This document shows, in pieces, positions 1 to 64,000 of a stretch of DNA of 64,000 bases (position 1 is the first letter of the stretch; the number at the start of each line of letters is the position of its first letter). The position numbers and the translations under genes are program-made. The notes under the pieces are model-generated. The model saw nothing but the letters and a program-made list of their open reading frames with translations, had not been told where the DNA came from and did no database searches. The DNA is taken from positions 92,106 through 156,105 of the forward strand of contig JACRIM010000028.1 in the NCBI GenBank assembly GCA_016235815.1. Reading direction: 5' to 3'. This DNA is from Planctomycetota bacterium (GTDB lineage: Bacteria; Planctomycetota; Phycisphaerae; UBA1845; UTPLA1).

Positions 1-639
1 CTTCTGCTCTGCATCATTGGAGTTGCCTGTTGCACCGGGTGCGAGAATTTCAATCCGGCCGTCCTCGGCAGCGGGGTGAGCAAGACCGAGACGCGCACCA
101 TCGCCGACTTTAATGAGATCGAGCTGAGCGGCATGGGCAAGGTGGAAGTGGCGATTGGCAAGCTGTCGCCATTGACCGCAACCGGCGACGACAACGTACT
201 TCCGCTTCTGCGAACCGAGGTAATCGGCAAGCGGCTCATCGTCAAAACCGAAAAAATGGTCAAGCCGAAGGTCGACCTGGTCATTCGCGTCACGGTGCCC
301 AACGTCAAGATTGTGGAGGCCAACGGCATGACCTCGGTATCGATGAAGGGGATTTCCAATGACTCCCTGTCCATTACCTCCAACGGCATGGGCGATGTCG
401 TCGCCGAAGGACAAACGAAGCAGCTCATGATCGCCCTGCGCGGCATGGGCGACGTGCAAGCGGAGAAGCTCGTCGCACAGACCGCCGAGGTGGAGGCCAG
501 CGGAAAATCTGACGCATCGGTCCATGCCGTCGGTTCGCTCAAGGTGAACATTCGCGGAATGGGCACGGTGCGCTACAAGGGCGATCCAAAGGTGGAATCG
601 AGCGTTAGTGGAATGGGCAAGGTCGAGCGAATTCAATAG
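1..639 (+). CDS. GIN-domain (DUF2807-like) lipoprotein, 5' truncated
   Basis: The open frame enters from the left edge in frame 1, so the true start lies outside the window. The first visible residues form the end of a lipoprotein signal: a hydrophobic run followed by VACCTGC, which looks like a lipobox. An internal GTG at 76 could be mistaken for the start but would remove the export signal. The mature part repeats a short GMG-containing motif about every 20 residues (GMGKVEV, GMGDVVA, GMGDVQA, GMGTVRY, GMGKVER). This is the beta-solenoid pattern of the head GIN/DUF2807 adhesin-like family, of unknown biochemical role. It probably sits on the outer face of a membrane. Its stop overlaps the stop of the convergent rlmN by 7 bases. 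Family assignment is fairly sure; function is not. Confidence 0.75.
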   Translation, partial: LLLCIIGVACCTGCENFNPAVLGSGVSKTETRTIADFNEIELSGMGKVEVAIGKLSPLTATGDDNVLPLLRTEVIGKRLIVKTEKMVKPKVDLVIRVTVPNVKIVEANGMTSVSMKGISNDSLSITSNGMGDVVAEGQTKQLMIALRGMGDVQAEKLVAQTAEVEASGKSDASVHAVGSLKVNIRGMGTVRYKGDPKVESSVSGMGKVERIQ

Positions 640-1661
640 GGGGCAGGCTTCGTAACACCGAGCGGTATGACGTCCGGCCGCTTGCGCGACATCGTGCGAT
701 TGCCGAGCTGCCCACATGCCGCCATGTGCGAGCGGCCTTTTGTTTCTCGCTTCTTGGAGAACTGCCCGGCTTCCTGCAACTGACCGAGAAATCGCTGCAC
801 GGCGTGTTCATCGGGTGCCGGCCACGGCGACTCGTGCCGGGGGTTATAAGGGATCACGTTTACACAGCATTTGATCCCGCGCAGGTAGTCGGCGACCTGT
901 CGTGCATGGTCGGGGGCGTCGTTCACGCCGGGGATCAAGACGTATTCGATCATGAAGAACTGGCAGGTTCGGAGCGGATAGTCGAGCAAGGCGGCCCGCA
1001 ACATGGACATCGGCTCGACGCGATTGATCGGCATGATCTGCGATCGAATCTCATCGTTTGGAGCGTTTAAGGACACTGCGAGATTGATCCGCCGCCAGCC
1101 CAGCGATGCCAGTTTACGAATGCCTTCCACGCGGCCGACCGTGGAGATCGTGATCCGGGACATTCCCATGGAAAGTCCGAGTGGATCGGTCAGGACGCGA
1201 ACGGTCTGAATCACCTCGTCGAAATTGTCGAACGGCTCACCCATTCCCATGAAGACCACGTTGTCGATCTTGGTGTCGAACTCTCGACGTGCGGCGACAA
1301 GTTGACCAACAATTTCCGCCGCGGAGAGATTCCGAAGTTTCCCAAGCTGGGCTGTTTCACAGAAGGTACACCCCATCGCGCAGCCGACTTGCGATGAAAC
1401 ACACAGCGTGGTCCAGCGTGAATCCTTCCGCCACATCGGGATGATGACACTCTCCGTTTCGAGGCCGTCCGGGGCGCGCTGGATGAATTTCGTCAATTCG
1501 CCTTCGCGCAGGTGGCGGATCACCGGATGGAGTTCCCCAACCGGCAACTCCGTTTGGCCGGCGAGCAATGCCAGATAACGACGTCGTGCGTCCGATTTCG
1601 GGGAATCGTTAAGGTCGTGCCGTTTGCAGAATTCAGAGTAGGTTAAGCCGAGCGAAATCAT
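633..1661 (-). CDS. rlmN: 23S rRNA (adenine-C2)-methyltransferase, RlmN-type radical SAM
   Basis: Radical-SAM enzyme of 342 residues that methylates C2 of A2503 in 23S rRNA (and tRNA A37 in some bacteria) in the cytoplasm. The [4Fe-4S]-binding CxxxCxxC motif is C94-AMG-C98-TF-C101. The two extra cysteines needed for the methyl-transfer mechanism are present: C87 in TTLCVSSQ just before the cluster and C316 in the C-terminal MAACGQLG motif. The GMGEPFDN SAM-binding motif lies near residue 140. Length is slightly short for RlmN (about 350-390), mainly at the N-terminus. Cfr shares the same cysteines, but housekeeping context and sequence favour RlmN. It appears monocistronic and converges on the lipoprotein gene with a 7-base overlap. 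Confidence 0.9.
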   Translation of the reverse strand: MISLGLTYSEFCKRHDLNDSPKSDARRRYLALLAGQTELPVGELHPVIRHLREGELTKFIQRAPDGLETESVIIPMWRKDSRWTTLCVSSQVGCAMGCTFCETAQLGKLRNLSAAEIVGQLVAARREFDTKIDNVVFMGMGEPFDNFDEVIQTVRVLTDPLGLSMGMSRITISTVGRVEGIRKLASLGWRRINLAVSLNAPNDEIRSQIMPINRVEPMSMLRAALLDYPLRTCQFFMIEYVLIPGVNDAPDHARQVADYLRGIKCCVNVIPYNPRHESPWPAPDEHAVQRFLGQLQEAGQFSKKRETKGRSHMAACGQLGNRTMSRKRPDVIPLGVTKPAPY

Positions 1662-1974
1662 TGCACCGTATGATGATAAGGCGATTTTTGCCGATTCTAC
1701 CTTTAATAACGCAGTCGATGCCTAGCTTGGTGCCGCGTGTGTATTACCACATAAATGAGGCGAACACCCTATGGTATGGGGCGGTGCATTTTGGCACAGT
1801 ATACCACTAGGTTCCCCCCTAAAGCAGTTGGGGGCCTTACAGCAATTGTGAGGCCCCCACATTGCTTCCTTTCATCTGAATATTACTTTCTCGGGCAACA
1901 GAGAGCCTTCCCCTTCCACCCACGAGCGATTGCATACTCGCAGGGGGAGGTCTCGCGCTAAAAAAATGCCGCCG
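1662..1974. other. Intergenic region between rlmN and the response regulator
   Basis: About 310 bases without a convincing gene. It must contain the rlmN promoter and the end of the kinase/regulator transcript. The only clear structure is the hairpin at 1830-1858. A looser inverted pair (CCTATGGTAT near 1767 and ATACCACTAGG near 1801) could be an operator but is imperfect. Short frames here have no ribosome-binding site or family resemblance. Confidence 0.5.
1830..1858 (-). terminator. GC-rich hairpin downstream of the response regulator
   Basis: GGGGGCCTTAC and GTGAGGCCCCC form an 11-bp stem with one G-U wobble around a 7-base loop. It lies about 115 bases past the regulator stop. There is no strong U tract on the minus strand, so it may be a weak terminator or an mRNA 3'-end stabiliser. 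Confidence 0.5.
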
Positions 1975-2631
1975 TTAGGCATCGGCCAATCCCTCGCGAA
2001 TGGCGAATCGCACCAAATCGACCGTCGTGTGAATGTCGAGTTTAGCCATGATACTGGACATGTGATTGTCGACGGTTTTAGCGCTGATGTGATTGCGCGT
2101 GGCAATTAGCTTCTTGTTCCAACCCTGGGCCACGTACCGCAGGATCTCCATTTCACGGCGTGACAGCGTGGCGCTGCGCGATCGGGCCGGCTGGGCAAGG
2201 CGCGGGCCGCCGCCTCCCACCACGATCCGTGATCGTACTGCTTCGGAGAAATAGGCCCCGCCCGACAACACTTCGCGAATCGCGGCAATTACGACTTCCG
2301 GCGACTCGGATTTGGTGACATAGCCGTGGGCGCGGACGGCCAGCGCCTGGTCAATATAGGCATCATGAAAGAACGCACTCAGAAAGATGATCCTGATGGC
2401 AGGTTTCGTCTCCGTTATTCGACGGGCGGCTTCGAAGCACAGCATGCCCGGCATGTCGATATCCATGAGAATCAGATCGACCAGTGTTTCGTTCAGTTGC
2501 GCCAACGCCGCGGCGGCGTCCCCGGCCGCCCCGACCACCTCCAGGTCCGGCTCGCGTCCAAGTCGATCGCAGAGCGACTCTCGGAGAAGCGCATGGTCAT
2601 CGACGAGCAGTATACGGCTTCGCTTGTTCAT
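1975..2631 (-). CDS. LuxR/NarL-family response regulator
   Basis: A 218-residue two-component response regulator. The N-terminal receiver domain (about 5-120) has the acidic pair in LLVDDH, the phospho-acceptor Asp in LILMDIDMPG and a switch Lys in YVTKSE. The C-terminal LuxR helix-turn-helix (about 150-215) contains LSRREMEILRYVAQG and KTVDNHMSSIMAKL. Its start overlaps the stop of the upstream giant hybrid kinase by 4 bases (ATGA), so the two are translationally coupled and almost certainly form a cognate pair. It would bind DNA as a phosphorylated dimer; targets cannot be read from the sequence. Codons and GC match its neighbours. Confidence 0.92.
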   Translation of the reverse strand: MNKRSRILLVDDHALLRESLCDRLGREPDLEVVGAAGDAAAALAQLNETLVDLILMDIDMPGMLCFEAARRITETKPAIRIIFLSAFFHDAYIDQALAVRAHGYVTKSESPEVVIAAIREVLSGGAYFSEAVRSRIVVGGGGPRLAQPARSRSATLSRREMEILRYVAQGWNKKLIATRNHISAKTVDNHMSSIMAKLDIHTTVDLVRFAIREGLADA

Positions 2632-5600
2632 GTTGAATCTCCTTCACGTCTTCGCGCCAGACACTCCGCCACCCGCGCCGTCAATTCCTGAAGCTGAAAT
2701 GGCTTGAAGAGCGTCGCGTTGTGCTCCGAAGGGGCGGGGCCTTGTTCGTCGGCAGCGCCAAGGATCTGTACCACAGGCACCCTGCGAACCCCGGCGAGCC
2801 TCACCAACTCGTCCGCGATCTGCTCAGAGCCGGGTACGCCTCGATCCAGCACGATGAGTTGAATGGTCGGTTGGTGAGCGTTGAAAATGGTCTGCGCGTC
2901 CTTCAGATTGGTTGCGGCGACAACGGAATAGTTGCGTGATCGCAGCGTGGACACCATTAATGAACGTATCTGTTCGTCGTCCACGACCACGAGGATCATT
3001 TCATTGAGTCCGGAATAGGTCCGCGGCGGCGTCGGTGTTGAGTCGGGCACCGGCGGCGAGCAAAGCGGAAGCTGAACAACGACGGTAGCGCCCTGTCCGG
3101 GGGCCGAGTCTACGGTCACGGTGCCCTTATGATCGGTCACAATGGTGTGAATAATAGACATTCCCAGGCCGGTGCCTTTTCCGGGCGGCTTGGTGGTGAA
3201 AAACGGCTCGAATAATCGGGCCAGCACATGAGGCTGCATTCCCTCGCCCGTGTCCGTGACACAGAGTTTGGCATGGCCCTGCGGTCGCTTCTCGTTTTCA
3301 CGATGAAGGGAAATGGTCAGCGTGCCGCCCGCCGGCATGGCATCCCGACTGTTGACGCACAGATTCATGATGATTTGTTGCATCTGGGTGGGGTCTGCGT
3401 TCACCCAGACGGCGGATTCAGGGATGGTCACGCGCACAGACACCGACGGTGGCAAAATGCGATGCAAGAGCCGTGACGTTGAATCGACGACGTCGCGAAG
3501 ATCAATCGGGTATTTCTCGATGGTGCCGCGATGGGTGAAGGTCAAAAGGGCATTGATGACGCCGCGCGCCTGTCGGTACGCATGTTCCACCATTCCCAGG
3601 CTGGCCAGGCCTGGATGGTCGGGCGGCAGGGTCGCCTTGGCGGTTTCGGTGTAGCCCGACATCGCGTGCAGCAGGGTGTTGAATTCGTGTGCGATTCCTG
3701 CGGCCAACGTGCCGACGGCTTCCATCTTCTGGGAATGGATCAATTGCTCGGACAGCGCCGCACGCTCCGCCTCCGCTTTCTTGCGCATCGTAATGTCGCG
3801 GCTGAGGGAGATCGTGCCGACCGTATGACCCTGATTGTCCAACATCGGAATGATGGCGGTCTCAATGATGCCCTCGGAGCCGTCTTTCCGAACAATGCGG
3901 ATTTCACCCTCCCAACGGTTCTGAGCGGCAAGGCCGTTGCGGATCATGGAGGAGACAATCGCGGCGTCCTCCGGTCGATTCAGCATTTCCGGGGATTTTC
4001 CGATCAACTCATGCTTTGCATACCCGAACATTTGCTCGGTTGCCGCATTGCAGTCCAGAATGAGGCTATGAAGATCGAAGATGATGACCCCGTCGTGGAT
4101 GTTTTCGAATACGAGGGCGTGGCGCCGGAGAATTTCCTCGGCGCGACGTTGCTCGGTCACATCCTGAATTGCAATTACCGCACCCATCTGGCGTCCGTCG
4201 GGCGTGGAAATCGGCTGTCCGCTTACCGCCATTAATCTTGCCGGACGTGCGGGATTCCTCACCATGACCAGTTCGTTCTGAAACGTCTGACCGACCAACG
4301 CGCGATAAAGCGGGACTTCCGACATCTCAAGCATTCGGTCGCCTTTGGCGGTGTGCAAGTGAAAATGCGAAGCCCATTGTTTAGCGGGAACGCTTGCGGC
4401 CTCGTCGGGGTGCAGCCCGGAAAACTTATTGTTGTAAAGCGTTATGGTGCCGTCCGCGTCACATGCCACAATGCCTTCGGTCAGGCTCGCCAGCAGGGAC
4501 CGCAGAAATTCTCGCTCGTTCTCAAGCGCTTCCTCAGACCGTTTGTGGTTGATTCCGAGCGCGATGACGTCGGCAAGTGAATCAAGCTGGTGCGCGGTTG
4601 CCTCCCGAAGGGGTTCGCGTGCCATCAAAACGATAGCGCCAAGCAGGCGACTTTCGAATGTCAGGGGATGGCATGCGAATGAGATGATTCCGTTTCGAGT
4701 CGTCCATTCGCGAATTGCACTGTTTGGATCCAATTGGATGGCGTTCGTCAACTCAGCGCGATTGCTGTCCATGACTTGCCGCACTCGTTGATTCCAGGTC
4801 GCCGTGTCCGCCTCCGTCAGGTTTTCGGCGATCGATCCCATTCGGGTATCAATCTGGATCGTCCGACCGTCGCCCTCGAAGACGCAAATGCGGGCCAATT
4901 CCAGCTTGAGGTGTTCCACCAAAGCGGCCGCGCACTGATCGAGAATGGAGGCCAGGTTGCCTCCCGCGGTAAAGGCGAAGCCGATGCGGGCCGCCAGCGC
5001 GGCATGTTTCGCCCGTTCCACAACCTGCGTTTCCGCGAGTCTGCGTTCGCTGATGTCTTCGATGACGGCGATGCAATAGTTTGGAACATCCGTCGCCGTG
5101 CGCACGAGCGAGACCGCAAGATTCACCCATACGACGGACCCGTCTCGTCGAATGTAGCGTTTCTCCATTGAATAGTTGTTAATCGTCCCATGAAGCAGAA
5201 GGTCAAATTTCTCAAGATCGGTTGCCAGGTCGTCGGGGTGGGTGATTTGCTGAAATGTAAGGCCCAGGAGTTCGGATTCGGAGTATCCGACAATGTCGCA
5301 GAATCGCTGATTGACAAGCAGAAGGCGGCCGGAAAGGTCGGACTCGGCGATTCCGACCGAGGCCTGTTCAAGCGTGGCGCGAAAGCGGGCCTCGCTGTCG
5401 CGGAGCAGTTCTTCGGCACGCTTGCCTGCGGTAATGTCCGTGGAGATTCCGCACAAACCAACCATGTTTTTCGAGGCATCGTAAATTGGAAATTTGGCCG
5501 AGATGTAATTGTGCGGCCCGTCGTCATGCGGCGCGACTTCCTCAATCAGCAGCTCTCTCTTGCTGGTAATAACCCTTTCATCGTTGCGCCGAAACAGGTC

Positions 5601-8084
5601 CGCCATTTCGGGCGGAAAAAGGTCGTAATCGGTTTTGCCGACAATGCGGTCCCGGGTGATGTGAAACAGCTCTTCAAATCTGCGATTGATCGAGATGTAT
5701 CGCCAATCCAGTCCTTTCAGATAGACCACCGACGGCGTTGCGTCCAAAATGGCCTGGAGCCTTTGTTCGGAGCCAGCCAGCGTCGCGGTATATCGTTTAT
5801 GGCGGGATACCAACAGCCCTGTCAGCACGGTCGCGGTCAAGCCAAGAATCACGATCGGAAGCACCACCCACGGCCGCAGGTAGAGCGGCGGCTGGATGCC
5901 GAAATTAGCCGATGTTCCGTGTTCAAACGTCGAACCAAGGATGCCGCGAGCCTGGACCTCCAGTCGGTGGGATCCGGGACGCACCGACTCCATTGACAGG
6001 GATCGCTGCAAACTCCACGGGGACCATGGCCCCTCGTCGAGTCGATAGCGCGTGGGAATGAGCTGGTCTGGAATGGCGCCGAGGTACGAAAATGGTTGCC
6101 AATGAGCGACGACGGTAGTGCTCTCGGTTGCTAAGTGGTTGATCGCGACAACCGGAGGCTGCTGATCGTCAAACGTCTTCTGAAAAATGGCCGTTCCGGA
6201 TCCATCCGTTCCAACGATGATTCGGTCCTCCAGTGGAAGTACGACCCAGGAGCATGGATTCTCCAGACCGAACCGGCGAGAGATGTGAGTCCATTCTCCC
6301 ATTTCCTGACGGAACACGCCTCGGTTTGTGGTTAACCAAAGGCATCCCGTTGGCCCCAGTTTCATGTCATTCACGGTCACGTGTTGGAGACTGATCGGCA
6401 CATCCTGGCAATACCGAACAATGCCGTCGGTATCAATAAACCCCAGGCCGTCTTCCTGCTGTCCGAACCAGAGTCGCCCGTCATCCGTCACAATGGCCAT
6501 GAAGACCTTCATGCTCCGGAGACCGTTCGTCTGGTTCCAATGCCGCCACTGGCCGTCCCGGAGTTGGGACAGCCCCAGGATGGTCGCAAACCAGACGGAT
6601 CCGTCGGGCGCATCCGCCACCGCGTAGACACGGCCGGCGGGCAATCCGCGCGCACGATCAAATGTCTCAAACGTATCGTCTTCCTGAAGCAGGAACGCCC
6701 CCGGGCCGTCGGCAATGTGTTTCATGGGATGTGTACCCATCCCGGCAAACCAGAGTCGGCCTTGGCGATCCTTAAAAATGCGATGCACAAATGGAGCGGT
6801 CATCCCCTCAGCCGGTCCGATGTGACGCCATCCCGCGCTGTCCCGACGAAAAACTCCGTGAAAATCGGCTCCGCTGGAAATCCATAGTCGGCCTTGCCGA
6901 TCCTGTTGTAGCCCTGTAATTCCAGTGACGGGAACATCTCCGATTCGATTCAGGAACTCAATCAGCGTGCCGTCGGCAAGGCGGTGTTCGAGGCCCGCGC
7001 CGGTGCCGACCCAGAAGGTCCCATCCCGGTCGTGGAGTAGAGCATTGGACTTGGCGCGATTGAGCTCCTCGCCATCACGCCAATACGTCCACCGTTCGGA
7101 CTTGAGATGGCAGAGCCGCAAGCCTTCCTGAGTTCCGACCCAGAGATTGCCGTCTCGGGCAAAGTGCAGTAACGACACGACCTGTAGCTTCAAAAGTGTC
7201 GGGGCCAGTTGCGTCCACTCACCTTTTCGCCGAACAATCACCTCCCCCGTTTGGCTAAGGGCAATGACGTCTCCATTCGTGTCAATGTCCCCCGTGATTA
7301 GTTGTTCGCGAGTATGAGTATTTGCAAGCTCAGGTTCTCCGCCGGGCGCCCAATTCCATGTTCCGAGCACGTCTTGCGGATAATACACGTGGGAAACGCC
7401 CATGCCGGCGTTATTCTCCGCGAGGAAGTTTACGCGGTACCAGTCCGAATCCGTGCGTTGCCGGGATGTCCATCCGCGACCGTTGAATCGAGCAAGCCCT
7501 TGGTCAGTCGAAAGGAAAATAGCGCCGGTTCGCGACCTCCAGAGTCGCCGGAATGGCATCGAGTAGATCTGTCCAGGGATTTCGTGTTGCGTAACACGTG
7601 ATCCCTGAACGTCATACAATCGATACATGCCGTCCGCCGGGTGTCTCCCAAGAACAAAAAGGCGGTCTTCCACTACTTGTACCGCCGCGACAACCAAGAC
7701 GTCCGTCTCTTGGTCGCGCACGGGAATGAGGTGGAAGGATTGCGTTCCGCCACGCCAAAGCCGACCCTGGATGACGGTCAGGATTTCATCATCGCCGATT
7801 GGCTCGATCCAGGACGCCGGTCCCTCTGGAAGGCCGTGCACGGTCGTTGCCGCCATCCACCGATAGTTATCGAATCGGGCGACGCCTGCCTGAGTGGCAA
7901 CCCACGTCGTACCGTGCGGCGTCTCCACCATGTCCACAATCTCATCCGAAGGCAGGCCGGATTCCGTCGTAAAAACGACCCAACGCCAGGCCTCATTTAG
8001 CCGTTCCGTTGCGAATGCCGGTTCACGGACTGAACCATCGATCAGGCAAAGCGCGATCAGACACAGTCGGACGCGGGCGAGCAC
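2628..8084 (-). CDS. Giant hybrid sensor histidine kinase with periplasmic beta-propellers
   Basis: About 1818 residues. I place the start at GTG 8084: AGAGG lies 6 bases upstream, and translation from there gives a clean signal peptide ending in REPAFA. An open frame extends to 8210, but its first codons would include the hairpin at 8164-8199. Order: two-component-regulator propeller repeats (about 25-640), Y_Y_Y-like domain (about 640-725), one TM segment (about 735-758), two PAS domains (about 773-885, 898-1008), GAF (about 1021-1182), two more PAS domains (about 1191-1315, 1325-1432), HisKA with the phosphorylated His in GIAHEFN near 1465, HATPase (about 1548-1677) and a C-terminal receiver (about 1695-1812) with Asp in IVLDRGVPG. 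Propeller-type hybrid kinases in Bacteroidetes sense polysaccharide breakdown products; whether that holds here is unknown. Confidence 0.88.
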   Translation of the reverse strand: MLARVRLCLIALCLIDGSVREPAFATERLNEAWRWVVFTTESGLPSDEIVDMVETPHGTTWVATQAGVARFDNYRWMAATTVHGLPEGPASWIEPIGDDEILTVIQGRLWRGGTQSFHLIPVRDQETDVLVVAAVQVVEDRLFVLGRHPADGMYRLYDVQGSRVTQHEIPGQIYSMPFRRLWRSRTGAIFLSTDQGLARFNGRGWTSRQRTDSDWYRVNFLAENNAGMGVSHVYYPQDVLGTWNWAPGGEPELANTHTREQLITGDIDTNGDVIALSQTGEVIVRRKGEWTQLAPTLLKLQVVSLLHFARDGNLWVGTQEGLRLCHLKSERWTYWRDGEELNRAKSNALLHDRDGTFWVGTGAGLEHRLADGTLIEFLNRIGDVPVTGITGLQQDRQGRLWISSGADFHGVFRRDSAGWRHIGPAEGMTAPFVHRIFKDRQGRLWFAGMGTHPMKHIADGPGAFLLQEDDTFETFDRARGLPAGRVYAVADAPDGSVWFATILGLSQLRDGQWRHWNQTNGLRSMKVFMAIVTDDGRLWFGQQEDGLGFIDTDGIVRYCQDVPISLQHVTVNDMKLGPTGCLWLTTNRGVFRQEMGEWTHISRRFGLENPCSWVVLPLEDRIIVGTDGSGTAIFQKTFDDQQPPVVAINHLATESTTVVAHWQPFSYLGAIPDQLIPTRYRLDEGPWSPWSLQRSLSMESVRPGSHRLEVQARGILGSTFEHGTSANFGIQPPLYLRPWVVLPIVILGLTATVLTGLLVSRHKRYTATLAGSEQRLQAILDATPSVVYLKGLDWRYISINRRFEELFHITRDRIVGKTDYDLFPPEMADLFRRNDERVITSKRELLIEEVAPHDDGPHNYISAKFPIYDASKNMVGLCGISTDITAGKRAEELLRDSEARFRATLEQASVGIAESDLSGRLLLVNQRFCDIVGYSESELLGLTFQQITHPDDLATDLEKFDLLLHGTINNYSMEKRYIRRDGSVVWVNLAVSLVRTATDVPNYCIAVIEDISERRLAETQVVERAKHAALAARIGFAFTAGGNLASILDQCAAALVEHLKLELARICVFEGDGRTIQIDTRMGSIAENLTEADTATWNQRVRQVMDSNRAELTNAIQLDPNSAIREWTTRNGIISFACHPLTFESRLLGAIVLMAREPLREATAHQLDSLADVIALGINHKRSEEALENEREFLRSLLASLTEGIVACDADGTITLYNNKFSGLHPDEAASVPAKQWASHFHLHTAKGDRMLEMSEVPLYRALVGQTFQNELVMVRNPARPARLMAVSGQPISTPDGRQMGAVIAIQDVTEQRRAEEILRRHALVFENIHDGVIIFDLHSLILDCNAATEQMFGYAKHELIGKSPEMLNRPEDAAIVSSMIRNGLAAQNRWEGEIRIVRKDGSEGIIETAIIPMLDNQGHTVGTISLSRDITMRKKAEAERAALSEQLIHSQKMEAVGTLAAGIAHEFNTLLHAMSGYTETAKATLPPDHPGLASLGMVEHAYRQARGVINALLTFTHRGTIEKYPIDLRDVVDSTSRLLHRILPPSVSVRVTIPESAVWVNADPTQMQQIIMNLCVNSRDAMPAGGTLTISLHRENEKRPQGHAKLCVTDTGEGMQPHVLARLFEPFFTTKPPGKGTGLGMSIIHTIVTDHKGTVTVDSAPGQGATVVVQLPLCSPPVPDSTPTPPRTYSGLNEMILVVVDDEQIRSLMVSTLRSRNYSVVAATNLKDAQTIFNAHQPTIQLIVLDRGVPGSEQIADELVRLAGVRRVPVVQILGAADEQGPAPSEHNATLFKPFQLQELTARVAECLARRREGDST

Positions 8085-8163
8085 AAGGAGCCTCTCTGAC
8101 GGGTGCCCTCTACGAAAAGCAACGATACGCTGTAATTGTACCCAAGTTAGGCCCGAAATGCAG

Positions 8164-8199
8164 CAGGACCGGAAGGCCCGTCGCCGGGGTCCGGTCCTG
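8164..8199 (-). terminator. Probable prkA terminator hairpin
   Basis: CAGGACCGGA and TCCGGTCCTG make a perfect 10-bp stem with a 16-base loop, 25 bases past the prkA stop and upstream of the chosen kinase start. No U tract follows on the minus strand. It separates prkA from the sensor kinase gene. Confidence 0.55.
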
Positions 8200-8223
8200 C
8201 GGGAATGCAACGGTCGATTCGCG

Positions 8224-10284
8224 TTAGTCTTCGTTCTTGGCGTCGCCGCGGGCGAAGATGCTGGCGACGTAGTTAAGCACGTCGGTCGCGCTGGTTTCGT
8301 TGTAGCCGAAGTATTTGATCAGCCGCTGCTTCACCACGTCGATCTTGGCCTGGGTCTCGTCATCGACCACGCCGCTGACCACATTCTTCAGCTTGATCGT
8401 GTCGCGCTGATCTTCAAACATTTTCAACTCAAGGGCCTTTTGCAGCCGGGCGTTGGTGCTGTACTCAAACTTCTTGCCGTCGAGGGCGAGCGCGCCGATG
8501 TAGTTCATGATCTCCTGGCGGAAATCATCCTTGCGGCTGTCGGGGATGTCGATCTTTTCTTCGATCGAGCGCATCAGCCGCTCATCCGGTTCCTCGTCCT
8601 TGCCGGTGTATTTGTTTCGCACCTTCTCACGCTGCGTATAGGCGCGGACGTTTTCGATGTAGTTCGCCGCGAGCCGCTTGATTGCGTCTTCGTCGGCGCT
8701 GATGGCCCGCTGCACCTCGGCCTTGAGGGTGTCTTCGTACTCCTCGCGGACGACGGTGAGCATTTCCTTATATTGCTTCTTCAATTCTTCGTCGGCGATG
8801 AGCGAATGATGGGACAGGCCGCTTTCCAGTTCGTTCATCACCATGAACGGGTTGATGCACTTGTCCTGAATCGCCTGGTCGCTGACGAGGGCGTTCGAAA
8901 TCTTGTCCTGAATGTAGCGCGGGCTGATTCCCTGCATGCCTTCGCGACGCGATTCTTCCATGATCTCTTTCACGGAGTCCTCGGTGTAGCCGGGGATGCT
9001 CTTGCCGTTGTAGAGCTTCAGCTTCTGCAACCGCGTCAGGCCGGCCTTCTTCGGGTCTTCCAATCGCGTCAGCAAGGCCCACATGGCCGCGGTCTCGATG
9101 GTGTGCGGCGCGATGTGGATGCCGCGGATGCGCTCCTTGTTGAAGTCTTTCTCGTAGATCTTGATCTCTTCATCCAGGATGATGTTGTAGGGCACGTCGA
9201 TCTTGATCGTGCGGTCGCGGAAGGCCTCCATCAGCTCGTTATTCTGGAGCTTCTTGTATTCCGGCTCATTGGTGTGGCCGATGATGACCTCGTCGATGTG
9301 CGTCTGAGCGAATTTCTTGGGCTTGATGACGTGCTCCTGCGACGCGCCGAGCAGGTCATACAAGAACGCCACGTCGAGCTTCAACACTTCGATGAATTCG
9401 ATCAGCCCGCGATTGGCGATGTTCAACTCGCCGTCGAAGTTAAATGCCCGCGGATCGGAGTCGGACCCGTACTCGGCGATCTTGCGATAGTTAATGTCGC
9501 CGGTGAGTTCCGTGCTGTCCTGATTCTTTTCGTCCTTTGGCTGAAACGTGCCGATGCCGCGGCGATCCTTCTCGCTGACGAGGAGCCGTCGCACGACGAT
9601 ATGCTCCATCACCTTTTTCCAGTCGCCGTTGTATTGCCGAAGGAAATCGTCATACGTCTTGCGGCAGAACGGGTCGAGGTCGCCCTCCACGACGATCCGT
9701 TGCTCGGCCGGAAGCGATTCATTGATCATGGCCAGCACATCCTTGCGCACATCGCGCGGGATGAGCTTCAGCGGCTCTTCGTGCATGGGGCACTCGGTCA
9801 CATCGACGGTCCCGTTGGGACGCGGGATGCGCCACGAGAAGGTGTACATCGCGCCCTCATCGGTGCGCGAGTAGGCCTCAATGCCCTTCTTGAGCAGGCG
9901 ACACATCGTCGACTTGGCCGAGCCGACCGGGCCGTGCAACAGAAGAATTCGATGTTCCGTGCCGTAGCCGTGCGCTGCGGACTTGAAGAAGTCGACCAGT
10001 TGCATCAGCGGGCGCTCGAGGCCGAAGATGGCGTCGTCGCCGTGGCCGATCGGGTCGGAGAAAAACTTGTAGCGCATGTGGTCCTGGCGGAACTTGGAAT
10101 ACCGCTCAGCCCCATACTGCATGATCATGTCATAGATGCGCTGGAAGGCATTCCGCGCCACGCGCGGGTTCTTGGTGACGATATCGAGGTAGTCGTCAAA
10201 GGTGCCTTCCCAGTGTTCATCGCGGAATGTTTGCGGGTCCAGCCGTTTGTCGACCAGATCCCAGATTGCTTTTTTGTTGACCAT
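8224..10284 (-). CDS. prkA: PrkA-family serine protein kinase / AAA+ protein
   Basis: 686 residues from the ATG at 10284, which has GGAGG 8 bases upstream; the frame extends to 10377 but that extension has no such signal. An N-terminal AAA+ ATPase module has Walker [10 protein letters not shown] (about 118-126), followed by the PrkA C-terminal kinase-like domain (roughly 420-680, containing [12 protein letters not shown] and [14 protein letters not shown]). The family (YeaG in E. coli, PrkA in Bacillus) is tied to stress, stationary-phase and sporulation responses. The Bacillus protein has also been reported to act as an ATP-dependent protease. The usual partners YeaH/DUF444 and SpoVR are not adjacent here. 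It has its own sigma-70-like promoter at 10402-10430 and a hairpin after its stop. Confidence 0.93.
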
Positions 10285-10401
10285 GTCCCGTGCCTCCCGC
10301 GCGTCGCGGTTGTTCGGTCGTCCGGCGGGTAGTCGCCGTTTCTGAATTGATCGGATTGCCGCACGGCCCTCGGCCATTGGAATCCGAGCACGCTCCTACC
10401 C

Positions 10402-10430
10402 ATATTATTGGACGACTTCGGGGAAGTCAA
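10402..10430 (-). promoter_or_regulatory. Sigma-70-type promoter for prkA
   Basis: On the minus strand TTGACT (10430-10425) and TAATAT (10407-10402) are separated by exactly 17 bases, about 120 bases upstream of the prkA ATG. The -35 matches 5 of 6 consensus positions and the -10 matches 4 of 6. Confidence 0.5.
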
Positions 10431-10509
10431 CGATATTCGCGCGGTAAATCCCTGTCAGTGCTCGACATAGCAATTGTCGGAGGGCGACGCAGGGTCGCGA
10501 ATTAGAAAA

Positions 10510-10722
10510 TCAATAGGCGCGATTGGGCTGGCAGAGAATGCCTATTACGATGAGGAGGACGCCGCCGGCGAGGGCCGTTTCGGGATGGGCCATGATGACC
10601 TCGCCGCTGGGAACGCTGGACATGAACGAATAGACCTGACCGACACCGACATAACAAATCAAACCCGAGACGCACGACAGAAGCACGCCGAATGTGAGTG
10701 TCATTGTTGTCATCAGAGCCAT
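10510..10722 (-). CDS. Small two-TM membrane protein, unknown function
   Basis: 70 residues from ATG 10722, which is preceded by AAAGGAG at good spacing. The protein is almost entirely two hydrophobic segments (about 8-30 and 48-65) joined by a short loop with SSVPSGEV, and ends in CQPNRAY. I recognise no family. A longer frame to 10869 exists but lacks a ribosome-binding site. It lies just upstream of prkA on the same strand, but the prkA promoter falls between them, so co-transcription is uncertain. The strong ribosome-binding site and consistent hydrophobicity make it a likely real gene. Confidence 0.6.
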   Translation of the reverse strand: MALMTTMTLTFGVLLSCVSGLICYVGVGQVYSFMSSVPSGEVIMAHPETALAGGVLLIVIGILCQPNRAY

Positions 10723-10998
10723 GGGTGTTCTCCTTTTTCCTTTGCCTGAGTTTCTCTTTGCCCGGTGACCGGGACGAACGGAGTGGGAGCAATCCCCATG
10801 CCACCGGCTGCGCAGCGCGTGCGATTTCGTGCAGCGCGATAAGAGCGTGCGCGTTGGCGGCGCATTCATGATTTCGTTTTCGGAACGCTGCGCGCGCGGA
10901 CCTTCTCGAAAAAAGTGGGAAGAAGTGCGCAGAGGTGGGTGCGGATTCCCCGAAAGTGGTTGACGACGCCGGGGCCTCTTATCGGCGTTGGGTAATTC

Positions 10999-12036
10999 TC
11001 AGCGATTTTGCCCCACCGGTGTCGCTGCCCAGGAGTGCAACGCCTGCTCGGCTGCCAGGTTGAGTGCTTTGCGGAGTCGAAGGACGAGGATGATCGACCA
11101 GATTCCGAAAACAAGGCCGAGCACTCCGGCTGTACAGCCAAAGACCGCCATTGATCCAAGGCCAAACATGTGACGTCGGGAGATAGGCCCGCTACTCGAT
11201 GTATAAACCACCACGTTTGAGGGCGAACCGTAGGATGTGCTCATGGACGTTGTCGTGGTTGTCATTGTGGTTGGTAACATTGATGAGCCGCCTGATTGTT
11301 GAGCCACAAGCCAAAGTCCTAATGTCGCCACCATACCCAGGGCCGCCAATACAACCATGCCCCACATCGTGGCTCGAAATCCTTTGGCGAGTGGGGCGTC
11401 AGGAACTCGCAGGGCCAGTTGACGTGCATATCGATACATGGCAACAGTCACAACGATTCCAATTACGCTGGATAGCGGAGAGAAAAGCAACGCAGCCTGG
11501 GGAAGTGACGCGACCGCAAACATGATCACTGGATTTGCGATATGGGTGCAAATGATTCCATAGCGCGTCATGATGCGTGCGTTAATGCTTCCTGTTTCAC
11601 CGTAGCCACTCGGGTCCGGCGTGGTAACGCGCCAATACCCAAATATCGAAATAAACCCCAGTGGTGTCACAAACAATGAAATCAGGCCCGGTTGTGTTCC
11701 ATTCCTGGCGAACCAAACGCCGATTAGGCCACCGGCAACTGCTGCAATAATCGTGCCCGCGATGATCCAGTTAATCCCTGACGCCAGCTTCTGCACCCAC
11801 GTGGGATCTGCAAACTTCAAATAGTCACCGTGCATCGCCCGGCCGACGGCCGTTTCGCACTCCGGGCATCGTCCATCGGGAAGCAGCGTGCGCAGGTTGT
11901 AACCGCATCGTTTACAGGGTAGGTCAATGCCAATGCGGCCTGTGGCATCGAGCGGTACCATCGATGACGGGATTGCATCCGGGATGGGCGTTGCAAAAAT
12001 CGGTCTTGCTGTCGGCCCGGCAGGGGGGATGTCCAC
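10999..12036 (-). CDS. Zinc-ribbon multi-pass membrane protein
   Basis: About 345 residues from GTG 12036, with GGAGG 6 bases upstream; a TTG at 12063 in the same frame has weaker support. The N-terminus carries a CxxC-x12-CxxC zinc ribbon (CKRCGYN and CPEC, about residues 40-60). It is followed by about six hydrophobic segments between 85 and 330, with a Thr/Ser-rich stretch (TTMTTTTTSMSTS) before the last one. Similar zinc-ribbon plus TM proteins are common and uncharacterised in planctomycetes. No catalytic motif is visible. It sits between yebC and the small two-TM protein on the same strand, 60 bases after yebC. Confidence 0.65.
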   Translation of the reverse strand: MDIPPAGPTARPIFATPIPDAIPSSMVPLDATGRIGIDLPCKRCGYNLRTLLPDGRCPECETAVGRAMHGDYLKFADPTWVQKLASGINWIIAGTIIAAVAGGLIGVWFARNGTQPGLISLFVTPLGFISIFGYWRVTTPDPSGYGETGSINARIMTRYGIICTHIANPVIMFAVASLPQAALLFSPLSSVIGIVVTVAMYRYARQLALRVPDAPLAKGFRATMWGMVVLAALGMVATLGLWLVAQQSGGSSMLPTTMTTTTTSMSTSYGSPSNVVVYTSSSGPISRRHMFGLGSMAVFGCTAGVLGLVFGIWSIILVLRLRKALNLAAEQALHSWAATPVGQNR

Positions 12037-12096
12037 GAAGCGCCTCCACTCCCCCAAACACAAACAGCAGGCACCCAGGCCCGCTCCACCATTTCC

Positions 12097-12846
12097 TCAT
12101 GCCCCCAACTTCGCCATGACCTCCTCGGACATGTCGAAATTGGTATAGACGTTTTGCACGTCGTCGTTGTCCTCAAGCATTTCAATCAGCTTGAGAATCT
12201 TTGCACCGGTCTCCTCGTCGACCGCAATGGTTGAGCCGGGCACTTTCGTAATTTCCTTGCTCTGTATCGGGATCTTCTTCGCCTCCAACCCCTTGCGCAC
12301 GGTGTCAAAAGCCTGCACGGTGCACGTCACCTGAAAAATCTCGCCATCATGCACCACGTCATCCGCGCCGGCCTCCAGTGCCGCTTCCATCAGCGCCTCT
12401 TCGGTGGTCTCGGTCGCGCCGATGGAGAACATACCCTTCGTCGTGAAGTTCCAACTGACGCAATTCGTCGCCCCCATGTTGCCGCCGCCGCGCTCGAAGA
12501 TCTTTTTGATTTCCGGCGCCGTGCGATGCGGGTTGTCCGTCAGGGCATCGACGATAAACGCCACGCCGCCGGGTCCGTACCCCTCATACGTGACGGGGCC
12601 GTACTCATTGCCCTCCAATTCGCCCGTCCCTTTCTTGATTGCCTTGTCGATGGTGTCCATCGGCATGTTGGCATCGCGTGCCTTGTCGATGGCATAACGA
12701 AGGGTCAGGTTCATCGCCGGGTCGCCGCCGCCCGTCTTGGCCGCGACGATGATATTTCTCGCCAGCTTGCTCCAAAGCCGCCCGCGCTTGGCGTCAACCG
12801 CGCCCTTGCGATGCTTGATATTCGCCCAATGACTATGTCCAGCCAT
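12097..12846 (-). CDS. yebC: YebC/PmpR/TACO1-family protein
   Basis: 249 residues, the usual family length. It has the hallmark N-terminus MAGHSHWANIKHRKGAVDAK and the conserved GGGNMGATNCVSW motif in domain 2. GGAG lies just upstream of the ATG. Family members are described as DNA-binding transcriptional regulators and, more recently, as translation factors that help ribosomes through difficult sequences; TACO1 is the mitochondrial relative. Often it neighbours the ruvC operon; here it does not. Housekeeping composition, no anomalies. Confidence 0.95.
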   Translation of the reverse strand: MAGHSHWANIKHRKGAVDAKRGRLWSKLARNIIVAAKTGGGDPAMNLTLRYAIDKARDANMPMDTIDKAIKKGTGELEGNEYGPVTYEGYGPGGVAFIVDALTDNPHRTAPEIKKIFERGGGNMGATNCVSWNFTTKGMFSIGATETTEEALMEAALEAGADDVVHDGEIFQVTCTVQAFDTVRKGLEAKKIPIQSKEITKVPGSTIAVDEETGAKILKLIEMLEDNDDVQNVYTNFDMSEEVMAKLGA

Positions 12847-12971
12847 GCAACTCCTCGAACCGTCGAACCCAGGCGCCGCTCCTCATGAAGCGATCGGCTG
12901 TTTCCATTTTCTTTGTCGCCGGCCAATTGCCGGTGCACGCGTGTAGTTTATCTCGGATTAACTCAATCGCA

Positions 12972-15900
12972 CTAGCGTCCGGTCGGTTGCGTCGTCGCCG
13001 CCTTGCCAAGCACCGGCGCGACATCGACCGGCTCCATTGCCTCGAACTGTCGCAACTTCGCCTCCACCCTTGGCCGAATCTTGCGGTTCTGAATCCCCTC
13101 CAGCCCCTCGGTCTGGGCATTCAACAAGTCCAACGATTTCCGCCATCGCTTCGCCGCTTCGTCCTTGCGGCCGTCGCGATACAGGGCATCACCGAGATGA
13201 TCGAACAGCACGGCATCCGTTGTCTCGCCCATGCGGATCGACCGCTCCAGATAGACAATCGCCTCGCGGTTCTTACCCTGCTTGTAATAAAGCCAGCCGA
13301 GGCTGTCGAGATACGCCGCCTCGCGCGGGCGCTCGCGCACGGCCAGCCGAATCATCTTTTCGGCCTGTTCCATGTTCATGTCCGCATCGATCCATGTGTA
13401 GCCCAGGTCGTTGTTAATGCCGGGGTCGCTCGGAGCGATCTTGAATACTTCTTCGAGTTGCTCCATCGAGGCATGATCGCGCCCGGCAAGCTGGAACACA
13501 TTCGCCAATTGGCGCCGCAAGCGGATGACGAGCAGCGGATCGACTTGTTCGCCGGCCTTGATTCGGGCGATCTGAGGCGCCAGCAACGACTGTATCGTCT
13601 GCTCGGCGTCCTTCCATCGTTCCGCAGCCATTTGGGTGGCCACCAATTCGTCAAAGGCCGCTTCATTGCCCGCGGACTTCATTCGCCCTCGATAGAAATC
13701 AATCGCCTCGTCAAACCGCCCGGCCAGCCGGAGCGTGCGCCCGAGCGAAGCGAGGTAGGCCGGCCGATTCTCGGTGATTTCCGCCCCCGTCTTGGCCAGC
13801 TCGATGGCCCGATCCCAGTGTTTGCCGCGCCACGCGAGCGTGATGAGCAACCCGTTGAGATTCAGGTCGTCCGGTGTGCGCTGCATCCATGACAAGACCT
13901 TTTGTTCGGCTTCGAGATAACGCTCGGCTTGCATGAGTTGGTCAATGTAAATCAGTCGCACTTCGGCGTTGGTCGGATCATCCGCCAGCCACCTGGAGGC
14001 CGCGGCGATTCCGTCGGCCGGCCGTTTGGCAGCGCGAAGGGCAGTTAGGTACGCCTGCCGCCGAGTCGCGTCCGTCGGATTGTCATCGAGCCACTTCTTC
14101 GCGCGTTCGACGGCTTCATCAAAGCGCTCGGATAGAATCAGGTAGTCAATGGCCTGCCGCATAAAGGCCTCGCGCCCGCCGCGCAGGTCTTCACGGACCA
14201 TGAGCGCGTCGAGAAGGCGAATGGCCTCGCTCCAGTCGGCGAGGTTGATGGCCAGGTCCAGTTGATTGCGAAGCAGGTTCAGGTCGCGCGGATGTTCGGC
14301 AAGCAGTTCGCGAAAGACCGTCGCCGCGCCCTCGTAATCCAGCAACTTCATCAGAAGGGTGCCGCGAAGCTCCCGCGCCCGCGGATCGGCCGGGTTGACC
14401 TTGAGCGCCGCGTCAACCTCCTTGATCGCAGACTCGTAGTCCAGCACGAGGATGTGACTCATGGCAAGGTCCACGCGCGTCGCCGAGTCGGTCGGGTATT
14501 TCTCCGCGATGCGATTAAGGTCCGAGCGGTACTCATCAATGCGGCCTTGCGCGCTGGTGTTCTGACTCGTGGCCAGTTTGAGCATGGCCGCACATCGTTC
14601 GACGGCCGCGCCGGTCTGGCCGAGTCGTTCGAAGTCGGAGAAATAGTCCCGTGCCTTCTCCATCTTGTCGGTGTTCAGGTAAAGGCGGACGAGGCGCTCA
14701 CGCGAGGGGATGTGTCGCGGGTCCACGTCGTCGAGAATTCGCTTGAAAAGCTGCTCGCACTTTCGCTTCTCGCCGCGCCGCTCGGCCTCGGCCGCGAGGA
14801 GAAACAACGGCTCGGGCGATTTCGGGTCCAGCCGGAATGCCTCTAACAATGCCGTCTCGGCATCGTCCGTTTCATCGAGCGTCAGATGGGCCTTGCCTTT
14901 GCAAAGGTACGTCTGCGAATCGGCCGCGTTGGCCTTGATCGCCTTGTTCGCTGTTTCGATCGCCTCCTGCCACTCGCGACGGTCGGCATGGATTTGAGCG
15001 AGTGCCGCCCAGGCCGGTCCGAAAGTGCGTTGTAACTTTGTCGCGGCCTGAAACGAATCGACCGCACCCTTGAGGTCGCCCGTGAGCCGTTGCAATTCTC
15101 CGCGCAGGAACCAGACCGCGGCGTCACTTCCGCGCTCCTGCGTAAGAATGGCGGACTCTTCCAGCATCTTTGCTCGAAACGGCCTGGACGCATCGCCCGC
15201 GATAACCAAATGCAGCTCATCATATGCGGTGGTGTCCTCGTGCAGCAGTTTGGCCGCGGCATCCATCGCCTCGCGCACCTCGCCGCGCGACAGTCGAAGC
15301 GTGAAAAGCAATCGGTTGGCCTTTGCATCCGTCGGATCGGCCGCCACCAACGCGGTGAGCACATCGCGCGCGGCATCGTCTTGCTTTCGTTCGATCAGGA
15401 GTTCGGCGAGCTTGATGCGGATCGCGGCGTTCGTCGCATTGCGGGCCAGTTCGGCAAGGTAGGCGTCGTATTGCTCCGGGCGGCGCGTCTCATCGCAAAT
15501 CTCCTTGAGCAGGGTCAGGTTTTCGGCGGCGTCCGGCGCGTTCAATAGGATTTGTCGAACCTGCTCCATCGCCGCGTCGGCGCGCCCCGCCTTGGCAAGG
15601 GAACGCGCCAATCGCACGCGCAGGCCCGGCGTCGCGGGTGCGTCGGCCAGCGCTTCCTCATATGTCTTTGCCGCAAGGTCGTGTCGCCCCAACTCGGTTT
15701 GTATCTCGCCGATTAAGTCCGGCAATTTGGACTTGAACAGGATGAACAACTCGGCCAGTTCGCGATGATCGAGCATTTCCGGCGTCGGGCTTTTCGCGGC
15801 GGCCTTGAACGCCTCCCATTGGCCGAGCGCCGCGGTGAGATACCCTTCTTTTCGCAAGGAAGTCGCCAGGGAAAAATGAGCCAGCACCCGTTCCGGCGTC

Positions 15901-16424
15901 GGCGATGATGCGCCGCTTGCCAGGAGCGCGAGCCGAAACTGAGCGATCGCCTCGGTCGTTTTGTTGTCGCGAAGTGCAATGTCGCCGAGCATTTGATACG
16001 CCGCAACGCTTCGAGGATCTAGTCGCAGCGTTTCGTTCAGGTGACTCTCGGCAAGTGCCTGGTTTCCCTGGCGCAAAGCCGCCCGGGAGAGCAGGACATG
16101 AGCCTCCGTCGAATTTGGATCGTCCCGCAGCGCCCGCTCGCAGGCCGCCATCGCCTCGGTCCAGAGCTGTTCCGCGATCAACTCGCGCGCACGAACAAGC
16201 GACTTCGCCGCGGAATCGGACGGTTGTGATGCGGGAACTGACGCGCCGCGCGGAAGCGACGGGCGGGGTTGAATCTCATCGAGGGAGAGAAACGCTTTGC
16301 GACGGTCGATGGCCGATGCATTCGTGGCGCCGGGTTGGGCAGGTTGCTGGCAACCTGAAAGCGCAATGCCGAACACCAGTGACGATGCCAGGAGGCGCGC
16401 AGGCATCCGATTCCATTTCAGCAC
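12972..16424 (-). CDS. Large TPR-repeat lipoprotein
   Basis: 1150 residues. The N-terminus is a lipoprotein signal (hydrophobic stretch then ALSGCQQP, lipobox Cys near residue 24), so the mature protein is anchored to a membrane and faces the periplasm. The rest is a long array of tetratricopeptide repeats in two blocks: about 70-470 and 480-1110, with recognisable units such as AEAHVLLSRAALRQGN and LDSLGWLYYKQGKN. The final units resemble the PEP-CTERM/PrsT-type TPR proteins linked to exopolysaccharide export (weak inference). It follows the glycosylase-like gene by 38 bases on the same strand and is probably the last gene of the nusA operon read-through. It likely acts as a scaffold for partner proteins. 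Confidence 0.85.
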   Translation of the reverse strand: MLKWNRMPARLLASSLVFGIALSGCQQPAQPGATNASAIDRRKAFLSLDEIQPRPSLPRGASVPASQPSDSAAKSLVRARELIAEQLWTEAMAACERALRDDPNSTEAHVLLSRAALRQGNQALAESHLNETLRLDPRSVAAYQMLGDIALRDNKTTEAIAQFRLALLASGASSPTPERVLAHFSLATSLRKEGYLTAALGQWEAFKAAAKSPTPEMLDHRELAELFILFKSKLPDLIGEIQTELGRHDLAAKTYEEALADAPATPGLRVRLARSLAKAGRADAAMEQVRQILLNAPDAAENLTLLKEICDETRRPEQYDAYLAELARNATNAAIRIKLAELLIERKQDDAARDVLTALVAADPTDAKANRLLFTLRLSRGEVREAMDAAAKLLHEDTTAYDELHLVIAGDASRPFRAKMLEESAILTQERGSDAAVWFLRGELQRLTGDLKGAVDSFQAATKLQRTFGPAWAALAQIHADRREWQEAIETANKAIKANAADSQTYLCKGKAHLTLDETDDAETALLEAFRLDPKSPEPLFLLAAEAERRGEKRKCEQLFKRILDDVDPRHIPSRERLVRLYLNTDKMEKARDYFSDFERLGQTGAAVERCAAMLKLATSQNTSAQGRIDEYRSDLNRIAEKYPTDSATRVDLAMSHILVLDYESAIKEVDAALKVNPADPRARELRGTLLMKLLDYEGAATVFRELLAEHPRDLNLLRNQLDLAINLADWSEAIRLLDALMVREDLRGGREAFMRQAIDYLILSERFDEAVERAKKWLDDNPTDATRRQAYLTALRAAKRPADGIAAASRWLADDPTNAEVRLIYIDQLMQAERYLEAEQKVLSWMQRTPDDLNLNGLLITLAWRGKHWDRAIELAKTGAEITENRPAYLASLGRTLRLAGRFDEAIDFYRGRMKSAGNEAAFDELVATQMAAERWKDAEQTIQSLLAPQIARIKAGEQVDPLLVIRLRRQLANVFQLAGRDHASMEQLEEVFKIAPSDPGINNDLGYTWIDADMNMEQAEKMIRLAVRERPREAAYLDSLGWLYYKQGKNREAIVYLERSIRMGETTDAVLFDHLGDALYRDGRKDEAAKRWRKSLDLLNAQTEGLEGIQNRKIRPRVEAKLRQFEAMEPVDVAPVLGKAATTQPTGR

Positions 16425-16462
16425 GATTCGTCCTCCGTAACGAGACGCGCCCGCCGCCGGCG

Positions 16463-17269
16463 CTACTTTTTGCGGCTCGACGACTCCGCTTTGCCGCGCT
16501 TGACCGGAGCGGTCTTCTTGGCGGTCGCCTTCTTCGCCATCGCCTTCAGGGCGAGCACGCTCTTGGCGGTCGCCTCATCCTTTTTCGGGGCGGGTGGAAC
16601 CGGTTCCGGTTTCGGCGGCTCGGGGGCGGCCGTCACGGGATGATATTCCAGCGGCTTGCGCGGGGCATGGGCCGAGGCATGGCGTTTGAGCAGGATGGAG
16701 AATGCGGGAACTTCGCTATCGCGCACCTGCTGCGCCAGGAATTTCTGAATTTCCTCGATGGGCGCTTCGGGCGGCACGTAATTTCCCTTGCGCAGAAAGG
16801 CGAGCATGTGGAAATCCACGGGGACGACCGGCGCCTTGAAGCAGCGCTGAAGGATCGATGCCTTGGTGAACGGACCCATGCCGTCGAGCCTGTTCAGGAA
16901 TGTCTCCGCGCCCTTGCGGGATTGCTTCATTAAGAACGTCAGGTCCAGCTTGTGCGTGCGATTAAAAAGCGAGAGCAGCGAACGGGACAGCTCTTCCGCC
17001 GCCGCACGACCCATCGGAAAGTCGGCACCGACCATTTCCACGATCGACGCCACCGGTGTGACGCGCAGCTCGTTCATATCGACCACGCCGGCCTTGATCT
17101 TCGCGACGGCCTGATGGGCCCGCGACTCGGCGACGTAGTTGCTGAAAACGGCTTCCAGAAGCTGATCCATCGGATCCTCGACCGGTTCCACATGCACCGA
17201 GCCGGCCTCTTTCTTCAGCTCCTGCCACAGCTTCTTTACACGACGGACATGGTCCGCATCGAATTTCAT
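16463..17269 (-). CDS. HhH-GPD superfamily (endonuclease III-like) protein with Lys-rich tail
   Basis: 268 residues. Residues 30-190 follow the base-excision glycosylase fold: LLEAVFSNYVAES, a helix-hairpin-helix LNRLDGMGPFTKAS (125-138) and VDFHMLAFLRK with the catalytic-position Asp at 152. The Lys that bifunctional endonuclease III uses (GVGRKT) is not at the matching place (GMGPFT), and there is no C-terminal [4Fe-4S] Cys set. It may therefore be a monofunctional glycosylase or a structural DNA-binding relative. The last 70 residues are Pro- then Lys/Ala-rich (AKKATAKKTAPVK), like a histone H1 tail. The start overlaps the rbfA stop by 4 bases, so it belongs to the nusA operon. Confidence 0.7.
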   Translation of the reverse strand: MKFDADHVRRVKKLWQELKKEAGSVHVEPVEDPMDQLLEAVFSNYVAESRAHQAVAKIKAGVVDMNELRVTPVASIVEMVGADFPMGRAAAEELSRSLLSLFNRTHKLDLTFLMKQSRKGAETFLNRLDGMGPFTKASILQRCFKAPVVPVDFHMLAFLRKGNYVPPEAPIEEIQKFLAQQVRDSEVPAFSILLKRHASAHAPRKPLEYHPVTAAPEPPKPEPVPPAPKKDEATAKSVLALKAMAKKATAKKTAPVKRGKAESSSRKK

Positions 17270-17682
17270 TCGTCATCTCCTTCCGCCGGGGCGTCGGACG
17301 CGGCCGGGGGCTTTCTTGTCTTTTCACTTTGAGGTTTGTCGCCCGCTCCTGATTCGCTCAACAGTTGCAGAATCTCGTTTCCTCGTTTCAGGCTCAGATC
17401 GAGGATCAGCCGGATCATCGGGGCCTGTCGCATGTCCAGGTTCCTGGCCACGCGGGTCTGGATCATGCCACGGGCGCTGTCCAGCCCCTTCATCGTGGTC
17501 TCACCCTCGATGGGCGTCCCCATGACGCTGACATACACGTTGGCCTGGCGCAAGTCGGGGCTGAGTTCGACGCGCGTGACACTGGTGAAGCGGCTCACGC
17601 GGGGATCGGAAATGCGATTGGAGATCGCATCGCTCACAATGTCGCGAATAATGTGGGCCACTCGGCCCTGTCGATGAGACAT
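17266..17682 (-). CDS. rbfA: Ribosome-binding factor A
   Basis: 138 residues with the RbfA KH-like fold: RVAHIIRDIVSDAIS at the start, then DPRVSRFTSVTRVELSPDL and the beta-strand ANVYVSVMG. It matures the 30S subunit and binds near the 5' helix of 16S rRNA. The C-terminal 25 residues are a charged, disordered tail (TRKPPAASDAPAEGDDE). Its position after nusA, infB and ylxP is the classical operon order. It overlaps the next gene by 4 bases. Confidence 0.95.
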   Translation of the reverse strand: MSHRQGRVAHIIRDIVSDAISNRISDPRVSRFTSVTRVELSPDLRQANVYVSVMGTPIEGETTMKGLDSARGMIQTRVARNLDMRQAPMIRLILDLSLKRGNEILQLLSESGAGDKPQSEKTRKPPAASDAPAEGDDE

Positions 17683-17722
17683 TGTCTTCTTCCCGCCCGC
17701 GATGTCATGCGGGCCGACTCCG

Positions 17723-18004
17723 TTACAGCAATTCGATCTCGTATGTCATCAGCACGACGCCGCGCGACTTTCGCACTTCGTCCACAATTTTCGACAGGCA
17801 GCTATCCGTAAAACGCCGGTCGTTTGAAACCATCGCGACCCCCATCACACTGCTGCGATGTTCGTCGAGGTCGTCGACCTCGGCCACCGACACATTGTGC
17901 CGGCCGGCGAGGCGATCCTTAAGGCTCTTGATGGCGCTGCGTTTGTCCTTGAGCGACATGGCCTCGGGAATCGACAGATTGAGCGTTAAGACGCCGACCA
18001 CCAT
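17723..18004 (-). CDS. ylxP: YlxP/DUF503 protein
   Basis: 93 residues from ATG 18004; a TTG at 18016 in frame would overlap infB. GAAGG precedes the ATG, and the infB stop ends only one base before it, indicating translational coupling. Conserved DUF503 features are VVGVLTLNLSIPEAMSLKDKR near the N-terminus and KSLKDRLAGRHNVSVAEV. The family regularly sits between infB and rbfA and is presumed to act in ribosome assembly or translation, but its mechanism is not established. Confidence 0.9.
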   Translation of the reverse strand: MVVGVLTLNLSIPEAMSLKDKRSAIKSLKDRLAGRHNVSVAEVDDLDEHRSSVMGVAMVSNDRRFTDSCLSKIVDEVRKSRGVVLMTYEIELL

Positions 18005-18005
18005 G

Positions 18006-20756
18006 TCAGCCTTCAAGCTTGCGGGCGATCTGAATGACTTCCAAGCCCTCGATCACGTCGCCGGGCTTTAAGTCGTCAAAGTTCGCCACACGAATACCAC
18101 ACTCGAAGCCCGCCTTCACTTCCTTCACGTCGTCCTTCACGCGGCGAAGCGAATCCAAGTCGAGCATGTCCTTGATCACGACGCCGTCGCGAATAATTCG
18201 AACTTTGTGATTCCGCTGAATGACGCCGTCCCGCATGAAGCAGCCGGCGACCTTGCCGACCTTGGAAATCATAAACACCTGTCGCACCTCGGCGCGGCCG
18301 CGCGATTCGATCTTCTGGTCCGGCGTGAGCAGGCCCTCGAGCGCCTTTTTCACATCGTCCATCAGGTTGTAGATCACGCGATAGGTGCGAATGTCCACGC
18401 CGAGACCGTCGGCCTTCCGCTGAATGGCCGGCTCGGGAACGACATGGAACGCCACGATGATGGCATCGCTCGCCTGCGCCAGTACCACGTCGGACTCGGA
18501 CACGACGCCAACGCCGGAGTGAATGATGTTGAGTTTGACCTGGTCGCTTGGGAACTCGGACAGGCTCTGTTTGAGCACGTCGACGCTGCCCTGCATGTCG
18601 GCCTTGATGATAACGCGAAGCTCCGGAATATCCCCTTCCTTCGCGGTCGCCAGCATCGCCTCGAGCGTCGTCGGTTTCGCGGTGCGGACCAATTCCGCTT
18701 CACGCTTGCGTGCCGCCGACTCTTCGGCGATCTCCTTCGCACGCTGCGGCGTCTCCACGACGTAGAACTTGTCGCCCGCCGACGGCACATCGCTCAAGCC
18801 CGTTACTTCGACCGGCGTCGACGGTCCGGCGGACTTAAGCGTCTTCCCCCGTTCATCCTTCAATGCACGAACCCGGCCATAGCCGCAGCCGCAGACGATC
18901 ACATCGCCGGCCTTCAGCGTGCCTTCCTGCACGAGGACGCGGGCCACATTGCCGAGGGCTTCGCTGCGCTCGGCCTCAATGACACTGCCGGTCGCAGGGA
19001 TCGACGCATCGGCCTTGAGTTCCATCACGTCGCTCAGCGTGGCGAGGTGAGCGAGCAATTCTTCAATGCCCTGACCCTTGACCGCTGATACCTTGACCAC
19101 GTCCGTGTCGCCGCCCCAATCGCCGCTGGGCGTCAGGCCGTGCTCGGCAAGTTGACCGTAAATCTTGTTGATGTCGTGCGGCAGATCGATCTTGTTCAGG
19201 GCGACGACAATGGTCGTCTTTGCGGCCCGCGCATGGTTAATCGCTTCGACGGTCGTCGGCATGACGCCGTCATCGGCTGCCACAACCAGCACGACCACGT
19301 CGGTCAGATTCGTTCCGCGCGCCCGCATGGCCGTGAACGCCGTGTGACCGGGCGTATCGAGAAACGTCACCCATCGATCTCCGACTTTTACGCGATACGC
19401 GCCGATGTGCTGCGTAATGCCGCCCGCTTCGCCGCCGGCCACGTTGGTCTTGCGAATGCGGTCCAACAGCGTCGTCTTGCCGTGGTCGACGTGGCCAAGC
19501 ACGGTCACCACCGGCGGCCGCGCGACAAGATGCTTTCGATCCATCGCCGCGAATTCATCGGCGAGCCGGTCCATGCCGGTCTTGGCCTTGACCACGGTGA
19601 GTTCAATACCCTGCTCAAGCGCCATCATGGTGGCCATTTCGGTGTCCAGCGTCGTATTGACGTTGGCAAACTGGCCGCGATCCTCCATGATTCTCTTGAT
19701 GACGCCCGCAACGGGAATACCGGTCTCCCGCGAAAAATCCTTGAGCAGGATCGGCTCGGTCAATTCAATTTTGTCCTTGCGCACCGGACCGGTCTGACGC
19801 GGCGGCGCGCCCTTCTTGCCCCCGGCGCGATCTTCGACAGCCCTCATGCCCGCGATGCCGCGGCCCGACGCATGCGCGAGCCGATCACGGCGTTCAATCA
19901 GGTCGCGATCGCGCCATTCTTTCAGTTTTTCTGCGACATCCTCGGCTTCGTCGCGAATCGCACGCTTGGTGCTCGGCCGCTTCTCGGCAGCGGCATCCGC
20001 CACAGGGCCTTTTGCGGCGCGGCGACCACGTTCTCGGCTGGCCTCGTCGTCGACAACCGGACCGACGGGCCCTCGCGGCCCCATCCCCGGTGAACGAAGC
20101 GGCGGACGCATCGGCGGTCGCGGACCGCTTCGCGCGGCCGGTCGCGGTCGATCAACCACTTCGGGCCGATCCATTCGTACGAAACGCGGGCCGGCCAGCT
20201 TCGCAGGTGCAGGCACATTCATCGGTCCTGCGGCGGGCGGCGGCGGCGGCTTCGGCGGATGCGCTGGAGCCTTCGCGGCAACCCGAGGCGTCTCGTCGGG
20301 CGGAGGTGCGGCTGGTGCTTCCGGCGGCGGTTGAGGCGCTTCCACCATGGGTGGCGCTTCGGGAACATGCACGGTCGGCGTCGCCTCCGGCCCCTGAACA
20401 AGTGGCTCGGAGACGTCCGGATGTTCTTCGGGGGCGGTCTCCGTGATCGGCTCGGGCGCGTCAATGACCGCGACCGAAGACTCGGCCATCGGTTCCCCTG
20501 CCTTGGTGGGTTTCTTCTTGCGCGGTCGGGCCGTTTTGCGCGCGGTCTCCAGGTCGACCGGACCGCTTTCCTCGACGGTTGTCCTGTGCGGTCCTTCACT
20601 GAACCATTCGCGAATGGTCGCGGCGAGTCCGGGGATCACAACGTCCATGTGTCCCTTGATCGCGATGCCTTCAGCATGGCACTTCTCGATGATCGTCTTG
20701 CTGTCGACCTCGAGTTCCTTCGCCAGGTTATGCACTCGCAGCTTCTTTTCAGCCAA
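18006..20756 (-). CDS. infB: Translation initiation factor IF-2
   Basis: 916 residues. The N-terminal IF2_N module ([18 protein letters not shown]) is followed by a long Pro/Ala/Glu-rich linker (about 75-330, e.g. [14 protein letters not shown]), then the GTPase domain with G1 GHVDHGKTT near 421, G3 DTPGH and G4 NKID, and domains II-IV. It places initiator tRNA on the 30S subunit and promotes 50S joining. It lies 66 bases after nusA and is coupled to ylxP. The low-complexity linker is longer than in E. coli but normal for high-GC phyla. Confidence 0.97.
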
Positions 20757-20822
20757 GCATTCGCTCCATGACCCGTAGGTCGTTTGACCCGTTATCCGTA
20801 TGACGACTTCGTCAATGCCTCG

Positions 20823-22208
20823 TTACGATGGTTCCGTAGCCGGCGAATCCATATTCACCGTTTCCGTATCTGTTTCAGGCGGCGGTGTTGCGTCACCCTC
20901 GACCACGGGCGACTCATCCGTCGCCGCGTCTGCCGAAACGTCCGCGCTCGCTTCGACCGTGTCGGTGCTCTCCGCCACAGGCTCGGCCGCAAGACCCGCG
21001 GCGGCGGCCGCCTGCGCCGCCGCTTTGGCCGCATCCGCGACAATCTTTTCGGCGGCCTTTTCCTCCGCGACGATCTTGGCTTCTTCTTTGCAGATTTCGA
21101 CGACGCGTTGCGCCAACTCGGGCTCCATCTTCAATTCGTCGACGAGCGGCTGCACGCCGACTTCCTCAACGTCCGCAACGCTGATCATGCCCATGAGGGA
21201 AATCTTTTCGGCCAGCATTTCGTCGATGCCCTCGATCTTGCGCAGCGTCGTCGCCAGACGGTCGAGGCCTCGGTTGTAATCCTTGGGTGTCTGGATATCG
21301 ATGTCCCAGCCGGTGAGCCGGGCGGCCAGTCGCACGTTTTGCCCACGCTTGCCGATGGCCAGCGACAACTGATCTTCCGGCACGACCACCGTCGCCCGGC
21401 CGAGTTCGAAGTTGAGCGCCGTGTCCTGAATCTCCGCCGGTTTCAGGGCGTTTGAAATCAGAATCTGCGACGACTCATTCCATCGCACGATGTCGATCTT
21501 TTCGCCGCCAAGCTCCTCGACGATGTTTTTAATGCGACTTCCGCGTACGCCGACGCATGCGCCGACCGCGTCCACCTTCGTATCGATGGAGGACACCGCC
21601 ACCTTCGAGCGATAGCCCGCCTCGCGCGACAGCGCCTTGATCTCAATGATCCGCTCGGCCACTTCGGGAACTTCCAGTTCAAACAGGCGACGAATGAAAT
21701 CCGGATGGCTGCGTGACAGGATGATCTTGATCTGGTGGGGGGCCTCGCGCACATCGAGAATCAGACAGCGAATCCGCTCGCCCGGTTGATGCGCTTCGCC
21801 CGGAATCTGCTCGCTCCGCGGCAGGAATCCTTCCGTCCGGCCGAGGCTGACCAGAAGCGCCCCGCCCTCAATGCGGGCCACCGTGCCTGTGACGATCGCT
21901 CCCTTGCGCTCCGAATATTCCTCAAAAATGCTGCCGCGCTCCGCCTCGCGGATGCGCTGGATCATCACCTGTTTTGCCGTTTGCGCCGCGATGCGGCCCA
22001 GCTCCGACATGGTGATCGCCGTTCCATTGAGCGTGGCGCTGATCGAGCCTGAAAGCCGGTCGATGGTGACTTCGACCTGTTCTTCCTGGCCATATTTTTT
22101 GTGAATGGCCGACTGCATGGCCGCCTCGAGGTCGCCAAGCACCAGTTCCTTATCGATGTTCTTGTCGCGCGACAGGCCGTCAACAAGTCGTATGAGTTCT
22201 GCGTTCAT
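20823..22208 (-). CDS. nusA: Transcription termination/antitermination factor NusA
   Basis: 461 residues: NusA N-terminal RNA-polymerase-binding domain, S1 domain (GAIVTGTVARIEGGALLVSLG, about 105-125), KH1 and KH2 (VGACVGVRGSRIKNIV; LAIGKRGQNVRLAARL), then an HhH-like region (KIEGIDEMLAEKISLMG). The last 75 residues are an Ala/Glu-rich, low-complexity acidic tail rather than the E. coli AR repeats. It is the first gene of the operon. The usual upstream partner rimP is absent: the terminator of the unrelated ABC ATPase gene lies only about 120 bases before its start. Confidence 0.95.
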   Translation of the reverse strand: MNAELIRLVDGLSRDKNIDKELVLGDLEAAMQSAIHKKYGQEEQVEVTIDRLSGSISATLNGTAITMSELGRIAAQTAKQVMIQRIREAERGSIFEEYSERKGAIVTGTVARIEGGALLVSLGRTEGFLPRSEQIPGEAHQPGERIRCLILDVREAPHQIKIILSRSHPDFIRRLFELEVPEVAERIIEIKALSREAGYRSKVAVSSIDTKVDAVGACVGVRGSRIKNIVEELGGEKIDIVRWNESSQILISNALKPAEIQDTALNFELGRATVVVPEDQLSLAIGKRGQNVRLAARLTGWDIDIQTPKDYNRGLDRLATTLRKIEGIDEMLAEKISLMGMISVADVEEVGVQPLVDELKMEPELAQRVVEICKEEAKIVAEEKAAEKIVADAAKAAAQAAAAAGLAAEPVAESTDTVEASADVSADAATDESPVVEGDATPPPETDTETVNMDSPATEPS

Positions 22209-22330
22209 CCGTCATTTCCTTACACGCCGTTCGCCGCTGGGCGACCGGTTAAGTTTTTCGCGTGGACACCCGGCGGCCACGCTCGCCTTGATTTCATGCC
22301 GCGCCTTGCGCGGTCCCTATACAAACACAA

Positions 22331-22360
22331 AGAGTGGGTCGTCCTCGCGGAACCCACTCT
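22331..22360 (-). terminator. Rho-independent terminator after the ABC ATPase
   Basis: AGAGTGGGT and ACCCACTCT form a perfect 9-bp stem with a 12-base loop. On the minus strand the stem is followed by TTTGTGTTTGT, a T-rich tail. It lies 130 bases past the ATPase stop and insulates it from nusA. Confidence 0.75.
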
Positions 22361-22489
22361 GGCGACGATCGGTGGCGGGAATCCCGCCGGCAAGTGCGCC
22401 TCGGCGATCACATACCCATGGACCGCCTCCGCTGCCATTTGCCAGGCTCGCAGGCCTTCGCAGCCGCGAGCGAACCAACTGCCGCCAGG

Positions 22490-23629
22490 TCATGCAACAC
22501 TGGCGTACGCTCCATGCGCCACCACGGCGCGACCATCGTCTCCGGACTCAAACAAGTGAATGCGACCCAGATCGACATGCACGTCGACCTGCTCGCCTTC
22601 GCGAACGGCCTCCCGGCCATCCACGCGTCCAACAAGGTTTCGTCCGGATTCCGTCGTCATATACATATCTTTCCGGTCGCCAAGAGGCTCGACCAGCGTG
22701 ACTTTCACCTTCAGCGTCTCGACTTCACCCGTCGGCCGGCTCAGTGCCAGCACGTCGGGCCGTATGCCGAGCGTCATCGGCTGATTCAAATAGGGCGTCA
22801 ATCGCCCGCGCATCGCGGAAGGCAGCCGAATTCGCAGGCCGCCATCCTCCAGCGCCAACCGTTCACCATCCGTCACCACGCGGCCTTCGATGAAGTTCAT
22901 CGGAGGCGTCCCGAGGAAGCCCGCCACGAACCGATTCACCGGAGATTCGTAAATCTCCATCGGCGGGCCGAACTGATGCAGCAGGCCGTCCTTCATCACC
23001 GCCACGCGATCGCCGAGGGTCATGGCCTCTTCCTGATCGTGCGTGACGTAGATCGTCGTCGTGCCAAGCCCGCGCTGGATCCGCTTGATCTCGCTGCGCA
23101 TCTCGACGCGAAGTTTCGCATCGAGGTTCGAGAGCGGCTCGTCGAACAAATACACCTTGGGGTCGCGGACAATCGCCCGGCCCACCGCCACCCGCTGCCG
23201 TTGCCCGCCCGAAAGCTCTTTCGGACGGCGCTCCAGCAGCGATTCAATTCCCAGCTTCGCCGCGGCCGAACGGACCTTGCCGTCGATGTCGGCCTTGGAG
23301 AGGCCCAGCTCCCGCCGCCGAAGCGACAGGCTGAAGGCCATGTTCTTGTACACCGTCATGTGCGGGTACAAGGCGTAGTTCTGAAACACCATGGCGATGT
23401 CGCGATCCTTCGGGGCGACTTCATTCACCACGCGCTCGCCGATGCGGATGATGCCGGAGGAAATCTCCTCCAGCCCCGCCACCATGCGAAGCGTCGTGCT
23501 CTTGCCGCAGCCCGACGGTCCGACCAGGACCACGAACTCGTGATCCCGGATCGCCAAGTTGACACGATCCACGGCCTTCACGCCTCCCGGGTAAACCTTG
23601 GTGACGTCCGAAAGGGTGACATTCGCCAT
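22490..23629 (-). CDS. UgpC/MalK-type sugar ABC transporter ATPase
   Basis: 379 residues from ATG 23629; the frame extends to 23701 without support. Walker A GPSGCGKST, Q-loop FQNYALYPHMT, signature LSGGQRQRVAVGRA, Walker B YLFDEPLSNLDA and the H-loop THDQEEAM are all intact. The C-terminal third (about 240-379) is the TOBE/OB regulatory domain typical of the MalK/UgpC group (LGIRPDVLALSR). It energises import of carbohydrates or glycerol-phosphate-like compounds at the inner membrane. No permease or binding protein is adjacent, so it is probably a shared ATPase serving several importers encoded elsewhere, as MsmK does in streptococci (inference). Confidence 0.92.
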   Translation of the reverse strand: MANVTLSDVTKVYPGGVKAVDRVNLAIRDHEFVVLVGPSGCGKSTTLRMVAGLEEISSGIIRIGERVVNEVAPKDRDIAMVFQNYALYPHMTVYKNMAFSLSLRRRELGLSKADIDGKVRSAAAKLGIESLLERRPKELSGGQRQRVAVGRAIVRDPKVYLFDEPLSNLDAKLRVEMRSEIKRIQRGLGTTTIYVTHDQEEAMTLGDRVAVMKDGLLHQFGPPMEIYESPVNRFVAGFLGTPPMNFIEGRVVTDGERLALEDGGLRIRLPSAMRGRLTPYLNQPMTLGIRPDVLALSRPTGEVETLKVKVTLVEPLGDRKDMYMTTESGRNLVGRVDGREAVREGEQVDVHVDLGRIHLFESGDDGRAVVAHGAYASVA

Positions 23630-23816
23630 AGGGGTACACCGGCCGCGCGGAGGTGGTCCACGTGCCGGGCAGATGATAAAGTCGTCGTTAGCCCCTGTCA
23701 AACCGGATTTTATGCGCGGAAGGGGTGATTTCCCGCCGGTTTTCGTCGGGTTCCCAGCTTAGGACTGTGGTACCGGCTTCTTGAACGATGGCAGGTACCG
23801 GAGTCATGAACTGTGG

Positions 23817-23835
23817 CACCGGTTTTCAACCGGTG
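23817..23835. repeat. CTGTGGCA-type intergenic palindrome, copy 1
   Basis: CACCGGTT-TTC-AACCGGTG is a perfect 8-bp hairpin preceded by CTGTGG. The same plan (CTGTGGCA, then an arm, a 3-base loop and the opposite arm) recurs at 55267-55292, suggesting a dispersed repetitive palindrome family. Confidence 0.5.
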
Positions 23836-24272
23836 ATCTTCGTTACCGACGTCTCTCCATGCATGTCAACACTAGCCCCAAGGGGACGACTTAGCCTCAG
23901 CTAGCGGCCGTTGATCTCAATTAATGCCGGTACCAGTCACGGTGCCCTCTTACCCCCCTTTGAGTCTATGCAGAAGAAAGTGTGCTAAGTCGAAATCAAT
24001 GTGGGTGTTAAAGTCCACCAATCAAAGGCAGGGGGCCTGTGTGACAATGAAGCACTTGGTGTGAAAGACGTTTCACCGCGTTTCTCATTTTTTTCCGACT
24101 ACATGTAATTTCGGATGAACTTGTGATCATCAGGTATTGAATAAAAGCTAGCGACCGTACACCCGCCTGCCACAATGGCAGTTCTTGTGAGTGAACTCAT
24201 GTTTTGGCAGAACTAACTTCTCTCGTCCACCCACTTTCCGGTTTGAAATACGCCATTTCCCGTCGTCGAAAG

Positions 24273-24288
24273 TGGCACGGTTCTTGCT
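24273..24288 (+). promoter_or_regulatory. Consensus sigma-54 (-24/-12) promoter
   Basis: TGGCACG-GTTC-TTGCT matches the sigma-54 consensus TGGCACG-N4-TTGCW at every defined position, with GG (24274-24275) and GC (24286-24287) exactly 10 bases apart. It points at the gene starting at 24362, 74 bases downstream. Such promoters need an AAA+ enhancer-binding activator; two are encoded in this window (51471 and 59685). Confidence 0.8.
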
Positions 24289-24361
24289 TTAACTGTTTGG
24301 AGCTTCGTGGCGGGCAATCCGTGGGGATACTCGGCTTCGGAGCAAAATAGGAGCCCAGACT

Positions 24362-25036
24362 ATGCCGACTTTAAAGCCGCCGCCGCGCCCGGACATCGAA
24401 ATCCGACGTGCTGTTCATCGTTACTTTTATGACCGCAACAAGGTCGGAACGAGCATGAGGGGTAAGAAGGGCGTGTCCGCCAAGATCAGCGTGGTACAGT
24501 CCGAATTGAAAACGGCGCATGGCCTATCGCGCGCCGAAGTGACACGTGCCGTGGCATACCTGATCGATCAGGGATGGGTCACGACCGATGAGATTCACAA
24601 GACGTTTACCACTAATCAGGGTACGGCGATTCCTTCGAGCGTACTTTATTACCGCATTAGTGCTGCGGGCGTTGACAAGATAGAAGGCGAGGGTGAGTAC
24701 ACCATGCCAAAGTTTCACGGTATCAACATCAGCGCGACCGGGCAAAACATCATCACACTTGGCGACAACAATCAGGTGGACGCCAAGTACGAATCCATTG
24801 CCAACAGACTTATCGAGTTTAAGGACGTGGTCAGAAAGGCTAGCGATGTGAATGACGCGGACAAAGTCTCCATCATCGCCGACATTGACACGATGGAAAG
24901 CCAGTTGGCGAAGCCGGAACCGAACCGCACAGTCCTGCGAGCGATTTGGGCCGGAATCGAGAAGGTTGCGACCGCAACTTCACTCGCTGCAAACGTGGCG
25001 GCCATCGCTCCCTGCCTATCGCCACTGCTCGGTTAA
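24362..25036 (+). CDS. Uncharacterised winged-helix-like protein under sigma-54 control
   Basis: 224 residues; TAGGAG lies 8 bases before the ATG. I do not recognise a named family. Residues about 8-105 look like a winged helix (helix RAVHRYFYDRNK, recognition-like SRAEVTRAVAYLIDQGWV, then a beta wing). A short Gly/Asn-rich strand segment follows (KFHGINISATGQNIITLGDN, about 118-138). Then come two helices (ESIANRLIEFKDVV; DKVSIIADIDTMESQLAKP) and a hydrophobic C-terminal helix (ATATSLAANVAAIAPCLSPLL). The tail could insert in a membrane or drive oligomerisation. No enzymatic motif is visible. It stands alone in a repeat-rich island with AT-richer flanks, which hints at mobility. A sensor or adaptor role is possible but unproven. 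Confidence 0.75.
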   Translation: MPTLKPPPRPDIEIRRAVHRYFYDRNKVGTSMRGKKGVSAKISVVQSELKTAHGLSRAEVTRAVAYLIDQGWVTTDEIHKTFTTNQGTAIPSSVLYYRISAAGVDKIEGEGEYTMPKFHGINISATGQNIITLGDNNQVDAKYESIANRLIEFKDVVRKASDVNDADKVSIIADIDTMESQLAKPEPNRTVLRAIWAGIEKVATATSLAANVAAIAPCLSPLLG

Positions 25037-25101
25037 CTCGCTCGCACCGGAAAAGCGATTCTCTGGCGCATCCGTATTGCCACGGCGTCATAAGCGAGTA
25101 G

Positions 25102-25124
25102 GGTGGGTTCTTCCTGAACCCACC
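25102..25124 (+). terminator. Hairpin downstream of the winged-helix gene
   Basis: GGTGGGTTC-TTCCT-GAACCCACC is a perfect 9-bp stem with a 5-base loop, 65 bases after the stop at 25036. It is followed by ATTTCC, only mildly T-rich. Likely a transcription terminator. Confidence 0.6.
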
Positions 25125-25380
25125 ATTTCCGAACAAACGCATACCATTTCCCTATCCACAACTGTGATACCCTGCGCAATTTGCGGATCCAACTGCCTAC
25201 CTAACAAACACCTATAACAATTCACAGCCGCGCGCGAAACACTGATCAAGATTGATAAGCGTATGGACAGAACCCCGGGGACTCCGCGCCCGCACCATGC
25301 CAATCCGCACCAGCCGCGCGCGATGCAAACGGAGTTCTGTCATGTTGAGAAGCAACATAGTCAATCTCGTGGCCGCTTGG

Positions 25381-25425
25381 CCCCTCGACCCCCTGGGCCC
25401 CCGATCCCCTTGTCCCCCGGTCCCC
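25381..25425 (-). other. Six-run G tract (G-quadruplex candidate) on the minus strand
   Basis: Six runs of 4-5 C on the plus strand are spaced by 3-4 bases: 25381-25384, 25389-25393, 25398-25402, 25406-25409, 25414-25418 and 25422-25425. The minus strand thus has six G4-5 runs with short loops, a strong four-stranded-DNA motif. It lies in non-coding DNA between the winged-helix gene and the gene remnant. Confidence 0.55.
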
Positions 25426-25613
25426 TCAGAAGTACGCCGGCAAACGCCAGCAAATGCCAGCACTTTTTCATTTCCCACGCCATTTTGCCGCAATTCCAGC
25501 CCCGCGTCGCGCAGCGGCCCCCCTCCTCCTCGCAGTTTACCAGCCGCGGTTGGTGCCTGTGTGCCTATGTCTCTATGTGCATGGTCAGCCCTGTTCGCCG
25601 TTCCCTCAGTCCC

Positions 25614-25697
25614 TCACCCCTTCCTCCGGCTCACGCCCTTCATCTCCACACGCTTCTTCGTCTTCCAGTCGTTCCACTTATCGATTGTCCAGTCCAT
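25614..25697 (-). pseudogene. Remnant: last 27 codons of a DUF1579-like lipoprotein gene
   Basis: Read on the minus strand, ATG 25697 to TGA 25614 encodes MDWTIDKWNDWKTKKRVEMK plus GVSRRKG. This matches the last 27 residues of the intact gene at 55335-55907 at 25 of 27 positions (differences F/I and E/K), including the stop. Upstream of this Met the similarity stops abruptly, so the rest of the gene is absent. It is a partial duplication or a degraded paralogue, not an expressed gene. Confidence 0.8.
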
Positions 25698-25922
25698 GAT
25701 TATTAGGAACCGTCACCCTTGTTCTCGCCTCCTGAACCTCAGTTCGCTCAATATTCTATCGCAATCGCGAAATGGAGGCCACGAAGTGTTAGGCGGCCCT
25801 TTCAGGGCTTGGGGGTGAATCATCGCCCGGTTCCCCAGGGCGATGCCCCAGGCTCGGGCTGGGGCGCTCCGTTGGGGCTGGATTGAGAACGTACTCACGA
25901 TCGCGTGGGGAGGAACAGACGG

Positions 25923-26325
25923 CTATGCAGAAAACAGGACACGGGAAGTGATTCCGTTTGGAGTGGGTGCGAGATGGGAATCTCGCACCAGCCGTAAATT
26001 TGGGTGCGAGAAAGGATTCACGCACCAGCACGTGGGTGCGAGAAAGGATTCTCGCACCAGCACGTCTATGTAGAAAACAGGACACGGGAAGTGATTCCCT
26101 TTGGAGAGGGTGCGAGATGGGAATCTCGCACCAGCCGTAAATTTGGGTGCGAGAACGGATTCACGCACCAGCATAATTCACGCACCAGCACGTGGGTGCG
26201 AGAAGGGATTCTCGCACCAGCATAGAACGGATTCACGCACCAGCATGAAGGGATTCACGCACCAGCATGGGTGCGAGAAGGGATTCTCGCACCAGCAGAG
26301 AAAGGATTCACGCACCAGCAGCGTA
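25923..26325. repeat. Hairpin array with a 143-base tandem duplication
   Basis: Built from a unit in which GGTGCGAGA and TCTCGCACC flank a 6-base spacer (perfect 9-bp hairpin), or a variant right arm TCACGCACC, each followed by AGC. The word GCACCAGC occurs about 11 times in 340 bases. A larger unit beginning CTATG(C/T)AGAAAACAGGACACGG is repeated at 25923 and 26066, a 143-base period. The right end contains shortened half-units. Units differ by point changes and lengths are uneven. Confidence 0.85.
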
Positions 26326-26341
26326 CGCGCGCGAATCGCCG

Positions 26342-27049
26342 TTATCCGCCCGGCGGGGGGCCGCCGTCGCCGGGGTCTTTTGTTTCCACTGCTTTGCGAA
26401 GGCGCACATAGTCCCGGTGCTGTTCCTTTTTGCGATCCGACTGGATGATCTCATCGAGCGCCTTGGTCGCGGCGGCCCAATCCTTTTCCATGACCGCCTT
26501 TTCCGCCGTGTCAAACAACTGGCGCATCCGCGCTTCGCGCGGCATCTGCGGTTTGGACTCATCGCTCATGTAGCCGGTGATGAACTTCACGAGATAAACA
26601 CTACCGATGACTCCGCCGGCGGCGAGGGCGGTAATGAAAATGTACTTGAAGGCAAAGGTGCCGAAGATCGCGCCGAAGAAGTCGGCGATCCTGGTGAAGA
26701 TGGTCACCTTCTTCAGCGGGCCTTCTTCCAGTTCCGTCTTCTTTTTCTTTTCACCGGGCTTAACCGTCTTGCCGGTCATCTGATCGTAGCTGGCGATCAG
26801 CTTGTTCTGCTCTTCACGGCGGGCGGCTTCTTCCTCGGCCGACAGTTGCTTTTTCTTCTGGGCTTCCTCAAAGCGCATCAGTGCGTCGGCGGCGTCGACG
26901 CTTGGTGACGAACCTCCGCCGGTTTTTGCAGGCTTGGCGGCGGGAATCTTCATCGGCGATGAACAGGCCGGGCAGCGCACGGCCTTGCCTGCGAGTTCGT
27001 CCTTGACCTTGAACTTTTTCCCGCACTTGCAGGCTGCAACAATGGCCAT
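26342..27049 (-). CDS. Zinc-ribbon single-TM protein with coiled-coil region
   Basis: 235 residues from ATG 27049; the frame continues to 27364 but that part overlaps the divergent pilin-like gene. The N-terminus is a zinc ribbon with CKCGKKFKVKDELAGKAVRC and a following PAC (C7, C9, C26, C29). Next come a Lys/Glu-rich coiled coil (about 55-110), a TM helix (about 135-157, YIFITALAAGGVIGSVYLV) and a helical extramembrane tail that ends in a Gly/Pro-rich stretch. A similar N-terminal ribbon is widespread in planctomycete membrane proteins of unknown function. The start has no clear ribosome-binding site. Confidence 0.65.
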   Translation of the reverse strand: MAIVAACKCGKKFKVKDELAGKAVRCPACSSPMKIPAAKPAKTGGGSSPSVDAADALMRFEEAQKKKQLSAEEEAARREEQNKLIASYDQMTGKTVKPGEKKKKTELEEGPLKKVTIFTRIADFFGAIFGTFAFKYIFITALAAGGVIGSVYLVKFITGYMSDESKPQMPREARMRQLFDTAEKAVMEKDWAAATKALDEIIQSDRKKEQHRDYVRLRKAVETKDPGDGGPPPGG

Positions 27050-27203
27050 TCGGCACGCGTCGTACGTTGGTTGAATCAAACGAACCGAGCCGCCTCGCTT
27101 CGCCGCCGAATTATTGCGACGGCGCGGGGCAATTACAAGCAGACGGGATGGATTTCCGGCCAGTGTACTTGACCGCCGGAGCCTCTGCCCTACGATCCAA
27201 CCC

Positions 27204-27836
27204 GTGGACGGGGTTACGCATACGACACCCATACGACGAATCCAGAATTGCCCACGGACGGCGCGGCGCGGAATGACCCTCGTCGAAATGACGATCATTG
27301 GAATGATCGTGGGCGCCGGCCTCTTTCTCGTGACCGGCTGGATGAACACAACGCGACAGGGCACGAAACGCGATCTCGCGATTCACATGCTCCTGGAACT
27401 TGATAAGTCCCTCGCCCGCTATCACCGGTCCTGCGGGACATATCCGCCATCCTTCGGGCCGGATTCGGCCATCTCCGCCACGACCGTCCTTCTCGATCAT
27501 GAGCGAACCCGCAAGACGCTCGAAGAGTTGCCGAATTCGTGCTGGCGCGGACCCGGCCGGCGAACGCTGATTGACCCGTGGGGAACACCGGTTCGATATT
27601 ACGCATCGGCGGCGGAGTCTCCGGCGGTGAAAGCCAACAACAACCGGCCGCTTTTCGTGTCGGCCGGCCCGGATCGGGATTTTGGCGACACGCACCACGC
27701 TCGCATTGGTGATAACCTTCGAAGCGACGACCCGGGGCCGTCTGGCTTCCGACTGCATGACATCATGCGCGATACGCTATCGGGCAAGGAGCAGGACAGT
27801 GGCGAAACGGACAGTCGACCAGCAAATAGTGACTAG
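27204..27836 (+). CDS. Type II secretion pseudopilin-like (GspG-like) protein
   Basis: About 210 residues from GTG 27204; a TTG at 27114 is possible, and the start is uncertain because neither has a good ribosome-binding site. The prepilin motif is clear: a basic leader ending ARRG, then MTLVEMTIIGMIVGAGLFLV, with the conserved Glu at +5 and a hydrophobic helix. The globular part has SCGTYPP and a DPWGTPVRY segment like the major pseudopilin GspG. It would be cleaved by a PilD-type peptidase and assembled at the inner membrane. Its stop overlaps the pgk start by 38 bases, suggesting translational coupling with an unrelated glycolytic gene. Confidence 0.65.
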   Translation: MDGVTHTTPIRRIQNCPRTARRGMTLVEMTIIGMIVGAGLFLVTGWMNTTRQGTKRDLAIHMLLELDKSLARYHRSCGTYPPSFGPDSAISATTVLLDHERTRKTLEELPNSCWRGPGRRTLIDPWGTPVRYYASAAESPAVKANNNRPLFVSAGPDRDFGDTHHARIGDNLRSDDPGPSGFRLHDIMRDTLSGKEQDSGETDSRPANSD

Positions 27837-29043
27837 TCTGCGCGTGCTCATGCGCGTGGATTTCAACGTGCCGATCGAGGACGGACGGATCACCGATGAT
27901 CGTCGCGTGACGCAGGCGTTGGAATCCATCCGCTCCGTCATCGATCGGGGCGGGATGCTGATCCTTATGAGCCACCTTGGCCGGCCGAAGGGCAATGGGT
28001 ACGAGGCCGAGTTCAGCCTGGAGCCGGTGGCAAAGCACCTTGTGGGATTACTCGGAAAACCGGTTGCCTTTGTGAAGGAGTGCGTCGGGCCGGAAGTCGA
28101 TGCGGCGGCTCAACGATTGAAAAACGGCGATGTGCTGATGCTGGAGAATCTTCGCTTTCACGCCGAAGAGACGTTGATCGACTCGGCCAAGAAGAACCCG
28201 GACAAGAAACTGACACCCGAGCAACGAACGGCGATTGATGCGTTCACGGCGGGGTTGGTCAAGAATGCGGACCTGTATTGCAACAACGCCTTCGGGACCT
28301 GTCATCGCAAACATGCCAGCATGTATGACGTGCCGATGATGCTCGGCGCGGGCAAACGGGTGGTCGGCCATCTCGTGGAAAAGGAACTTCGCTTCCTCGG
28401 GGATGCGTTGGCGCAACCGGCGCGTCCATTCGTGGCGATACTCGGCGGTGCCAAAGTCAGCGATAAGATCGGCGTGATCGAAAACCTGCTTCCAAAGGTG
28501 GACGCGATTCTGATCGGCGGCGCGATGTCGTACACGTTCCTCGCGGCACAGGGGATCGCAGTCGGCGCCAGCCTTTGCGAGCGCGACAAACTCGAATTGG
28601 CAAAAAGCCTGCTCTCAAAAGCGGGCGGGAAGATTCACCTGCCGACCGACAGCGTGTGCGCGGCGAAGTTGGAAGCGGGTGCGGAAGCGAGTGTTGCGGC
28701 CGGCGCCGTGCCCGATGGCAAGATGGGTCTGGACATCGGCCCTGCGACGGTATCGGCATATCAATCAATAATTCGCAGCGCGAAGACGATCGTGTGGAAC
28801 GGGCCGCTGGGTGTTTTTGAGACGCCCCCGTTCGACGCGGGGACGGTGGCGGTGGCCAAGGCCCTGGCTGATGCGACGCGAAATGGAGCCGTGACGATTA
28901 TTGGGGGCGGCGACTCGGCAGCGGCGGTGGAGGTCTGCGGGCTTGCGGACCAGATGACGCACATTTCCACCGGCGGCGGCGCGAGTCTTGAGTTTCTGGA
29001 GGGCAAGCCGTTCAAGACTCTGGAGATTCTCGACGACGCCTGA
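27799..29043 (+). CDS. pgk: Phosphoglycerate kinase
   Basis: 414 residues from GTG 27799, with AAGGAG 7 bases upstream. The N-terminal LMRVDFNVPIEDGRITDDRR substrate-binding motif, the LLMSHLGRPKG-type loop (MSHLGRPKG) and C-terminal GGGDSAAAV and STGGGASLEFLEGK nucleotide motifs are all intact. It transfers the acyl phosphate of 1,3-bisphosphoglycerate to ADP in glycolysis. It overlaps the pilin-like gene upstream and is followed 13 bases later by a phosphoglycerate-mutase-fold protein. GapA and other glycolytic genes are not nearby. Confidence 0.96.
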   Translation: MAKRTVDQQIVTSLRVLMRVDFNVPIEDGRITDDRRVTQALESIRSVIDRGGMLILMSHLGRPKGNGYEAEFSLEPVAKHLVGLLGKPVAFVKECVGPEVDAAAQRLKNGDVLMLENLRFHAEETLIDSAKKNPDKKLTPEQRTAIDAFTAGLVKNADLYCNNAFGTCHRKHASMYDVPMMLGAGKRVVGHLVEKELRFLGDALAQPARPFVAILGGAKVSDKIGVIENLLPKVDAILIGGAMSYTFLAAQGIAVGASLCERDKLELAKSLLSKAGGKIHLPTDSVCAAKLEAGAEASVAAGAVPDGKMGLDIGPATVSAYQSIIRSAKTIVWNGPLGVFETPPFDAGTVAVAKALADATRNGAVTIIGGGDSAAAVEVCGLADQMTHISTGGGASLEFLEGKPFKTLEILDDA

Positions 29044-29056
29044 CGCGACGCCGTGT

Positions 29057-29629
29057 ATGTTGAAACTCATCCTCATCCCTGCCGCACAAACCGATTGGCG
29101 CGCCACCGGCCGCCTCGCGGGAGATACTGACTTACCGCTGAATGAAACGGGTCATCGGCAGGCCATTCTCTGGGCATCTCAACTCAGCACGATGCACCCG
29201 GCCATCGTTCGTTGCGGCCCGGAGCAAAGCACCAAGCAGACCGCGTCAATCATCGCACACCAACTCGGCATACGAATGCGCACCGTGAAGAACCTGCGCG
29301 AGATGAACCTCGGCCACTGGCAGGGTCTGACCATTCAAGACTTTGAGGAACGCTTCCCCAAGGTGCATCGGCAGTGGCGGGCCGAGCCGGAATCCATCGA
29401 GCCGCCGGAAGGAGAAACGGTGAGCGCCGTCGCCGATCGGCTGGCTACGGCCCTGTTGAAAATCCGAAAGAAACACGAGGATGAGACGGTCGCCCTCCCG
29501 CTGGGCCAGTATGCGTTTGCGATCCTGCGGTGTCGATTGATCGACGATTCTTATGCCCGCTTCTGGGAATATGTGGACGAGGAACAGCAGTATCAGACGG
29601 TCGATCTGCCCGACGAACCAACGAAGTGA
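29057..29629 (+). CDS. Histidine phosphatase/phosphoglycerate-mutase fold, catalytic residues missing
   Basis: 190 residues. The fold follows the cofactor-dependent phosphoglycerate mutase branch: N-terminal strand LKLILIP, LNETGHRQA, the CGPEQSTKQTA segment and REMNLGHWQGLT, and PPEGETVSAVADR. However, the catalytic RHG(E/Q)T at the end of strand 1 is PAAQT (residues 8-12), losing both the phospho-acceptor His and the Arg. The late SHGG motif is PLGQ, losing the second His. Other family positions are kept, so this looks like a maintained pseudoenzyme rather than a decaying gene. It starts 13 bases after pgk and precedes the hypothetical gene by 3 bases. Confidence 0.8.
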   Translation: MLKLILIPAAQTDWRATGRLAGDTDLPLNETGHRQAILWASQLSTMHPAIVRCGPEQSTKQTASIIAHQLGIRMRTVKNLREMNLGHWQGLTIQDFEERFPKVHRQWRAEPESIEPPEGETVSAVADRLATALLKIRKKHEDETVALPLGQYAFAILRCRLIDDSYARFWEYVDEEQQYQTVDLPDEPTK

Positions 29630-29632
29630 CGC

Positions 29633-30310
29633 ATGGAAACAGCAATCGCCACGTCCGGCCGTATTGAATTGGAGAAATGCGCCGCCGGCGTACTCGGCCA
29701 TGCTGTGCTGTTGGAGCGAGCCCGGCGCGTCGCGGCACTGGGCGATTGGATCGCGGGGTTTGACGCCTTTCGGACGATTGCGTGCAGCCGGGATGCCGTG
29801 AGCGCGGCGTGCTTTTTCGTCGATTCATGGTGTGCCGCCGATGTTCGGGCCGGCCGGTTCGATCCGTATTCGCTCCCGATTGTGACGCCAACCGAACAGC
29901 ATGCGGACGCGGCGGCGGACGTTGCGGCGGTGGCCCTGGGCAATGTCGTGGATGGCGTCACGGGCGAGCTGGCTGTTTCCTCGATTCGACTCAGCGCAAG
30001 CCGCGCCATGCGAATGCCGGAGGCGCAGGTCGTCGCGGAGGCGGTGGGAGTTGATTCGATCGGGCCTGTGTGGCTGTCGGCCCAGGTCAGTCGATGCGCC
30101 ACCGAAGGTCGGCCGCTCGTATCAATTGTCCATCAGTGGCGACGACAACAGGACTATCAGTATTGGCCGGGACGCATCGAGGAAACGCTTCGATTTGAGG
30201 CGTCGCGGGCATTGGCTCGTCAGCGCCTTGAGGTGCTGGGTGCGCAGATTAATGCGCTGGAGACTCAGCTTCGCGGAGGCGACTGGTTAGAGGCGGAGTC
30301 GAATCGCTGA
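29633..30310 (+). CDS. Conserved-looking hypothetical protein
   Basis: 225 residues, no family recognised. The sequence is Ala-rich and soluble, with a helical N-terminal half containing ALGDWIAGFDAFRTIACSRD and a central PIVTPTEQHADAAADVAAVA. The C-terminus (about 185-215) is a coiled coil, EASRALARQRLEVLGAQINA. No signal peptide or TM is seen. Its stop shares a base with the start of the following amidohydrolase gene (TGATG), and it lies 3 bases after the pseudo-phosphatase, so it belongs to a tight pgk-to-amidohydrolase cluster. Confidence 0.65.
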   Translation: METAIATSGRIELEKCAAGVLGHAVLLERARRVAALGDWIAGFDAFRTIACSRDAVSAACFFVDSWCAADVRAGRFDPYSLPIVTPTEQHADAAADVAAVALGNVVDGVTGELAVSSIRLSASRAMRMPEAQVVAEAVGVDSIGPVWLSAQVSRCATEGRPLVSIVHQWRRQQDYQYWPGRIEETLRFEASRALARQRLEVLGAQINALETQLRGGDWLEAESNR

Positions 30311-31530
30311 TGGATCTGTTCCGCGCAGCATGCATCATCCGTGCTGATTCGCCGGCGATTTCCGACGGCATACTGGCGGTGGATCAGGGGCGCATTGCGT
30401 GGGTCGGTCGATCGCTGGATGCGCCGCGCGGCACGCTGCATGATCTGGGGCATGTCGCAATTCTTCCGGGCCTCATCAACGCACACACTCACCTTGAATT
30501 GACGTCGTTTGAGGGGCGCATCAGGCGACAGCCTCTCTGGACATGGTTTGATGAGTTGTTGAAACTCATCCGCACGTCGAATTTTTCGTCGATCGGGCCG
30601 GACGCGATCAAAAAAGGCGCGGCCCAATCGCTGTGCGCGGGTGTCACGTGCGTTGCCGATATTTCGCGGACGGGGATCAACGTCGCCGCGCTTCGCGATT
30701 CGCCCATTCGCAAGGTGTGCTTTCTCGAACTCATTTCCGGCGCGATGCTGCCGCCCAATGATGCCGAATCGCTGAGAGCCGCGGTGACTCAGGCCCTTGC
30801 ACATCAGACTGAGGACATCCTCCGAATCGGAATCTCTCCTCATGCTCCGTACACGGTATCGAAGTTCGATCTTCACGCGGCGACGCATCTTGCACTGGCG
30901 TGGCGTCTCCCCATCATGATGCACTTTTTAGAATCGCCGGAAGAAGCCGACTGGCTGGAGGGACGCGGCGATCTTTCGGCCTATCTCCTGGCGCGCAAAT
31001 TGCCAACGGCACACGAAGAACCGCCAATCAGCGTCGTGGCCTTTCTTGGAGCGTCGAACCTACTTGCGACGAAGCCGATCCTCGCCCATGTGAACTATCC
31101 GCCCGACACGCTCGTTCCGCTCCTGGCCGATTCTGGCGCGAGCGTCGTATTCTGTCCACGGGCGCACGACTACTTTGGACACTCGCCGCATCGTTGGCGG
31201 GACTTGTTGGCCGCAGGCATTAATGTGTGCCTCGGTACGGACAGCCTGGCGAGCAATGAATCCTTGTCGATTCTGGATGAGATGCGATTTCTGGCACGCA
31301 AAGCCCCCGGCGTTGAATCGATCGAGTTGCTTCGCATGGGGACGGTGCGTGCGGCGAACGCGCTGGGGATGAGCGATGTGATCGGTGATTTGCAACCCGG
31401 GCTGATGGCGGATTTTGTAACGATCCCGTGCGACAAAAATATGGCGGCGATTGAATGTGTGTTGCAGGGCGACGCATCGGTGACCGGCACCTGGATCGCC
31501 GGGCACCAGGTGTATTCCTCAGCGACGTGA
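30310..31530 (+). CDS. MtaD/SsnA-like metal-dependent amidohydrolase
   Basis: 406 residues of the amidohydrolase superfamily, closest by motif to S-adenosylhomocysteine/methylthioadenosine deaminases. The metal-binding NAHTHLELT motif (H59, H61) is present, then ISPHAPYTV, a third metal His in MMHFLESPEE, ILAHVNYP and the catalytic-base region CLGTDSLASN. It would hydrolytically deaminate a purine-type or related substrate in the cytoplasm; the exact substrate cannot be fixed. It overlaps the previous gene by one base, and its stop overlaps the stop of the convergent glycosyltransferase-like gene by 12 bases. Confidence 0.85.
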   Translation: MDLFRAACIIRADSPAISDGILAVDQGRIAWVGRSLDAPRGTLHDLGHVAILPGLINAHTHLELTSFEGRIRRQPLWTWFDELLKLIRTSNFSSIGPDAIKKGAAQSLCAGVTCVADISRTGINVAALRDSPIRKVCFLELISGAMLPPNDAESLRAAVTQALAHQTEDILRIGISPHAPYTVSKFDLHAATHLALAWRLPIMMHFLESPEEADWLEGRGDLSAYLLARKLPTAHEEPPISVVAFLGASNLLATKPILAHVNYPPDTLVPLLADSGASVVFCPRAHDYFGHSPHRWRDLLAAGINVCLGTDSLASNESLSILDEMRFLARKAPGVESIELLRMGTVRAANALGMSDVIGDLQPGLMADFVTIPCDKNMAAIECVLQGDASVTGTWIAGHQVYSSAT

Positions 31531-32802
31531 ATTCGAGGAAAGGGAACCGGCGGCAAGCGGGTTCAATCCCGGCTTCGCGGCCGCACGAGGAGCACGTTTG
31601 GATTCGAGCACTTGGGGAGTGAGGTGCGACGCGTGGGCTGAAACTATGCCGGGTGTGCCCGGCGTTGGTGTCGACCGACTGAATGGAAATCTCAGCGCCG
31701 CGATCGTCGAAAGCATCATCGATTCAAGCCGGACCAGTCCGAATCGGTGAATACCTGTTGTGTCGCGAATGCCCGTCGGGAGACGTACCCGTCGCTGGAC
31801 GATTGCTCCCGAAAACTCCGCCATTGCAAGGGCAATCGCCGCGGCCATAACAGCCTTCGGGAACCCCAATGCGATGACGGCACCGGCCAGCACGAGCCAG
31901 AATGCGAATGCACATGGTGCGAGCATTCGCTGTACAAGTTCCGTCAGAAACAACATTCGCGAATACGCGGACATCTCCGTCCACCGATACAGCACGCGCA
32001 TCGTTTCGCGGAGCACAGCGTCATTACGGCGCACTTCGCCGGCGTAATAATCCCCAAGTTGCATCGGGGCTGCGATCACGTCGACGACTGCCTGACGCGA
32101 ATAGACCACCCGAAGGCCTGAGGCATTTGCATGCAACGCCAGGTACGAGGGGACACAACCAACATCGTCGGGTAACTCGCTCAGCAAATCACGGCGAATT
32201 GCATAGCACGCCTCGTGAACCGATGCGCTGCTTCCCGAGTCGGATTCGAGCAGGCGCCGACGATTTTCGGCCGCTTCCCGGCTGCGGACTCGCCATGACG
32301 CTTTTTCGGAATTGCAGTAAAGACCGACGACGGCAACCCGTGCATCTTGCGCGGCCTCGGCCGCCATCTGCTTGAGGCAATCGCCGCGCAAGCGGCTCGC
32401 GCAGGAGGCGACCACGATCCAATCCCCACGGAGATTCGGCAGAAGCACGTTCAACTGCTGCGCGCGACTGAGGGCCGGAAGCGTCACGACTCGAACAGGC
32501 GGATTGCCGGGCATTGCGCGGCGTACCCGTTGGGCCAGGCGCTCGGATTCACCAATGCAAAGGAGAAAAATCTCCAGTCGGTCGAGCGGGTAGTCGCAGG
32601 CGGCGAGGTTTCGTGCCACTTCGTCTGAGTTCGCTCGCACGTCAACCGTGACGACGAGCGACAGGCGCGGATAATTTTTCGGCAGCGGCGCGGGTCCACG
32701 CGGCGTTAGTCGACGAATCGCGCTCAATGTGAACAGGTAACCCGCGCATTTCCACGCGATCAGGCCTGTCACCATTGAAAACAATGAAATCAACGCCCAC
32801 AT
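31519..32802 (-). CDS. Membrane glycosyltransferase family 2-like protein with altered motifs
   Basis: 427 residues. A TM helix at 1-25 is followed by a GT-A-like domain (about 45-270: LSLVVTVDVRANSDEVARNL, then CDYPLDRLEIFLLC), two or three TM helices (about 285-345) and a Pro/Ala-rich basic tail. The layout is that of processive or membrane GT2 enzymes. However, the DxD metal site is VVASCASRL and the QxxRW acceptor motif reads EVRRNDAVL, so sugar transfer by the usual mechanism is doubtful. It converges on the amidohydrolase gene with a 12-base stop overlap. Confidence 0.7.
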   Translation of the reverse strand: MWALISLFSMVTGLIAWKCAGYLFTLSAIRRLTPRGPAPLPKNYPRLSLVVTVDVRANSDEVARNLAACDYPLDRLEIFLLCIGESERLAQRVRRAMPGNPPVRVVTLPALSRAQQLNVLLPNLRGDWIVVASCASRLRGDCLKQMAAEAAQDARVAVVGLYCNSEKASWRVRSREAAENRRRLLESDSGSSASVHEACYAIRRDLLSELPDDVGCVPSYLALHANASGLRVVYSRQAVVDVIAAPMQLGDYYAGEVRRNDAVLRETMRVLYRWTEMSAYSRMLFLTELVQRMLAPCAFAFWLVLAGAVIALGFPKAVMAAAIALAMAEFSGAIVQRRVRLPTGIRDTTGIHRFGLVRLESMMLSTIAALRFPFSRSTPTPGTPGIVSAHASHLTPQVLESKRAPRAAAKPGLNPLAAGSLSSNSRR

Positions 32803-33004
32803 GGGGAATCTCCGCGCGCGGTGCTTTCCGCGACTGCGATAGTTTCATATCGGATGAACCACTTGGTGCAGGCGGCATGACCGATGCCGGGAGTACATGC
32901 GGCGCAAAAGCTGCGCCGTGATGGATCGGGAACCGCATTTCACCTTGCGTAACGCAGATTGAGCATCTGCACCGCGCCCAATACAGGAACTCGCGGCAAT
33001 AAGA

Positions 33005-33670
33005 TCAACGATTCCACACAAGCACGTCGGTCACGGGCTTTTTCTTCAGGTCGGGGACGGTTGCGTTCACTGCAGGGCGACCGACCGGGATGAGCAGGAA
33101 CGGTTTTTCATGCTCAGGCCGATTCAAAATGGCCCGCAGGAAGTTCATGGGGCTTGGCGTGTGCGTGAGCGTGGCCAAACCAGCGACATGACACGCCGCG
33201 AGAAACAGGCCGCACGCCAGACCGGTGCTCTCGACGGGATAATACGTTTTCAGGCGACGGCCATCGGGCGCGATTTCAAAATCCACGCGAAAGACGACGA
33301 CCAGCCACGGCGCGATTTCGAGAAAAGGTTTCTCCCATGTCGTCCCGATCGGTTCCAACGCTTCCAGCCATTCGGCGGGCATTCGGTGATCGTAGCTCTC
33401 GCGTTCTTCGGCTTCGGCGGCGATGCGAATCTCGCGCTTGATCGCAGGGTCGCTCACACACACAAATCGCCACGGCTGGCGATTGGCTCCGCTGGGCGCC
33501 GTGTTGGCGATGGCCACGGCCGCTTCGATTACATCGCGATGCACCGGCTCGCCGGAGAACATGCGGCAACTACGGCGTGTGACCAGCATCGAATGAAGTG
33601 TCTTGAGTTTTAATTCTTGCTCATCCGAATTGAACGACGGTAGCGAGAACGGAATTTGCGGTGCGGGCAT
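33005..33670 (-). CDS. Nitroreductase-fold flavoprotein, iodotyrosine deiodinase-like
   Basis: 221 residues with the FMN-binding nitroreductase fold (TRRSCRMFSGEPV, NTAPSGANRQPW). Beyond the generic fold it carries the deiodinase features: E89-x3-Y93 in the lid and K114 in TTWEKPFLEIAP. The spacings (4 and 21) match the zwitterion-binding Glu, Tyr and Lys of human IYD as I recall them. THTPSPMNFL, RPEHEKP and ATVPDLKKKP also follow IYD. It probably reductively dehalogenates halotyrosines or acts on a related amino acid. It lies 45 bases after the SelW-like gene on the same strand, so the two redox genes may be co-transcribed. Confidence 0.82.
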   Translation of the reverse strand: MPAPQIPFSLPSFNSDEQELKLKTLHSMLVTRRSCRMFSGEPVHRDVIEAAVAIANTAPSGANRQPWRFVCVSDPAIKREIRIAAEAEERESYDHRMPAEWLEALEPIGTTWEKPFLEIAPWLVVVFRVDFEIAPDGRRLKTYYPVESTGLACGLFLAACHVAGLATLTHTPSPMNFLRAILNRPEHEKPFLLIPVGRPAVNATVPDLKKKPVTDVLVWNR

Positions 33671-33715
33671 GGATGGTATCCGTGCGTGATCGTACGAAGG
33701 AGCCGAGCGAACGGT

Positions 33716-33940
33716 TTATGACGCGGGCTTTATCTGATTGATGACCTCAAACGGCTCGGGGAAGCGGCCGGTCTTGTGTTTGCTGTAGAGGAGGCGTCCG
33801 TCACATTCGACATCAAACACGCCGCCACTGCCCTTCACAAGAACAGGGTCAACCCCGACCTCGTCTCTCATTAACTCCGCCAGACCGGCGGCCTTGGGGT
33901 AGTAGTTTCACTGGGTGCAGTACGTAATGCGAACGGTCAT
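33716..33940 (-). CDS. SelW/Rdx-family selenoprotein (in-frame UGA as selenocysteine)
   Basis: 74 residues if the TGA at 33910-33908 is read as Sec. Translation from ATG 33940 (GGAG 9 bases upstream) gives MTVRITYCTQU then NYYPKAAGLAEL, a canonical CxxU redox motif in the family's YCxxCxY position. The frame then continues open for 63 more codons with family-typical GSGGVFDVECDGRLLYSKHK and GRFPEPFEV, to TAA at 33716. The conserved protein downstream of the UGA argues against a pseudogene. A bacterial SECIS-like hairpin follows the UGA (33877-33891). SelW/Rdx proteins have a thioredoxin-like fold and are presumed thiol oxidoreductases. The gene precedes the deiodinase-like flavoprotein by 45 bases. 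Ordinary ORF calling splits it at the UGA. Confidence 0.85.
33877..33891 (-). promoter_or_regulatory. Candidate bacterial SECIS apical hairpin
   Basis: On the transcript CCGCC-GGUCU-GGCGG forms a perfect 5-bp stem with a 5-base loop; beyond a 2-base mismatch, AA/UU can extend it. The loop begins 21 bases after the UGA, inside the spacing allowed for bSECIS elements, and its GGUCU resembles the SelB-binding loop of E. coli fdhF. Confidence 0.7.
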
Positions 33941-34135
33941 GTGTTTTGGCTCCAGATTAGGCGAAATTTCTCTCGTAACGGGCCTATCTTATCCCTGCCG
34001 CCCCATGATATGCCCAATAAAAGCTTTAAGTCTTTAGCTTGGGGTGCGTTTTCATTGCCTTTGGACACCCGTTTCTGGTAACCTAAAGCTCCGGATTGGG
34101 GTGGTCCTCTGTTGACGTCGGGAAAGGGAAGACCC

Positions 34136-36871
34136 ATGTATCGATTTCGCCTTTTAGCTATTTTCACAATTGCACTGTCACTTGCAGGAATTGGTCACCA
34201 TACACCGGTATTGGCCAATACGCTCGAAAACCATCTCGAATCCTCGGCGATGGCAATTGATGGGCCTCCCACGCCTCGCCCGCCGATGCCGACCATTGTG
34301 CCGGGAATAATCTATCCTGCTCCCCCCTGGCGCGACAACACGTACACCGGGCGAAGTCTACCATTGAGCTTGTCGCAATGGACACCCACGGGACCGGGGC
34401 CGATTGTGAATGGTAATACGGCGGGAAATCTACCCACGTCCGGACGAACCGGCGGAGTCGCCGCCCATCCGACCGATCCCAACACGCTTTACATTGCCGC
34501 TGTTGGAGGCGGCATTTGGAAGACGACGGACGGCGGCACGATCTGGACGCCGCTGACCGACAATCAGGCGACGCTCTGGAGCTACGCAGTGGCCGTCTCG
34601 CAAAGCAACCCTGATATCGTTTACGCCGGAACGGGCGAGCCGACGAATTCAATTCTTTCGTTCTATGGGCGCGGCGTGCTCAAGTCGACCGACGCCGGTT
34701 CAACATGGACACTGCTCGGCAGCAGTGTGTTCGATCGGCGGACCATCGCGCGCGTGGTGATTCATCCGACCGACCCCAACACGGTCTATGTGGCCACAGG
34801 CGGCGGCGTAAACGGCTCCTCCGGAAACCGCGGAGTCTGGAAGACCACCGACGGTGGATTAAATTGGACAAACACCACAACCGCGATCACGGGCGCCCAA
34901 TTCAGTGGCGTTTATTCGGATCTCCTCATGCATCCGACGGATCCACTGACCCTGTATTGCGCAGTCGGGCAGTACAACGGCCAACTCAAGAATGGCGTTT
35001 ATGTCACGACCAATGGGGGCACGAGTTGGGCGGCGTCGGGAAATCACCCGGTGGGTACCGCCAACGGTCGAATCAGCATTGCCATCAGCAAGAGCAATCC
35101 ACTGGTCTTGTACTCTATTATTTCCAACCCGGGCACGAGCGGCCTCCTCAAAATGATGAAAACCATTGATGGAGGTACGACGTGGAACGAAGTTCTCGGC
35201 GTGCCGAACTTCATGGGCGGGCAGGGTTGGTATGACCAGTGCATCGCCGTTGACCCGACCAATCCGGACGTCGTGTATGTAGGAGGACAGTCAGGAACAA
35301 ACGGTATTCTCAAATCCGAGGATGGCGGATCGTCGTGGACCAGTATTGCGTCGGACGCCACCGGTGAAGGCCCGCACGTTGATTTTCACGGTTTCGGATT
35401 TGATGCGTCCGGACGATTGCTTTCGACCAACGATGGCGGCGTGTTCAGACTCAATAACGCTTCACTGGCAAGCCTCGACTGGGTTTCCTTAAATGGAAAT
35501 ATTCAGACCACCCAGTTCATCGGCATCGCCATGGACCCCGCCAATTTGGACTTGTCTTACGGCGGAAGCCAAGACAACGGAACCGAGAAATTCACCGGAT
35601 TCATAGGCTGGACGGCGATTCGTGGCGGCGATGGCGGCCACGTTGAAGTCGATCCATCGAATCCACTGACGATTTATCACACGTTTCAGTATCCGCGAAC
35701 TGGTGGAACATGGGAGCGATCCGACGACGGCGGTAACACCTGGCAAGTTAAACAAAATGGAATAAACGCGACCGGCCCGACACCAGACCCTGGCAATTTC
35801 TATGTCTACCTGGTCCTCGACCCATCCAATCCAACGCGATTACTGACCGGCACGAATCGTGTCTATGAAACGACGGATAAAGGCGAAAACTGGGCGCCAA
35901 TCAGCACGCCGAGCAACAACGGCTGGGGAACGGGAAGCGCCATCGACGCCATCGGCCTTGCGGCAACGGATATCAACGTTATTTACGCCACGGCCGGCGG
36001 TGCGATTTACGTCACGTCCAATCATGGCGCCACCTGGGCACTTCGAAATACCGGCACGACGGGGGATCACTTCAAAGACGTCGCCGTCCATCCCGAGGAT
36101 CCCAACACTGCCTATATCGTCCGCGATCGTTTCGGCGCGGGTGGCAAGGTTTTCAAGACCACAAACGCAGGCGTCAATTGGACAAACATCTCAAGCAATC
36201 TGCCGGACATCCCTGCCCAGTCGATCGTCATTGACTCCAACAATCCGGGGCAGGCCGACGACGTGCTCTATGTCGGCACGGATACCGGCGTCTATCGCTC
36301 CACGAACGGCGGCACATCGTGGACGGTCCATGCAACGGGAATGCCCAATTGCAGCGTCTTCGATCTCGATCTGAATCAGACCACGGGCGTGCTGATGGCA
36401 GGCACCCACGGTCGCGGTTCTTTCCAGATTCTCACGCCGGTTTCGCCGTCAATCACGCCGCTCACCGATGCGGCCACATTATGCGGGTCGGTATACACAG
36501 GACCGACGCCGAGCAGCTCCGGCTCGCCACCGCTGACATGGACGCTTGTGGCCGGCCCGGTCGGGATGACGATTGACGCCGGCACTGGCGTGGTCTCATG
36601 GCCAAGCCCGATCCCGTCGTTGTCCGATTACACCGTCACCATTAAGGCAGAAAACGACGGCGGTGGATTCGATACCAAGACCTACCTGCTGACCGTCAAG
36701 CCCGGCGATTTCAATGGCGACGGGTTGGCTGATTCGCTCGATCTGCCGGACTTTGTGAACCACCTGTTGGGCCTGTCGAACACGCGACCCTGCGCTGCGG
36801 ACGTGAACGGCGATACGTTTGTCGATGGTCTTGATGCACAGGCGTGGATCATCTCCAGCGCCACCCCATAA
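34136..36871 (+). CDS. Secreted BNR/sortilin-like propeller protein with dockerin-like C-terminus
   Basis: 911 residues from ATG 34136, preceded by GGGAAG; a TTG at 34112 in frame is less likely. A signal peptide (about 1-27, ending PVLA) is followed by many Asp-box/BNR propeller repeats (about 75-760), seen as HPTDPNTLYIA, GGIWKTTDGG, GVYRSTNGGTSW. An Ig-like cadherin-type segment (about 775-855) comes next, and the end is a dockerin-like pair of Ca-binding loops (GDFNGDGLADSLDLPDFV and ADVNGDTFVDGLDAQAW). The propeller is VPS10/sialidase-like but has no visible sialidase catalytic set. It is probably exported and cell-surface bound. A hairpin at 36904-36937 follows. Confidence 0.85.
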   Translation: MYRFRLLAIFTIALSLAGIGHHTPVLANTLENHLESSAMAIDGPPTPRPPMPTIVPGIIYPAPPWRDNTYTGRSLPLSLSQWTPTGPGPIVNGNTAGNLPTSGRTGGVAAHPTDPNTLYIAAVGGGIWKTTDGGTIWTPLTDNQATLWSYAVAVSQSNPDIVYAGTGEPTNSILSFYGRGVLKSTDAGSTWTLLGSSVFDRRTIARVVIHPTDPNTVYVATGGGVNGSSGNRGVWKTTDGGLNWTNTTTAITGAQFSGVYSDLLMHPTDPLTLYCAVGQYNGQLKNGVYVTTNGGTSWAASGNHPVGTANGRISIAISKSNPLVLYSIISNPGTSGLLKMMKTIDGGTTWNEVLGVPNFMGGQGWYDQCIAVDPTNPDVVYVGGQSGTNGILKSEDGGSSWTSIASDATGEGPHVDFHGFGFDASGRLLSTNDGGVFRLNNASLASLDWVSLNGNIQTTQFIGIAMDPANLDLSYGGSQDNGTEKFTGFIGWTAIRGGDGGHVEVDPSNPLTIYHTFQYPRTGGTWERSDDGGNTWQVKQNGINATGPTPDPGNFYVYLVLDPSNPTRLLTGTNRVYETTDKGENWAPISTPSNNGWGTGSAIDAIGLAATDINVIYATAGGAIYVTSNHGATWALRNTGTTGDHFKDVAVHPEDPNTAYIVRDRFGAGGKVFKTTNAGVNWTNISSNLPDIPAQSIVIDSNNPGQADDVLYVGTDTGVYRSTNGGTSWTVHATGMPNCSVFDLDLNQTTGVLMAGTHGRGSFQILTPVSPSITPLTDAATLCGSVYTGPTPSSSGSPPLTWTLVAGPVGMTIDAGTGVVSWPSPIPSLSDYTVTIKAENDGGGFDTKTYLLTVKPGDFNGDGLADSLDLPDFVNHLLGLSNTRPCAADVNGDTFVDGLDAQAWIISSATP

Positions 36872-36903
36872 TCCGAGTGCCTTAAAATAATGCGTTCTTG
36901 CGG

Positions 36904-36937
36904 CCGCCTCCCGGGAATAATCGTTCCCGGAAGGCGG
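36904..36937 (+). terminator. Terminator-like hairpin after the BNR protein gene
   Basis: CCGCCT-C-CCGGGAA and TTCCCGG-A-AGGCGG pair with a single C/A mismatch around a 6-base loop (TAATCG). It lies 33 bases past the stop; only TTGATAG follows, so the U tract is poor. Confidence 0.6.
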
Positions 36938-37015
36938 TTGATAGTTCCGTGCGCCGCGATGGGCGGGGATGATCCAGCCCCGCTACGATTCCGGACGGTG
37001 CCTGCGGAGATTCTC

Positions 37016-37639
37016 ATGATTCGTCATCGACGTACGATTTGGCCGGCGTTTGCATTCCCACTGCTCGTTCTGTCCGCCGCGGCGTGCCGCGACGAAGCCT
37101 TCGCCGGCAAGCCCGGTCCCACGTCCAACGCCACCACACAAGGAGACAAAACTGTGACAACGCAAAAAGCAACGTTTGCCGCTGGATGCTTCTGGGGTGT
37201 CGAGTTGGAGTTTTCCCAAATCCCGGGCGTTCTCAAGACCACGGTCGGTTACACCGGTGGAAAGACCAAGGCTCCGACCTATCGCGATGTCTGCAATCAT
37301 GACACCGGGCACGCCGAGGCGCTGCTTATCGAGTTCGACCCGGCGAAGGTTTCATACGAAAAACTCGTCGAGTTCTTCTTTGAAATGCACGACCCGACGC
37401 AGGTGAACCGACAAGGCCCCGACGTCGGCGACCAATATCGCACGGCCATCTTCTATCATTCGCCGGAGCAGAAAGCGACCGCCGAGTTGGTGAAGACGCG
37501 GCTCACCGCCGCAAAAAAGTTCTCGCGGCCCATCGCCACCCAGATCGTGCCGGCCGTCGAGTTCTATGACGCCGAGGACTATCACCAGCAGTATTTCAAG
37601 AAGCGGGGAATTTCCCGTAGCTGCCACGCAAAGCCGTAA
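37016..37639 (+). CDS. msrA: Peptide methionine-S-sulfoxide reductase, lipoprotein form
   Basis: 207 residues from ATG 37016 (CGGAG upstream). An N-terminal lipoprotein signal (LLVLSAAAC, lipobox Cys about residue 22) puts the enzyme on the periplasmic side. The catalytic motif AAGCFWGVE is intact with Cys, not Sec. The conserved [15 protein letters not shown] and [10 protein letters not shown] segments follow. It repairs oxidised methionine in exported proteins. A resolving Cys is probably the one near the C-terminus (RSCHAKP). No msrB is fused or adjacent. Confidence 0.94.
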
Positions 37640-37799
37640 AGGGCCATCCTGCGGTCCGGTTTCAAATTGCAAATTCCCGCGTCTGGCAGTGACTGGCACT
37701 GTCAAACTGACCGTCAGACAAGCACCATCGAATTACCCCGGATTCACAATTTTCGGTATTTCAAGCACTTACGAGTTCCTCCGTCGATGAGGGTTCGCC

Positions 37800-37815
37800 T
37801 GGCACGGCGCGTGCT
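37800..37815 (+). promoter_or_regulatory. Candidate sigma-54 promoter for the Hsp20 gene
   Basis: TGGCACG-GCGC-GTGCT has the full -24 element and a -12 element with one mismatch (GTGCT for TTGCT). The GG and GC are exactly 10 bases apart. It lies 79 bases upstream of the hsp20 start codon. Confidence 0.5.
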
Positions 37816-37893
37816 ATAAGCACAAGCGAGACAGGAGTCACCCGCCGTGGGTGCCCAAAAATGTGGCGAACATGTAATAGGGAGGAAAAAACC

Positions 37894-38331
37894 ATGTTCT
37901 TGAAGCGATATGAGCCTGCGAATTCCAACCTGCTTCGACGCGAGATGTCCGACCTGTTTGACACCGTCTTTCAGGCCTGGCCGTTTGAGCGCCGGCCGAG
38001 CGGCACGTTTCCGCCGCTGAACATCTGGGAGGACGCCGAGAATTACCATGCCGAAGCCGACCTGCCGGGTGTCGATCCGAAGGATGTCGACATCCAGGTG
38101 GAGGGCAATGTCCTGACGCTCCGCGGCGAGAAGAAGAATGAGGCGGAGGATCAGGGCAAGAACTATCACTATGTCGAACGCGTCTATGGCACCTTCCAGC
38201 GAACGGTGCAGTTGCCCAGCAACGTCGACCCCGAAAAGGTGACGGCGGCATACAAGAACGGTGTGCTGACGGTGACCATCGCGAAGAAGCCCGAGGCGAA
38301 GTCACGGAAGATCCAGGTCCGTGCGGAGTAA
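37894..38331 (+). CDS. hsp20: Small heat-shock protein (Hsp20/alpha-crystallin)
   Basis: 145 residues from ATG 37894 with GGGAGG 7 bases upstream. The alpha-crystallin domain (about 40-135) contains the LPGVDPKDVDIQVEGNVLTL core and the NGVLTVTIAKKPE motif near the end. The A-x-x-x-G-V-L signature is present as AYKNGVLT. It is an ATP-independent holdase that binds unfolding proteins. It is monocistronic, with a possible sigma-54 promoter upstream rather than an obvious heat-shock (CIRCE) operator. A hairpin at 38450-38472 lies between it and the convergent transporter gene. Confidence 0.95.
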   Translation: MFLKRYEPANSNLLRREMSDLFDTVFQAWPFERRPSGTFPPLNIWEDAENYHAEADLPGVDPKDVDIQVEGNVLTLRGEKKNEAEDQGKNYHYVERVYGTFQRTVQLPSNVDPEKVTAAYKNGVLTVTIAKKPEAKSRKIQVRAE

Positions 38332-38449
38332 CGCCTCGCCCAGTCACAATGTTGCAGCAAAATGCCGCGTTGGCGTTTCTCGATTCGCCCAATCGAGCAA
38401 CGCCGCGCGGCAATGCGTTGTAACAAAAGGCGCGCCCAATAACCGTTGT

Positions 38450-38472
38450 GGCGCCGACGATCAGTCGGCGCC
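38450..38472. terminator. Bidirectional hairpin between hsp20 and the EamA gene
   Basis: GGCGCCGAC-GATCA-GTCGGCGCC is a perfect 9-bp stem with a 5-base loop placed between two convergent genes. There is no U tract on either side, but its position suits a shared terminator. Confidence 0.55.
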
Positions 38473-38527
38473 TTACCTATGTTGAGAATGCACCTCACGT
38501 CGATTTGAATCGAATACACGGGGCCTG

Positions 38528-39550
38528 CTAGGCCGTATTCTTCGCCATCGCACGTTGCGGAGTCGGATCGGTTATTTCGATCACATCGGTTGCAGGCAAA
38601 TCCTCGATGATGACCTCGAAGCCGCGTTTTTCCTCTTTCGGTTTCGCGCCGCGCGTAATGAACACCACGCCGGCAACAATCACCCCCGCCGCGATGGCCG
38701 TTCGCCAGTTCATCGGCTCGCCGGCCAGCAGCCAGCCAAGCACAACCGCGACAACGGGGTTGACGTAGGCATACGTCGCCACACGAGACGGCGTCGACAC
38801 CTTCAGCAGCCACGTGTAAGCCGTAAAGCCGATCAGCGAGCCGGCGAAGACAAGATAAGCCAGCGACAGCATCGACTTCGTCGTCACGGCCGACCAATGC
38901 AATTTCCCCCATTCACCTGCAATGCTTCCGACGACAAGTAGCAACACGCCGCCCGCAAGGGTTTGCATCCCAGTGGAAAGCAAACTGGCCGATGGGAGCT
39001 TCGCCTTCTTCGAGTAGATGGAGCCTACCGACCACGACAGTGTGGCAAAGATCAGTACCGATGTACCGAGCGGATCGACGCGCTCGCCACCGGCAAACTT
39101 ACCCGGGCCGGCAAGTATTCCGATTCCAGCAAGACCAAGGAAAACACCCATTACGACTTTCACCGTCGGTCGCGTCCCATGCGGGCGTAGCCAATCAAGT
39201 AAGGTGATCCACAGCGGAACCGTCGCAACGATGAGCGCGGTCAGTCCGGACGAAACGCGCTGCTCTGCAAACACGACTCCGCCGTTGCCGCCGCAAAGCA
39301 GCAACCCGCCGATGATCGCGGTCGCGCGCCATTGGGCGAGTGTCGGCTTCGGCGCGCCCTTCCATCGGGACCATGCATAGAGCATCGAACCGGCCAGCAA
39401 AAAGCGTGCGGACGCCATCACGAACGGTGGCAGTGCCTCGACGACGAATTTGATCGCGAGATACGTGGAGCCCCAGATGATGTAAATGGCCGCGAAGGCA
39501 AGGACGAGCTTGAATGTGGACGGCCCATCAGCCGCGTGTGTTTTGGTCAC
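38528..39550 (-). CDS. EamA/DMT-superfamily transporter
   Basis: 340 residues. Ten hydrophobic helices form two EamA repeats (about 12-145 and 160-295), with YIIWGSTYLAIKFVVEALPP and FARFLLAG-type RFLLAGSMLYAW in repeat 1. Repeat 2 ends NPVVAVVLGWLLAGEPMNW. This is the metabolite/drug exporter family (YedA/RhaT-like) of the inner membrane; the substrate is unknown. The last 40 residues are a charged cytoplasmic tail. It seems to be a single-gene unit convergent with hsp20. Confidence 0.9.
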   Translation of the reverse strand: MTKTHAADGPSTFKLVLAFAAIYIIWGSTYLAIKFVVEALPPFVMASARFLLAGSMLYAWSRWKGAPKPTLAQWRATAIIGGLLLCGGNGGVVFAEQRVSSGLTALIVATVPLWITLLDWLRPHGTRPTVKVVMGVFLGLAGIGILAGPGKFAGGERVDPLGTSVLIFATLSWSVGSIYSKKAKLPSASLLSTGMQTLAGGVLLLVVGSIAGEWGKLHWSAVTTKSMLSLAYLVFAGSLIGFTAYTWLLKVSTPSRVATYAYVNPVVAVVLGWLLAGEPMNWRTAIAAGVIVAGVVFITRGAKPKEEKRGFEVIIEDLPATDVIEITDPTPQRAMAKNTA

Positions 39551-39670
39551 GAATAGTCCTTATCGACCTAATACGGCGTAAATGGGTGGATAGTTCGCGC
39601 CGATTCTCCGCAGCGTCCGCAGTGCGGACCACATGCAGCATGTAGAATTGCCTGTTTCGACCGTTAATCC

Positions 39671-40726
39671 CTACCCAATCCCACGCTGCCCCCGCTCCAG
39701 ATCGAGCAGAAACTGCTTCCGCCACAATCCGCCGCCATATCCGCCCAGATTTCCGCCCTTGTTTACCACCCGATGACATGGAATCACGATGGCAATCCGG
39801 TTGCACCCGTTCGCCGTACCAACGGCTCGCTGCGCTCCGGGGTGGCCAACCTTTTCTGCCAGTTCCTCATAGGACCAGGTCTTCCCATAAGGAATTTTCA
39901 GCAGTCCCTTCCAGACCTTCGATTGGAACGGTGTCCCGGGGAAATCAAGCGGAACGGAAAATCGCGTAAGCTTGCCTGAAAAGTACATACCCAATTCCCG
40001 TTCCAAGAGATCGAGGTGTCGATTACGTCCCGGCACGACGGGGCACTTGAATTTCTTTCTTGCTCGCTCAAGTTGTTTTTCCAGACCGCGGCGATCGGTG
40101 AATTCCAGCAGACACACCGCATTGCTCGTCGCACCGGCCAGGAGCGGCCCGACGGGGCTTTCGATCATCCGCGTCACGATGCACTCCTCAGCGCGACTCT
40201 TGCCCGGTGCCTTGCCGAACTTCTTGCGGAACGCCTCGCGAAATCCACTCTCCGACTCATAGCCGCTGCCGATGGCCACGTCGGTCACACCCTTGCCTTG
40301 ACGAATTTGCAAAAGCGCCATGCCCAGTCTCCTTGCTCGTTGATAGGCGTTGAATGTCATGCCGTGATGTTTCATGAAATAGCGGCTCGCTTTGGCCGGG
40401 TCAATTCCGAGTTTTCGCAGGTCCGACGCCGTCATGCGCGGCTCGTGTTCCGCCTCGACGCGCGACATCAACCGCTTCACCCATTCCGGCGCGACACCGT
40501 TCGTGTCCATCGGTCGACATCGCTTGCAGGGCCGATACCCCGCGAAGAGCGCCTGCCGTGCCGTGATGAAGTATTCCACATTTTTCGGGTTCGGCTTCCG
40601 AGCCGGGCACGACGGCCGACAGAAGATCCCGGTCGTCCGCACGGCCACGAAGAAGATGCCGTCATAGCCGGCATCGCTCCGGTAGAATGCACTTCGCATC
40701 ACTCGCTCAGTGGGCACGCGGTTCAT
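39671..40726 (-). CDS. ada: Ada: methylated-DNA sensor, AraC regulator and O6-alkylguanine transferase
   Basis: About 351 residues from ATG 40726; the start is uncertain, and ATG 40699 or an extension to 40846 are alternatives. The N-terminal Zn-Cys4 domain has C36, C40, C67 and C70 (FCRPSCPARKPN; CKRC) and demethylates DNA phosphotriesters. An AraC helix-turn-helix follows (about 90-190, with GVTDVAIGSGYESESGFREAF). The C-terminal alkyltransferase has the catalytic IPCHRVV near residue 317. It is the complete three-part E. coli-type Ada, linking alkylation repair to gene activation. It is divergent from the amidohydrolase lipoprotein gene, with a palindrome between them. Confidence 0.92.
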   Translation of the reverse strand: MNRVPTERVMRSAFYRSDAGYDGIFFVAVRTTGIFCRPSCPARKPNPKNVEYFITARQALFAGYRPCKRCRPMDTNGVAPEWVKRLMSRVEAEHEPRMTASDLRKLGIDPAKASRYFMKHHGMTFNAYQRARRLGMALLQIRQGKGVTDVAIGSGYESESGFREAFRKKFGKAPGKSRAEECIVTRMIESPVGPLLAGATSNAVCLLEFTDRRGLEKQLERARKKFKCPVVPGRNRHLDLLERELGMYFSGKLTRFSVPLDFPGTPFQSKVWKGLLKIPYGKTWSYEELAEKVGHPGAQRAVGTANGCNRIAIVIPCHRVVNKGGNLGGYGGGLWRKQFLLDLERGQRGIG

Positions 40727-40810
40727 CCAGACACGGTAGCCCGGCGTCGAATGGGCCGCCACCGATTTTTGAGCGCCGTATTCGAATTGAGTTTTCCCAC
40801 GATTCTTGCG

Positions 40811-40826
40811 AGGCACCCGGGTGCCT
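40811..40826. promoter_or_regulatory. Perfect 16-bp palindrome between divergent genes
   Basis: AGGCACCC-GGGTGCCT has no spacer and sits in the 120-base gap between the ada and amidohydrolase starts. It could be an operator for a dimeric regulator or a cruciform-prone site. It does not match the E. coli Ada box. Confidence 0.4.
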
Positions 40827-40846
40827 ATACAATTCCATCCAAGCAC

Positions 40847-42622
40847 ATGTCACACCAACTCAACCGACTACCCCTCGTTTCTTTCGCGGCAGTCCTCTTC
40901 GCTGGCTGCTCCCAGACGCACAATCCGACTACTCATTATTCCACGGGTCCACTCGTCATCACCAAGGCACGCATCTGGACCGGCGATGATGCGAATCCCG
41001 AAGCCACCTGCCTTGTAATCAAAGATGGCGCGTTCACCTACGTCGGCAACGACCAATCCGAGGCGACTCGGCTCGCGGGCGCGAACGCCATACATCATGA
41101 CGCCAACAGTGCCCGCATCATCCCCGGCATGATCGACTCGCATCTGCACTTGATTTCCGGTGGCCTTCAGCTCTCACGGATTCAACTTCGCGACGTGCCC
41201 AATCGAGACGCATTCGTCGCGGCGATTGCCGAGCGCGCCAAGAAAACACCGAAAGGCGAATGGATCCTCGGAGGCCGCTGGTCCACCGAAAGCTGGCCCG
41301 ACCCCGCGCAACCGTGCAAGGAATGGATCGATGCAGTCACGCCGAACAACCCCGTGCTCCTATCCCGAATGGACGGCCACGGGGCGCTGGCCAACAGCGT
41401 TGCTTTGAAACTCGCCGGCATCACCCGCGACGGCCCCCCCGATCCACCGGGAGGCGCCGTCGAAAGAGACGCCGTGACACGAGTGCCGACGGGCCTACTC
41501 AAAGAAGCCGCCATCCGCCTCGTTGCGCAACATATTCCACCGGCCAGCGATCGCGAAATGGATGCTGCGCTACGCGCCGCCATGCACGAGGCCAATCGCC
41601 ATGGCCTGACCGGCGTCCACACGATGTCGCCGTGGACGGATGTCGCCATGCTGGATCGCGCGGACCAATCTGGAACCCTGACGCTGCGCACCCGCGTATT
41701 CGTCATGGAAGATGACTGGCGCCCCTTCATCAACAAGGTCAAGTCTCATACCGATACGGAGCGGGTCCGCATCCGCGGCTTCAAGCAATTCATGGATGGC
41801 TCGCTTGGCTCTCGAACTGCGTACATGGCTGCGGCCTTCACTGACAACCCGCCGGGCCAAACCCGCTGTTGCGGTCTCCTTCGCGAACTCATGCGCCGCG
41901 AGCAGCCTTCCGGCGAAATCAGCGAGAATTTGGATGGCTCTCATTTTGATGCCCTGTGCACCGCCGCATGCAATGCCGGTTACAGTCCGGCGGTTCACTC
42001 CATCGGCGACCAGGCGATTCACCTCGTCCTCGACGAATACGAGCGTGTGCTCCGTGGCTCCATCTCCGATACGGGAAAAACAGGCAAACCAAAATTCGCC
42101 GACCCCGGTTGGCGGCCGCGCGTCGAACACGCCCAACACTTGCAACCTGATGATATCCCCCGCTTCGCCAAAATCGGCGTCGTTGCCTCCATGCAGCCCT
42201 TCCATAAAGCCGACGATGGCCGCTACGCCGAAACCGCCATCGGTCCCGAGCGATGCAAAACCAGCTATGCCTTTCGTTCACTTCTCGACGCCGGTGCACA
42301 CGTCGCCTTCGGCAGCGACTGGCCGGTGGTAACGCTCAATCCTTTCACGGGGATTCACTCAGCCGTAACAGGCCGCACACTGGATGGCAAAACGTTTGTG
42401 CCCGAACAGAACATCACCGTCGCCGAAGCGATAACGTGTTACACCTCCGGAGCGGCCTACGCCGCCGGCGACGAAGGCACGCTGGGCAAGGTCAAGGTGG
42501 GATTTGCGGCTGACTTTGTCATTCTCAATCAGGACCCGTTCACCATCCCCGTGAATGATCTCGACAAGATCACAGTGCGAGAGACTTACGTCGGCGGCGT
42601 GCGCGTCTGGCCATCTCGCTAA
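40847..42622 (+). CDS. Amidohydrolase-3 (YtcJ-like) lipoprotein
   Basis: 591 residues from ATG 40847. The lipoprotein signal SFAAVLFAGCSQT gives a Cys near residue 21. The amidohydrolase core has the metal motif GMIDSHLHLISGG, then SLGSRTAYM, AVHSIGDQAIHLVLDEYE, VEHAQHL and the late GSDWPV Asp motif. The family hydrolyses amides or related bonds, but YtcJ-type members mostly lack assigned substrates. A lipid-anchored, exported form suggests scavenging of an external compound. The same frame runs upstream to 40016 antisense to ada, but that part is not coding. No ribosome-binding site is obvious. Confidence 0.87.
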   Translation: MSHQLNRLPLVSFAAVLFAGCSQTHNPTTHYSTGPLVITKARIWTGDDANPEATCLVIKDGAFTYVGNDQSEATRLAGANAIHHDANSARIIPGMIDSHLHLISGGLQLSRIQLRDVPNRDAFVAAIAERAKKTPKGEWILGGRWSTESWPDPAQPCKEWIDAVTPNNPVLLSRMDGHGALANSVALKLAGITRDGPPDPPGGAVERDAVTRVPTGLLKEAAIRLVAQHIPPASDREMDAALRAAMHEANRHGLTGVHTMSPWTDVAMLDRADQSGTLTLRTRVFVMEDDWRPFINKVKSHTDTERVRIRGFKQFMDGSLGSRTAYMAAAFTDNPPGQTRCCGLLRELMRREQPSGEISENLDGSHFDALCTAACNAGYSPAVHSIGDQAIHLVLDEYERVLRGSISDTGKTGKPKFADPGWRPRVEHAQHLQPDDIPRFAKIGVVASMQPFHKADDGRYAETAIGPERCKTSYAFRSLLDAGAHVAFGSDWPVVTLNPFTGIHSAVTGRTLDGKTFVPEQNITVAEAITCYTSGAAYAAGDEGTLGKVKVGFAADFVILNQDPFTIPVNDLDKITVRETYVGGVRVWPSR

Positions 42623-42634
42623 GCGGCCCAATGC

Positions 42635-43576
42635 TTACCGCGTCGCCGCCGAGGCCTCACGCGGCTGATTCTTGGAAAACACACCCATCGCAGACGCCGC
42701 AGCCACCCACGGCCACACCTGAATCCCGACGCCGCCATATCGTCGACACGACCGCAAGTGTTCCAGTGCCGACGAAATCTCTCCGCCACGCAGCGCCGCA
42801 CGTCCCGCGGCAAAGTACACCTTCGCAAGACGTGCCTCGGCGCGGCGGCGATTCAACTTCTCCGTGGCCATGCCCGACTCAAAAAACGTGGCCAGCATTC
42901 GCGCCTTCACGTCCAGATTCCGGCTCATCTGCCCCTTGCTCAGGCGATCGTCATGCAGCCGTCGCAGGGCAAGCGGCTCCTCGATCAGCCCAAACCGCGT
43001 CCTCACGCTCAGCCGCAGCCAGAGGTCGTAGTCCTCACACACCGGCAGCGATTCATCAAAACACCCGACATCCGTCAGCAGCGACTTTCGACAGACCACG
43101 GTGGGCACGTGTACGAAACTGCTATGGAAGAGGGCCTCCGTAATACACCCACCGATGCACGGCTTCGTCCGACCCGGAACGCGCTGCCCATCGCGCTCAA
43201 TCGGCTGCATCGGGCCATACCAGATCGGTACATCCGGCTCACGATGCATCCTTTCGAAATAGGTCGCAAGTTTTTTCGGCAGCCAAAGATCGTCACTGTC
43301 AAGAAACGCGACGAGGTCGGCGTTCGCGGCCGCGATGCCCCGGTTTCGCGCTGCGGCCGGACCGGCATTGGGTTGTCGTATGACGCGCGGTGATGTCGAA
43401 TGCCCTGCCACTCCCTCGGCAATAGCCTCGGTCGAACCATCGTCGATGATGATGACTTCGAAATCGCGGAAGGTCTGCGCGGCAACAGAATCCAGCGCCT
43501 CGCGCAACAGCGCCAGGCGATTGAAGGTGGGGATGATGACGCTGACCGCTGGCCGGCTCACTGATCGCATCTCCAA
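42635..43576 (-). CDS. Glycosyltransferase family 2
   Basis: 313 residues. The GT-A fold is intact: SVIIPTFNRLALLREALDSV at the start, IIIDDGST, and the DxD site VAFLDSDDLWLP near residue 95. ED(Y)DLWLRL follows near 190 as the catalytic-base region. It transfers a sugar from a nucleotide-sugar donor to an unknown acceptor, probably for a polysaccharide or glycoprotein. The C-terminal 90 residues are helical and Arg-rich. It converges on the amidohydrolase gene with a 12-base gap. No neighbouring polysaccharide cluster is present. Confidence 0.88.
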   Translation of the reverse strand: MEMRSVSRPAVSVIIPTFNRLALLREALDSVAAQTFRDFEVIIIDDGSTEAIAEGVAGHSTSPRVIRQPNAGPAAARNRGIAAANADLVAFLDSDDLWLPKKLATYFERMHREPDVPIWYGPMQPIERDGQRVPGRTKPCIGGCITEALFHSSFVHVPTVVCRKSLLTDVGCFDESLPVCEDYDLWLRLSVRTRFGLIEEPLALRRLHDDRLSKGQMSRNLDVKARMLATFFESGMATEKLNRRRAEARLAKVYFAAGRAALRGGEISSALEHLRSCRRYGGVGIQVWPWVAAASAMGVFSKNQPREASAATR

Positions 43577-43651
43577 GTCCGCATCATAGCCGATCCGCTG
43601 GACAACGTTTCAACGGCGAGTACGATCCATCTCCCCAACAGGAATCGAATA

Positions 43652-43915
43652 ATGCAAGGTTCGGCGATTCAAGTTAATCAGCGCGTTCGCGTGACACAAA
43701 CCATACGCACGAGGACCGGCCCATGGAATTCGGCCGTCGAAGGTACCGTGCTGAGCATTTCGCCACAACCCACTGGTTCGTGGTTCGCCCACGGCAAGAA
43801 TGACCGCCTCTGGCTCAACCGGCTTCGATTGCTGAAAGATGACGGCGAGGTCGTCGAACTTATCCTCAGTCACGATACGGTCGTCTCACCCGTAAAGTCC
43901 GCGTCGAAGAACTGA
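43652..43915 (+). CDS. Small conserved-type beta-rich hypothetical protein
   Basis: 87 residues with AGGAA at good spacing before the ATG. The sequence alternates strands: VNQRVRVTQTIRTRTGPW, then EGTVLSISPQPTGSWFAHGK, NDRLWLNRLRLLKDDGEVVE. This suggests a small SH3-like or oligonucleotide/oligosaccharide-binding barrel. Similar short proteins with TGSWFAHGKNDRLWL-type cores occur in planctomycetes by my memory; function is unknown. It precedes the mutS2 gene by 69 bases on the same strand. Confidence 0.65.
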   Translation: MQGSAIQVNQRVRVTQTIRTRTGPWNSAVEGTVLSISPQPTGSWFAHGKNDRLWLNRLRLLKDDGEVVELILSHDTVVSPVKSASKN

Positions 43916-43984
43916 TCGATGACACAATCCGACGTGCCGCTTCAACCATCGGTGGCGGCCGGCAACATGCGATAAACTAGTTCC

Positions 43985-45904
43985 GTGGACGGACATACCC
44001 TCGAAAAGCTCGAGTTTGAACAAGTGCGCCGGATGGTGGCGCGGGAAGCGCAGTGCGCGCTGGGCCGCGCCCTTGCCATGCGAATCGCACCATCGAGATC
44101 ACTCTCGCAGGTTCAGGGCTGGCGAAATCAACTTCTACAATTCGAGGACTACGTTGCGTCACACGGGTTGCCACCCTTCGGCGGAATGCGCGACGTCCGC
44201 GATATGGTGAAACGAGCTGTTCCTCCGGCCAAGCTGGAGCCGCGGGAGTTTGCCGAGCTTTCGGAATCGCTGGCATCCATCGACAGCCTGCGGCGTTATT
44301 TCTCCTCACTGAGCGACTCACACGACTTGCTACGGAAACTCGCAGGCCGGCTCGGCGACTTCTCAGCGGTGAATGAACGCATCAACCGCGTCATCGATCA
44401 GCGCGGCCTCGTGCGCAATGATGCGAGCGAACGACTCGCCCGCATTCGTCAACAGATCGACGACGTGGTCCAGCGGATCCGCGATTGCTTCGATCGATTG
44501 CTCCGCCAAGGCTCCGTCACGAAATATCTGCAATACCCAAACGCCACGTTTCATGCTGATCGAATGGTCCTGCCGCTCAAGGCCGACCAGCGCGGGCGAA
44601 TCGCCGGCATCGTCCATCGCAGCAGTGACAGCGGGCAGACGCTCTTCGTCGAACCGGCCGAAGCCGTGGAACTCAACAACTCGCGCGTGAATCTGTTGCT
44701 GGAAGAACAGGAGGAGATCAACCGAATCCTCTGGGAACTCACCCACCTCGTTCATCTCAACCAACAGGAAATCCTGCGCACGCTGGATGCGGCGGCCGTG
44801 GTCGATCTGCTCTCCGCCAAGGTCAAGCTCGCCCGGCGGTTTTCGATGCACCTTCCCGAGATCAACGAGGGTCAGAAGCTTCTCCTTCGACAGGCGCGCA
44901 ATCCAATTTTGCTCGAACTCTTCGAAACGCCCCAGTCCGACGGCCCGCGTCGCGTCGTCGTCCCAATTGACGTACGCCTCGGAGACGATTTCGACATCAT
45001 GATGATCACCGGTCCGAACACCGGCGGCAAAACAGCGGCACTCAAAACAGTCGGTTTGCTGGTCCTGATGGCGCAATCGGGGCTGCCAATCCCGGCGGCC
45101 GATGGCTCGACCATGCCGGTCTTCGATGGTCTGTGGATCGACGTTGGTGACGAACAAAGCCTGGAGCAATCGCTGAGCACCTTCAGCGCCCACCTCGCCC
45201 GCATCCTCGACATCGTCCATCGTGCCCGAAAGCAGACGCTCGTGCTCCTCGATGAACTCGGCGCCGGTACCGACCCCGACGAAGGCGCGGCCATCGGTCG
45301 AGCCATCGTCGACCACCTGCTTTCCGCCGGTTGCCTCGCGATGATCACCACGCACCTCGGCGCGCTCAAGACCATCGGTTATCAGTCCAAACGCGTCGAC
45401 AATGCCGCCGTGCAGTTCGATGTGGAGAGCCTGCGGCCGCTCTACGATCTGCGAATCGGCGAGCCGGGCAACAGCAATGCCATCTCCATCGCTTCGCGCC
45501 TTGGTATGCCCAAGTCGCTGGTGCAGGCCGCGCGAAAACACCTTGCCGGTCAGCATCGCGCGTTGAATCGTGCGATCGCCGGAACGCTCCGATCGCGCCG
45601 GGAAGCCGAACGTGCCCGCCGCGATGCCGATCAGGCCCGCGCCGACGCCGCCCGTGCCACTCTCGCGGCGATGGATCAGGCCAAGGCGCTGGAAAAGCGA
45701 CAACAAATGTATGCCGCCTGGGTTGATCGCATTCTGAAATTACAGCCGGGCGACGGGGTTCACGTCACCAAGTTCGACGCCGCGGGTCGGATAGTCCGTG
45801 TCCGATTCGAACGACAAATGGCGACCGTCAACCTCGGCACCATGGATGTCGAAGTCCCCTTCTCCGAACTCGTTTTTCCGAACCCCGAGCCCAATCGCCC
45901 GTAG
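43985..45904 (+). CDS. MutS2-family ATPase lacking the Smr domain
   Basis: 639 residues from GTG 43985. The core/clamp region (about 1-320) is followed by the ABC-type ATPase with Walker A GPNTGGKTAALKT near 341, a signature-like STFSAHLARIL and Walker B LVLLDELGAGTDPDEG near 419. A coiled coil (about 530-580) then leads to a short KOW-like barrel (QPGDGVHVTKFDAAGRIVRV). Canonical MutS2 is about 780 residues and ends in an Smr nuclease domain; here the protein stops before it. MutS2 has been linked to recombination suppression and to rescue of collided ribosomes. Without Smr, cleavage activity would have to come from elsewhere. Confidence 0.9.
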   Translation: MDGHTLEKLEFEQVRRMVAREAQCALGRALAMRIAPSRSLSQVQGWRNQLLQFEDYVASHGLPPFGGMRDVRDMVKRAVPPAKLEPREFAELSESLASIDSLRRYFSSLSDSHDLLRKLAGRLGDFSAVNERINRVIDQRGLVRNDASERLARIRQQIDDVVQRIRDCFDRLLRQGSVTKYLQYPNATFHADRMVLPLKADQRGRIAGIVHRSSDSGQTLFVEPAEAVELNNSRVNLLLEEQEEINRILWELTHLVHLNQQEILRTLDAAAVVDLLSAKVKLARRFSMHLPEINEGQKLLLRQARNPILLELFETPQSDGPRRVVVPIDVRLGDDFDIMMITGPNTGGKTAALKTVGLLVLMAQSGLPIPAADGSTMPVFDGLWIDVGDEQSLEQSLSTFSAHLARILDIVHRARKQTLVLLDELGAGTDPDEGAAIGRAIVDHLLSAGCLAMITTHLGALKTIGYQSKRVDNAAVQFDVESLRPLYDLRIGEPGNSNAISIASRLGMPKSLVQAARKHLAGQHRALNRAIAGTLRSRREAERARRDADQARADAARATLAAMDQAKALEKRQQMYAAWVDRILKLQPGDGVHVTKFDAAGRIVRVRFERQMATVNLGTMDVEVPFSELVFPNPEPNRP

Positions 45905-46008
45905 AACCCCCGGCGGCACTCCGAAAAACGCCTCGACGGATTTGATTCACCCCCCCGGGGAGCGACTACAATCAGGGCGAGCCGCGAGGGTTCCATCGCG
46001 AGGGGTTT

Positions 46009-47073
46009 ATGGTTTCGGCAGTACTCATCACGTCCACGCTACTGATTGCGCTGTCGTGCATCCTGTGGAATCGGCTGCCCATCTGGTTCGCAAAGCCACT
46101 CCGCGATGTGCGCGCCGCTGAACTGGGGTTGCACGCCACCGCCGATGATCTTCGGCTCGTCGCCGATATCCTCAATGCGATGAATCAAGGTGTTGCCATG
46201 CGACTCCGACACCGCGGCAACTGGCTCGACGAATGCGACGCCGCCGCGCCGGAATGGCGGCCGATGATCGTAGAAGGCGCGGCGTTCGGATGTGGCGCGA
46301 TTCGCGCGACTTACAGTCGGAAATGGCGATCCATGCCGGACGAGTGGATGGCCGACCGCCCGCGTTACGCCACCGTCGGCCACATGGGTCTCGGCCTGTG
46401 GGGCGCATTTCGATTCGGCCGCGAGTTCGAGCAGTTCCTCCGCGTCGCGGATGGCTACGACCCGTGGCAGCGCAACGCCTGTCTCGATGGCTATGGTTTC
46501 AAATTCGCCCTGCTCGACTTTCCCCGAGATCGACGAAGTGTGACTCACCTTCATTCCATTCCCGGCTACTACCGACGCTCCGCCTTTCACGGCGTCGGCC
46601 GCGGCCTTTATCTTGCCTTTCTTTCCGATCGGCGCGGATTCATCGAAGCCGCCGCCGACTTTGCGCCGCATCACGATGGCGATGTCATCGAAGGAGCCGC
46701 GTTCTGTGCCGCGTATGTTCATATCGCCGACCCCCGGCGGGCCATCCGCTTCGTCCGCGCCATGCCGTTTGAGTGGCGCCCACACGCCCATCTGGGCTTG
46801 ACGCTCGGGCTTCGGGAAAGGGCACGAATTGATGCCGAGCATCACGCGACCAACGTCGCCGCGCTTCCGCGCGAATGGCGTGATTCGATCCACGCTGCAA
46901 TCGCGATGGCCGATGACCTGGAGCGCCGCATCCGACGCGATCATGCCGGCGGCGGCTACGGCCTTTGGCGCGATCAACTCATGGAAAAGCTTGCTGAGTC
47001 GCAGACGTGGGAAGCCGTCTATCACGACGGATTGGAAACGCGCTCCGACGGTGAAGGGGCCGTGCGCGGCTAA
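46009..47073 (+). CDS. DUF1702-like membrane-anchored protein
   Basis: 354 residues; GAGGGG lies 4 bases before the ATG. An N-terminal TM helix (about 3-24) precedes a soluble body. The body resembles DUF1702: EWRPMIVEGAAFGCGAIRA, YATVGHMGLGLWGAF, LDGYGFKFALLDFP and FHGVGRGLYLAFLSDRRGF. The same Gly-rich motif recurs as VIEGAAFCAAYVHIADP, implying two related halves. DUF1702 proteins appear in enediyne clusters and elsewhere without a settled function. I make this assignment from motif memory only. It converges on pyrB with a 12-base gap. Confidence 0.65.
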   Translation: MVSAVLITSTLLIALSCILWNRLPIWFAKPLRDVRAAELGLHATADDLRLVADILNAMNQGVAMRLRHRGNWLDECDAAAPEWRPMIVEGAAFGCGAIRATYSRKWRSMPDEWMADRPRYATVGHMGLGLWGAFRFGREFEQFLRVADGYDPWQRNACLDGYGFKFALLDFPRDRRSVTHLHSIPGYYRRSAFHGVGRGLYLAFLSDRRGFIEAAADFAPHHDGDVIEGAAFCAAYVHIADPRRAIRFVRAMPFEWRPHAHLGLTLGLRERARIDAEHHATNVAALPREWRDSIHAAIAMADDLERRIRRDHAGGGYGLWRDQLMEKLAESQTWEAVYHDGLETRSDGEGAVRG

Positions 47074-47085
47074 CGCAATTCGTTC

Positions 47086-48090
47086 TTAACTGTTTTCCGA
47101 AGCCTGCTTGCATAGGAACATCACGGCCATGCGCACCGCGAGGCCGTTGGTGACCTGCTTGAGCACCGCGCTCTTCTGACCGTCGGCGACGTCGCCCGAC
47201 ATTTCCACGCCGCGATTGATCGGGCCCGGGTGCATGACCAGCACATCCGGCTTGGCACGGCGCATCCGCTCATTGGTCAACCCAAAAAGCCGCGAGTATT
47301 CCTGCAAACTCGGGAACACGTTGCTCGACACACGCTCCTTCTGAATCCGCAACATATTGATGACGTCAAACTGATCGATCACCGCGTCGAAGTCGTGACA
47401 CAACCGCGCCCCCATGCTCTCGAATGCACGCGGCACCAGCGTCGTCGGCCCGACAAACGTCACCTCCGCGCCGAGTTTCAGCAGCCCATGCAGGTTCGAC
47501 CTCGCCACGCGGCTGTTCACCACATCGCCCACAATCGCCACCTTCAGGCCCGCAATCCTGCCCTTGGCCTGGCGCATGGTGTAGAGGTCGAGCAGTCCCT
47601 GCGTCGGATGTTCGTGCCGTCCATCGCCGGCGTTGATGACGCAGCACTTTACATTGCGGGCAATGAGGTGCGGAGCGCCCGCGGCCGGGTGGCGAACCAC
47701 GATGATGTCCACCCCCATCGCCTCGATGTTGCGCACGGTGTCGCGGAGGGATTCGCCCTTGTTTGACGAACTTGTCTTCTCGCTGAAATCGATAATGTCC
47801 GCGGAGAGCCGTTGCGCCGCGAGCGTAAAGCTCGTCTTGGTGCGCGTGGAGTCTTCATAAAACAAATTGACGACGACGCGACCGCGAAGGGCCGGCACTT
47901 TCTTCACACTGCGCGTCGAGACATCCTCAAAGGCCAGCGCCGTGTCGAGAACGAGTCGAATGTCATCCGCCGACAGACTTTCCAGCGACAGCAAATTGCG
48001 GTGCGGCCATACGCCCGGACCGCCCGGAGCGGAATGCGCCTCGGCGACCAGTCGCTTGGCATCTAGTACCGGGTTCGTCGGTCCGCTCAT
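47086..48090 (-). CDS. pyrB: Aspartate carbamoyltransferase catalytic chain
   Basis: 334 residues. The carbamoyl-phosphate motif YEDSTRTKTSF, the active-site GDGRHEHPTQGLLDLYT region and the HPGPINRGVEM aspartate-binding loop are all conserved. It makes carbamoyl aspartate, the committed step of pyrimidine synthesis. Its start overlaps the pyrR stop by 4 bases, so the two are translationally coupled. No pyrI, and no pyrC downstream: the order ends against a convergent gene. Confidence 0.96.
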   Translation of the reverse strand: MSGPTNPVLDAKRLVAEAHSAPGGPGVWPHRNLLSLESLSADDIRLVLDTALAFEDVSTRSVKKVPALRGRVVVNLFYEDSTRTKTSFTLAAQRLSADIIDFSEKTSSSNKGESLRDTVRNIEAMGVDIIVVRHPAAGAPHLIARNVKCCVINAGDGRHEHPTQGLLDLYTMRQAKGRIAGLKVAIVGDVVNSRVARSNLHGLLKLGAEVTFVGPTTLVPRAFESMGARLCHDFDAVIDQFDVINMLRIQKERVSSNVFPSLQEYSRLFGLTNERMRRAKPDVLVMHPGPINRGVEMSGDVADGQKSAVLKQVTNGLAVRMAVMFLCKQASENS

Positions 48091-48608
48091 GCGTCCACAT
48101 CCACGCGGTCTTCGCCGCTGCCTTCACGTAATGATACCCGCACATGCTCGTGGTCGGAGTCCGTCTTCACGCCCACAAAGTCCGCCTGAATCGGCAGTTC
48201 GCGCCCGCCACGATCCACCAGCACCGCCAGACGAATCACCTTGGGACGCCCCAAGTCCATAATCGCATCGAGCGCCGCCCGAATCGAACGGCCCGTGTAC
48301 AGCACGTCGTCCACGAGGATCAAATAATGACCGGCCACATCAAAATCAATCTCCGTCGTGCGCACCACGGCCGCCGGGCCGATCTCGGCGAGGTCATCCC
48401 GATAGAGCGTGATGTCCAGCGAACCATAGGCCACGCCATGAACGCCGTGCGATTCGAGCAGTGGAATCAGTCGCCGGGCAAGTTCATCGCCGCGCCGACG
48501 AATTCCGACGACCGCCACAGGGCACCCCGGCGGAATCGCCGCGGAAATCTCCTGCGCCATCCGCTGGAGGGTCAGCCGAATACCTGTTTCGTCGAGGAGT
48601 ACATTCAT
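48087..48608 (-). CDS. pyrR: PyrR bifunctional regulator / uracil phosphoribosyltransferase
   Basis: 173 residues from ATG 48608; a GTG at 48632 in frame is possible, neither has a strong ribosome-binding site. The phosphoribosyltransferase fold shows the PRPP loop VDDVLYTGRSIRAALDA and the N-terminal GIRRRGDELA. In Gram-positives PyrR binds pyr mRNA and controls attenuation when UMP is high. Here the leader before the gene is only about 100 bases, shared with the divergent cysteine-synthase-like gene. I could not identify a PyrR-binding loop in it. The overlap with pyrB supports joint regulation. Confidence 0.93.
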   Translation of the reverse strand: MNVLLDETGIRLTLQRMAQEISAAIPPGCPVAVVGIRRRGDELARRLIPLLESHGVHGVAYGSLDITLYRDDLAEIGPAAVVRTTEIDFDVAGHYLILVDDVLYTGRSIRAALDAIMDLGRPKVIRLAVLVDRGGRELPIQADFVGVKTDSDHEHVRVSLREGSGEDRVDVDA

Positions 48609-48711
48609 GGCGTTCACTTGTGAAGGTAGCACGGCGACGGAGAATTGTCGAAGTAGAGGAAGCGCCCGTCACACCCCGCCTGCGAAACCGGATTTCGTTA
48701 CCATACCCGCC

Positions 48712-49719
48712 ATGCCACAGGCCGCTCTCAATTCGCTCAACGCCCTCATCGGCTCAACCCCTCTGCTTGAGATTTCATACACACTCGACGGCAAGCCCGG
48801 TCAGATCTACGCCAAGTACGAGATCATGAATCTCACCGGCAGCGTCAAAGACCGCATGGCCGCCTACATCATTCGCTGCGCCTACGAATCCGGTGAACTC
48901 CAGCGCGGCGACCCCATTGTCGAAGCGTCGAGCGGCAACACGGGCATCTCCTTTGCTGCGGTCGGCCGGGCACTGGGCCACCCCGTGCGTATCTACATGC
49001 CAAACTGGATGAGCCATGAACGCGTCCAACTCATGCAGAACTACGGCGCCGAAGTCGTGCCTGTCTCCAGCGAGCAAGGTGGCTTTCTCGGCTCCATCGC
49101 GATGTCAGAGTCATTCGCAAAAGAGAATCCGCGCGTCTTCCAGCCGAAGCAGTTCTCCAACGACGCAAACATCGACGCTCACTACAGCGCGACCGGTCCC
49201 GAAATCGAACGCCAACTGGCCGCCTTCGAACGCAAAGCGGATGCCTTCGTGGCCGGCGTCGGCACCGGCGGAACCGTCATGGGGGTTGGCCGCTATTTGC
49301 GCCGCGATGGTCGCCGCGTTCGCGTGCACCCGCTCGAACCGGCCAACTCGCCGACGCTGCGAACCGGGCACAAAGTCGGTAAACACCGCATTCAGGGAAT
49401 CTCCGACGAATTCATTCCGGCCATCGTCGACCTGAACGAACTGGACCCCGTCGTCGACGTCTGGGATGGCGATGCCATATTGATGGCACAGTCTTTGGCT
49501 CGGACGCTGGGTCTGGCCGTCGGAATTTCTTCGGGAGCGAACGTCCTCGGCGCGATGCGCCTCGCCGCCGAGATCGGCTCGCACGCGACCGTCGTCACCA
49601 TTCTCCCCGACTCGAACAAGAAGTACCTTTCGACCGACCTCTGCCGCGATGAACCAGCCCGGGACGACTATCTCTCACCCCGTATCAATCTGACCGGGTT
49701 TCGCGCGGTCCGGAATTGA
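48712..49719 (+). CDS. Cysteine synthase-family PLP enzyme
   Basis: 335 residues from ATG 48712. The PLP-binding Lys is in LTGSVKDRMA (about residue 41), the phosphate/substrate loop is EASSGNTGISFA, and the Gly-rich PLP phosphate site is VGTGGTVMGVG. This fits the CysK/CysM group that makes cysteine from O-acetyl- or O-phosphoserine; cystathionine beta-synthase-like specificity is also possible. There is no regulatory CBS domain. The C-terminus (LPDSNKKYLSTDLCRDE) is close to CysM/PLP lyases of Actinobacteria and Planctomycetes. It is divergent from pyrR. Confidence 0.88.
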   Translation: MPQAALNSLNALIGSTPLLEISYTLDGKPGQIYAKYEIMNLTGSVKDRMAAYIIRCAYESGELQRGDPIVEASSGNTGISFAAVGRALGHPVRIYMPNWMSHERVQLMQNYGAEVVPVSSEQGGFLGSIAMSESFAKENPRVFQPKQFSNDANIDAHYSATGPEIERQLAAFERKADAFVAGVGTGGTVMGVGRYLRRDGRRVRVHPLEPANSPTLRTGHKVGKHRIQGISDEFIPAIVDLNELDPVVDVWDGDAILMAQSLARTLGLAVGISSGANVLGAMRLAAEIGSHATVVTILPDSNKKYLSTDLCRDEPARDDYLSPRINLTGFRAVRN

Positions 49720-49773
49720 GTTTCGATCACCAAGCCCTCCCTCCGTCTCAGAATTGCGACTTTCTCGCCCGTG

Positions 49774-49789
49774 TGGTCCGGGACTTGCA
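49774..49789 (+). promoter_or_regulatory. Candidate sigma-54 promoter upstream of the NtrB-like kinase
   Basis: TGGTCCG-GGAC-TTGCA has a complete -12 element and a -24 element with two mismatches (TC for CA). GG and GC are 10 bases apart. The kinase ATG is 224 bases downstream. A sigma-70-like TATAAT (49851-49856) also lies in the leader, so both forms of polymerase may be used. Confidence 0.5.
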
Positions 49790-50012
49790 TCCTAATGGGG
49801 GTGTATGTCTCGGGTTTTCGGTTCCTAACTGACGCCCAGACATGACGTTGTATAATCAGGGGGCGGCGAAACGGCCGCATCGGGTGGAGTAGAAACCTAT
49901 GAAATCGTGACCGGGTACACGGTTAGGCCGTGCGTAAACGCACAGATGTGCCATCACCGGAACACGTAACGGATTTTAAGGTCCCACCCCCTCGGCTACT
50001 TGGAGTGCCCCC

Positions 50013-51395
50013 ATGTTTCGACTTCGCTGGTTTCACGCCGTCGTGGTGCTGGCGTTGCTTGAGGTGGTGGTCATCTTGCTCAGCCTGGAACTCCATCGCC
50101 AAACCTTCCGAAACGTCGGCCGACTCGCCGAGGCCATGACGCGCTTCAAAGAGCGCGACCGTTGGTTCGACCGCGCCGAACAGTGTGTTCTGGAACTGAA
50201 CGCACCGGGCAACAACGTCTTCGCCACCATGGACGTCGCCCACGAACGCGCCCAGCTTCAGCAGGCGCTGCGCAAGGTCGGCGCCCTCTTCGAAGCGGCC
50301 ACGTTGCACAACCTCTCCACGACCCGGCTCGAGCAGACGACCGCCCAAATGGTGAAGACCGCCGACGAAGTGTTCGAAAACTTTGAACGCAGCCACGCAC
50401 CCGGCGCGGCATCCGATGTGCAGCGCGCCGCCGGCCTGAAAGCGACTGACGCCATGTCGCGCATGGACGCGCTTCAGATGCAGGCCATGCGGGAAATCGG
50501 GATCATCAAGGAACTGTCCGGCGGCGACATCAAGGAACTCGTTGACGAATTCGAGGCCGATCTGCAGTCGCGCGTGGTCTACGAGCGATACTTCATCGCG
50601 AGTTTCTTCCTCCTGCTCGTCGGCATTCTCTGGGTCGGCTGGCGACTGCAAAGCGTCCACCAGGCCCTGGAGTTGGAGCGACGCCGCGTTGAAGAAGAAC
50701 GCCGCGAACGCCTCGCCGCCATTGGCGAGCTGTGCTCCAGCGTGGCCCACGGTATTCGCAATCCCCTCGCTGCGATTCGCAGTTCAACTCAACTCACGCT
50801 GGAACTCGGCCAACTCGACGAGAACTCGCGAAATCGACTGAAAGATATCCTGGCCGAAGGCGGCCGCCTCGGCGATCGCGTCACCGGCCTGCTCAATATC
50901 GCCAAGGCGAATCGGACCGGCTTCACCGACCTTGAGCTGCGCGACGTGGTCGAAATGGCCGCCAACAGCGTTCGAATCGAATGCGAACGGCGAAACCTCC
51001 AACTTCGCGTTCAGTTACCCGCCGCGCCAATTCAGGTCCGAGGAGATCGCCGCCAACTGGAACAAGCCGTAATCGAATTGGTCTCCAACGCCATTGAACA
51101 TTCTCCGCCCGGCAAAACCATTGATGTCGCCGTGTCGCGTGCATCGCAGAACGGCCACGCCGAGATTCGCGTGCGAGATCAGGGCGCCGGCGTATCGGAG
51201 GACGTACGAGAGCGAGTGTTCGATCTCTTTTTCACTACGAAGGAAAGCGGAACCGGCATCGGCCTCGCTACGGTGAAACGCGTGGCCCGCCTGCACGGCG
51301 GCGACGTCGAACTGGACACGCTCTCCCGCAACGGCGGCGCGTGTTTCGTCTGGACGTTACCGCTCGTAATGCCGGACAAGATCAAAGACGCCTGA
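50013..51395 (+). CDS. NtrB-type membrane sensor histidine kinase
   Basis: 460 residues. A TM helix (about 8-26) and a second (about 193-213) bracket a helical periplasmic sensor of about 165 residues without recognisable fold. HisKA follows directly (no HAMP), with the phosphorylated His in SSVAHGIRNPLAAIRSS near residue 246. Then the ATPase domain has the N-box ELVSNAIEHSP, G1 DQGAGVS and G2 GTGIGLA. It would phosphorylate the NtrC-type regulator that begins 76 bases later. A sigma-54-like promoter precedes it, suggesting autoregulation. Confidence 0.92.
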   Translation: MFRLRWFHAVVVLALLEVVVILLSLELHRQTFRNVGRLAEAMTRFKERDRWFDRAEQCVLELNAPGNNVFATMDVAHERAQLQQALRKVGALFEAATLHNLSTTRLEQTTAQMVKTADEVFENFERSHAPGAASDVQRAAGLKATDAMSRMDALQMQAMREIGIIKELSGGDIKELVDEFEADLQSRVVYERYFIASFFLLLVGILWVGWRLQSVHQALELERRRVEEERRERLAAIGELCSSVAHGIRNPLAAIRSSTQLTLELGQLDENSRNRLKDILAEGGRLGDRVTGLLNIAKANRTGFTDLELRDVVEMAANSVRIECERRNLQLRVQLPAAPIQVRGDRRQLEQAVIELVSNAIEHSPPGKTIDVAVSRASQNGHAEIRVRDQGAGVSEDVRERVFDLFFTTKESGTGIGLATVKRVARLHGGDVELDTLSRNGGACFVWTLPLVMPDKIKDA

Positions 51396-51470
51396 ACGGG
51401 CGTCAGGGGAATTGTGTGAGTCGATGGCTCTGTCCTCGATTCAGGAACCTTGAATTGTGAGGGTGGCATC

Positions 51471-52889
51471 ATGCCGCGAATATTGATCGTCGAAGATGAA
51501 CACGTGTTGGCCCGAAACCTTCAGGAGAAGCTCGGGGCCAATGGATTTCAGGTCGCCCTGGCCCACAACGGCCGCGACGCCATGACCGCCGTCGCGTCAC
51601 TCCTGCCCGACGTGATCCTGCTGGACGTTCGCCTGCCCGACACCGACGGCATCGCGCTTCTGCCGAAGCTCAAAGGCGAGTGCACAACCGCCACCGTCAT
51701 TGTCATGACGGCGCACGGCAACGAGCGCATCGCCGTCGATGCCATGAAGGCGGGAGCCTTTGAATACCTGACCAAACCGATCGACCTGGACGAGCTGGCG
51801 TTGACCGTCCAGCGCGCCGTCGAACATCAGCAAATGGCGGACAACCTGCGGTTCCTGCGAAATCAGGAAGCCGACTCAAGCGGCCTGGATCGAATCGTCG
51901 GTACCTCCGAATCCACGCAAGCCCTAAAAGAGACGATCCGAAAGCTCGGCCGCACCGAAGCCTTCGCCCGGCCCGACGCGCCAACCGTTCTCATCACCGG
52001 CGAAACCGGTACCGGCAAGGACCTCGCCGCCCGCGCCATTCACTATTGCGGCCCGCGTAAGGACAAGCCCTTCATTCACGTGAACTGCACGGCCCTGCCG
52101 GCCAACCTGTTCGAGTCGGAATTGTTCGGCCATTTGCGCGGCGCGTTCACGAGTGCCAATCAATCCAAGCGTGGACTGTTCGAAGTCGCTCACGGCGGCA
52201 CGATCTTCCTCGACGAAATCGGGCACCTCGACATGGCCATGCAGGCAAAACTGCTTCAGGCCATCGAGACCCGCGAGATCCGCCCCGTCGGAGCAACCGA
52301 GGCCCGGGCCATCAATGTTCACATCATCGCCGCGACGAATCGCAACCTGCCGGCGGCCGTCGAGTCGGGTGAGTTCCGGCGCGACCTCTACCACCGGCTG
52401 CGTGTCATTGAGATCAGCATCGAGCCGCTTCGCAATCGACGACAGGACATCCAGCTACTCGTACGGCATTTTCTCGACAAGCACTGTGCCCGGTTCGGTA
52501 TGCGATCGAAGACCGTCAGCCGGGAGGCCATGAGCGCACTCATGGCCCACGATTGGCCGGGCAATGTTCGCGAGCTGAGCCACCTTGTCGAAAGCACCGT
52601 CCTGCAGATCGAAGATGATGAACTCCAGGCCCATGACCTGCACCTCAGCGAACCGAAGGTCGGCGACAACGGCGATCTCCGCGTCGACGTGGTCGGCGGC
52701 CCGACCATCGTGGTCGACTTCGAGCGAGGGGAACCCAAGCTCGACGACATCGAGCACGCCATCCTCATGGCCGCCTTTGAGTACACCGGCCACAACCTGA
52801 GCCGGGCCGCTCGTATCCTTGGGATCACGCGCGAGGCCCTTCGTTATCGACTGAACCGAATGTCGGAGACCGCGCGTGGCGATGCGTAA
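51471..52889 (+). CDS. NtrC-family sigma-54 response regulator (GAFTSA variant)
   Basis: 472 residues from ATG 51471 (GAGGGTGG upstream). The receiver (about 1-120) has VEDEH, the phosphorylated Asp in ILLDVRLPD and Lys in LTKPID. The AAA+ domain (about 145-390) has Walker A GETGTGKD near 180 and Walker [12 protein letters not shown]. The sigma-54-contacting loop reads GAFTSA (224-229) instead of GAFTGA. The Fis-type helix-turn-helix is at the C-terminus (NLSRAARILGITREALRYRL). It should activate sigma-54 promoters as a hexamer after phosphorylation by the adjacent kinase. The stop overlaps the next gene by 14 bases. Confidence 0.94.
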   Translation: MPRILIVEDEHVLARNLQEKLGANGFQVALAHNGRDAMTAVASLLPDVILLDVRLPDTDGIALLPKLKGECTTATVIVMTAHGNERIAVDAMKAGAFEYLTKPIDLDELALTVQRAVEHQQMADNLRFLRNQEADSSGLDRIVGTSESTQALKETIRKLGRTEAFARPDAPTVLITGETGTGKDLAARAIHYCGPRKDKPFIHVNCTALPANLFESELFGHLRGAFTSANQSKRGLFEVAHGGTIFLDEIGHLDMAMQAKLLQAIETREIRPVGATEARAINVHIIAATNRNLPAAVESGEFRRDLYHRLRVIEISIEPLRNRRQDIQLLVRHFLDKHCARFGMRSKTVSREAMSALMAHDWPGNVRELSHLVESTVLQIEDDELQAHDLHLSEPKVGDNGDLRVDVVGGPTIVVDFERGEPKLDDIEHAILMAAFEYTGHNLSRAARILGITREALRYRLNRMSETARGDA

Positions 52890-54420
52890 ACGATTGCGAT
52901 GGGCGATTCAATGTACGCGAGTGATCGTGCTCACGATCGCGCTTGCCGCATTGCGCGCCCGCGCACAGACGCAGATCGTTCACGATTCCGGCACCGATGC
53001 CGTCGTGCGCCGAACGGACGCGGGCAATAACGACCCGATCAACCCGCTCGTGCAACGGCTCCCCGATATCGTGGAGATGCGTCTTGGGCGGACCATACAA
53101 ACTCCCACCGATGATCACAGATTCCCGGCGGGCAATCGTACGGGCGGCGAGTTCATGCGCTTCGAGCTGGTTCTCAACGGACTGATCAACCCGCCCGGGC
53201 CGATCGGCTACAGTCAGAACCCGATTTACAACCCCGCGCAATACGGCCCGAGTCCGCTGTACGGCTTCATTGAGTTCGACATCGACGCCGACGAAAACAC
53301 CGGCGGTGAGTTTGACTACCCCTACAGCCGCTACCTCGGAAACATCGCGCGATTCGGCGGACTTCCGCATGTGCCGTCGCTCGTCAATCGCGCCGCAGAG
53401 GATTACTCCGACTTCGACAACGACATCTCCACGCCCCCATTCATCGATCGCAGCGGAGAGGAATTTCACCTGACCTTTCTCGCGGAAGACGTCGACACCA
53501 TTACCGTGGTCACTGAATCTCCCGGGGGCAATCCCCTCCTGTTCGAAGCGGGCGACGTTTGGGATATTCAGGCTCATTGGTTCCACCGCGCCCATGGCTG
53601 GGAGCCGTTCCTGTACCTTTGTTGGGAGCAGGACGGCAAATACAAACCGGAAGTAACCGTTCGCTTCTCCCACAACATCACGACTAATCAGACCACCGTG
53701 ACGCTGGATTATCCCCTGACCAATCTTACTTACTCCGAATTGACTGAACCGTGCCCGACGAATGCCGTCTATGACGGATGTCCCGACAACGAAAACAGCA
53801 TTCTCGAAGCCCTCTCCGAACTCCAATTCTGCGCCGCCAATCCCATCAACCCGTGGGATCCGAATTTCGTCATGCTCGCCAACTGGGCAACGAAGAACCC
53901 GAACAATTATCTCACTCCCGAAACGTGGCGGATGACCGCCCTCGTCGGATCCGCGTTCCTCGTGGAGCCGGCCGTCGGCGGTCATTACGTCTGGACGGAT
54001 GTCTGGCCCGACCCACGACACGGCGACTTCAACGGCGACTGCGTGATCGACGCCGCCGACACGGCCAAACTCTGGAGCTACATTCAACAGCACGACGGGC
54101 AGTTCGAGTTCGACGACGACGGGAGTCCGACGAACAACAGCATCCTTCTCCATTACTTCGCGCAGGGTTGCTGCATGTTCGACACCGACTATGACGGCGT
54201 CGTATCCATGCTCGACGTGATCGAGCCTGGCGACATGAACCTCAGCGGCGCCTTCGATATCAACGACCTGCCAGACTTCGTGCAGGCCCTTCTCTACCCC
54301 GCGGCTTACGCACCCACCCACAACGGTCAGAACCCCGCCTGGCGCGGCGACCTCAACTGCGACGATGTGTTGGATGGAATGGATATTCAACTCTTCGTCC
54401 GCCGATTGACCGGTCAGTAA
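52876..54420 (+). CDS. Secreted protein with dockerin-like EF-hand tail
   Basis: 514 residues from GTG 52876 (ATG 52882 is an alternative); the start lies inside the end of the NtrC-type gene (14-base overlap). The signal peptide ends near ALRARA. The body (30-385) is rich in aromatic and acidic residues, with no recognised catalytic domain; FIEFDIDADENTGG suggests a Ca-binding beta structure. The C-terminal part has EF-hand loops of dockerin type: DFNGDCVIDAADTAKLW, DTDYDGVVSMLDV, DMNLSGAFDINDLPDF and DLNCDDVLDGMDIQLF. Placement right after a sigma-54 two-component pair suggests it may be co-expressed with, or controlled by, that system. Confidence 0.8.
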   Translation: MAMRKRLRWAIQCTRVIVLTIALAALRARAQTQIVHDSGTDAVVRRTDAGNNDPINPLVQRLPDIVEMRLGRTIQTPTDDHRFPAGNRTGGEFMRFELVLNGLINPPGPIGYSQNPIYNPAQYGPSPLYGFIEFDIDADENTGGEFDYPYSRYLGNIARFGGLPHVPSLVNRAAEDYSDFDNDISTPPFIDRSGEEFHLTFLAEDVDTITVVTESPGGNPLLFEAGDVWDIQAHWFHRAHGWEPFLYLCWEQDGKYKPEVTVRFSHNITTNQTTVTLDYPLTNLTYSELTEPCPTNAVYDGCPDNENSILEALSELQFCAANPINPWDPNFVMLANWATKNPNNYLTPETWRMTALVGSAFLVEPAVGGHYVWTDVWPDPRHGDFNGDCVIDAADTAKLWSYIQQHDGQFEFDDDGSPTNNSILLHYFAQGCCMFDTDYDGVVSMLDVIEPGDMNLSGAFDINDLPDFVQALLYPAAYAPTHNGQNPAWRGDLNCDDVLDGMDIQLFVRRLTGQ

Positions 54421-54427
54421 AAATCGC

Positions 54428-54457
54428 GAGGCCCGCCGTTTGATCGCGGCGGGCCTC
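54428..54457. terminator. Strong hairpin between convergent genes
   Basis: GAGGCCCGCCG and CGGCGGGCCTC pair perfectly over 11 bases around an 8-base loop (TTTGATCG), 8 bases past the dockerin protein stop. No U tract, but the stem is very stable. It can serve both the rightward gene and the leftward gene ending at 54493. Confidence 0.7.
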
Positions 54458-54492
54458 ACGGACAACCAGGAGCAGGAGTAGGAAGAGTATTG

Positions 54493-55053
54493 TTATGCGG
54501 CGGTGCCTCCCGCCGATTCAGATCGATTCGCGGCTTGCTCAATCTTGCGAGCCTTTTCCAGCGCCTGTCGTGCTTCTTTGAATTCACCCACACGCTGCAT
54601 CAGGTTCGCGATTTGCTTGTATTCACGCGCCGGCAGCGGCTCTTGCGCGCCGCGCCGTTGGATGCGACGGGCAAGGTCCTTCAACTCATCTCGCTGCGCC
54701 GGCGGAACGGCCGCGTCGACCTGCGCCAAGGAAAGCTGGCGTCGGGCTTCATCAGACTCAGTCTTAATGCGGGCCGCGCGGGCCGAAGCTTCCTGTTCGC
54801 TGATTTCTGGATTCGGTTGTGTGCGGGGCTGGATCTCGTCCTGCTTCTGCGATGTCGGCTCGACAAATCGGCCGTTCGGACCATAAAGCCCGATGCCCGG
54901 CCGGCGCGACTGCTTGGCGCGGAGGTCTTCGGCGGAGAGTTCGACATTGGCCACCGGGCCGAAGTCCGGTGTTCCGCCGGTCGCGCGGCCCGCTGTCGGT
55001 GCTCGCGGGGGTACCAGATACGCTGGGAGTTCGGCTGTGACTGCCGGTAACAT
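54493..55053 (-). CDS. Hypothetical charged protein with C-terminal helical region
   Basis: 186 residues from ATG 55053, with AAGGTGGG just upstream; the frame extends to 55140 without support. No family recognised. The N-terminal third is Pro/Ala-rich and probably disordered (LPAYLVPPRAPTAGRATGG). The middle has NPEISEQEASARAARIKTES and the C-terminal half (about 110-180) is an amphipathic helix pair (REYKQIANLMQRVGEFKEAR) like a TPR or coiled-coil unit. The GIGLYGPNG stretch may be a linker. No signal peptide is seen. It is convergent with the dockerin protein gene. Confidence 0.6.
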   Translation of the reverse strand: MLPAVTAELPAYLVPPRAPTAGRATGGTPDFGPVANVELSAEDLRAKQSRRPGIGLYGPNGRFVEPTSQKQDEIQPRTQPNPEISEQEASARAARIKTESDEARRQLSLAQVDAAVPPAQRDELKDLARRIQRRGAQEPLPAREYKQIANLMQRVGEFKEARQALEKARKIEQAANRSESAGGTAA

Positions 55054-55266
55054 AATCCCACCTTCTCTTCCTGAGTCGGCGCGATGCGCCAATCTCCAAT
55101 CCACCAGATTGACCATCCAATACGAATCCGCCGCCGGCAAGCTTGGATCGTCGAAAAACTGTGATACAGTGTTCGCCGCCCCTAAACGCGTGGTGTTTAT
55201 AGGGGCCGAGTGCCGCGTCCGAATCTGATCGGACGTAAAGTTCGACGAGAACTGGTTTCAAACCCC

Positions 55267-55292
55267 CTGTGGCATAGGCGTCTCGCCTGTGC
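55267..55292. repeat. CTGTGGCA-type intergenic palindrome, copy 2
   Basis: CTGTG then GCATAGGCG-TCT-CGCCTGTGC, a 9-bp stem with one G-U wobble and a 3-base loop. It has the same plan as the element at 23811-23835 and lies 43 bases before the lipoprotein gene. Confidence 0.5.
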
Positions 55293-55334
55293 AAAACGCG
55301 TCTTGAAACAGCCTGAAAGTAAAGGACGATTCCC

Positions 55335-55907
55335 ATGGTGATTCGCAGCGTTTCGTGCATCGCATTAATCGGTTTGCTCGTGACAGGTTGCGCTGCCCCG
55401 CAGGGCGGCGCGCAAGCCAAAAGCCCGCCGCCTCGCGCACCAGAGTTGGATGCCCTCGACGCCTGGCTCGGCGAATGGGACGTGACCGGCCAGGTCCGCG
55501 AAGTGGCGACCGGCCGCATGATCGAATCGAAGGGGCATGAGTCGATCCGCTGGAGCTGCGACAAACAATTCCTCGTCGAGGAATCGAACTGGGGCGGCGA
55601 CAAGCCCGGCGACAAGGAATCGGCCCTCGCCGTGCGAACGTGGGACCCCCACGCCAAGGTCTATCGCTCGTGGTACTTCAGCAGCCACGGCACCGTGGGC
55701 CACAGCAGGATGACATACGACGCGGCGAGCAAGACCTGGCACGTGCAGACCAAAAACGTCGACCCCGAAACCTGTGAACGCGTTCGCGGCGAGATGACCA
55801 TCAAGCAAACCGACGCCAACACCATGGACTGGACCTTCGACGAATGGAACGACTGGAAGACAAAGAAGCGAGTGGAAATGAAGGGCGTGAGTCGGAGGAA
55901 GGGGTGA
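55335..55907 (+). CDS. DUF1579-like lipoprotein
   Basis: 190 residues. A lipoprotein signal (IALIGLLVTGCAAP, Cys near 19) precedes a beta-rich domain of the DUF1579 type (WLGEWDVTGQVREV, DKQFLVEESNW, VRTWDPHAKVYRSWYFSSHG, GEMTIKQTDANTMDW). This is a calycin-like barrel of unknown ligand. It ends in a basic tail (KKRVEMKGVSRRKG). A 27-codon copy of exactly this end is found at 25614-25697 on the minus strand. Downstream lie two tandem-repeat arrays. Assigned by motif memory. Confidence 0.75.
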   Translation: MVIRSVSCIALIGLLVTGCAAPQGGAQAKSPPPRAPELDALDAWLGEWDVTGQVREVATGRMIESKGHESIRWSCDKQFLVEESNWGGDKPGDKESALAVRTWDPHAKVYRSWYFSSHGTVGHSRMTYDAASKTWHVQTKNVDPETCERVRGEMTIKQTDANTMDWTFDEWNDWKTKKRVEMKGVSRRKG

Positions 55908-55949
55908 GCGGCGAGGGACCCAGGCATAAAGGCATTGAGCTGAGGGAAA

Positions 55950-56050
55950 GCCGAAACGCCGAAAGCCGAAAGCCGAAACGCCGAAAGCCGAAACGCCCGA
56001 AAGCCGAAACGCTGAAAGCCGAAACGCCGAAACGCCCGAAACGCCGCAAC
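55950..56050. repeat. Tandem 7-9-base array, unit GCCGAAA(C)
   Basis: About 13 successive copies of GCCGAAA or GCCGAAAC, with occasional extra C (GCCCGAAA) or single changes (GCTGAAA, GCCGCAAC). Starts 43 bases after the stop of the DUF1579-like gene. Confidence 0.8.
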
Positions 56051-56132
56051 GTTGGAACTTTGACAAGGGGGCGGGAAAAGTTCGTAGTTCGTATTCATGA
56101 CGAAGCTCAGCGCCTAACTCTGGTCCCTTAGC

Positions 56133-56251
56133 GCCTCAAGCCTCAGGCCTAAAGCCTCAGGCCTCAAGACTCAGGCCTCAAGCCTCAGGCCTCAAGCCTC
56201 AAGACTCAAGACTCAGGACTCAAGACTCAGGACTCAGGACTCAGGACTGAG
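56133..56251. repeat. Perfect-phase heptamer array, 17 units
   Basis: Seventeen consecutive 7-base units of G(C/A)CTCA(A/G). The first part is mostly GCCTCAR and the last seven are GACTCAR, with a terminal GACTGAG. No unit is lost or gained in phase; only point substitutions occur (GCCTAAA once). Confidence 0.85.
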
Positions 56252-56358
56252 AACTCCCGCCTTTTCTTGCGGGTTTTTGCACTTTTTTGCGAGGGTAGTT
56301 TTCTTGCACTCGAGCGCGAGGCCAACGCCGTTGTTCGATTTATTGGTGCCGTGCGCAT

Positions 56359-56910
56359 CTACTTCTTGATCAGATCCGCCGACCAGACGTGATAGGCCAA
56401 AAGCCCCATTCCTGCGATGCAAAGGGCGCCGGCAACGAGAAACAGCCCGCGTGGCCCGAGGATGCTGGCTCGAACGATGAGGCCCACCGCTGTTGCCAAC
56501 AGCACAAAGACCCCGATGCACCGGATCGTTTCCATGAGCGGCATTGGCAGCAGCTTCCGACGTCGGCCAAGCAGGCAGTCGGGGCAGTATTGCTTGCGGT
56601 CCAGGCCGTCCAACAGCGTGCCGTAGTTGCCGCAGCGGTGGCACTTTTTCATGCGCGACCGTTGCGGAACTCCCTTGGCGGTGAAGTATGCGTTTTTGAG
56701 AATGGAATAGGCCTCGGTGACGCGGATGAAGACCTCGTGGCTCTCGGGGTCATCGGGGGCGCGGTCGGGGTGGTGCTTGAGCGCGAGCTGCTTATAGGCA
56801 GAGTGAATCTGCCGAAGCGATGCGCCCGACTCCACGCCGAGCGTTTCAAAGCAAGTGTCGTAATCCAAGCAGGCTTCCCCTCGAGGCGTCTGATGCGATG
56901 AGTTTATCAC
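56359..56910 (-). CDS. J-domain membrane protein with zinc ribbon
   Basis: 183 residues from GTG 56910. The N-terminal J domain (about 15-78) has the HPD tripeptide in LKHHPDRAPDD, able to stimulate an Hsp70. It is followed by a CxxC-CxxC zinc ribbon (KKCHRCGNYG; YCPDCLLG) and two TM helices (about 130-175). This puts an Hsp70 co-chaperone at the membrane, with the J domain in the cytoplasm. No dnaK is nearby. The start is uncertain because the ribosome-binding site is poorly spaced. Confidence 0.85.
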   Translation of the reverse strand: MINSSHQTPRGEACLDYDTCFETLGVESGASLRQIHSAYKQLALKHHPDRAPDDPESHEVFIRVTEAYSILKNAYFTAKGVPQRSRMKKCHRCGNYGTLLDGLDRKQYCPDCLLGRRRKLLPMPLMETIRCIGVFVLLATAVGLIVRASILGPRGLFLVAGALCIAGMGLLAYHVWSADLIKK

Positions 56911-56976
56911 ACTCCCGCACGATGACCAATTCGTCGCGTCCCTGTTGCGGACGCAGCGCCCTCGTACAATCGGCGA

Positions 56977-57714
56977 ATGGACCTGCTGGACATCGCGGAT
57001 TCACTTACCGAGGCGCTACGGCCGATTCAATTCGGACCTCCGGTCGCTTACGTTTACAACCCGCTCGTCTATGCCCGGGAGTGCCACGCGCAATACGTAA
57101 AACGGTATGGGACCGGGACGCGCGAGATTCTTCTGCTCGGCATGAACCCCGGCCCGTGGGGTATGGCCCAGACCGGCATCCCGTTTGGAGAAGTTGGCGC
57201 TGTGCGAGACTGGCTCGGCATCGATGCGAAAGTCGGCAAGCCGTCGCGCGAACATCCGAAACGGCCGATCCTGGGGTTGGCCTGCAAGCGAAGCGAGGTC
57301 AGCGGCGCCCGCCTGTGGGGCTGGGCGAGGCAGCGTTTCGGCACGCCCGACCGCTTCTTCAAACGATTCTTCATCGCCAATTACTGCCCGCTCTGCTTCA
57401 TGGAAATCTCCGGCAAGAACTTGACGCCCGACAAGCTGCCGATCGCAGCGCGAAAGCGCGTCATCGAGGCCTGCGACGCGGCGTTGGTGCAACTCGTGAA
57501 TGTGATGAAGCCATCGATGATCATCGGAGTCGGCAAGTTCGCCGCCGACCGCGCCGGCGAGGCACTGAATGGTCGGGACATCCGAATCGAAAGCATCCTT
57601 CACCCCAGCCCGGCCAGCCCGAAGGCCAACCGCGATTGGGCAGGTCAGGTGGAGAAGCAACTGAGCGAAATGGGAGTCCGAATTCCGAGTGTCGTTACTG
57701 CGTCACGGCACTAG
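56977..57714 (+). CDS. SMUG1-type single-strand-selective uracil-DNA glycosylase
   Basis: 245 residues. Motif 1 GMNPGPWGMAQTGIPFGEV with RDWLGI, the middle EHPKRPILGLACKRSEVSGA-RLWGW, NYCPLCFM, NLTPDKLPI and the C-terminal HPSPASPKANRDW all follow vertebrate SMUG1 closely. SMUG1 removes uracil and oxidised pyrimidines from DNA. It is unusual in bacteria outside a few phyla, planctomycetes among them as far as I know. It is monocistronic and its stop overlaps that of the convergent anti-sigma gene by 12 bases. Confidence 0.93.
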   Translation: MDLLDIADSLTEALRPIQFGPPVAYVYNPLVYARECHAQYVKRYGTGTREILLLGMNPGPWGMAQTGIPFGEVGAVRDWLGIDAKVGKPSREHPKRPILGLACKRSEVSGARLWGWARQRFGTPDRFFKRFFIANYCPLCFMEISGKNLTPDKLPIAARKRVIEACDAALVQLVNVMKPSMIIGVGKFAADRAGEALNGRDIRIESILHPSPASPKANRDWAGQVEKQLSEMGVRIPSVVTASRH

Positions 57715-58719
57715 GAACGCATCGCTTCGCAACTGCGGTCGTTCGGTGCCGGTGTACTTGTGTACGCCGATCACGCGATAGATGTCGTCGTTGTCGATGC
57801 CCACGAGCGGCGTCTTTGAGAAGATGACATGGCCGTCGCGCGTGAGGACGTTTTGGCCGACCCCGCGATGGCTGGTTGAGTTCTGCGGAACGGTGCCATC
57901 GGTGTTGAGTCGGCGTTGGTCGTTAAGAAGCGGCGTGAGATCGGAGAAGGTCGGGGCGTGGGGAACGAAGGAGTCGCGATTGGTCTGAGGCGTGAGAAGT
58001 TGCGAGGAGTAGCTGTTGTTGAGCGGGTCGGGGAAATCATCCTGCTGCTGGTAATCGACCAAGCTCATCGGTTTGTCGGACTCGCGGCCGGGGCAGTTGA
58101 AGGCCCGCGCCGGGACGAGATTGAAGCGGACGAGCTTGAATGTGTTTTGCGAGTTCCGATACACCGGTGTGCCCGGTTGATCGGTCGGGGCCCACGATGC
58201 GCCCTGCGAAAAGACACTGCCCGTCGCCGGGACGGGGAAGCCGAATTGCTCGTTGTAGCCCGCAAGGCCTGCGCCGACTTCGCGAAGGTTGTTCGCACAA
58301 ATGGCGTTCTGCGAGTTCGTTCGCGCCGTGCGATAACCCGGAACGAAGATGCCTACGAAGATTGCGATCACCGCGGCCAGGCTGAGCAGATCGCGCATCG
58401 AGAAGAACGGCCCGCCGCGGGTGACGCCTTCTTCAACGGCCGGTGACAGGGGTCGCAAGGGGAGCGTTTTCTGAGTGTCCGCCACGCGAGCAAGGATGTT
58501 CTGGACAAGATTGGCAGGCGGTTCGGGAACATCATCCCGATCGAGCGGGCGAAGCATTCGCGAAAGGGCGGCACGCGCCTGGATCAGAGAGTCGCCTTGG
58601 CCCCACGCGTGCTCGACGGCCTTGGCTTCGTCTTCATCAAGGAGACCAAGGTGATAGCCAAGCAGGTCGGCTTGTTGTTGCGGATCGTCGGTTTGCTCGT
58701 TCATGGATTTGTCATCCAT
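57703..58719 (-). CDS. Anti-sigma-like protein fused to a DUF1559/prepilin-type ectodomain
   Basis: 338 residues. Residues 1-100 resemble an anti-sigma cytoplasmic part (LGYHLGLLDEDEAKAVEHAW, no HxxxCxxC zinc motif seen). A TM helix lies at 111-129. The outer part begins RTARTNSQNAICANNLREVG, which looks like the DUF1559/H-X9-DG pseudopilin pattern (C-NNL). It also has ASWAPTDQPG and late GVGQNVLTRDGHVIFSK, the H-X9-DG-like end. It starts 6 bases after the ECF sigma gene, so it probably holds that sigma factor inactive and senses an envelope signal. The fusion to a prepilin-type sensor is unusual. Confidence 0.7.
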   Translation of the reverse strand: MDDKSMNEQTDDPQQQADLLGYHLGLLDEDEAKAVEHAWGQGDSLIQARAALSRMLRPLDRDDVPEPPANLVQNILARVADTQKTLPLRPLSPAVEEGVTRGGPFFSMRDLLSLAAVIAIFVGIFVPGYRTARTNSQNAICANNLREVGAGLAGYNEQFGFPVPATGSVFSQGASWAPTDQPGTPVYRNSQNTFKLVRFNLVPARAFNCPGRESDKPMSLVDYQQQDDFPDPLNNSYSSQLLTPQTNRDSFVPHAPTFSDLTPLLNDQRRLNTDGTVPQNSTSHRGVGQNVLTRDGHVIFSKTPLVGIDNDDIYRVIGVHKYTGTERPQLRSDAFLVP

Positions 58720-58725
58720 CGTGTC

Positions 58726-59358
58726 TCACCCCTCCACATCGGCGCGACCGCGCGCCTTGAGCGCTTTCTTGTAGGCCTCGGCGAAACCACCGACCGCGGC
58801 ATGCAGCCGGCTCTTGACCGTGCCCAGCGGGATCGCAAGGATCTCCGCAATTTCCTTGTACGGGAGACGCTGGTAGTAGCCCAACACCAGAATCTCCCGA
58901 AGATGCTCGGGCATTCCCGCGACGACTTCGCGAACGATTTCTCGCTCTTCCTCGGCCTCGATGGCATCGCCCGGCCGGGTGTCGTCGTCTGAGAGGAAGT
59001 CGAGATAACTGACTTCCTCGGAACTATCTCCACCTGCTGCGCCGCTGATCGACACTTCGCGTTTGCGCACGCGCTCGCGAAGCTGATCGCGGGCCTTGTT
59101 TGCCGCGATGGTGTACAGCCATGGTCGAAACCGGCGCGAGAGGTCGAAGCCGCCCGCCGACTGATACACCTGGACAAAGGCATCCTGCACGACATCTTCC
59201 GCGGCGGCCGGGTTTCGGATGAACCGAGACACGAACACGAACAAGTCGCGGCTGTGCCGTTGGACCAGCGCCTCGAAGGCCTCGTGGTCTCCGGAGAGAA
59301 AACCCTCCAGAAGCCTTTCGTCGGGGCCATCATGTGTTGCCGGCTCTGGTCGGTGCAC
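58726..59358 (-). CDS. ECF-type RNA polymerase sigma factor
   Basis: 210 residues. Region 2 (about 15-90) has DLFVFVSRFIRNPAAAEDVV and the -10-contacting FRPWLYTIAANKARD. Region 4 (about 145-200) has LREILVLGYYQRLPYKEIAE and IPLGTVKSRLHAA. An acidic linker separates them. It would direct polymerase to a stress regulon. The anti-sigma-like membrane protein starts 6 bases after its stop. The start at ATG 59358 is supported by length and by the N-terminal DERLLEGFLSGDHEAF, the usual opening. Confidence 0.94.
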   Translation of the reverse strand: MHRPEPATHDGPDERLLEGFLSGDHEAFEALVQRHSRDLFVFVSRFIRNPAAAEDVVQDAFVQVYQSAGGFDLSRRFRPWLYTIAANKARDQLRERVRKREVSISGAAGGDSSEEVSYLDFLSDDDTRPGDAIEAEEEREIVREVVAGMPEHLREILVLGYYQRLPYKEIAEILAIPLGTVKSRLHAAVGGFAEAYKKALKARGRADVEG

Positions 59359-59506
59359 CTTGGTCCTGCCGTTCTTACGGGGGTCGGAGTGGGCGGGTTC
59401 GCCGCATAATGAATATCGAGAGGATTGCCCAGGCCTCCCATATGGGAATGTGGGTGAAGTTACCCTTGACTACCCAGCGGGTCAAAACTATGTTTGGGTG
59501 AGACAC

Positions 59507-59534
59507 CCAGTGTGATTTCAAGGAATCGCACTGG
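59507..59534. promoter_or_regulatory. Inverted repeat between divergent regulators
   Basis: CCAGTGTGATT and AATCGCACTGG form an 11-bp stem with one G-U wobble and loop TCAAGG. Its place between two divergent regulator genes suggests a control site, for example an enhancer or operator. Confidence 0.45.
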
Positions 59535-59644
59535 AAGTCGTTTATTCTAGGACGCTTATGGAATAGTTGGGTAGGCGGCTACCCAATTTTCCGAAAAGGT
59601 GTCTGGTAAGAGAGTGGGCAGAATTGCCCGGCATTCCCGATTCC

Positions 59645-59660
59645 GGCACAAACTTGTGCC
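59645..59660 (+). promoter_or_regulatory. Compact operator-like palindrome before the sigma-54 activator gene
   Basis: GGCACAA-AC-TTGTGCC, 7-bp arms with a 2-base spacer, 24 bases before the GTG start. It suits a dimeric regulator, possibly autoregulation. Confidence 0.45.
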
Positions 59661-59684
59661 ACGGGCATCGCACGAGGGTTATTA

Positions 59685-61193
59685 GTGCAAGATGTCTCAA
59701 CATTTCGCGGCCTCTCTCCTCGAACAGTCTCAGCATTGGTCGAAGCTTCGGCGGCCATCAACGAATCACTCAATCTCACGGACGTGCTGCAGGCCATCGC
59801 CCAAAAGGCGGCGGTCGTGCTTCGCTCCGAGGCATCGTCCGTCATGATGCTCGACAAGCGCCGCAATCGACTCGTGTTCATGGCGGCGGTGGGGGACCGC
59901 GGTCCTTCGCTGATCGGTGAAGAATTCGACGCCGGGCTTGGCATCGCCGGCAAGGTCGCTGCGACCGGCAAGGGGCTAATCGTCGGCGATGTGCGCGACA
60001 ACAAAGATTTCTTCCGTGGCATCGATGCCAAGAGCAGCTTTCAGACGAAGGCGCTGCTGGCTGCGCCGCTTGTTTACAAAGGGGAGACCATCGGCGTTGT
60101 TGAAGTGCTCAACAAGATCGGCGGCGGCAGCTATGCCGATGAAGACCTCACGCTGCTGCAAATCTTTGCCAACCTTGCCGCGAGCGGCGCGCACAACGCG
60201 AAAGAACATCAAACCGTCGTCCGCGAGAACCGGAGCCTGAAGGAAACCCTTCGAGTCAATGCGCCGCTGATCGGGAACTCCGGGGCATTGCGGCAGGTGA
60301 CCGACATGGTTAATCGCGTCGCAAGCAGCACGGCCACAGTTCTCCTGCTCGGCGAGACCGGCACCGGCAAGGAAGTCACGGCGCGGCAGATTCACAACGC
60401 CAGCCCGCGCAGCGACCGGGCATTCATCGCCATCAACTGCGCAGCCTTGCCCGAAACGCTGCTGGAAAGCGAACTGTTCGGCCACGAAAAAGGCGCGTTC
60501 ACCGGCGCCCACGCCGACAAGATGGGCCGGTTTGAAATGGCCGACGGCGGCACGATTTTCCTTGATGAAATCGGGGATATTTCCATGAGCACGCAGGTCA
60601 AACTACTCCGCGTGCTGCAGGAAAAAGAGTTTGTCCGCGTCGGCGGCACGAAGACGATTTCCACGGATGTGCGCATCCTCGCGGCAACGAACCGTGACCT
60701 GCGCGTTGCGATGGAGAAAGAACAGTTCCGCGAGGACTTGTACTATCGCCTGAATGTTTTTCCGATCAACATTCCACCGCTTCGGGCGCGGCGCGAGGAC
60801 ATTCCGCTGCTGGTTGAGCATTTCATTCAACTCTCGGCGACGCAGCTCCGCGTCTCCAAGCCCTCGGTCGGCGACGATGCGATGGCTCTGCTTGCGAGCT
60901 ACCACTGGCCGGGAAATATCCGCGAGTTGCAGAATGTAATGGAACGCGCCGTACTGCTGGCCGACGGAACGATTCTCTCCCCGACGCACTTACCCCGCGA
61001 GATCGTCGGAGAGGAGACGTTCGCCGAGACCGGCAAGAACGAGTCGTCGTTGTGGGGATACGAAAAGGCCCTGATCGTGAAGGCCCTTCGCGAAAACAAC
61101 TGGAACCAATCCAAAGCCGCCCGCAGCCTCGGCATCAGCCGCGATAACCTCCGCTACCGGGTGAAGAAATTCGCCATAAGCCGCCAAGAGTAA
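59685..61193 (+). CDS. GAF-AAA+-Fis sigma-54 activator (NifA/FhlA type)
   Basis: 502 residues from GTG 59685. GAF sensor (about 15-175: [35 protein letters not shown]), then the AAA+ domain with Walker A GETGTGKE near 224, intact GAFTGA loop (269-274) and Walker [12 protein letters not shown]. The C-terminal Fis-type HTH is [20 protein letters not shown]. It has no receiver domain, so activity is set by a small-molecule or redox signal through GAF. It may be the activator for one or more of the sigma-54 sites in this window. Confidence 0.94.
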
Positions 61194-61312
61194 AGGGAAT
61201 ACCTACTTTCCTTTAATGCGGGCTTGAAATCGTTGGACATGCGAGAGTACGATAACAAGGGTTGGTCGGTCATCCCTTAGCAGGGTGACCGGACCCCTTC
61301 GGAGCAACCGAC

Positions 61313-64000
61313 ATGCCTCCGCTACCTCGCGTCGTACAAAAACTTCCGATCGCCCCCCTTTTTCTCATTGCCGTCCTCTGTTCGTCCGCTGATTCCCGTG
61401 CTGAAACTTCCGCACCTTCGCGCACTGCCGTGAATCTTGATTCGGTCGATCCCGCGGTGCGGACGACGGTGGTGCGGGAGGCAGAACTTAGCCGGATCAA
61501 GGTCATTGAGAATCCTCGTTACGAGGATCCGGCTGTCGAGGCGGCGGCGCGCTCGGCGTTGCCATGTCAGAACATCGCCTATCGCAATTTGCCGACGAGT
61601 CAGATCGCCGTGTATCTGTTCGGCGGACCGCCGGGTGATGACAACGTTGCCGATGATTGCACATTGCCGCCGGGTTCTCAGAATCGGTTCATCTGCGGCG
61701 CGCAGGTGACGACGTTGGGATTCGCGCAGGACGGTCCACCGTTGTACAACTTGAATGTGCAAGTCTGGTCGAATTGCCCGGACGACCCAGAAACCGTTTT
61801 GGTTTCTCAGGGGTCTTTCTTTGGTATTCCCAACGACGGTATCCAGCGTGTGCAGACCATTACGATCGATCCACCCTATCTCGATGAAGACGACAGTTTT
61901 TGGGTGCTGGCGCAGTCGGACAATCCCGATGCGGCCTGGGAAATCGCCCGCGCTACCTCGAGCATCAACGATGTAGGGTCCACCAATGATATTGTCGCTA
62001 CAGGTTCCGGGAATCAGAGCGGCTGTAGATTCTTTTTCTTCGGCGGCCATCCCTATGCGGGGCTTACGTGCACGCTGTTTGGCTCGGCCGGCCCTGTCGG
62101 GTCGTGCTGCGACCTGAATACCGGCGTTTGCACCGACGGCGTATTGCTGAAGAATTGCGGAGATGCCTTAAATCAGTATTGGAACGCGGCGAGTTGCGCC
62201 AATGGTCCGCCGTGTGTGGCGTGTACGGTGGCCTGCGCCTTTCCGGGTCCGAACCCGCCGAACCGGGAGCAGGAGGCCGATTGTTTCACGAACTACAACC
62301 CGATGTTTCCGGGTAATGCGGATCCCAACAGGGGATGTTCGAATCTTACCACCAAGGCGATCGGCCGTTTCTGGACTCCGCTCAACTGCACCACCGCGAC
62401 GAGCGGATGCGGCCGAAGCGGCACCTACACCTTCTTGAACGTCTTCAATCAGAGTGGTACGCAGCAATATGTCGTCGAAAATCGTCGAGACGACGATCAC
62501 TATTTGCTCGAACTCACTCAGGATACCCGCGTGACGTGGACGGTGAAGGGCCGCTTCCCGAGCCAGGCGATTGTGTCGTTCACGCTGCACCAGACCAACG
62601 GCCTGAGCACAGGCGTCAACTGTCCGACCTTTGTTGCGACGGAGGCGGGCGACGTAAGCATCGGCGAAGCGAATCCCTGCAACGAATCGGTCGCGACGGC
62701 CTGCCTGCCGGGTCGCGATGGACCCGATGGACCGTTCCGGTATTTCCTGCGCGCGCGACCGGCAGTACCGAAGCTCGGCCCAAATGCGCTTTGCGGGTTG
62801 CCTTACGAATACTCGCTGGCGTGTGAGCCGTGCGTGCGCGTGCCCAGCGTCGCCGAACTTGGCGCGTGCTGCATTCAAGCGGCCTGCGTGTACACGTCGC
62901 GGCTTTCGTGCCTGATTCTCACCGGCGACGACGCGACCTATTTCCAAGGCGAAGGGTCGACCTGTCCCAATAGCGTATGCTCCGATGCGCCCGCAAATGA
63001 CACCTGCCCTAATGAGACAGTCCTGACCTGCACGAGTTGTGTCGTTCCTTACAACACGTCCCTCGCGCGTTCGGAGGGGCAGTCGTTCAGTATCTCTGGG
63101 CAAGTTTATAGAGATGTGTGGTATCGCTACACCGTTCCGCAGCCGGGCGCCTGTGCGAATGGCCGTGTCGTGGTCAGCAATATCGGCACCTGCTTCAACA
63201 GCAAGATCCAGATGCTCCGCGTATCAAACTGCAATGCAACCGTCACATCGCAATGCAATAGTATGGACTTCGGAGGCGGTGCCAACGCGATTCCGATTTT
63301 GCTTGAAGCAGGCCCGCCGATCGTGAACGTCGGCCCGTTCGTTTATGCCCGCAGCGGCACGATCGTTCCGGGTAATGCGAACGGGTGTGTGAAGCTCCGG
63401 GTCGGCGGCTTGACGGAGAACGACTTTGGCCCCGGCCTATTACGAGTCGATTTCGTTTGCACGGCGACGTCCAATTCAGCACTGGCCGCCTGGGATGCCA
63501 ACGCCGGCCGTTGTTGCTTCCCCGATGGCGCGTGCCAGATTTTGCCCAACACCGGCACCGGCACGCTCTTCAATTGTTGCGGTGTGGCCGGTGGGTACAT
63601 TCGCAATGAGACCGATTTCTATGAAGACCGGACGCTACCACAAGGCGCTTTTCCGGGTGAGATCATCAGCGTGGGCTGCGCGACACTGCCCTGTCCGGCG
63701 CAGGGCGAGGCCTGCTTCAATGCATGGGACCTCAATGCGGTCTTCGGCGGAGGCAGCGGAACGATCACCCGCGAATCGACCAATCGCATCTACTTTAAGT
63801 ATGTGGTCCCGATGTCCGCGCCGGTCGGCAGCGGCATCGCCATCAACACGTGTGGCTCACGGCTCGACCCGTCGTCTCCGATTCCAACGCCGCTCGACAC
63901 GGCCTTCGCCGTCTATCGGGGACAGTTCAGTTCCATCACGGGCGAGTGCGACGGTACTCAGTCCGCGGGTGTTGCGCCGTGCATCGCGGCCTACAACAAC
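61313..64000 (+). CDS. Large Cys-rich secreted protein, 3' truncated
   Basis: The frame from ATG 61313 (GGAG 8 bases upstream) stays open through the window end, 896 codons, so the gene continues beyond. Residues 1-31 are a signal peptide (PLFLIAVLCSSADSRA). The mature protein is Cys-rich with a recurring module opening with a CC pair: GSCCDLNTGVC (about 263), GACCIQAAC (about 517) and GRCCFPDGAC (about 732), separated by 220-255-residue beta-rich segments such as DVWYRYTVP and NRIYFKYVVP. The regular Cys content predicts disulfides, and thus an extracytoplasmic location. The CC-module pattern is a planctomycete habit from my memory; no catalytic domain is recognised. Confidence 0.85.
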   Translation, partial: MPPLPRVVQKLPIAPLFLIAVLCSSADSRAETSAPSRTAVNLDSVDPAVRTTVVREAELSRIKVIENPRYEDPAVEAAARSALPCQNIAYRNLPTSQIAVYLFGGPPGDDNVADDCTLPPGSQNRFICGAQVTTLGFAQDGPPLYNLNVQVWSNCPDDPETVLVSQGSFFGIPNDGIQRVQTITIDPPYLDEDDSFWVLAQSDNPDAAWEIARATSSINDVGSTNDIVATGSGNQSGCRFFFFGGHPYAGLTCTLFGSAGPVGSCCDLNTGVCTDGVLLKNCGDALNQYWNAASCANGPPCVACTVACAFPGPNPPNREQEADCFTNYNPMFPGNADPNRGCSNLTTKAIGRFWTPLNCTTATSGCGRSGTYTFLNVFNQSGTQQYVVENRRDDDHYLLELTQDTRVTWTVKGRFPSQAIVSFTLHQTNGLSTGVNCPTFVATEAGDVSIGEANPCNESVATACLPGRDGPDGPFRYFLRARPAVPKLGPNALCGLPYEYSLACEPCVRVPSVAELGACCIQAACVYTSRLSCLILTGDDATYFQGEGSTCPNSVCSDAPANDTCPNETVLTCTSCVVPYNTSLARSEGQSFSISGQVYRDVWYRYTVPQPGACANGRVVVSNIGTCFNSKIQMLRVSNCNATVTSQCNSMDFGGGANAIPILLEAGPPIVNVGPFVYARSGTIVPGNANGCVKLRVGGLTENDFGPGLLRVDFVCTATSNSALAAWDANAGRCCFPDGACQILPNTGTGTLFNCCGVAGGYIRNETDFYEDRTLPQGAFPGEIISVGCATLPCPAQGEACFNAWDLNAVFGGGSGTITRESTNRIYFKYVVPMSAPVGSGIAINTCGSRLDPSSPIPTPLDTAFAVYRGQFSSITGECDGTQSAGVAPCIAAYNN

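Follow-up and report, generated by a model that had tools for sequence, protein, structure and literature searches.

A predicted SelW/Rdx selenoprotein gene with an in-frame UGA and a conserved SECIS-like hairpin in a Phycisphaerae genome

SelW-like bacterial selenoproteins (PF10262, CxxU) form an already known, computationally predicted family, and the gene described here therefore adds a member to a known family. Passages of PMC1088965 rank SelW-like proteins first in abundance among the families of the Sargasso Sea set (48 genes), and passages of PMC1794560 describe few or no Cys forms of SelW in Sec-using bacteria and do not tie SelW to Planctomycetes. Sec genes have been reported in Planctomycetes in passages of PMC4807772, in whose main text SelW does not occur, and the main text of PMC5029168 makes no mention of SelW or of Planctomycetes. 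In the part of PMC13188914 that concerns them, bacterial SelW-like proteins are listed as predicted with high confidence, rather than as experimentally shown.

The locus studied here lies in a 64-kb stretch of planctomycete DNA (the window), on contig C9 of the host genome. The window gene resembles the SelW-like bacterial selenoproteins in profile, CxxU site, size, and the presence of a bacterial SECIS behind the UGA, and no difference in kind from them was found. The Cys-type Rdx proteins of Alphaproteobacteria and Actinobacteria (e.g., 2fa8) share its fold (Foldseek E of 3e-7) and have CxxC at the same place; unlike the window gene, they have Cys for the UGA, TGG at codon U+8 (codons counted from the UGA), and no SECIS loop. 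We read the window gene as a SelW/Rdx member whose in-frame UGA is predicted to be read as Sec, aided by a putative SECIS hairpin downstream, and we give this reading a probability of roughly 0.95. With this gene, which the genome has in two copies, a well-supported selenoprotein is added to a planctomycete lineage whose Rdx genes are nearly fixed in the UGA form.

Reading frame and predicted product of the window gene

The minus-strand frame from 33940 to 33716 translates as MTVRITYCTQ-U-NYYPKAAGLAELMRDEVGVDPVLVKGSGGVFDVECDGRLLYSKHKTGRFPEPFEVINQIKPAS, with a single TGA at codon 11 (33910-33908), followed by 63 sense codons and then TAA. This confirms the frame given in the initial annotation, which read YCTQ-UGA-NYYPKA from the ATG at 33940 and 63 open codons to a normal stop. 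The features of the locus are as follows.

33716..33940, minus strand: SelW/Rdx coding frame, 74 residues with predicted Sec at codon 11, stop TAA
33908..33910, minus strand: in-frame UGA, predicted Sec codon and second member of CxxU, from sequence reading
33950..33953, minus strand: GGAG, possible ribosome-binding site 9 nt 5' of the ATG, from sequence reading
33877..33891, minus strand: predicted SECIS hairpin, stem CCGCC/GGCGG, loop GGUCU (33882-33886), from covariation, synonymous constraint, and a held-out model

The read-through product scored 68.4 bits (E of 6e-19; cutoff, 22.6) against Pfam Rdx (PF10262) and 60.1 bits (cutoff, 34.2) against NCBIfam TIGR02174. By these profile scores the frame is far beyond chance, and the SelW/Rdx-like identity proposed from its motifs holds; the score against the narrower equivalog NF041051 was just below the cutoff (83.7 versus 88). 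Cys8 and the UGA at position 11 make up a CxxU pair after the first strand, and both positions are invariant in 18 aligned sequences when UGA is read as Sec. No promoter-like match was found around the gene, and no relatives of it were found in viral contigs.

The expectation that standard gene calling would miss the gene was borne out once, in a single search of a predicted-protein collection. That search, which needs shared five-residue words and similar length and is hence not exhaustive, returned two proteins: one is a 51-residue fragment of the window gene's product that starts downstream of the UGA, and the other is an 81-residue relative shown with C at the site. The presence of exactly this 51-residue piece in the collection would suit a real stop at the UGA, with the working product starting from the ATG that follows it. 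We regard such a truncated product as highly improbable, as I5, C8, Y13, P15, A17, and L20, all encoded before that ATG, are invariant in the 18 sequences and the constraint on the hairpin between the UGA and the internal ATG would be left without a reason.

A predicted model of the full-length product, with Cys in place of Sec (pLDDT of 94.1), has strand 1 at residues 3 to 8 followed by helix 1 at residues 14 to 27, so that the CxxU pair would sit in the turn joining them. The 21 best Foldseek matches among solved structures were chains of six bacterial entries (2fa8, 2oka, 2obk, 2ojl, 3dex, and 2p0g), two of which are titled as selenoprotein W-related, and these were followed by human MIEN1 (2ljk) and mouse SelW (2npb; E of 1.5e-3). 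The model therefore predicts the thioredoxin-like fold of known SelW proteins for the window product, which by analogy with its family may have a selenol/thiol redox role.

Among the neighboring genes, that of a nitroreductase (33005-33670) starts 45 nt downstream of the selW stop. An operon of the two was considered and rejected, since a nitroreductase stands beside selW in 0 of 58 other loci, most of them with about 1.5 kb of flank. The product of the divergent neighbor (34112-36871) has 919 residues, Sortilin-Vps10 and BNR-type repeats, and a dockerin-like C terminus. A Cys-form MsrA (GCFWG; 36980-37639) and an Hsp20 protein (37861-38331) are encoded on the other strand, 3 to 4 kb from selW.

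Selenocysteine machinery of the host genome

Insertion of Sec by this organism had been proposed from the window alone, with a genome devoid of the Sec machinery named as grounds for giving up the proposal, and the host genome was found to contain all of selA, selB, selD, and tRNA-Sec. In profile searches selA scored 535 bits and selB scored 309 bits (cutoff, 242), the latter in a frame of 664 residues that has a GTPase domain and SelB winged-helix domains and adjoins selA on the same strand of the same contig (C29). The selD gene (378 bits) has one in-frame UGA, in NCAGUAGK. A tRNA-Sec scored 67.6 bits (gathering score, 47), at the top of the best 150 of 741 first-look candidates, and has the anticodon TCA according to ARAGORN. 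A second tRNA-Sec profile match (contig C41; 47.6 bits) was rejected, as ARAGORN identifies it as tRNA-Ser(GCT). ARAGORN found no tRNA in the 64-kb window, and SelU was not found in the host genome. The genome also contains a second Rdx gene with one UGA, a paralogue on contig C27.

In order-mates of family f4 (e.g., G019, G029, G032, G047, and G050), selA was matched in two pieces, covering about 1-260 and 264-454, with roughly 80 to 150 nt between them in one open frame, which suggests an insertion in SelA.

The presence of this machinery bears on the identity of the residue at codon 11. An open frame through a UGA does not by itself name the residue, and Cys is the homologous residue, which leaves room for a UGA read through as an ordinary residue, either as Trp or as Cys by near-cognate reading. 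Such decoding is very improbable here: TGA ends 8 of 30 relatives' selW genes at the expected C terminus (30 of 32 loci read), selA, selB, selD, and tRNA-Sec are present, and the hairpin downstream fits the bacterial SECIS model.

The UGA form among relatives

The order search covered 101 genomes, made up of the host and 100 relatives. Rdx was found in 83 of them, and 88 of the 89 matches have exactly one in-frame TGA, the sole match without one being G016:C676 (L108). The UGA is the U of the CxxU pair in all 87 readable cases among the 88 UGA matches; the site was read in a first pass at 84 of the 89 loci, L083, L099, and L027 were read separately and are CxxU genes, and L035, whose gene was not at the assumed place, is the one UGA match left unread. 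Homologs from close relatives that stop or shift frame around the codon had been named as grounds for abandoning the Sec interpretation, and the conserved single TGA in these matches shows no such pattern. Relative to the SelW-like family at large, the window gene is set apart by its host, a member of this Phycisphaerae order, by the UGA type of 88 of 89 matches, and by its two copies in one genome. The near-fixation of the UGA form in the order is the less expected part of these results.

Cys homologs at the UGA position, which had been proposed as support for the site, do exist. In a scan of named genomes, 80 of 222 loci were kept, with a Cys codon at the site in 76 and TGA in 4, a ratio that is no census because one search pattern holds Cys at the site; the UGA thus occupies the CxxC/CxxU place of the family as initially claimed. 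Cys-type homologs are common in other phyla, as would fit a UGA that arose by accident in a Cys-type Rdx gene, either as a nonsense change through decay or as a sequencing error. We regard this origin as extremely improbable, the least probable of the alternatives weighed here, since the same UGA recurs in 88 of the 89 matches from the 101 genomes and in the paralogue, the frame after the UGA is conserved as protein, and the 36 nt following the UGA are under extra constraint.

The co-occurrence of Rdx and selA was tallied by eye from tables for both the order and the phylum, and the p-values below overstate independence because the genomes share kinship. In the order, selA was matched at E of <1e-20 in 77 of 83 Rdx-bearing genomes versus 11 of 18 Rdx-lacking genomes (Fisher p of 0.0016). 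Four of the six Rdx-bearing genomes without a selA match have SelB over the cutoff, including G075 (98% complete); the remaining two have completeness of 75% and 80%. None of the seven genomes lacking both Rdx and selA has SelB over the cutoff, although a 211-bit piece is present in G054. The phylum sample comprised 392 genomes, with Rdx in 143 and selA over the cutoff in 239; a strong selA match was present in 129 of the 143 Rdx-bearing genomes and absent in 14 (Fisher p of 4e-21). Of these 14, 12 have a UGA-type Rdx (completeness, 59 to 92%) and G104 has a Cys-type Rdx; the remaining genome is G391. UGA-type Rdx in some genomes without a strong selA match counts against reading the codon as Sec.

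Among the phylum Rdx matches listed, at least 11 are without a stop: three read CxxC with Trp at U+8, one reads CGGC, six read C-x-x-G, and one has neither residue. Seven UGA-less Rdx paralogues (L219-L225, in G248, G449, G381, G443, G233, G420, and G164) have lost the redox pair; six of them read C-x-x-G (e.g., IEYCVPGNY), L225 has neither residue (YSEPAQY), and several share a genome with a UGA-type Rdx.

A conserved hairpin downstream of the UGA

The bacterial SECIS model in passages of PMC13188914 describes an upper stem of 4 to 16 bp, a loop of 3 to 9 nt with a G in the first two loop positions, a spacing of 16 to 37 nt, and a minimum free energy of at most −7.5 kcal/mol. Numbered from the U of the UGA, positions 20-24 of the window hairpin (CCGCC) pair with positions 30-34 (GGCGG) in five pairs around a loop at positions 25-29, which starts 21 nt after the UGA. 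These values agree with the model (a 5-bp stem, a 5-nt loop beginning with G, 21-nt spacing, and −8.2 kcal/mol with the hairpin folded alone). The pair that loop positions 25 and 28 can form corresponds to the N1-N2 pair of the model, as the model is given in those passages, and the letters of the window family are far more uniform than it asks. The hairpin of the paralogue, also of five pairs, has an energy of −6.7 kcal/mol when folded alone, short of the model's −7.5, and its 39-nt fold contains the hairpin. The selD gene of the host is itself a UGA gene (L020:1480-2526; contig C21), and the hairpin 3' of its UGA has the loop CUCGU, without the G in the first two loop positions asked by the published model.

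Single-sequence thermodynamics for the window hairpin are weak and do not carry the case for a SECIS. When 39 or 61 nt from the UGA are folded alone, the window sequence prefers a structure other than the hairpin, and the pair probability of the hairpin, about 0.3 over 61 nt, rises to 0.98 only if the folded piece begins 12 nt 3' of the UGA. The energy of the 61-nt window sequence is ordinary (z of −0.30; range for six sequences, −0.19 to −2.08). An Rfam scan of the 64-kb window gave nothing at the gathering threshold.

Comparison among relatives shows a conserved, covarying SECIS-like hairpin 3' of the selW UGA. The large hairpin set comprised 117 UGA loci, 114 of them distinct, drawn from 86 of the 89 order loci, 3 loci of other phyla, and 28 phylum-search loci that were the 26 best scoring and 2 hand-picked ones rather than a random draw. 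In the 114 distinct sequences, 96.0% of 570 stem cells pair, compared with 18.8 to 63.9% when the stem positions were slid and at most 90.5% in 1,000 shuffles. Stem and GU loop are intact in 93 of the 114, against a mean of 1.5 and a maximum of 8 under synonymous resampling, in which codons U+6 to U+11 were redrawn from the usage of the same genes with the protein kept. In a set of 26 sequences excluding the window, 97.7% of stem cells pair; none of 500 shuffles reached the covariation score, the number of cells changed on both sides, or the number of further pair types, and the observed three pairs with changes on both sides were reached in 72 of 500. The pair at positions 21-33 changes from C-G to G-C in nine distinct sequences, at third codon positions, and loop positions 25 and 28 can pair in 95 of the 114 sequences (G-C in 46 and A-U in 49).

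Of the 114 sequences, 109 have AGT or GGT as the loop codon. Across 84 order loci, all 53 Ser residues at U+8 are encoded by AGT and all 31 Gly residues by GGT; elsewhere in the genes of those 84 loci, AGT accounts for 4 of 173 Ser codons and GGT for 85 of 558 Gly codons. A further 30 UGA loci (28 phylum and 2 order) have GGT (15), AGT (10), AGC (4), or AGG (1) at U+8, and the AGT/GGT rule thus loosens farther out. The Cys homologs differ at the same place: TGG (Trp) stands at U+8 in all 76, none has the SECIS loop codon, and all five stem pairs are found in 1 of the 76.

A covariance model (R1) whose training left out the window and its paralogue was used to search the host genome, and among the best 150 of 3,560 first-look candidates scored, the two highest matches were the window (33875-33910; 51.7 bits) and the paralogue (48.3 bits). 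The next match (contig C15; 17.1 bits) was taken as chance, as it lies in a long open frame without a UGA at that distance. R1 also finds three UGA genes of other phyla and matches 0 of the ten UGA-less loci given to it. The SECIS evidence for the window gene is unusually clean. The order comparison yields a compact bacterial SECIS that includes the loop pair of the published model and can be tested with reporters, and, with bacterial SelW listed as predicted only in the relevant passages of PMC13188914, this order is a place in which to test SelW.

We hypothesize that SelA would use selenophosphate from SelD to charge the Sec-tRNA(UCA), and that SelB carrying this tRNA would bind the hairpin (loop GGUCU) and deliver Sec at the UGA in place of termination. 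Such decoding would give a thioredoxin-like redox protein of 74 residues with a Cys8-x-x-Sec11 site.

The four TGA loci from the scan of named genomes belong to one Phycisphaerae genome and to MAGs labeled Acidobacteria, Aminicenantes, and Calditrichia, and their first 36 letters, counted from the UGA, are nearly identical. The loci of the three MAGs (L110, L111, and L114) are nearly identical to window positions 33875-33910, which may reflect either transfer or a very strong dual constraint. With moderate confidence we suggest that SelW is effectively an obligate selenoprotein in this order and in much of the Planctomycetota, that the dozen codons after the UGA form a dual-coding module for protein and SECIS whose near-same letters recur in the genomes carrying those three labels, and that much of the selW of the phylum is likely missing from or cut short in protein databases. 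Four phylum UGA genes (L195, L207, L208, and L214) have GTGAGC at U+7 and U+8 in place of the AGT/GGT loop and keep only three or four of the five stem pairs, and it may be that they use a different hairpin.
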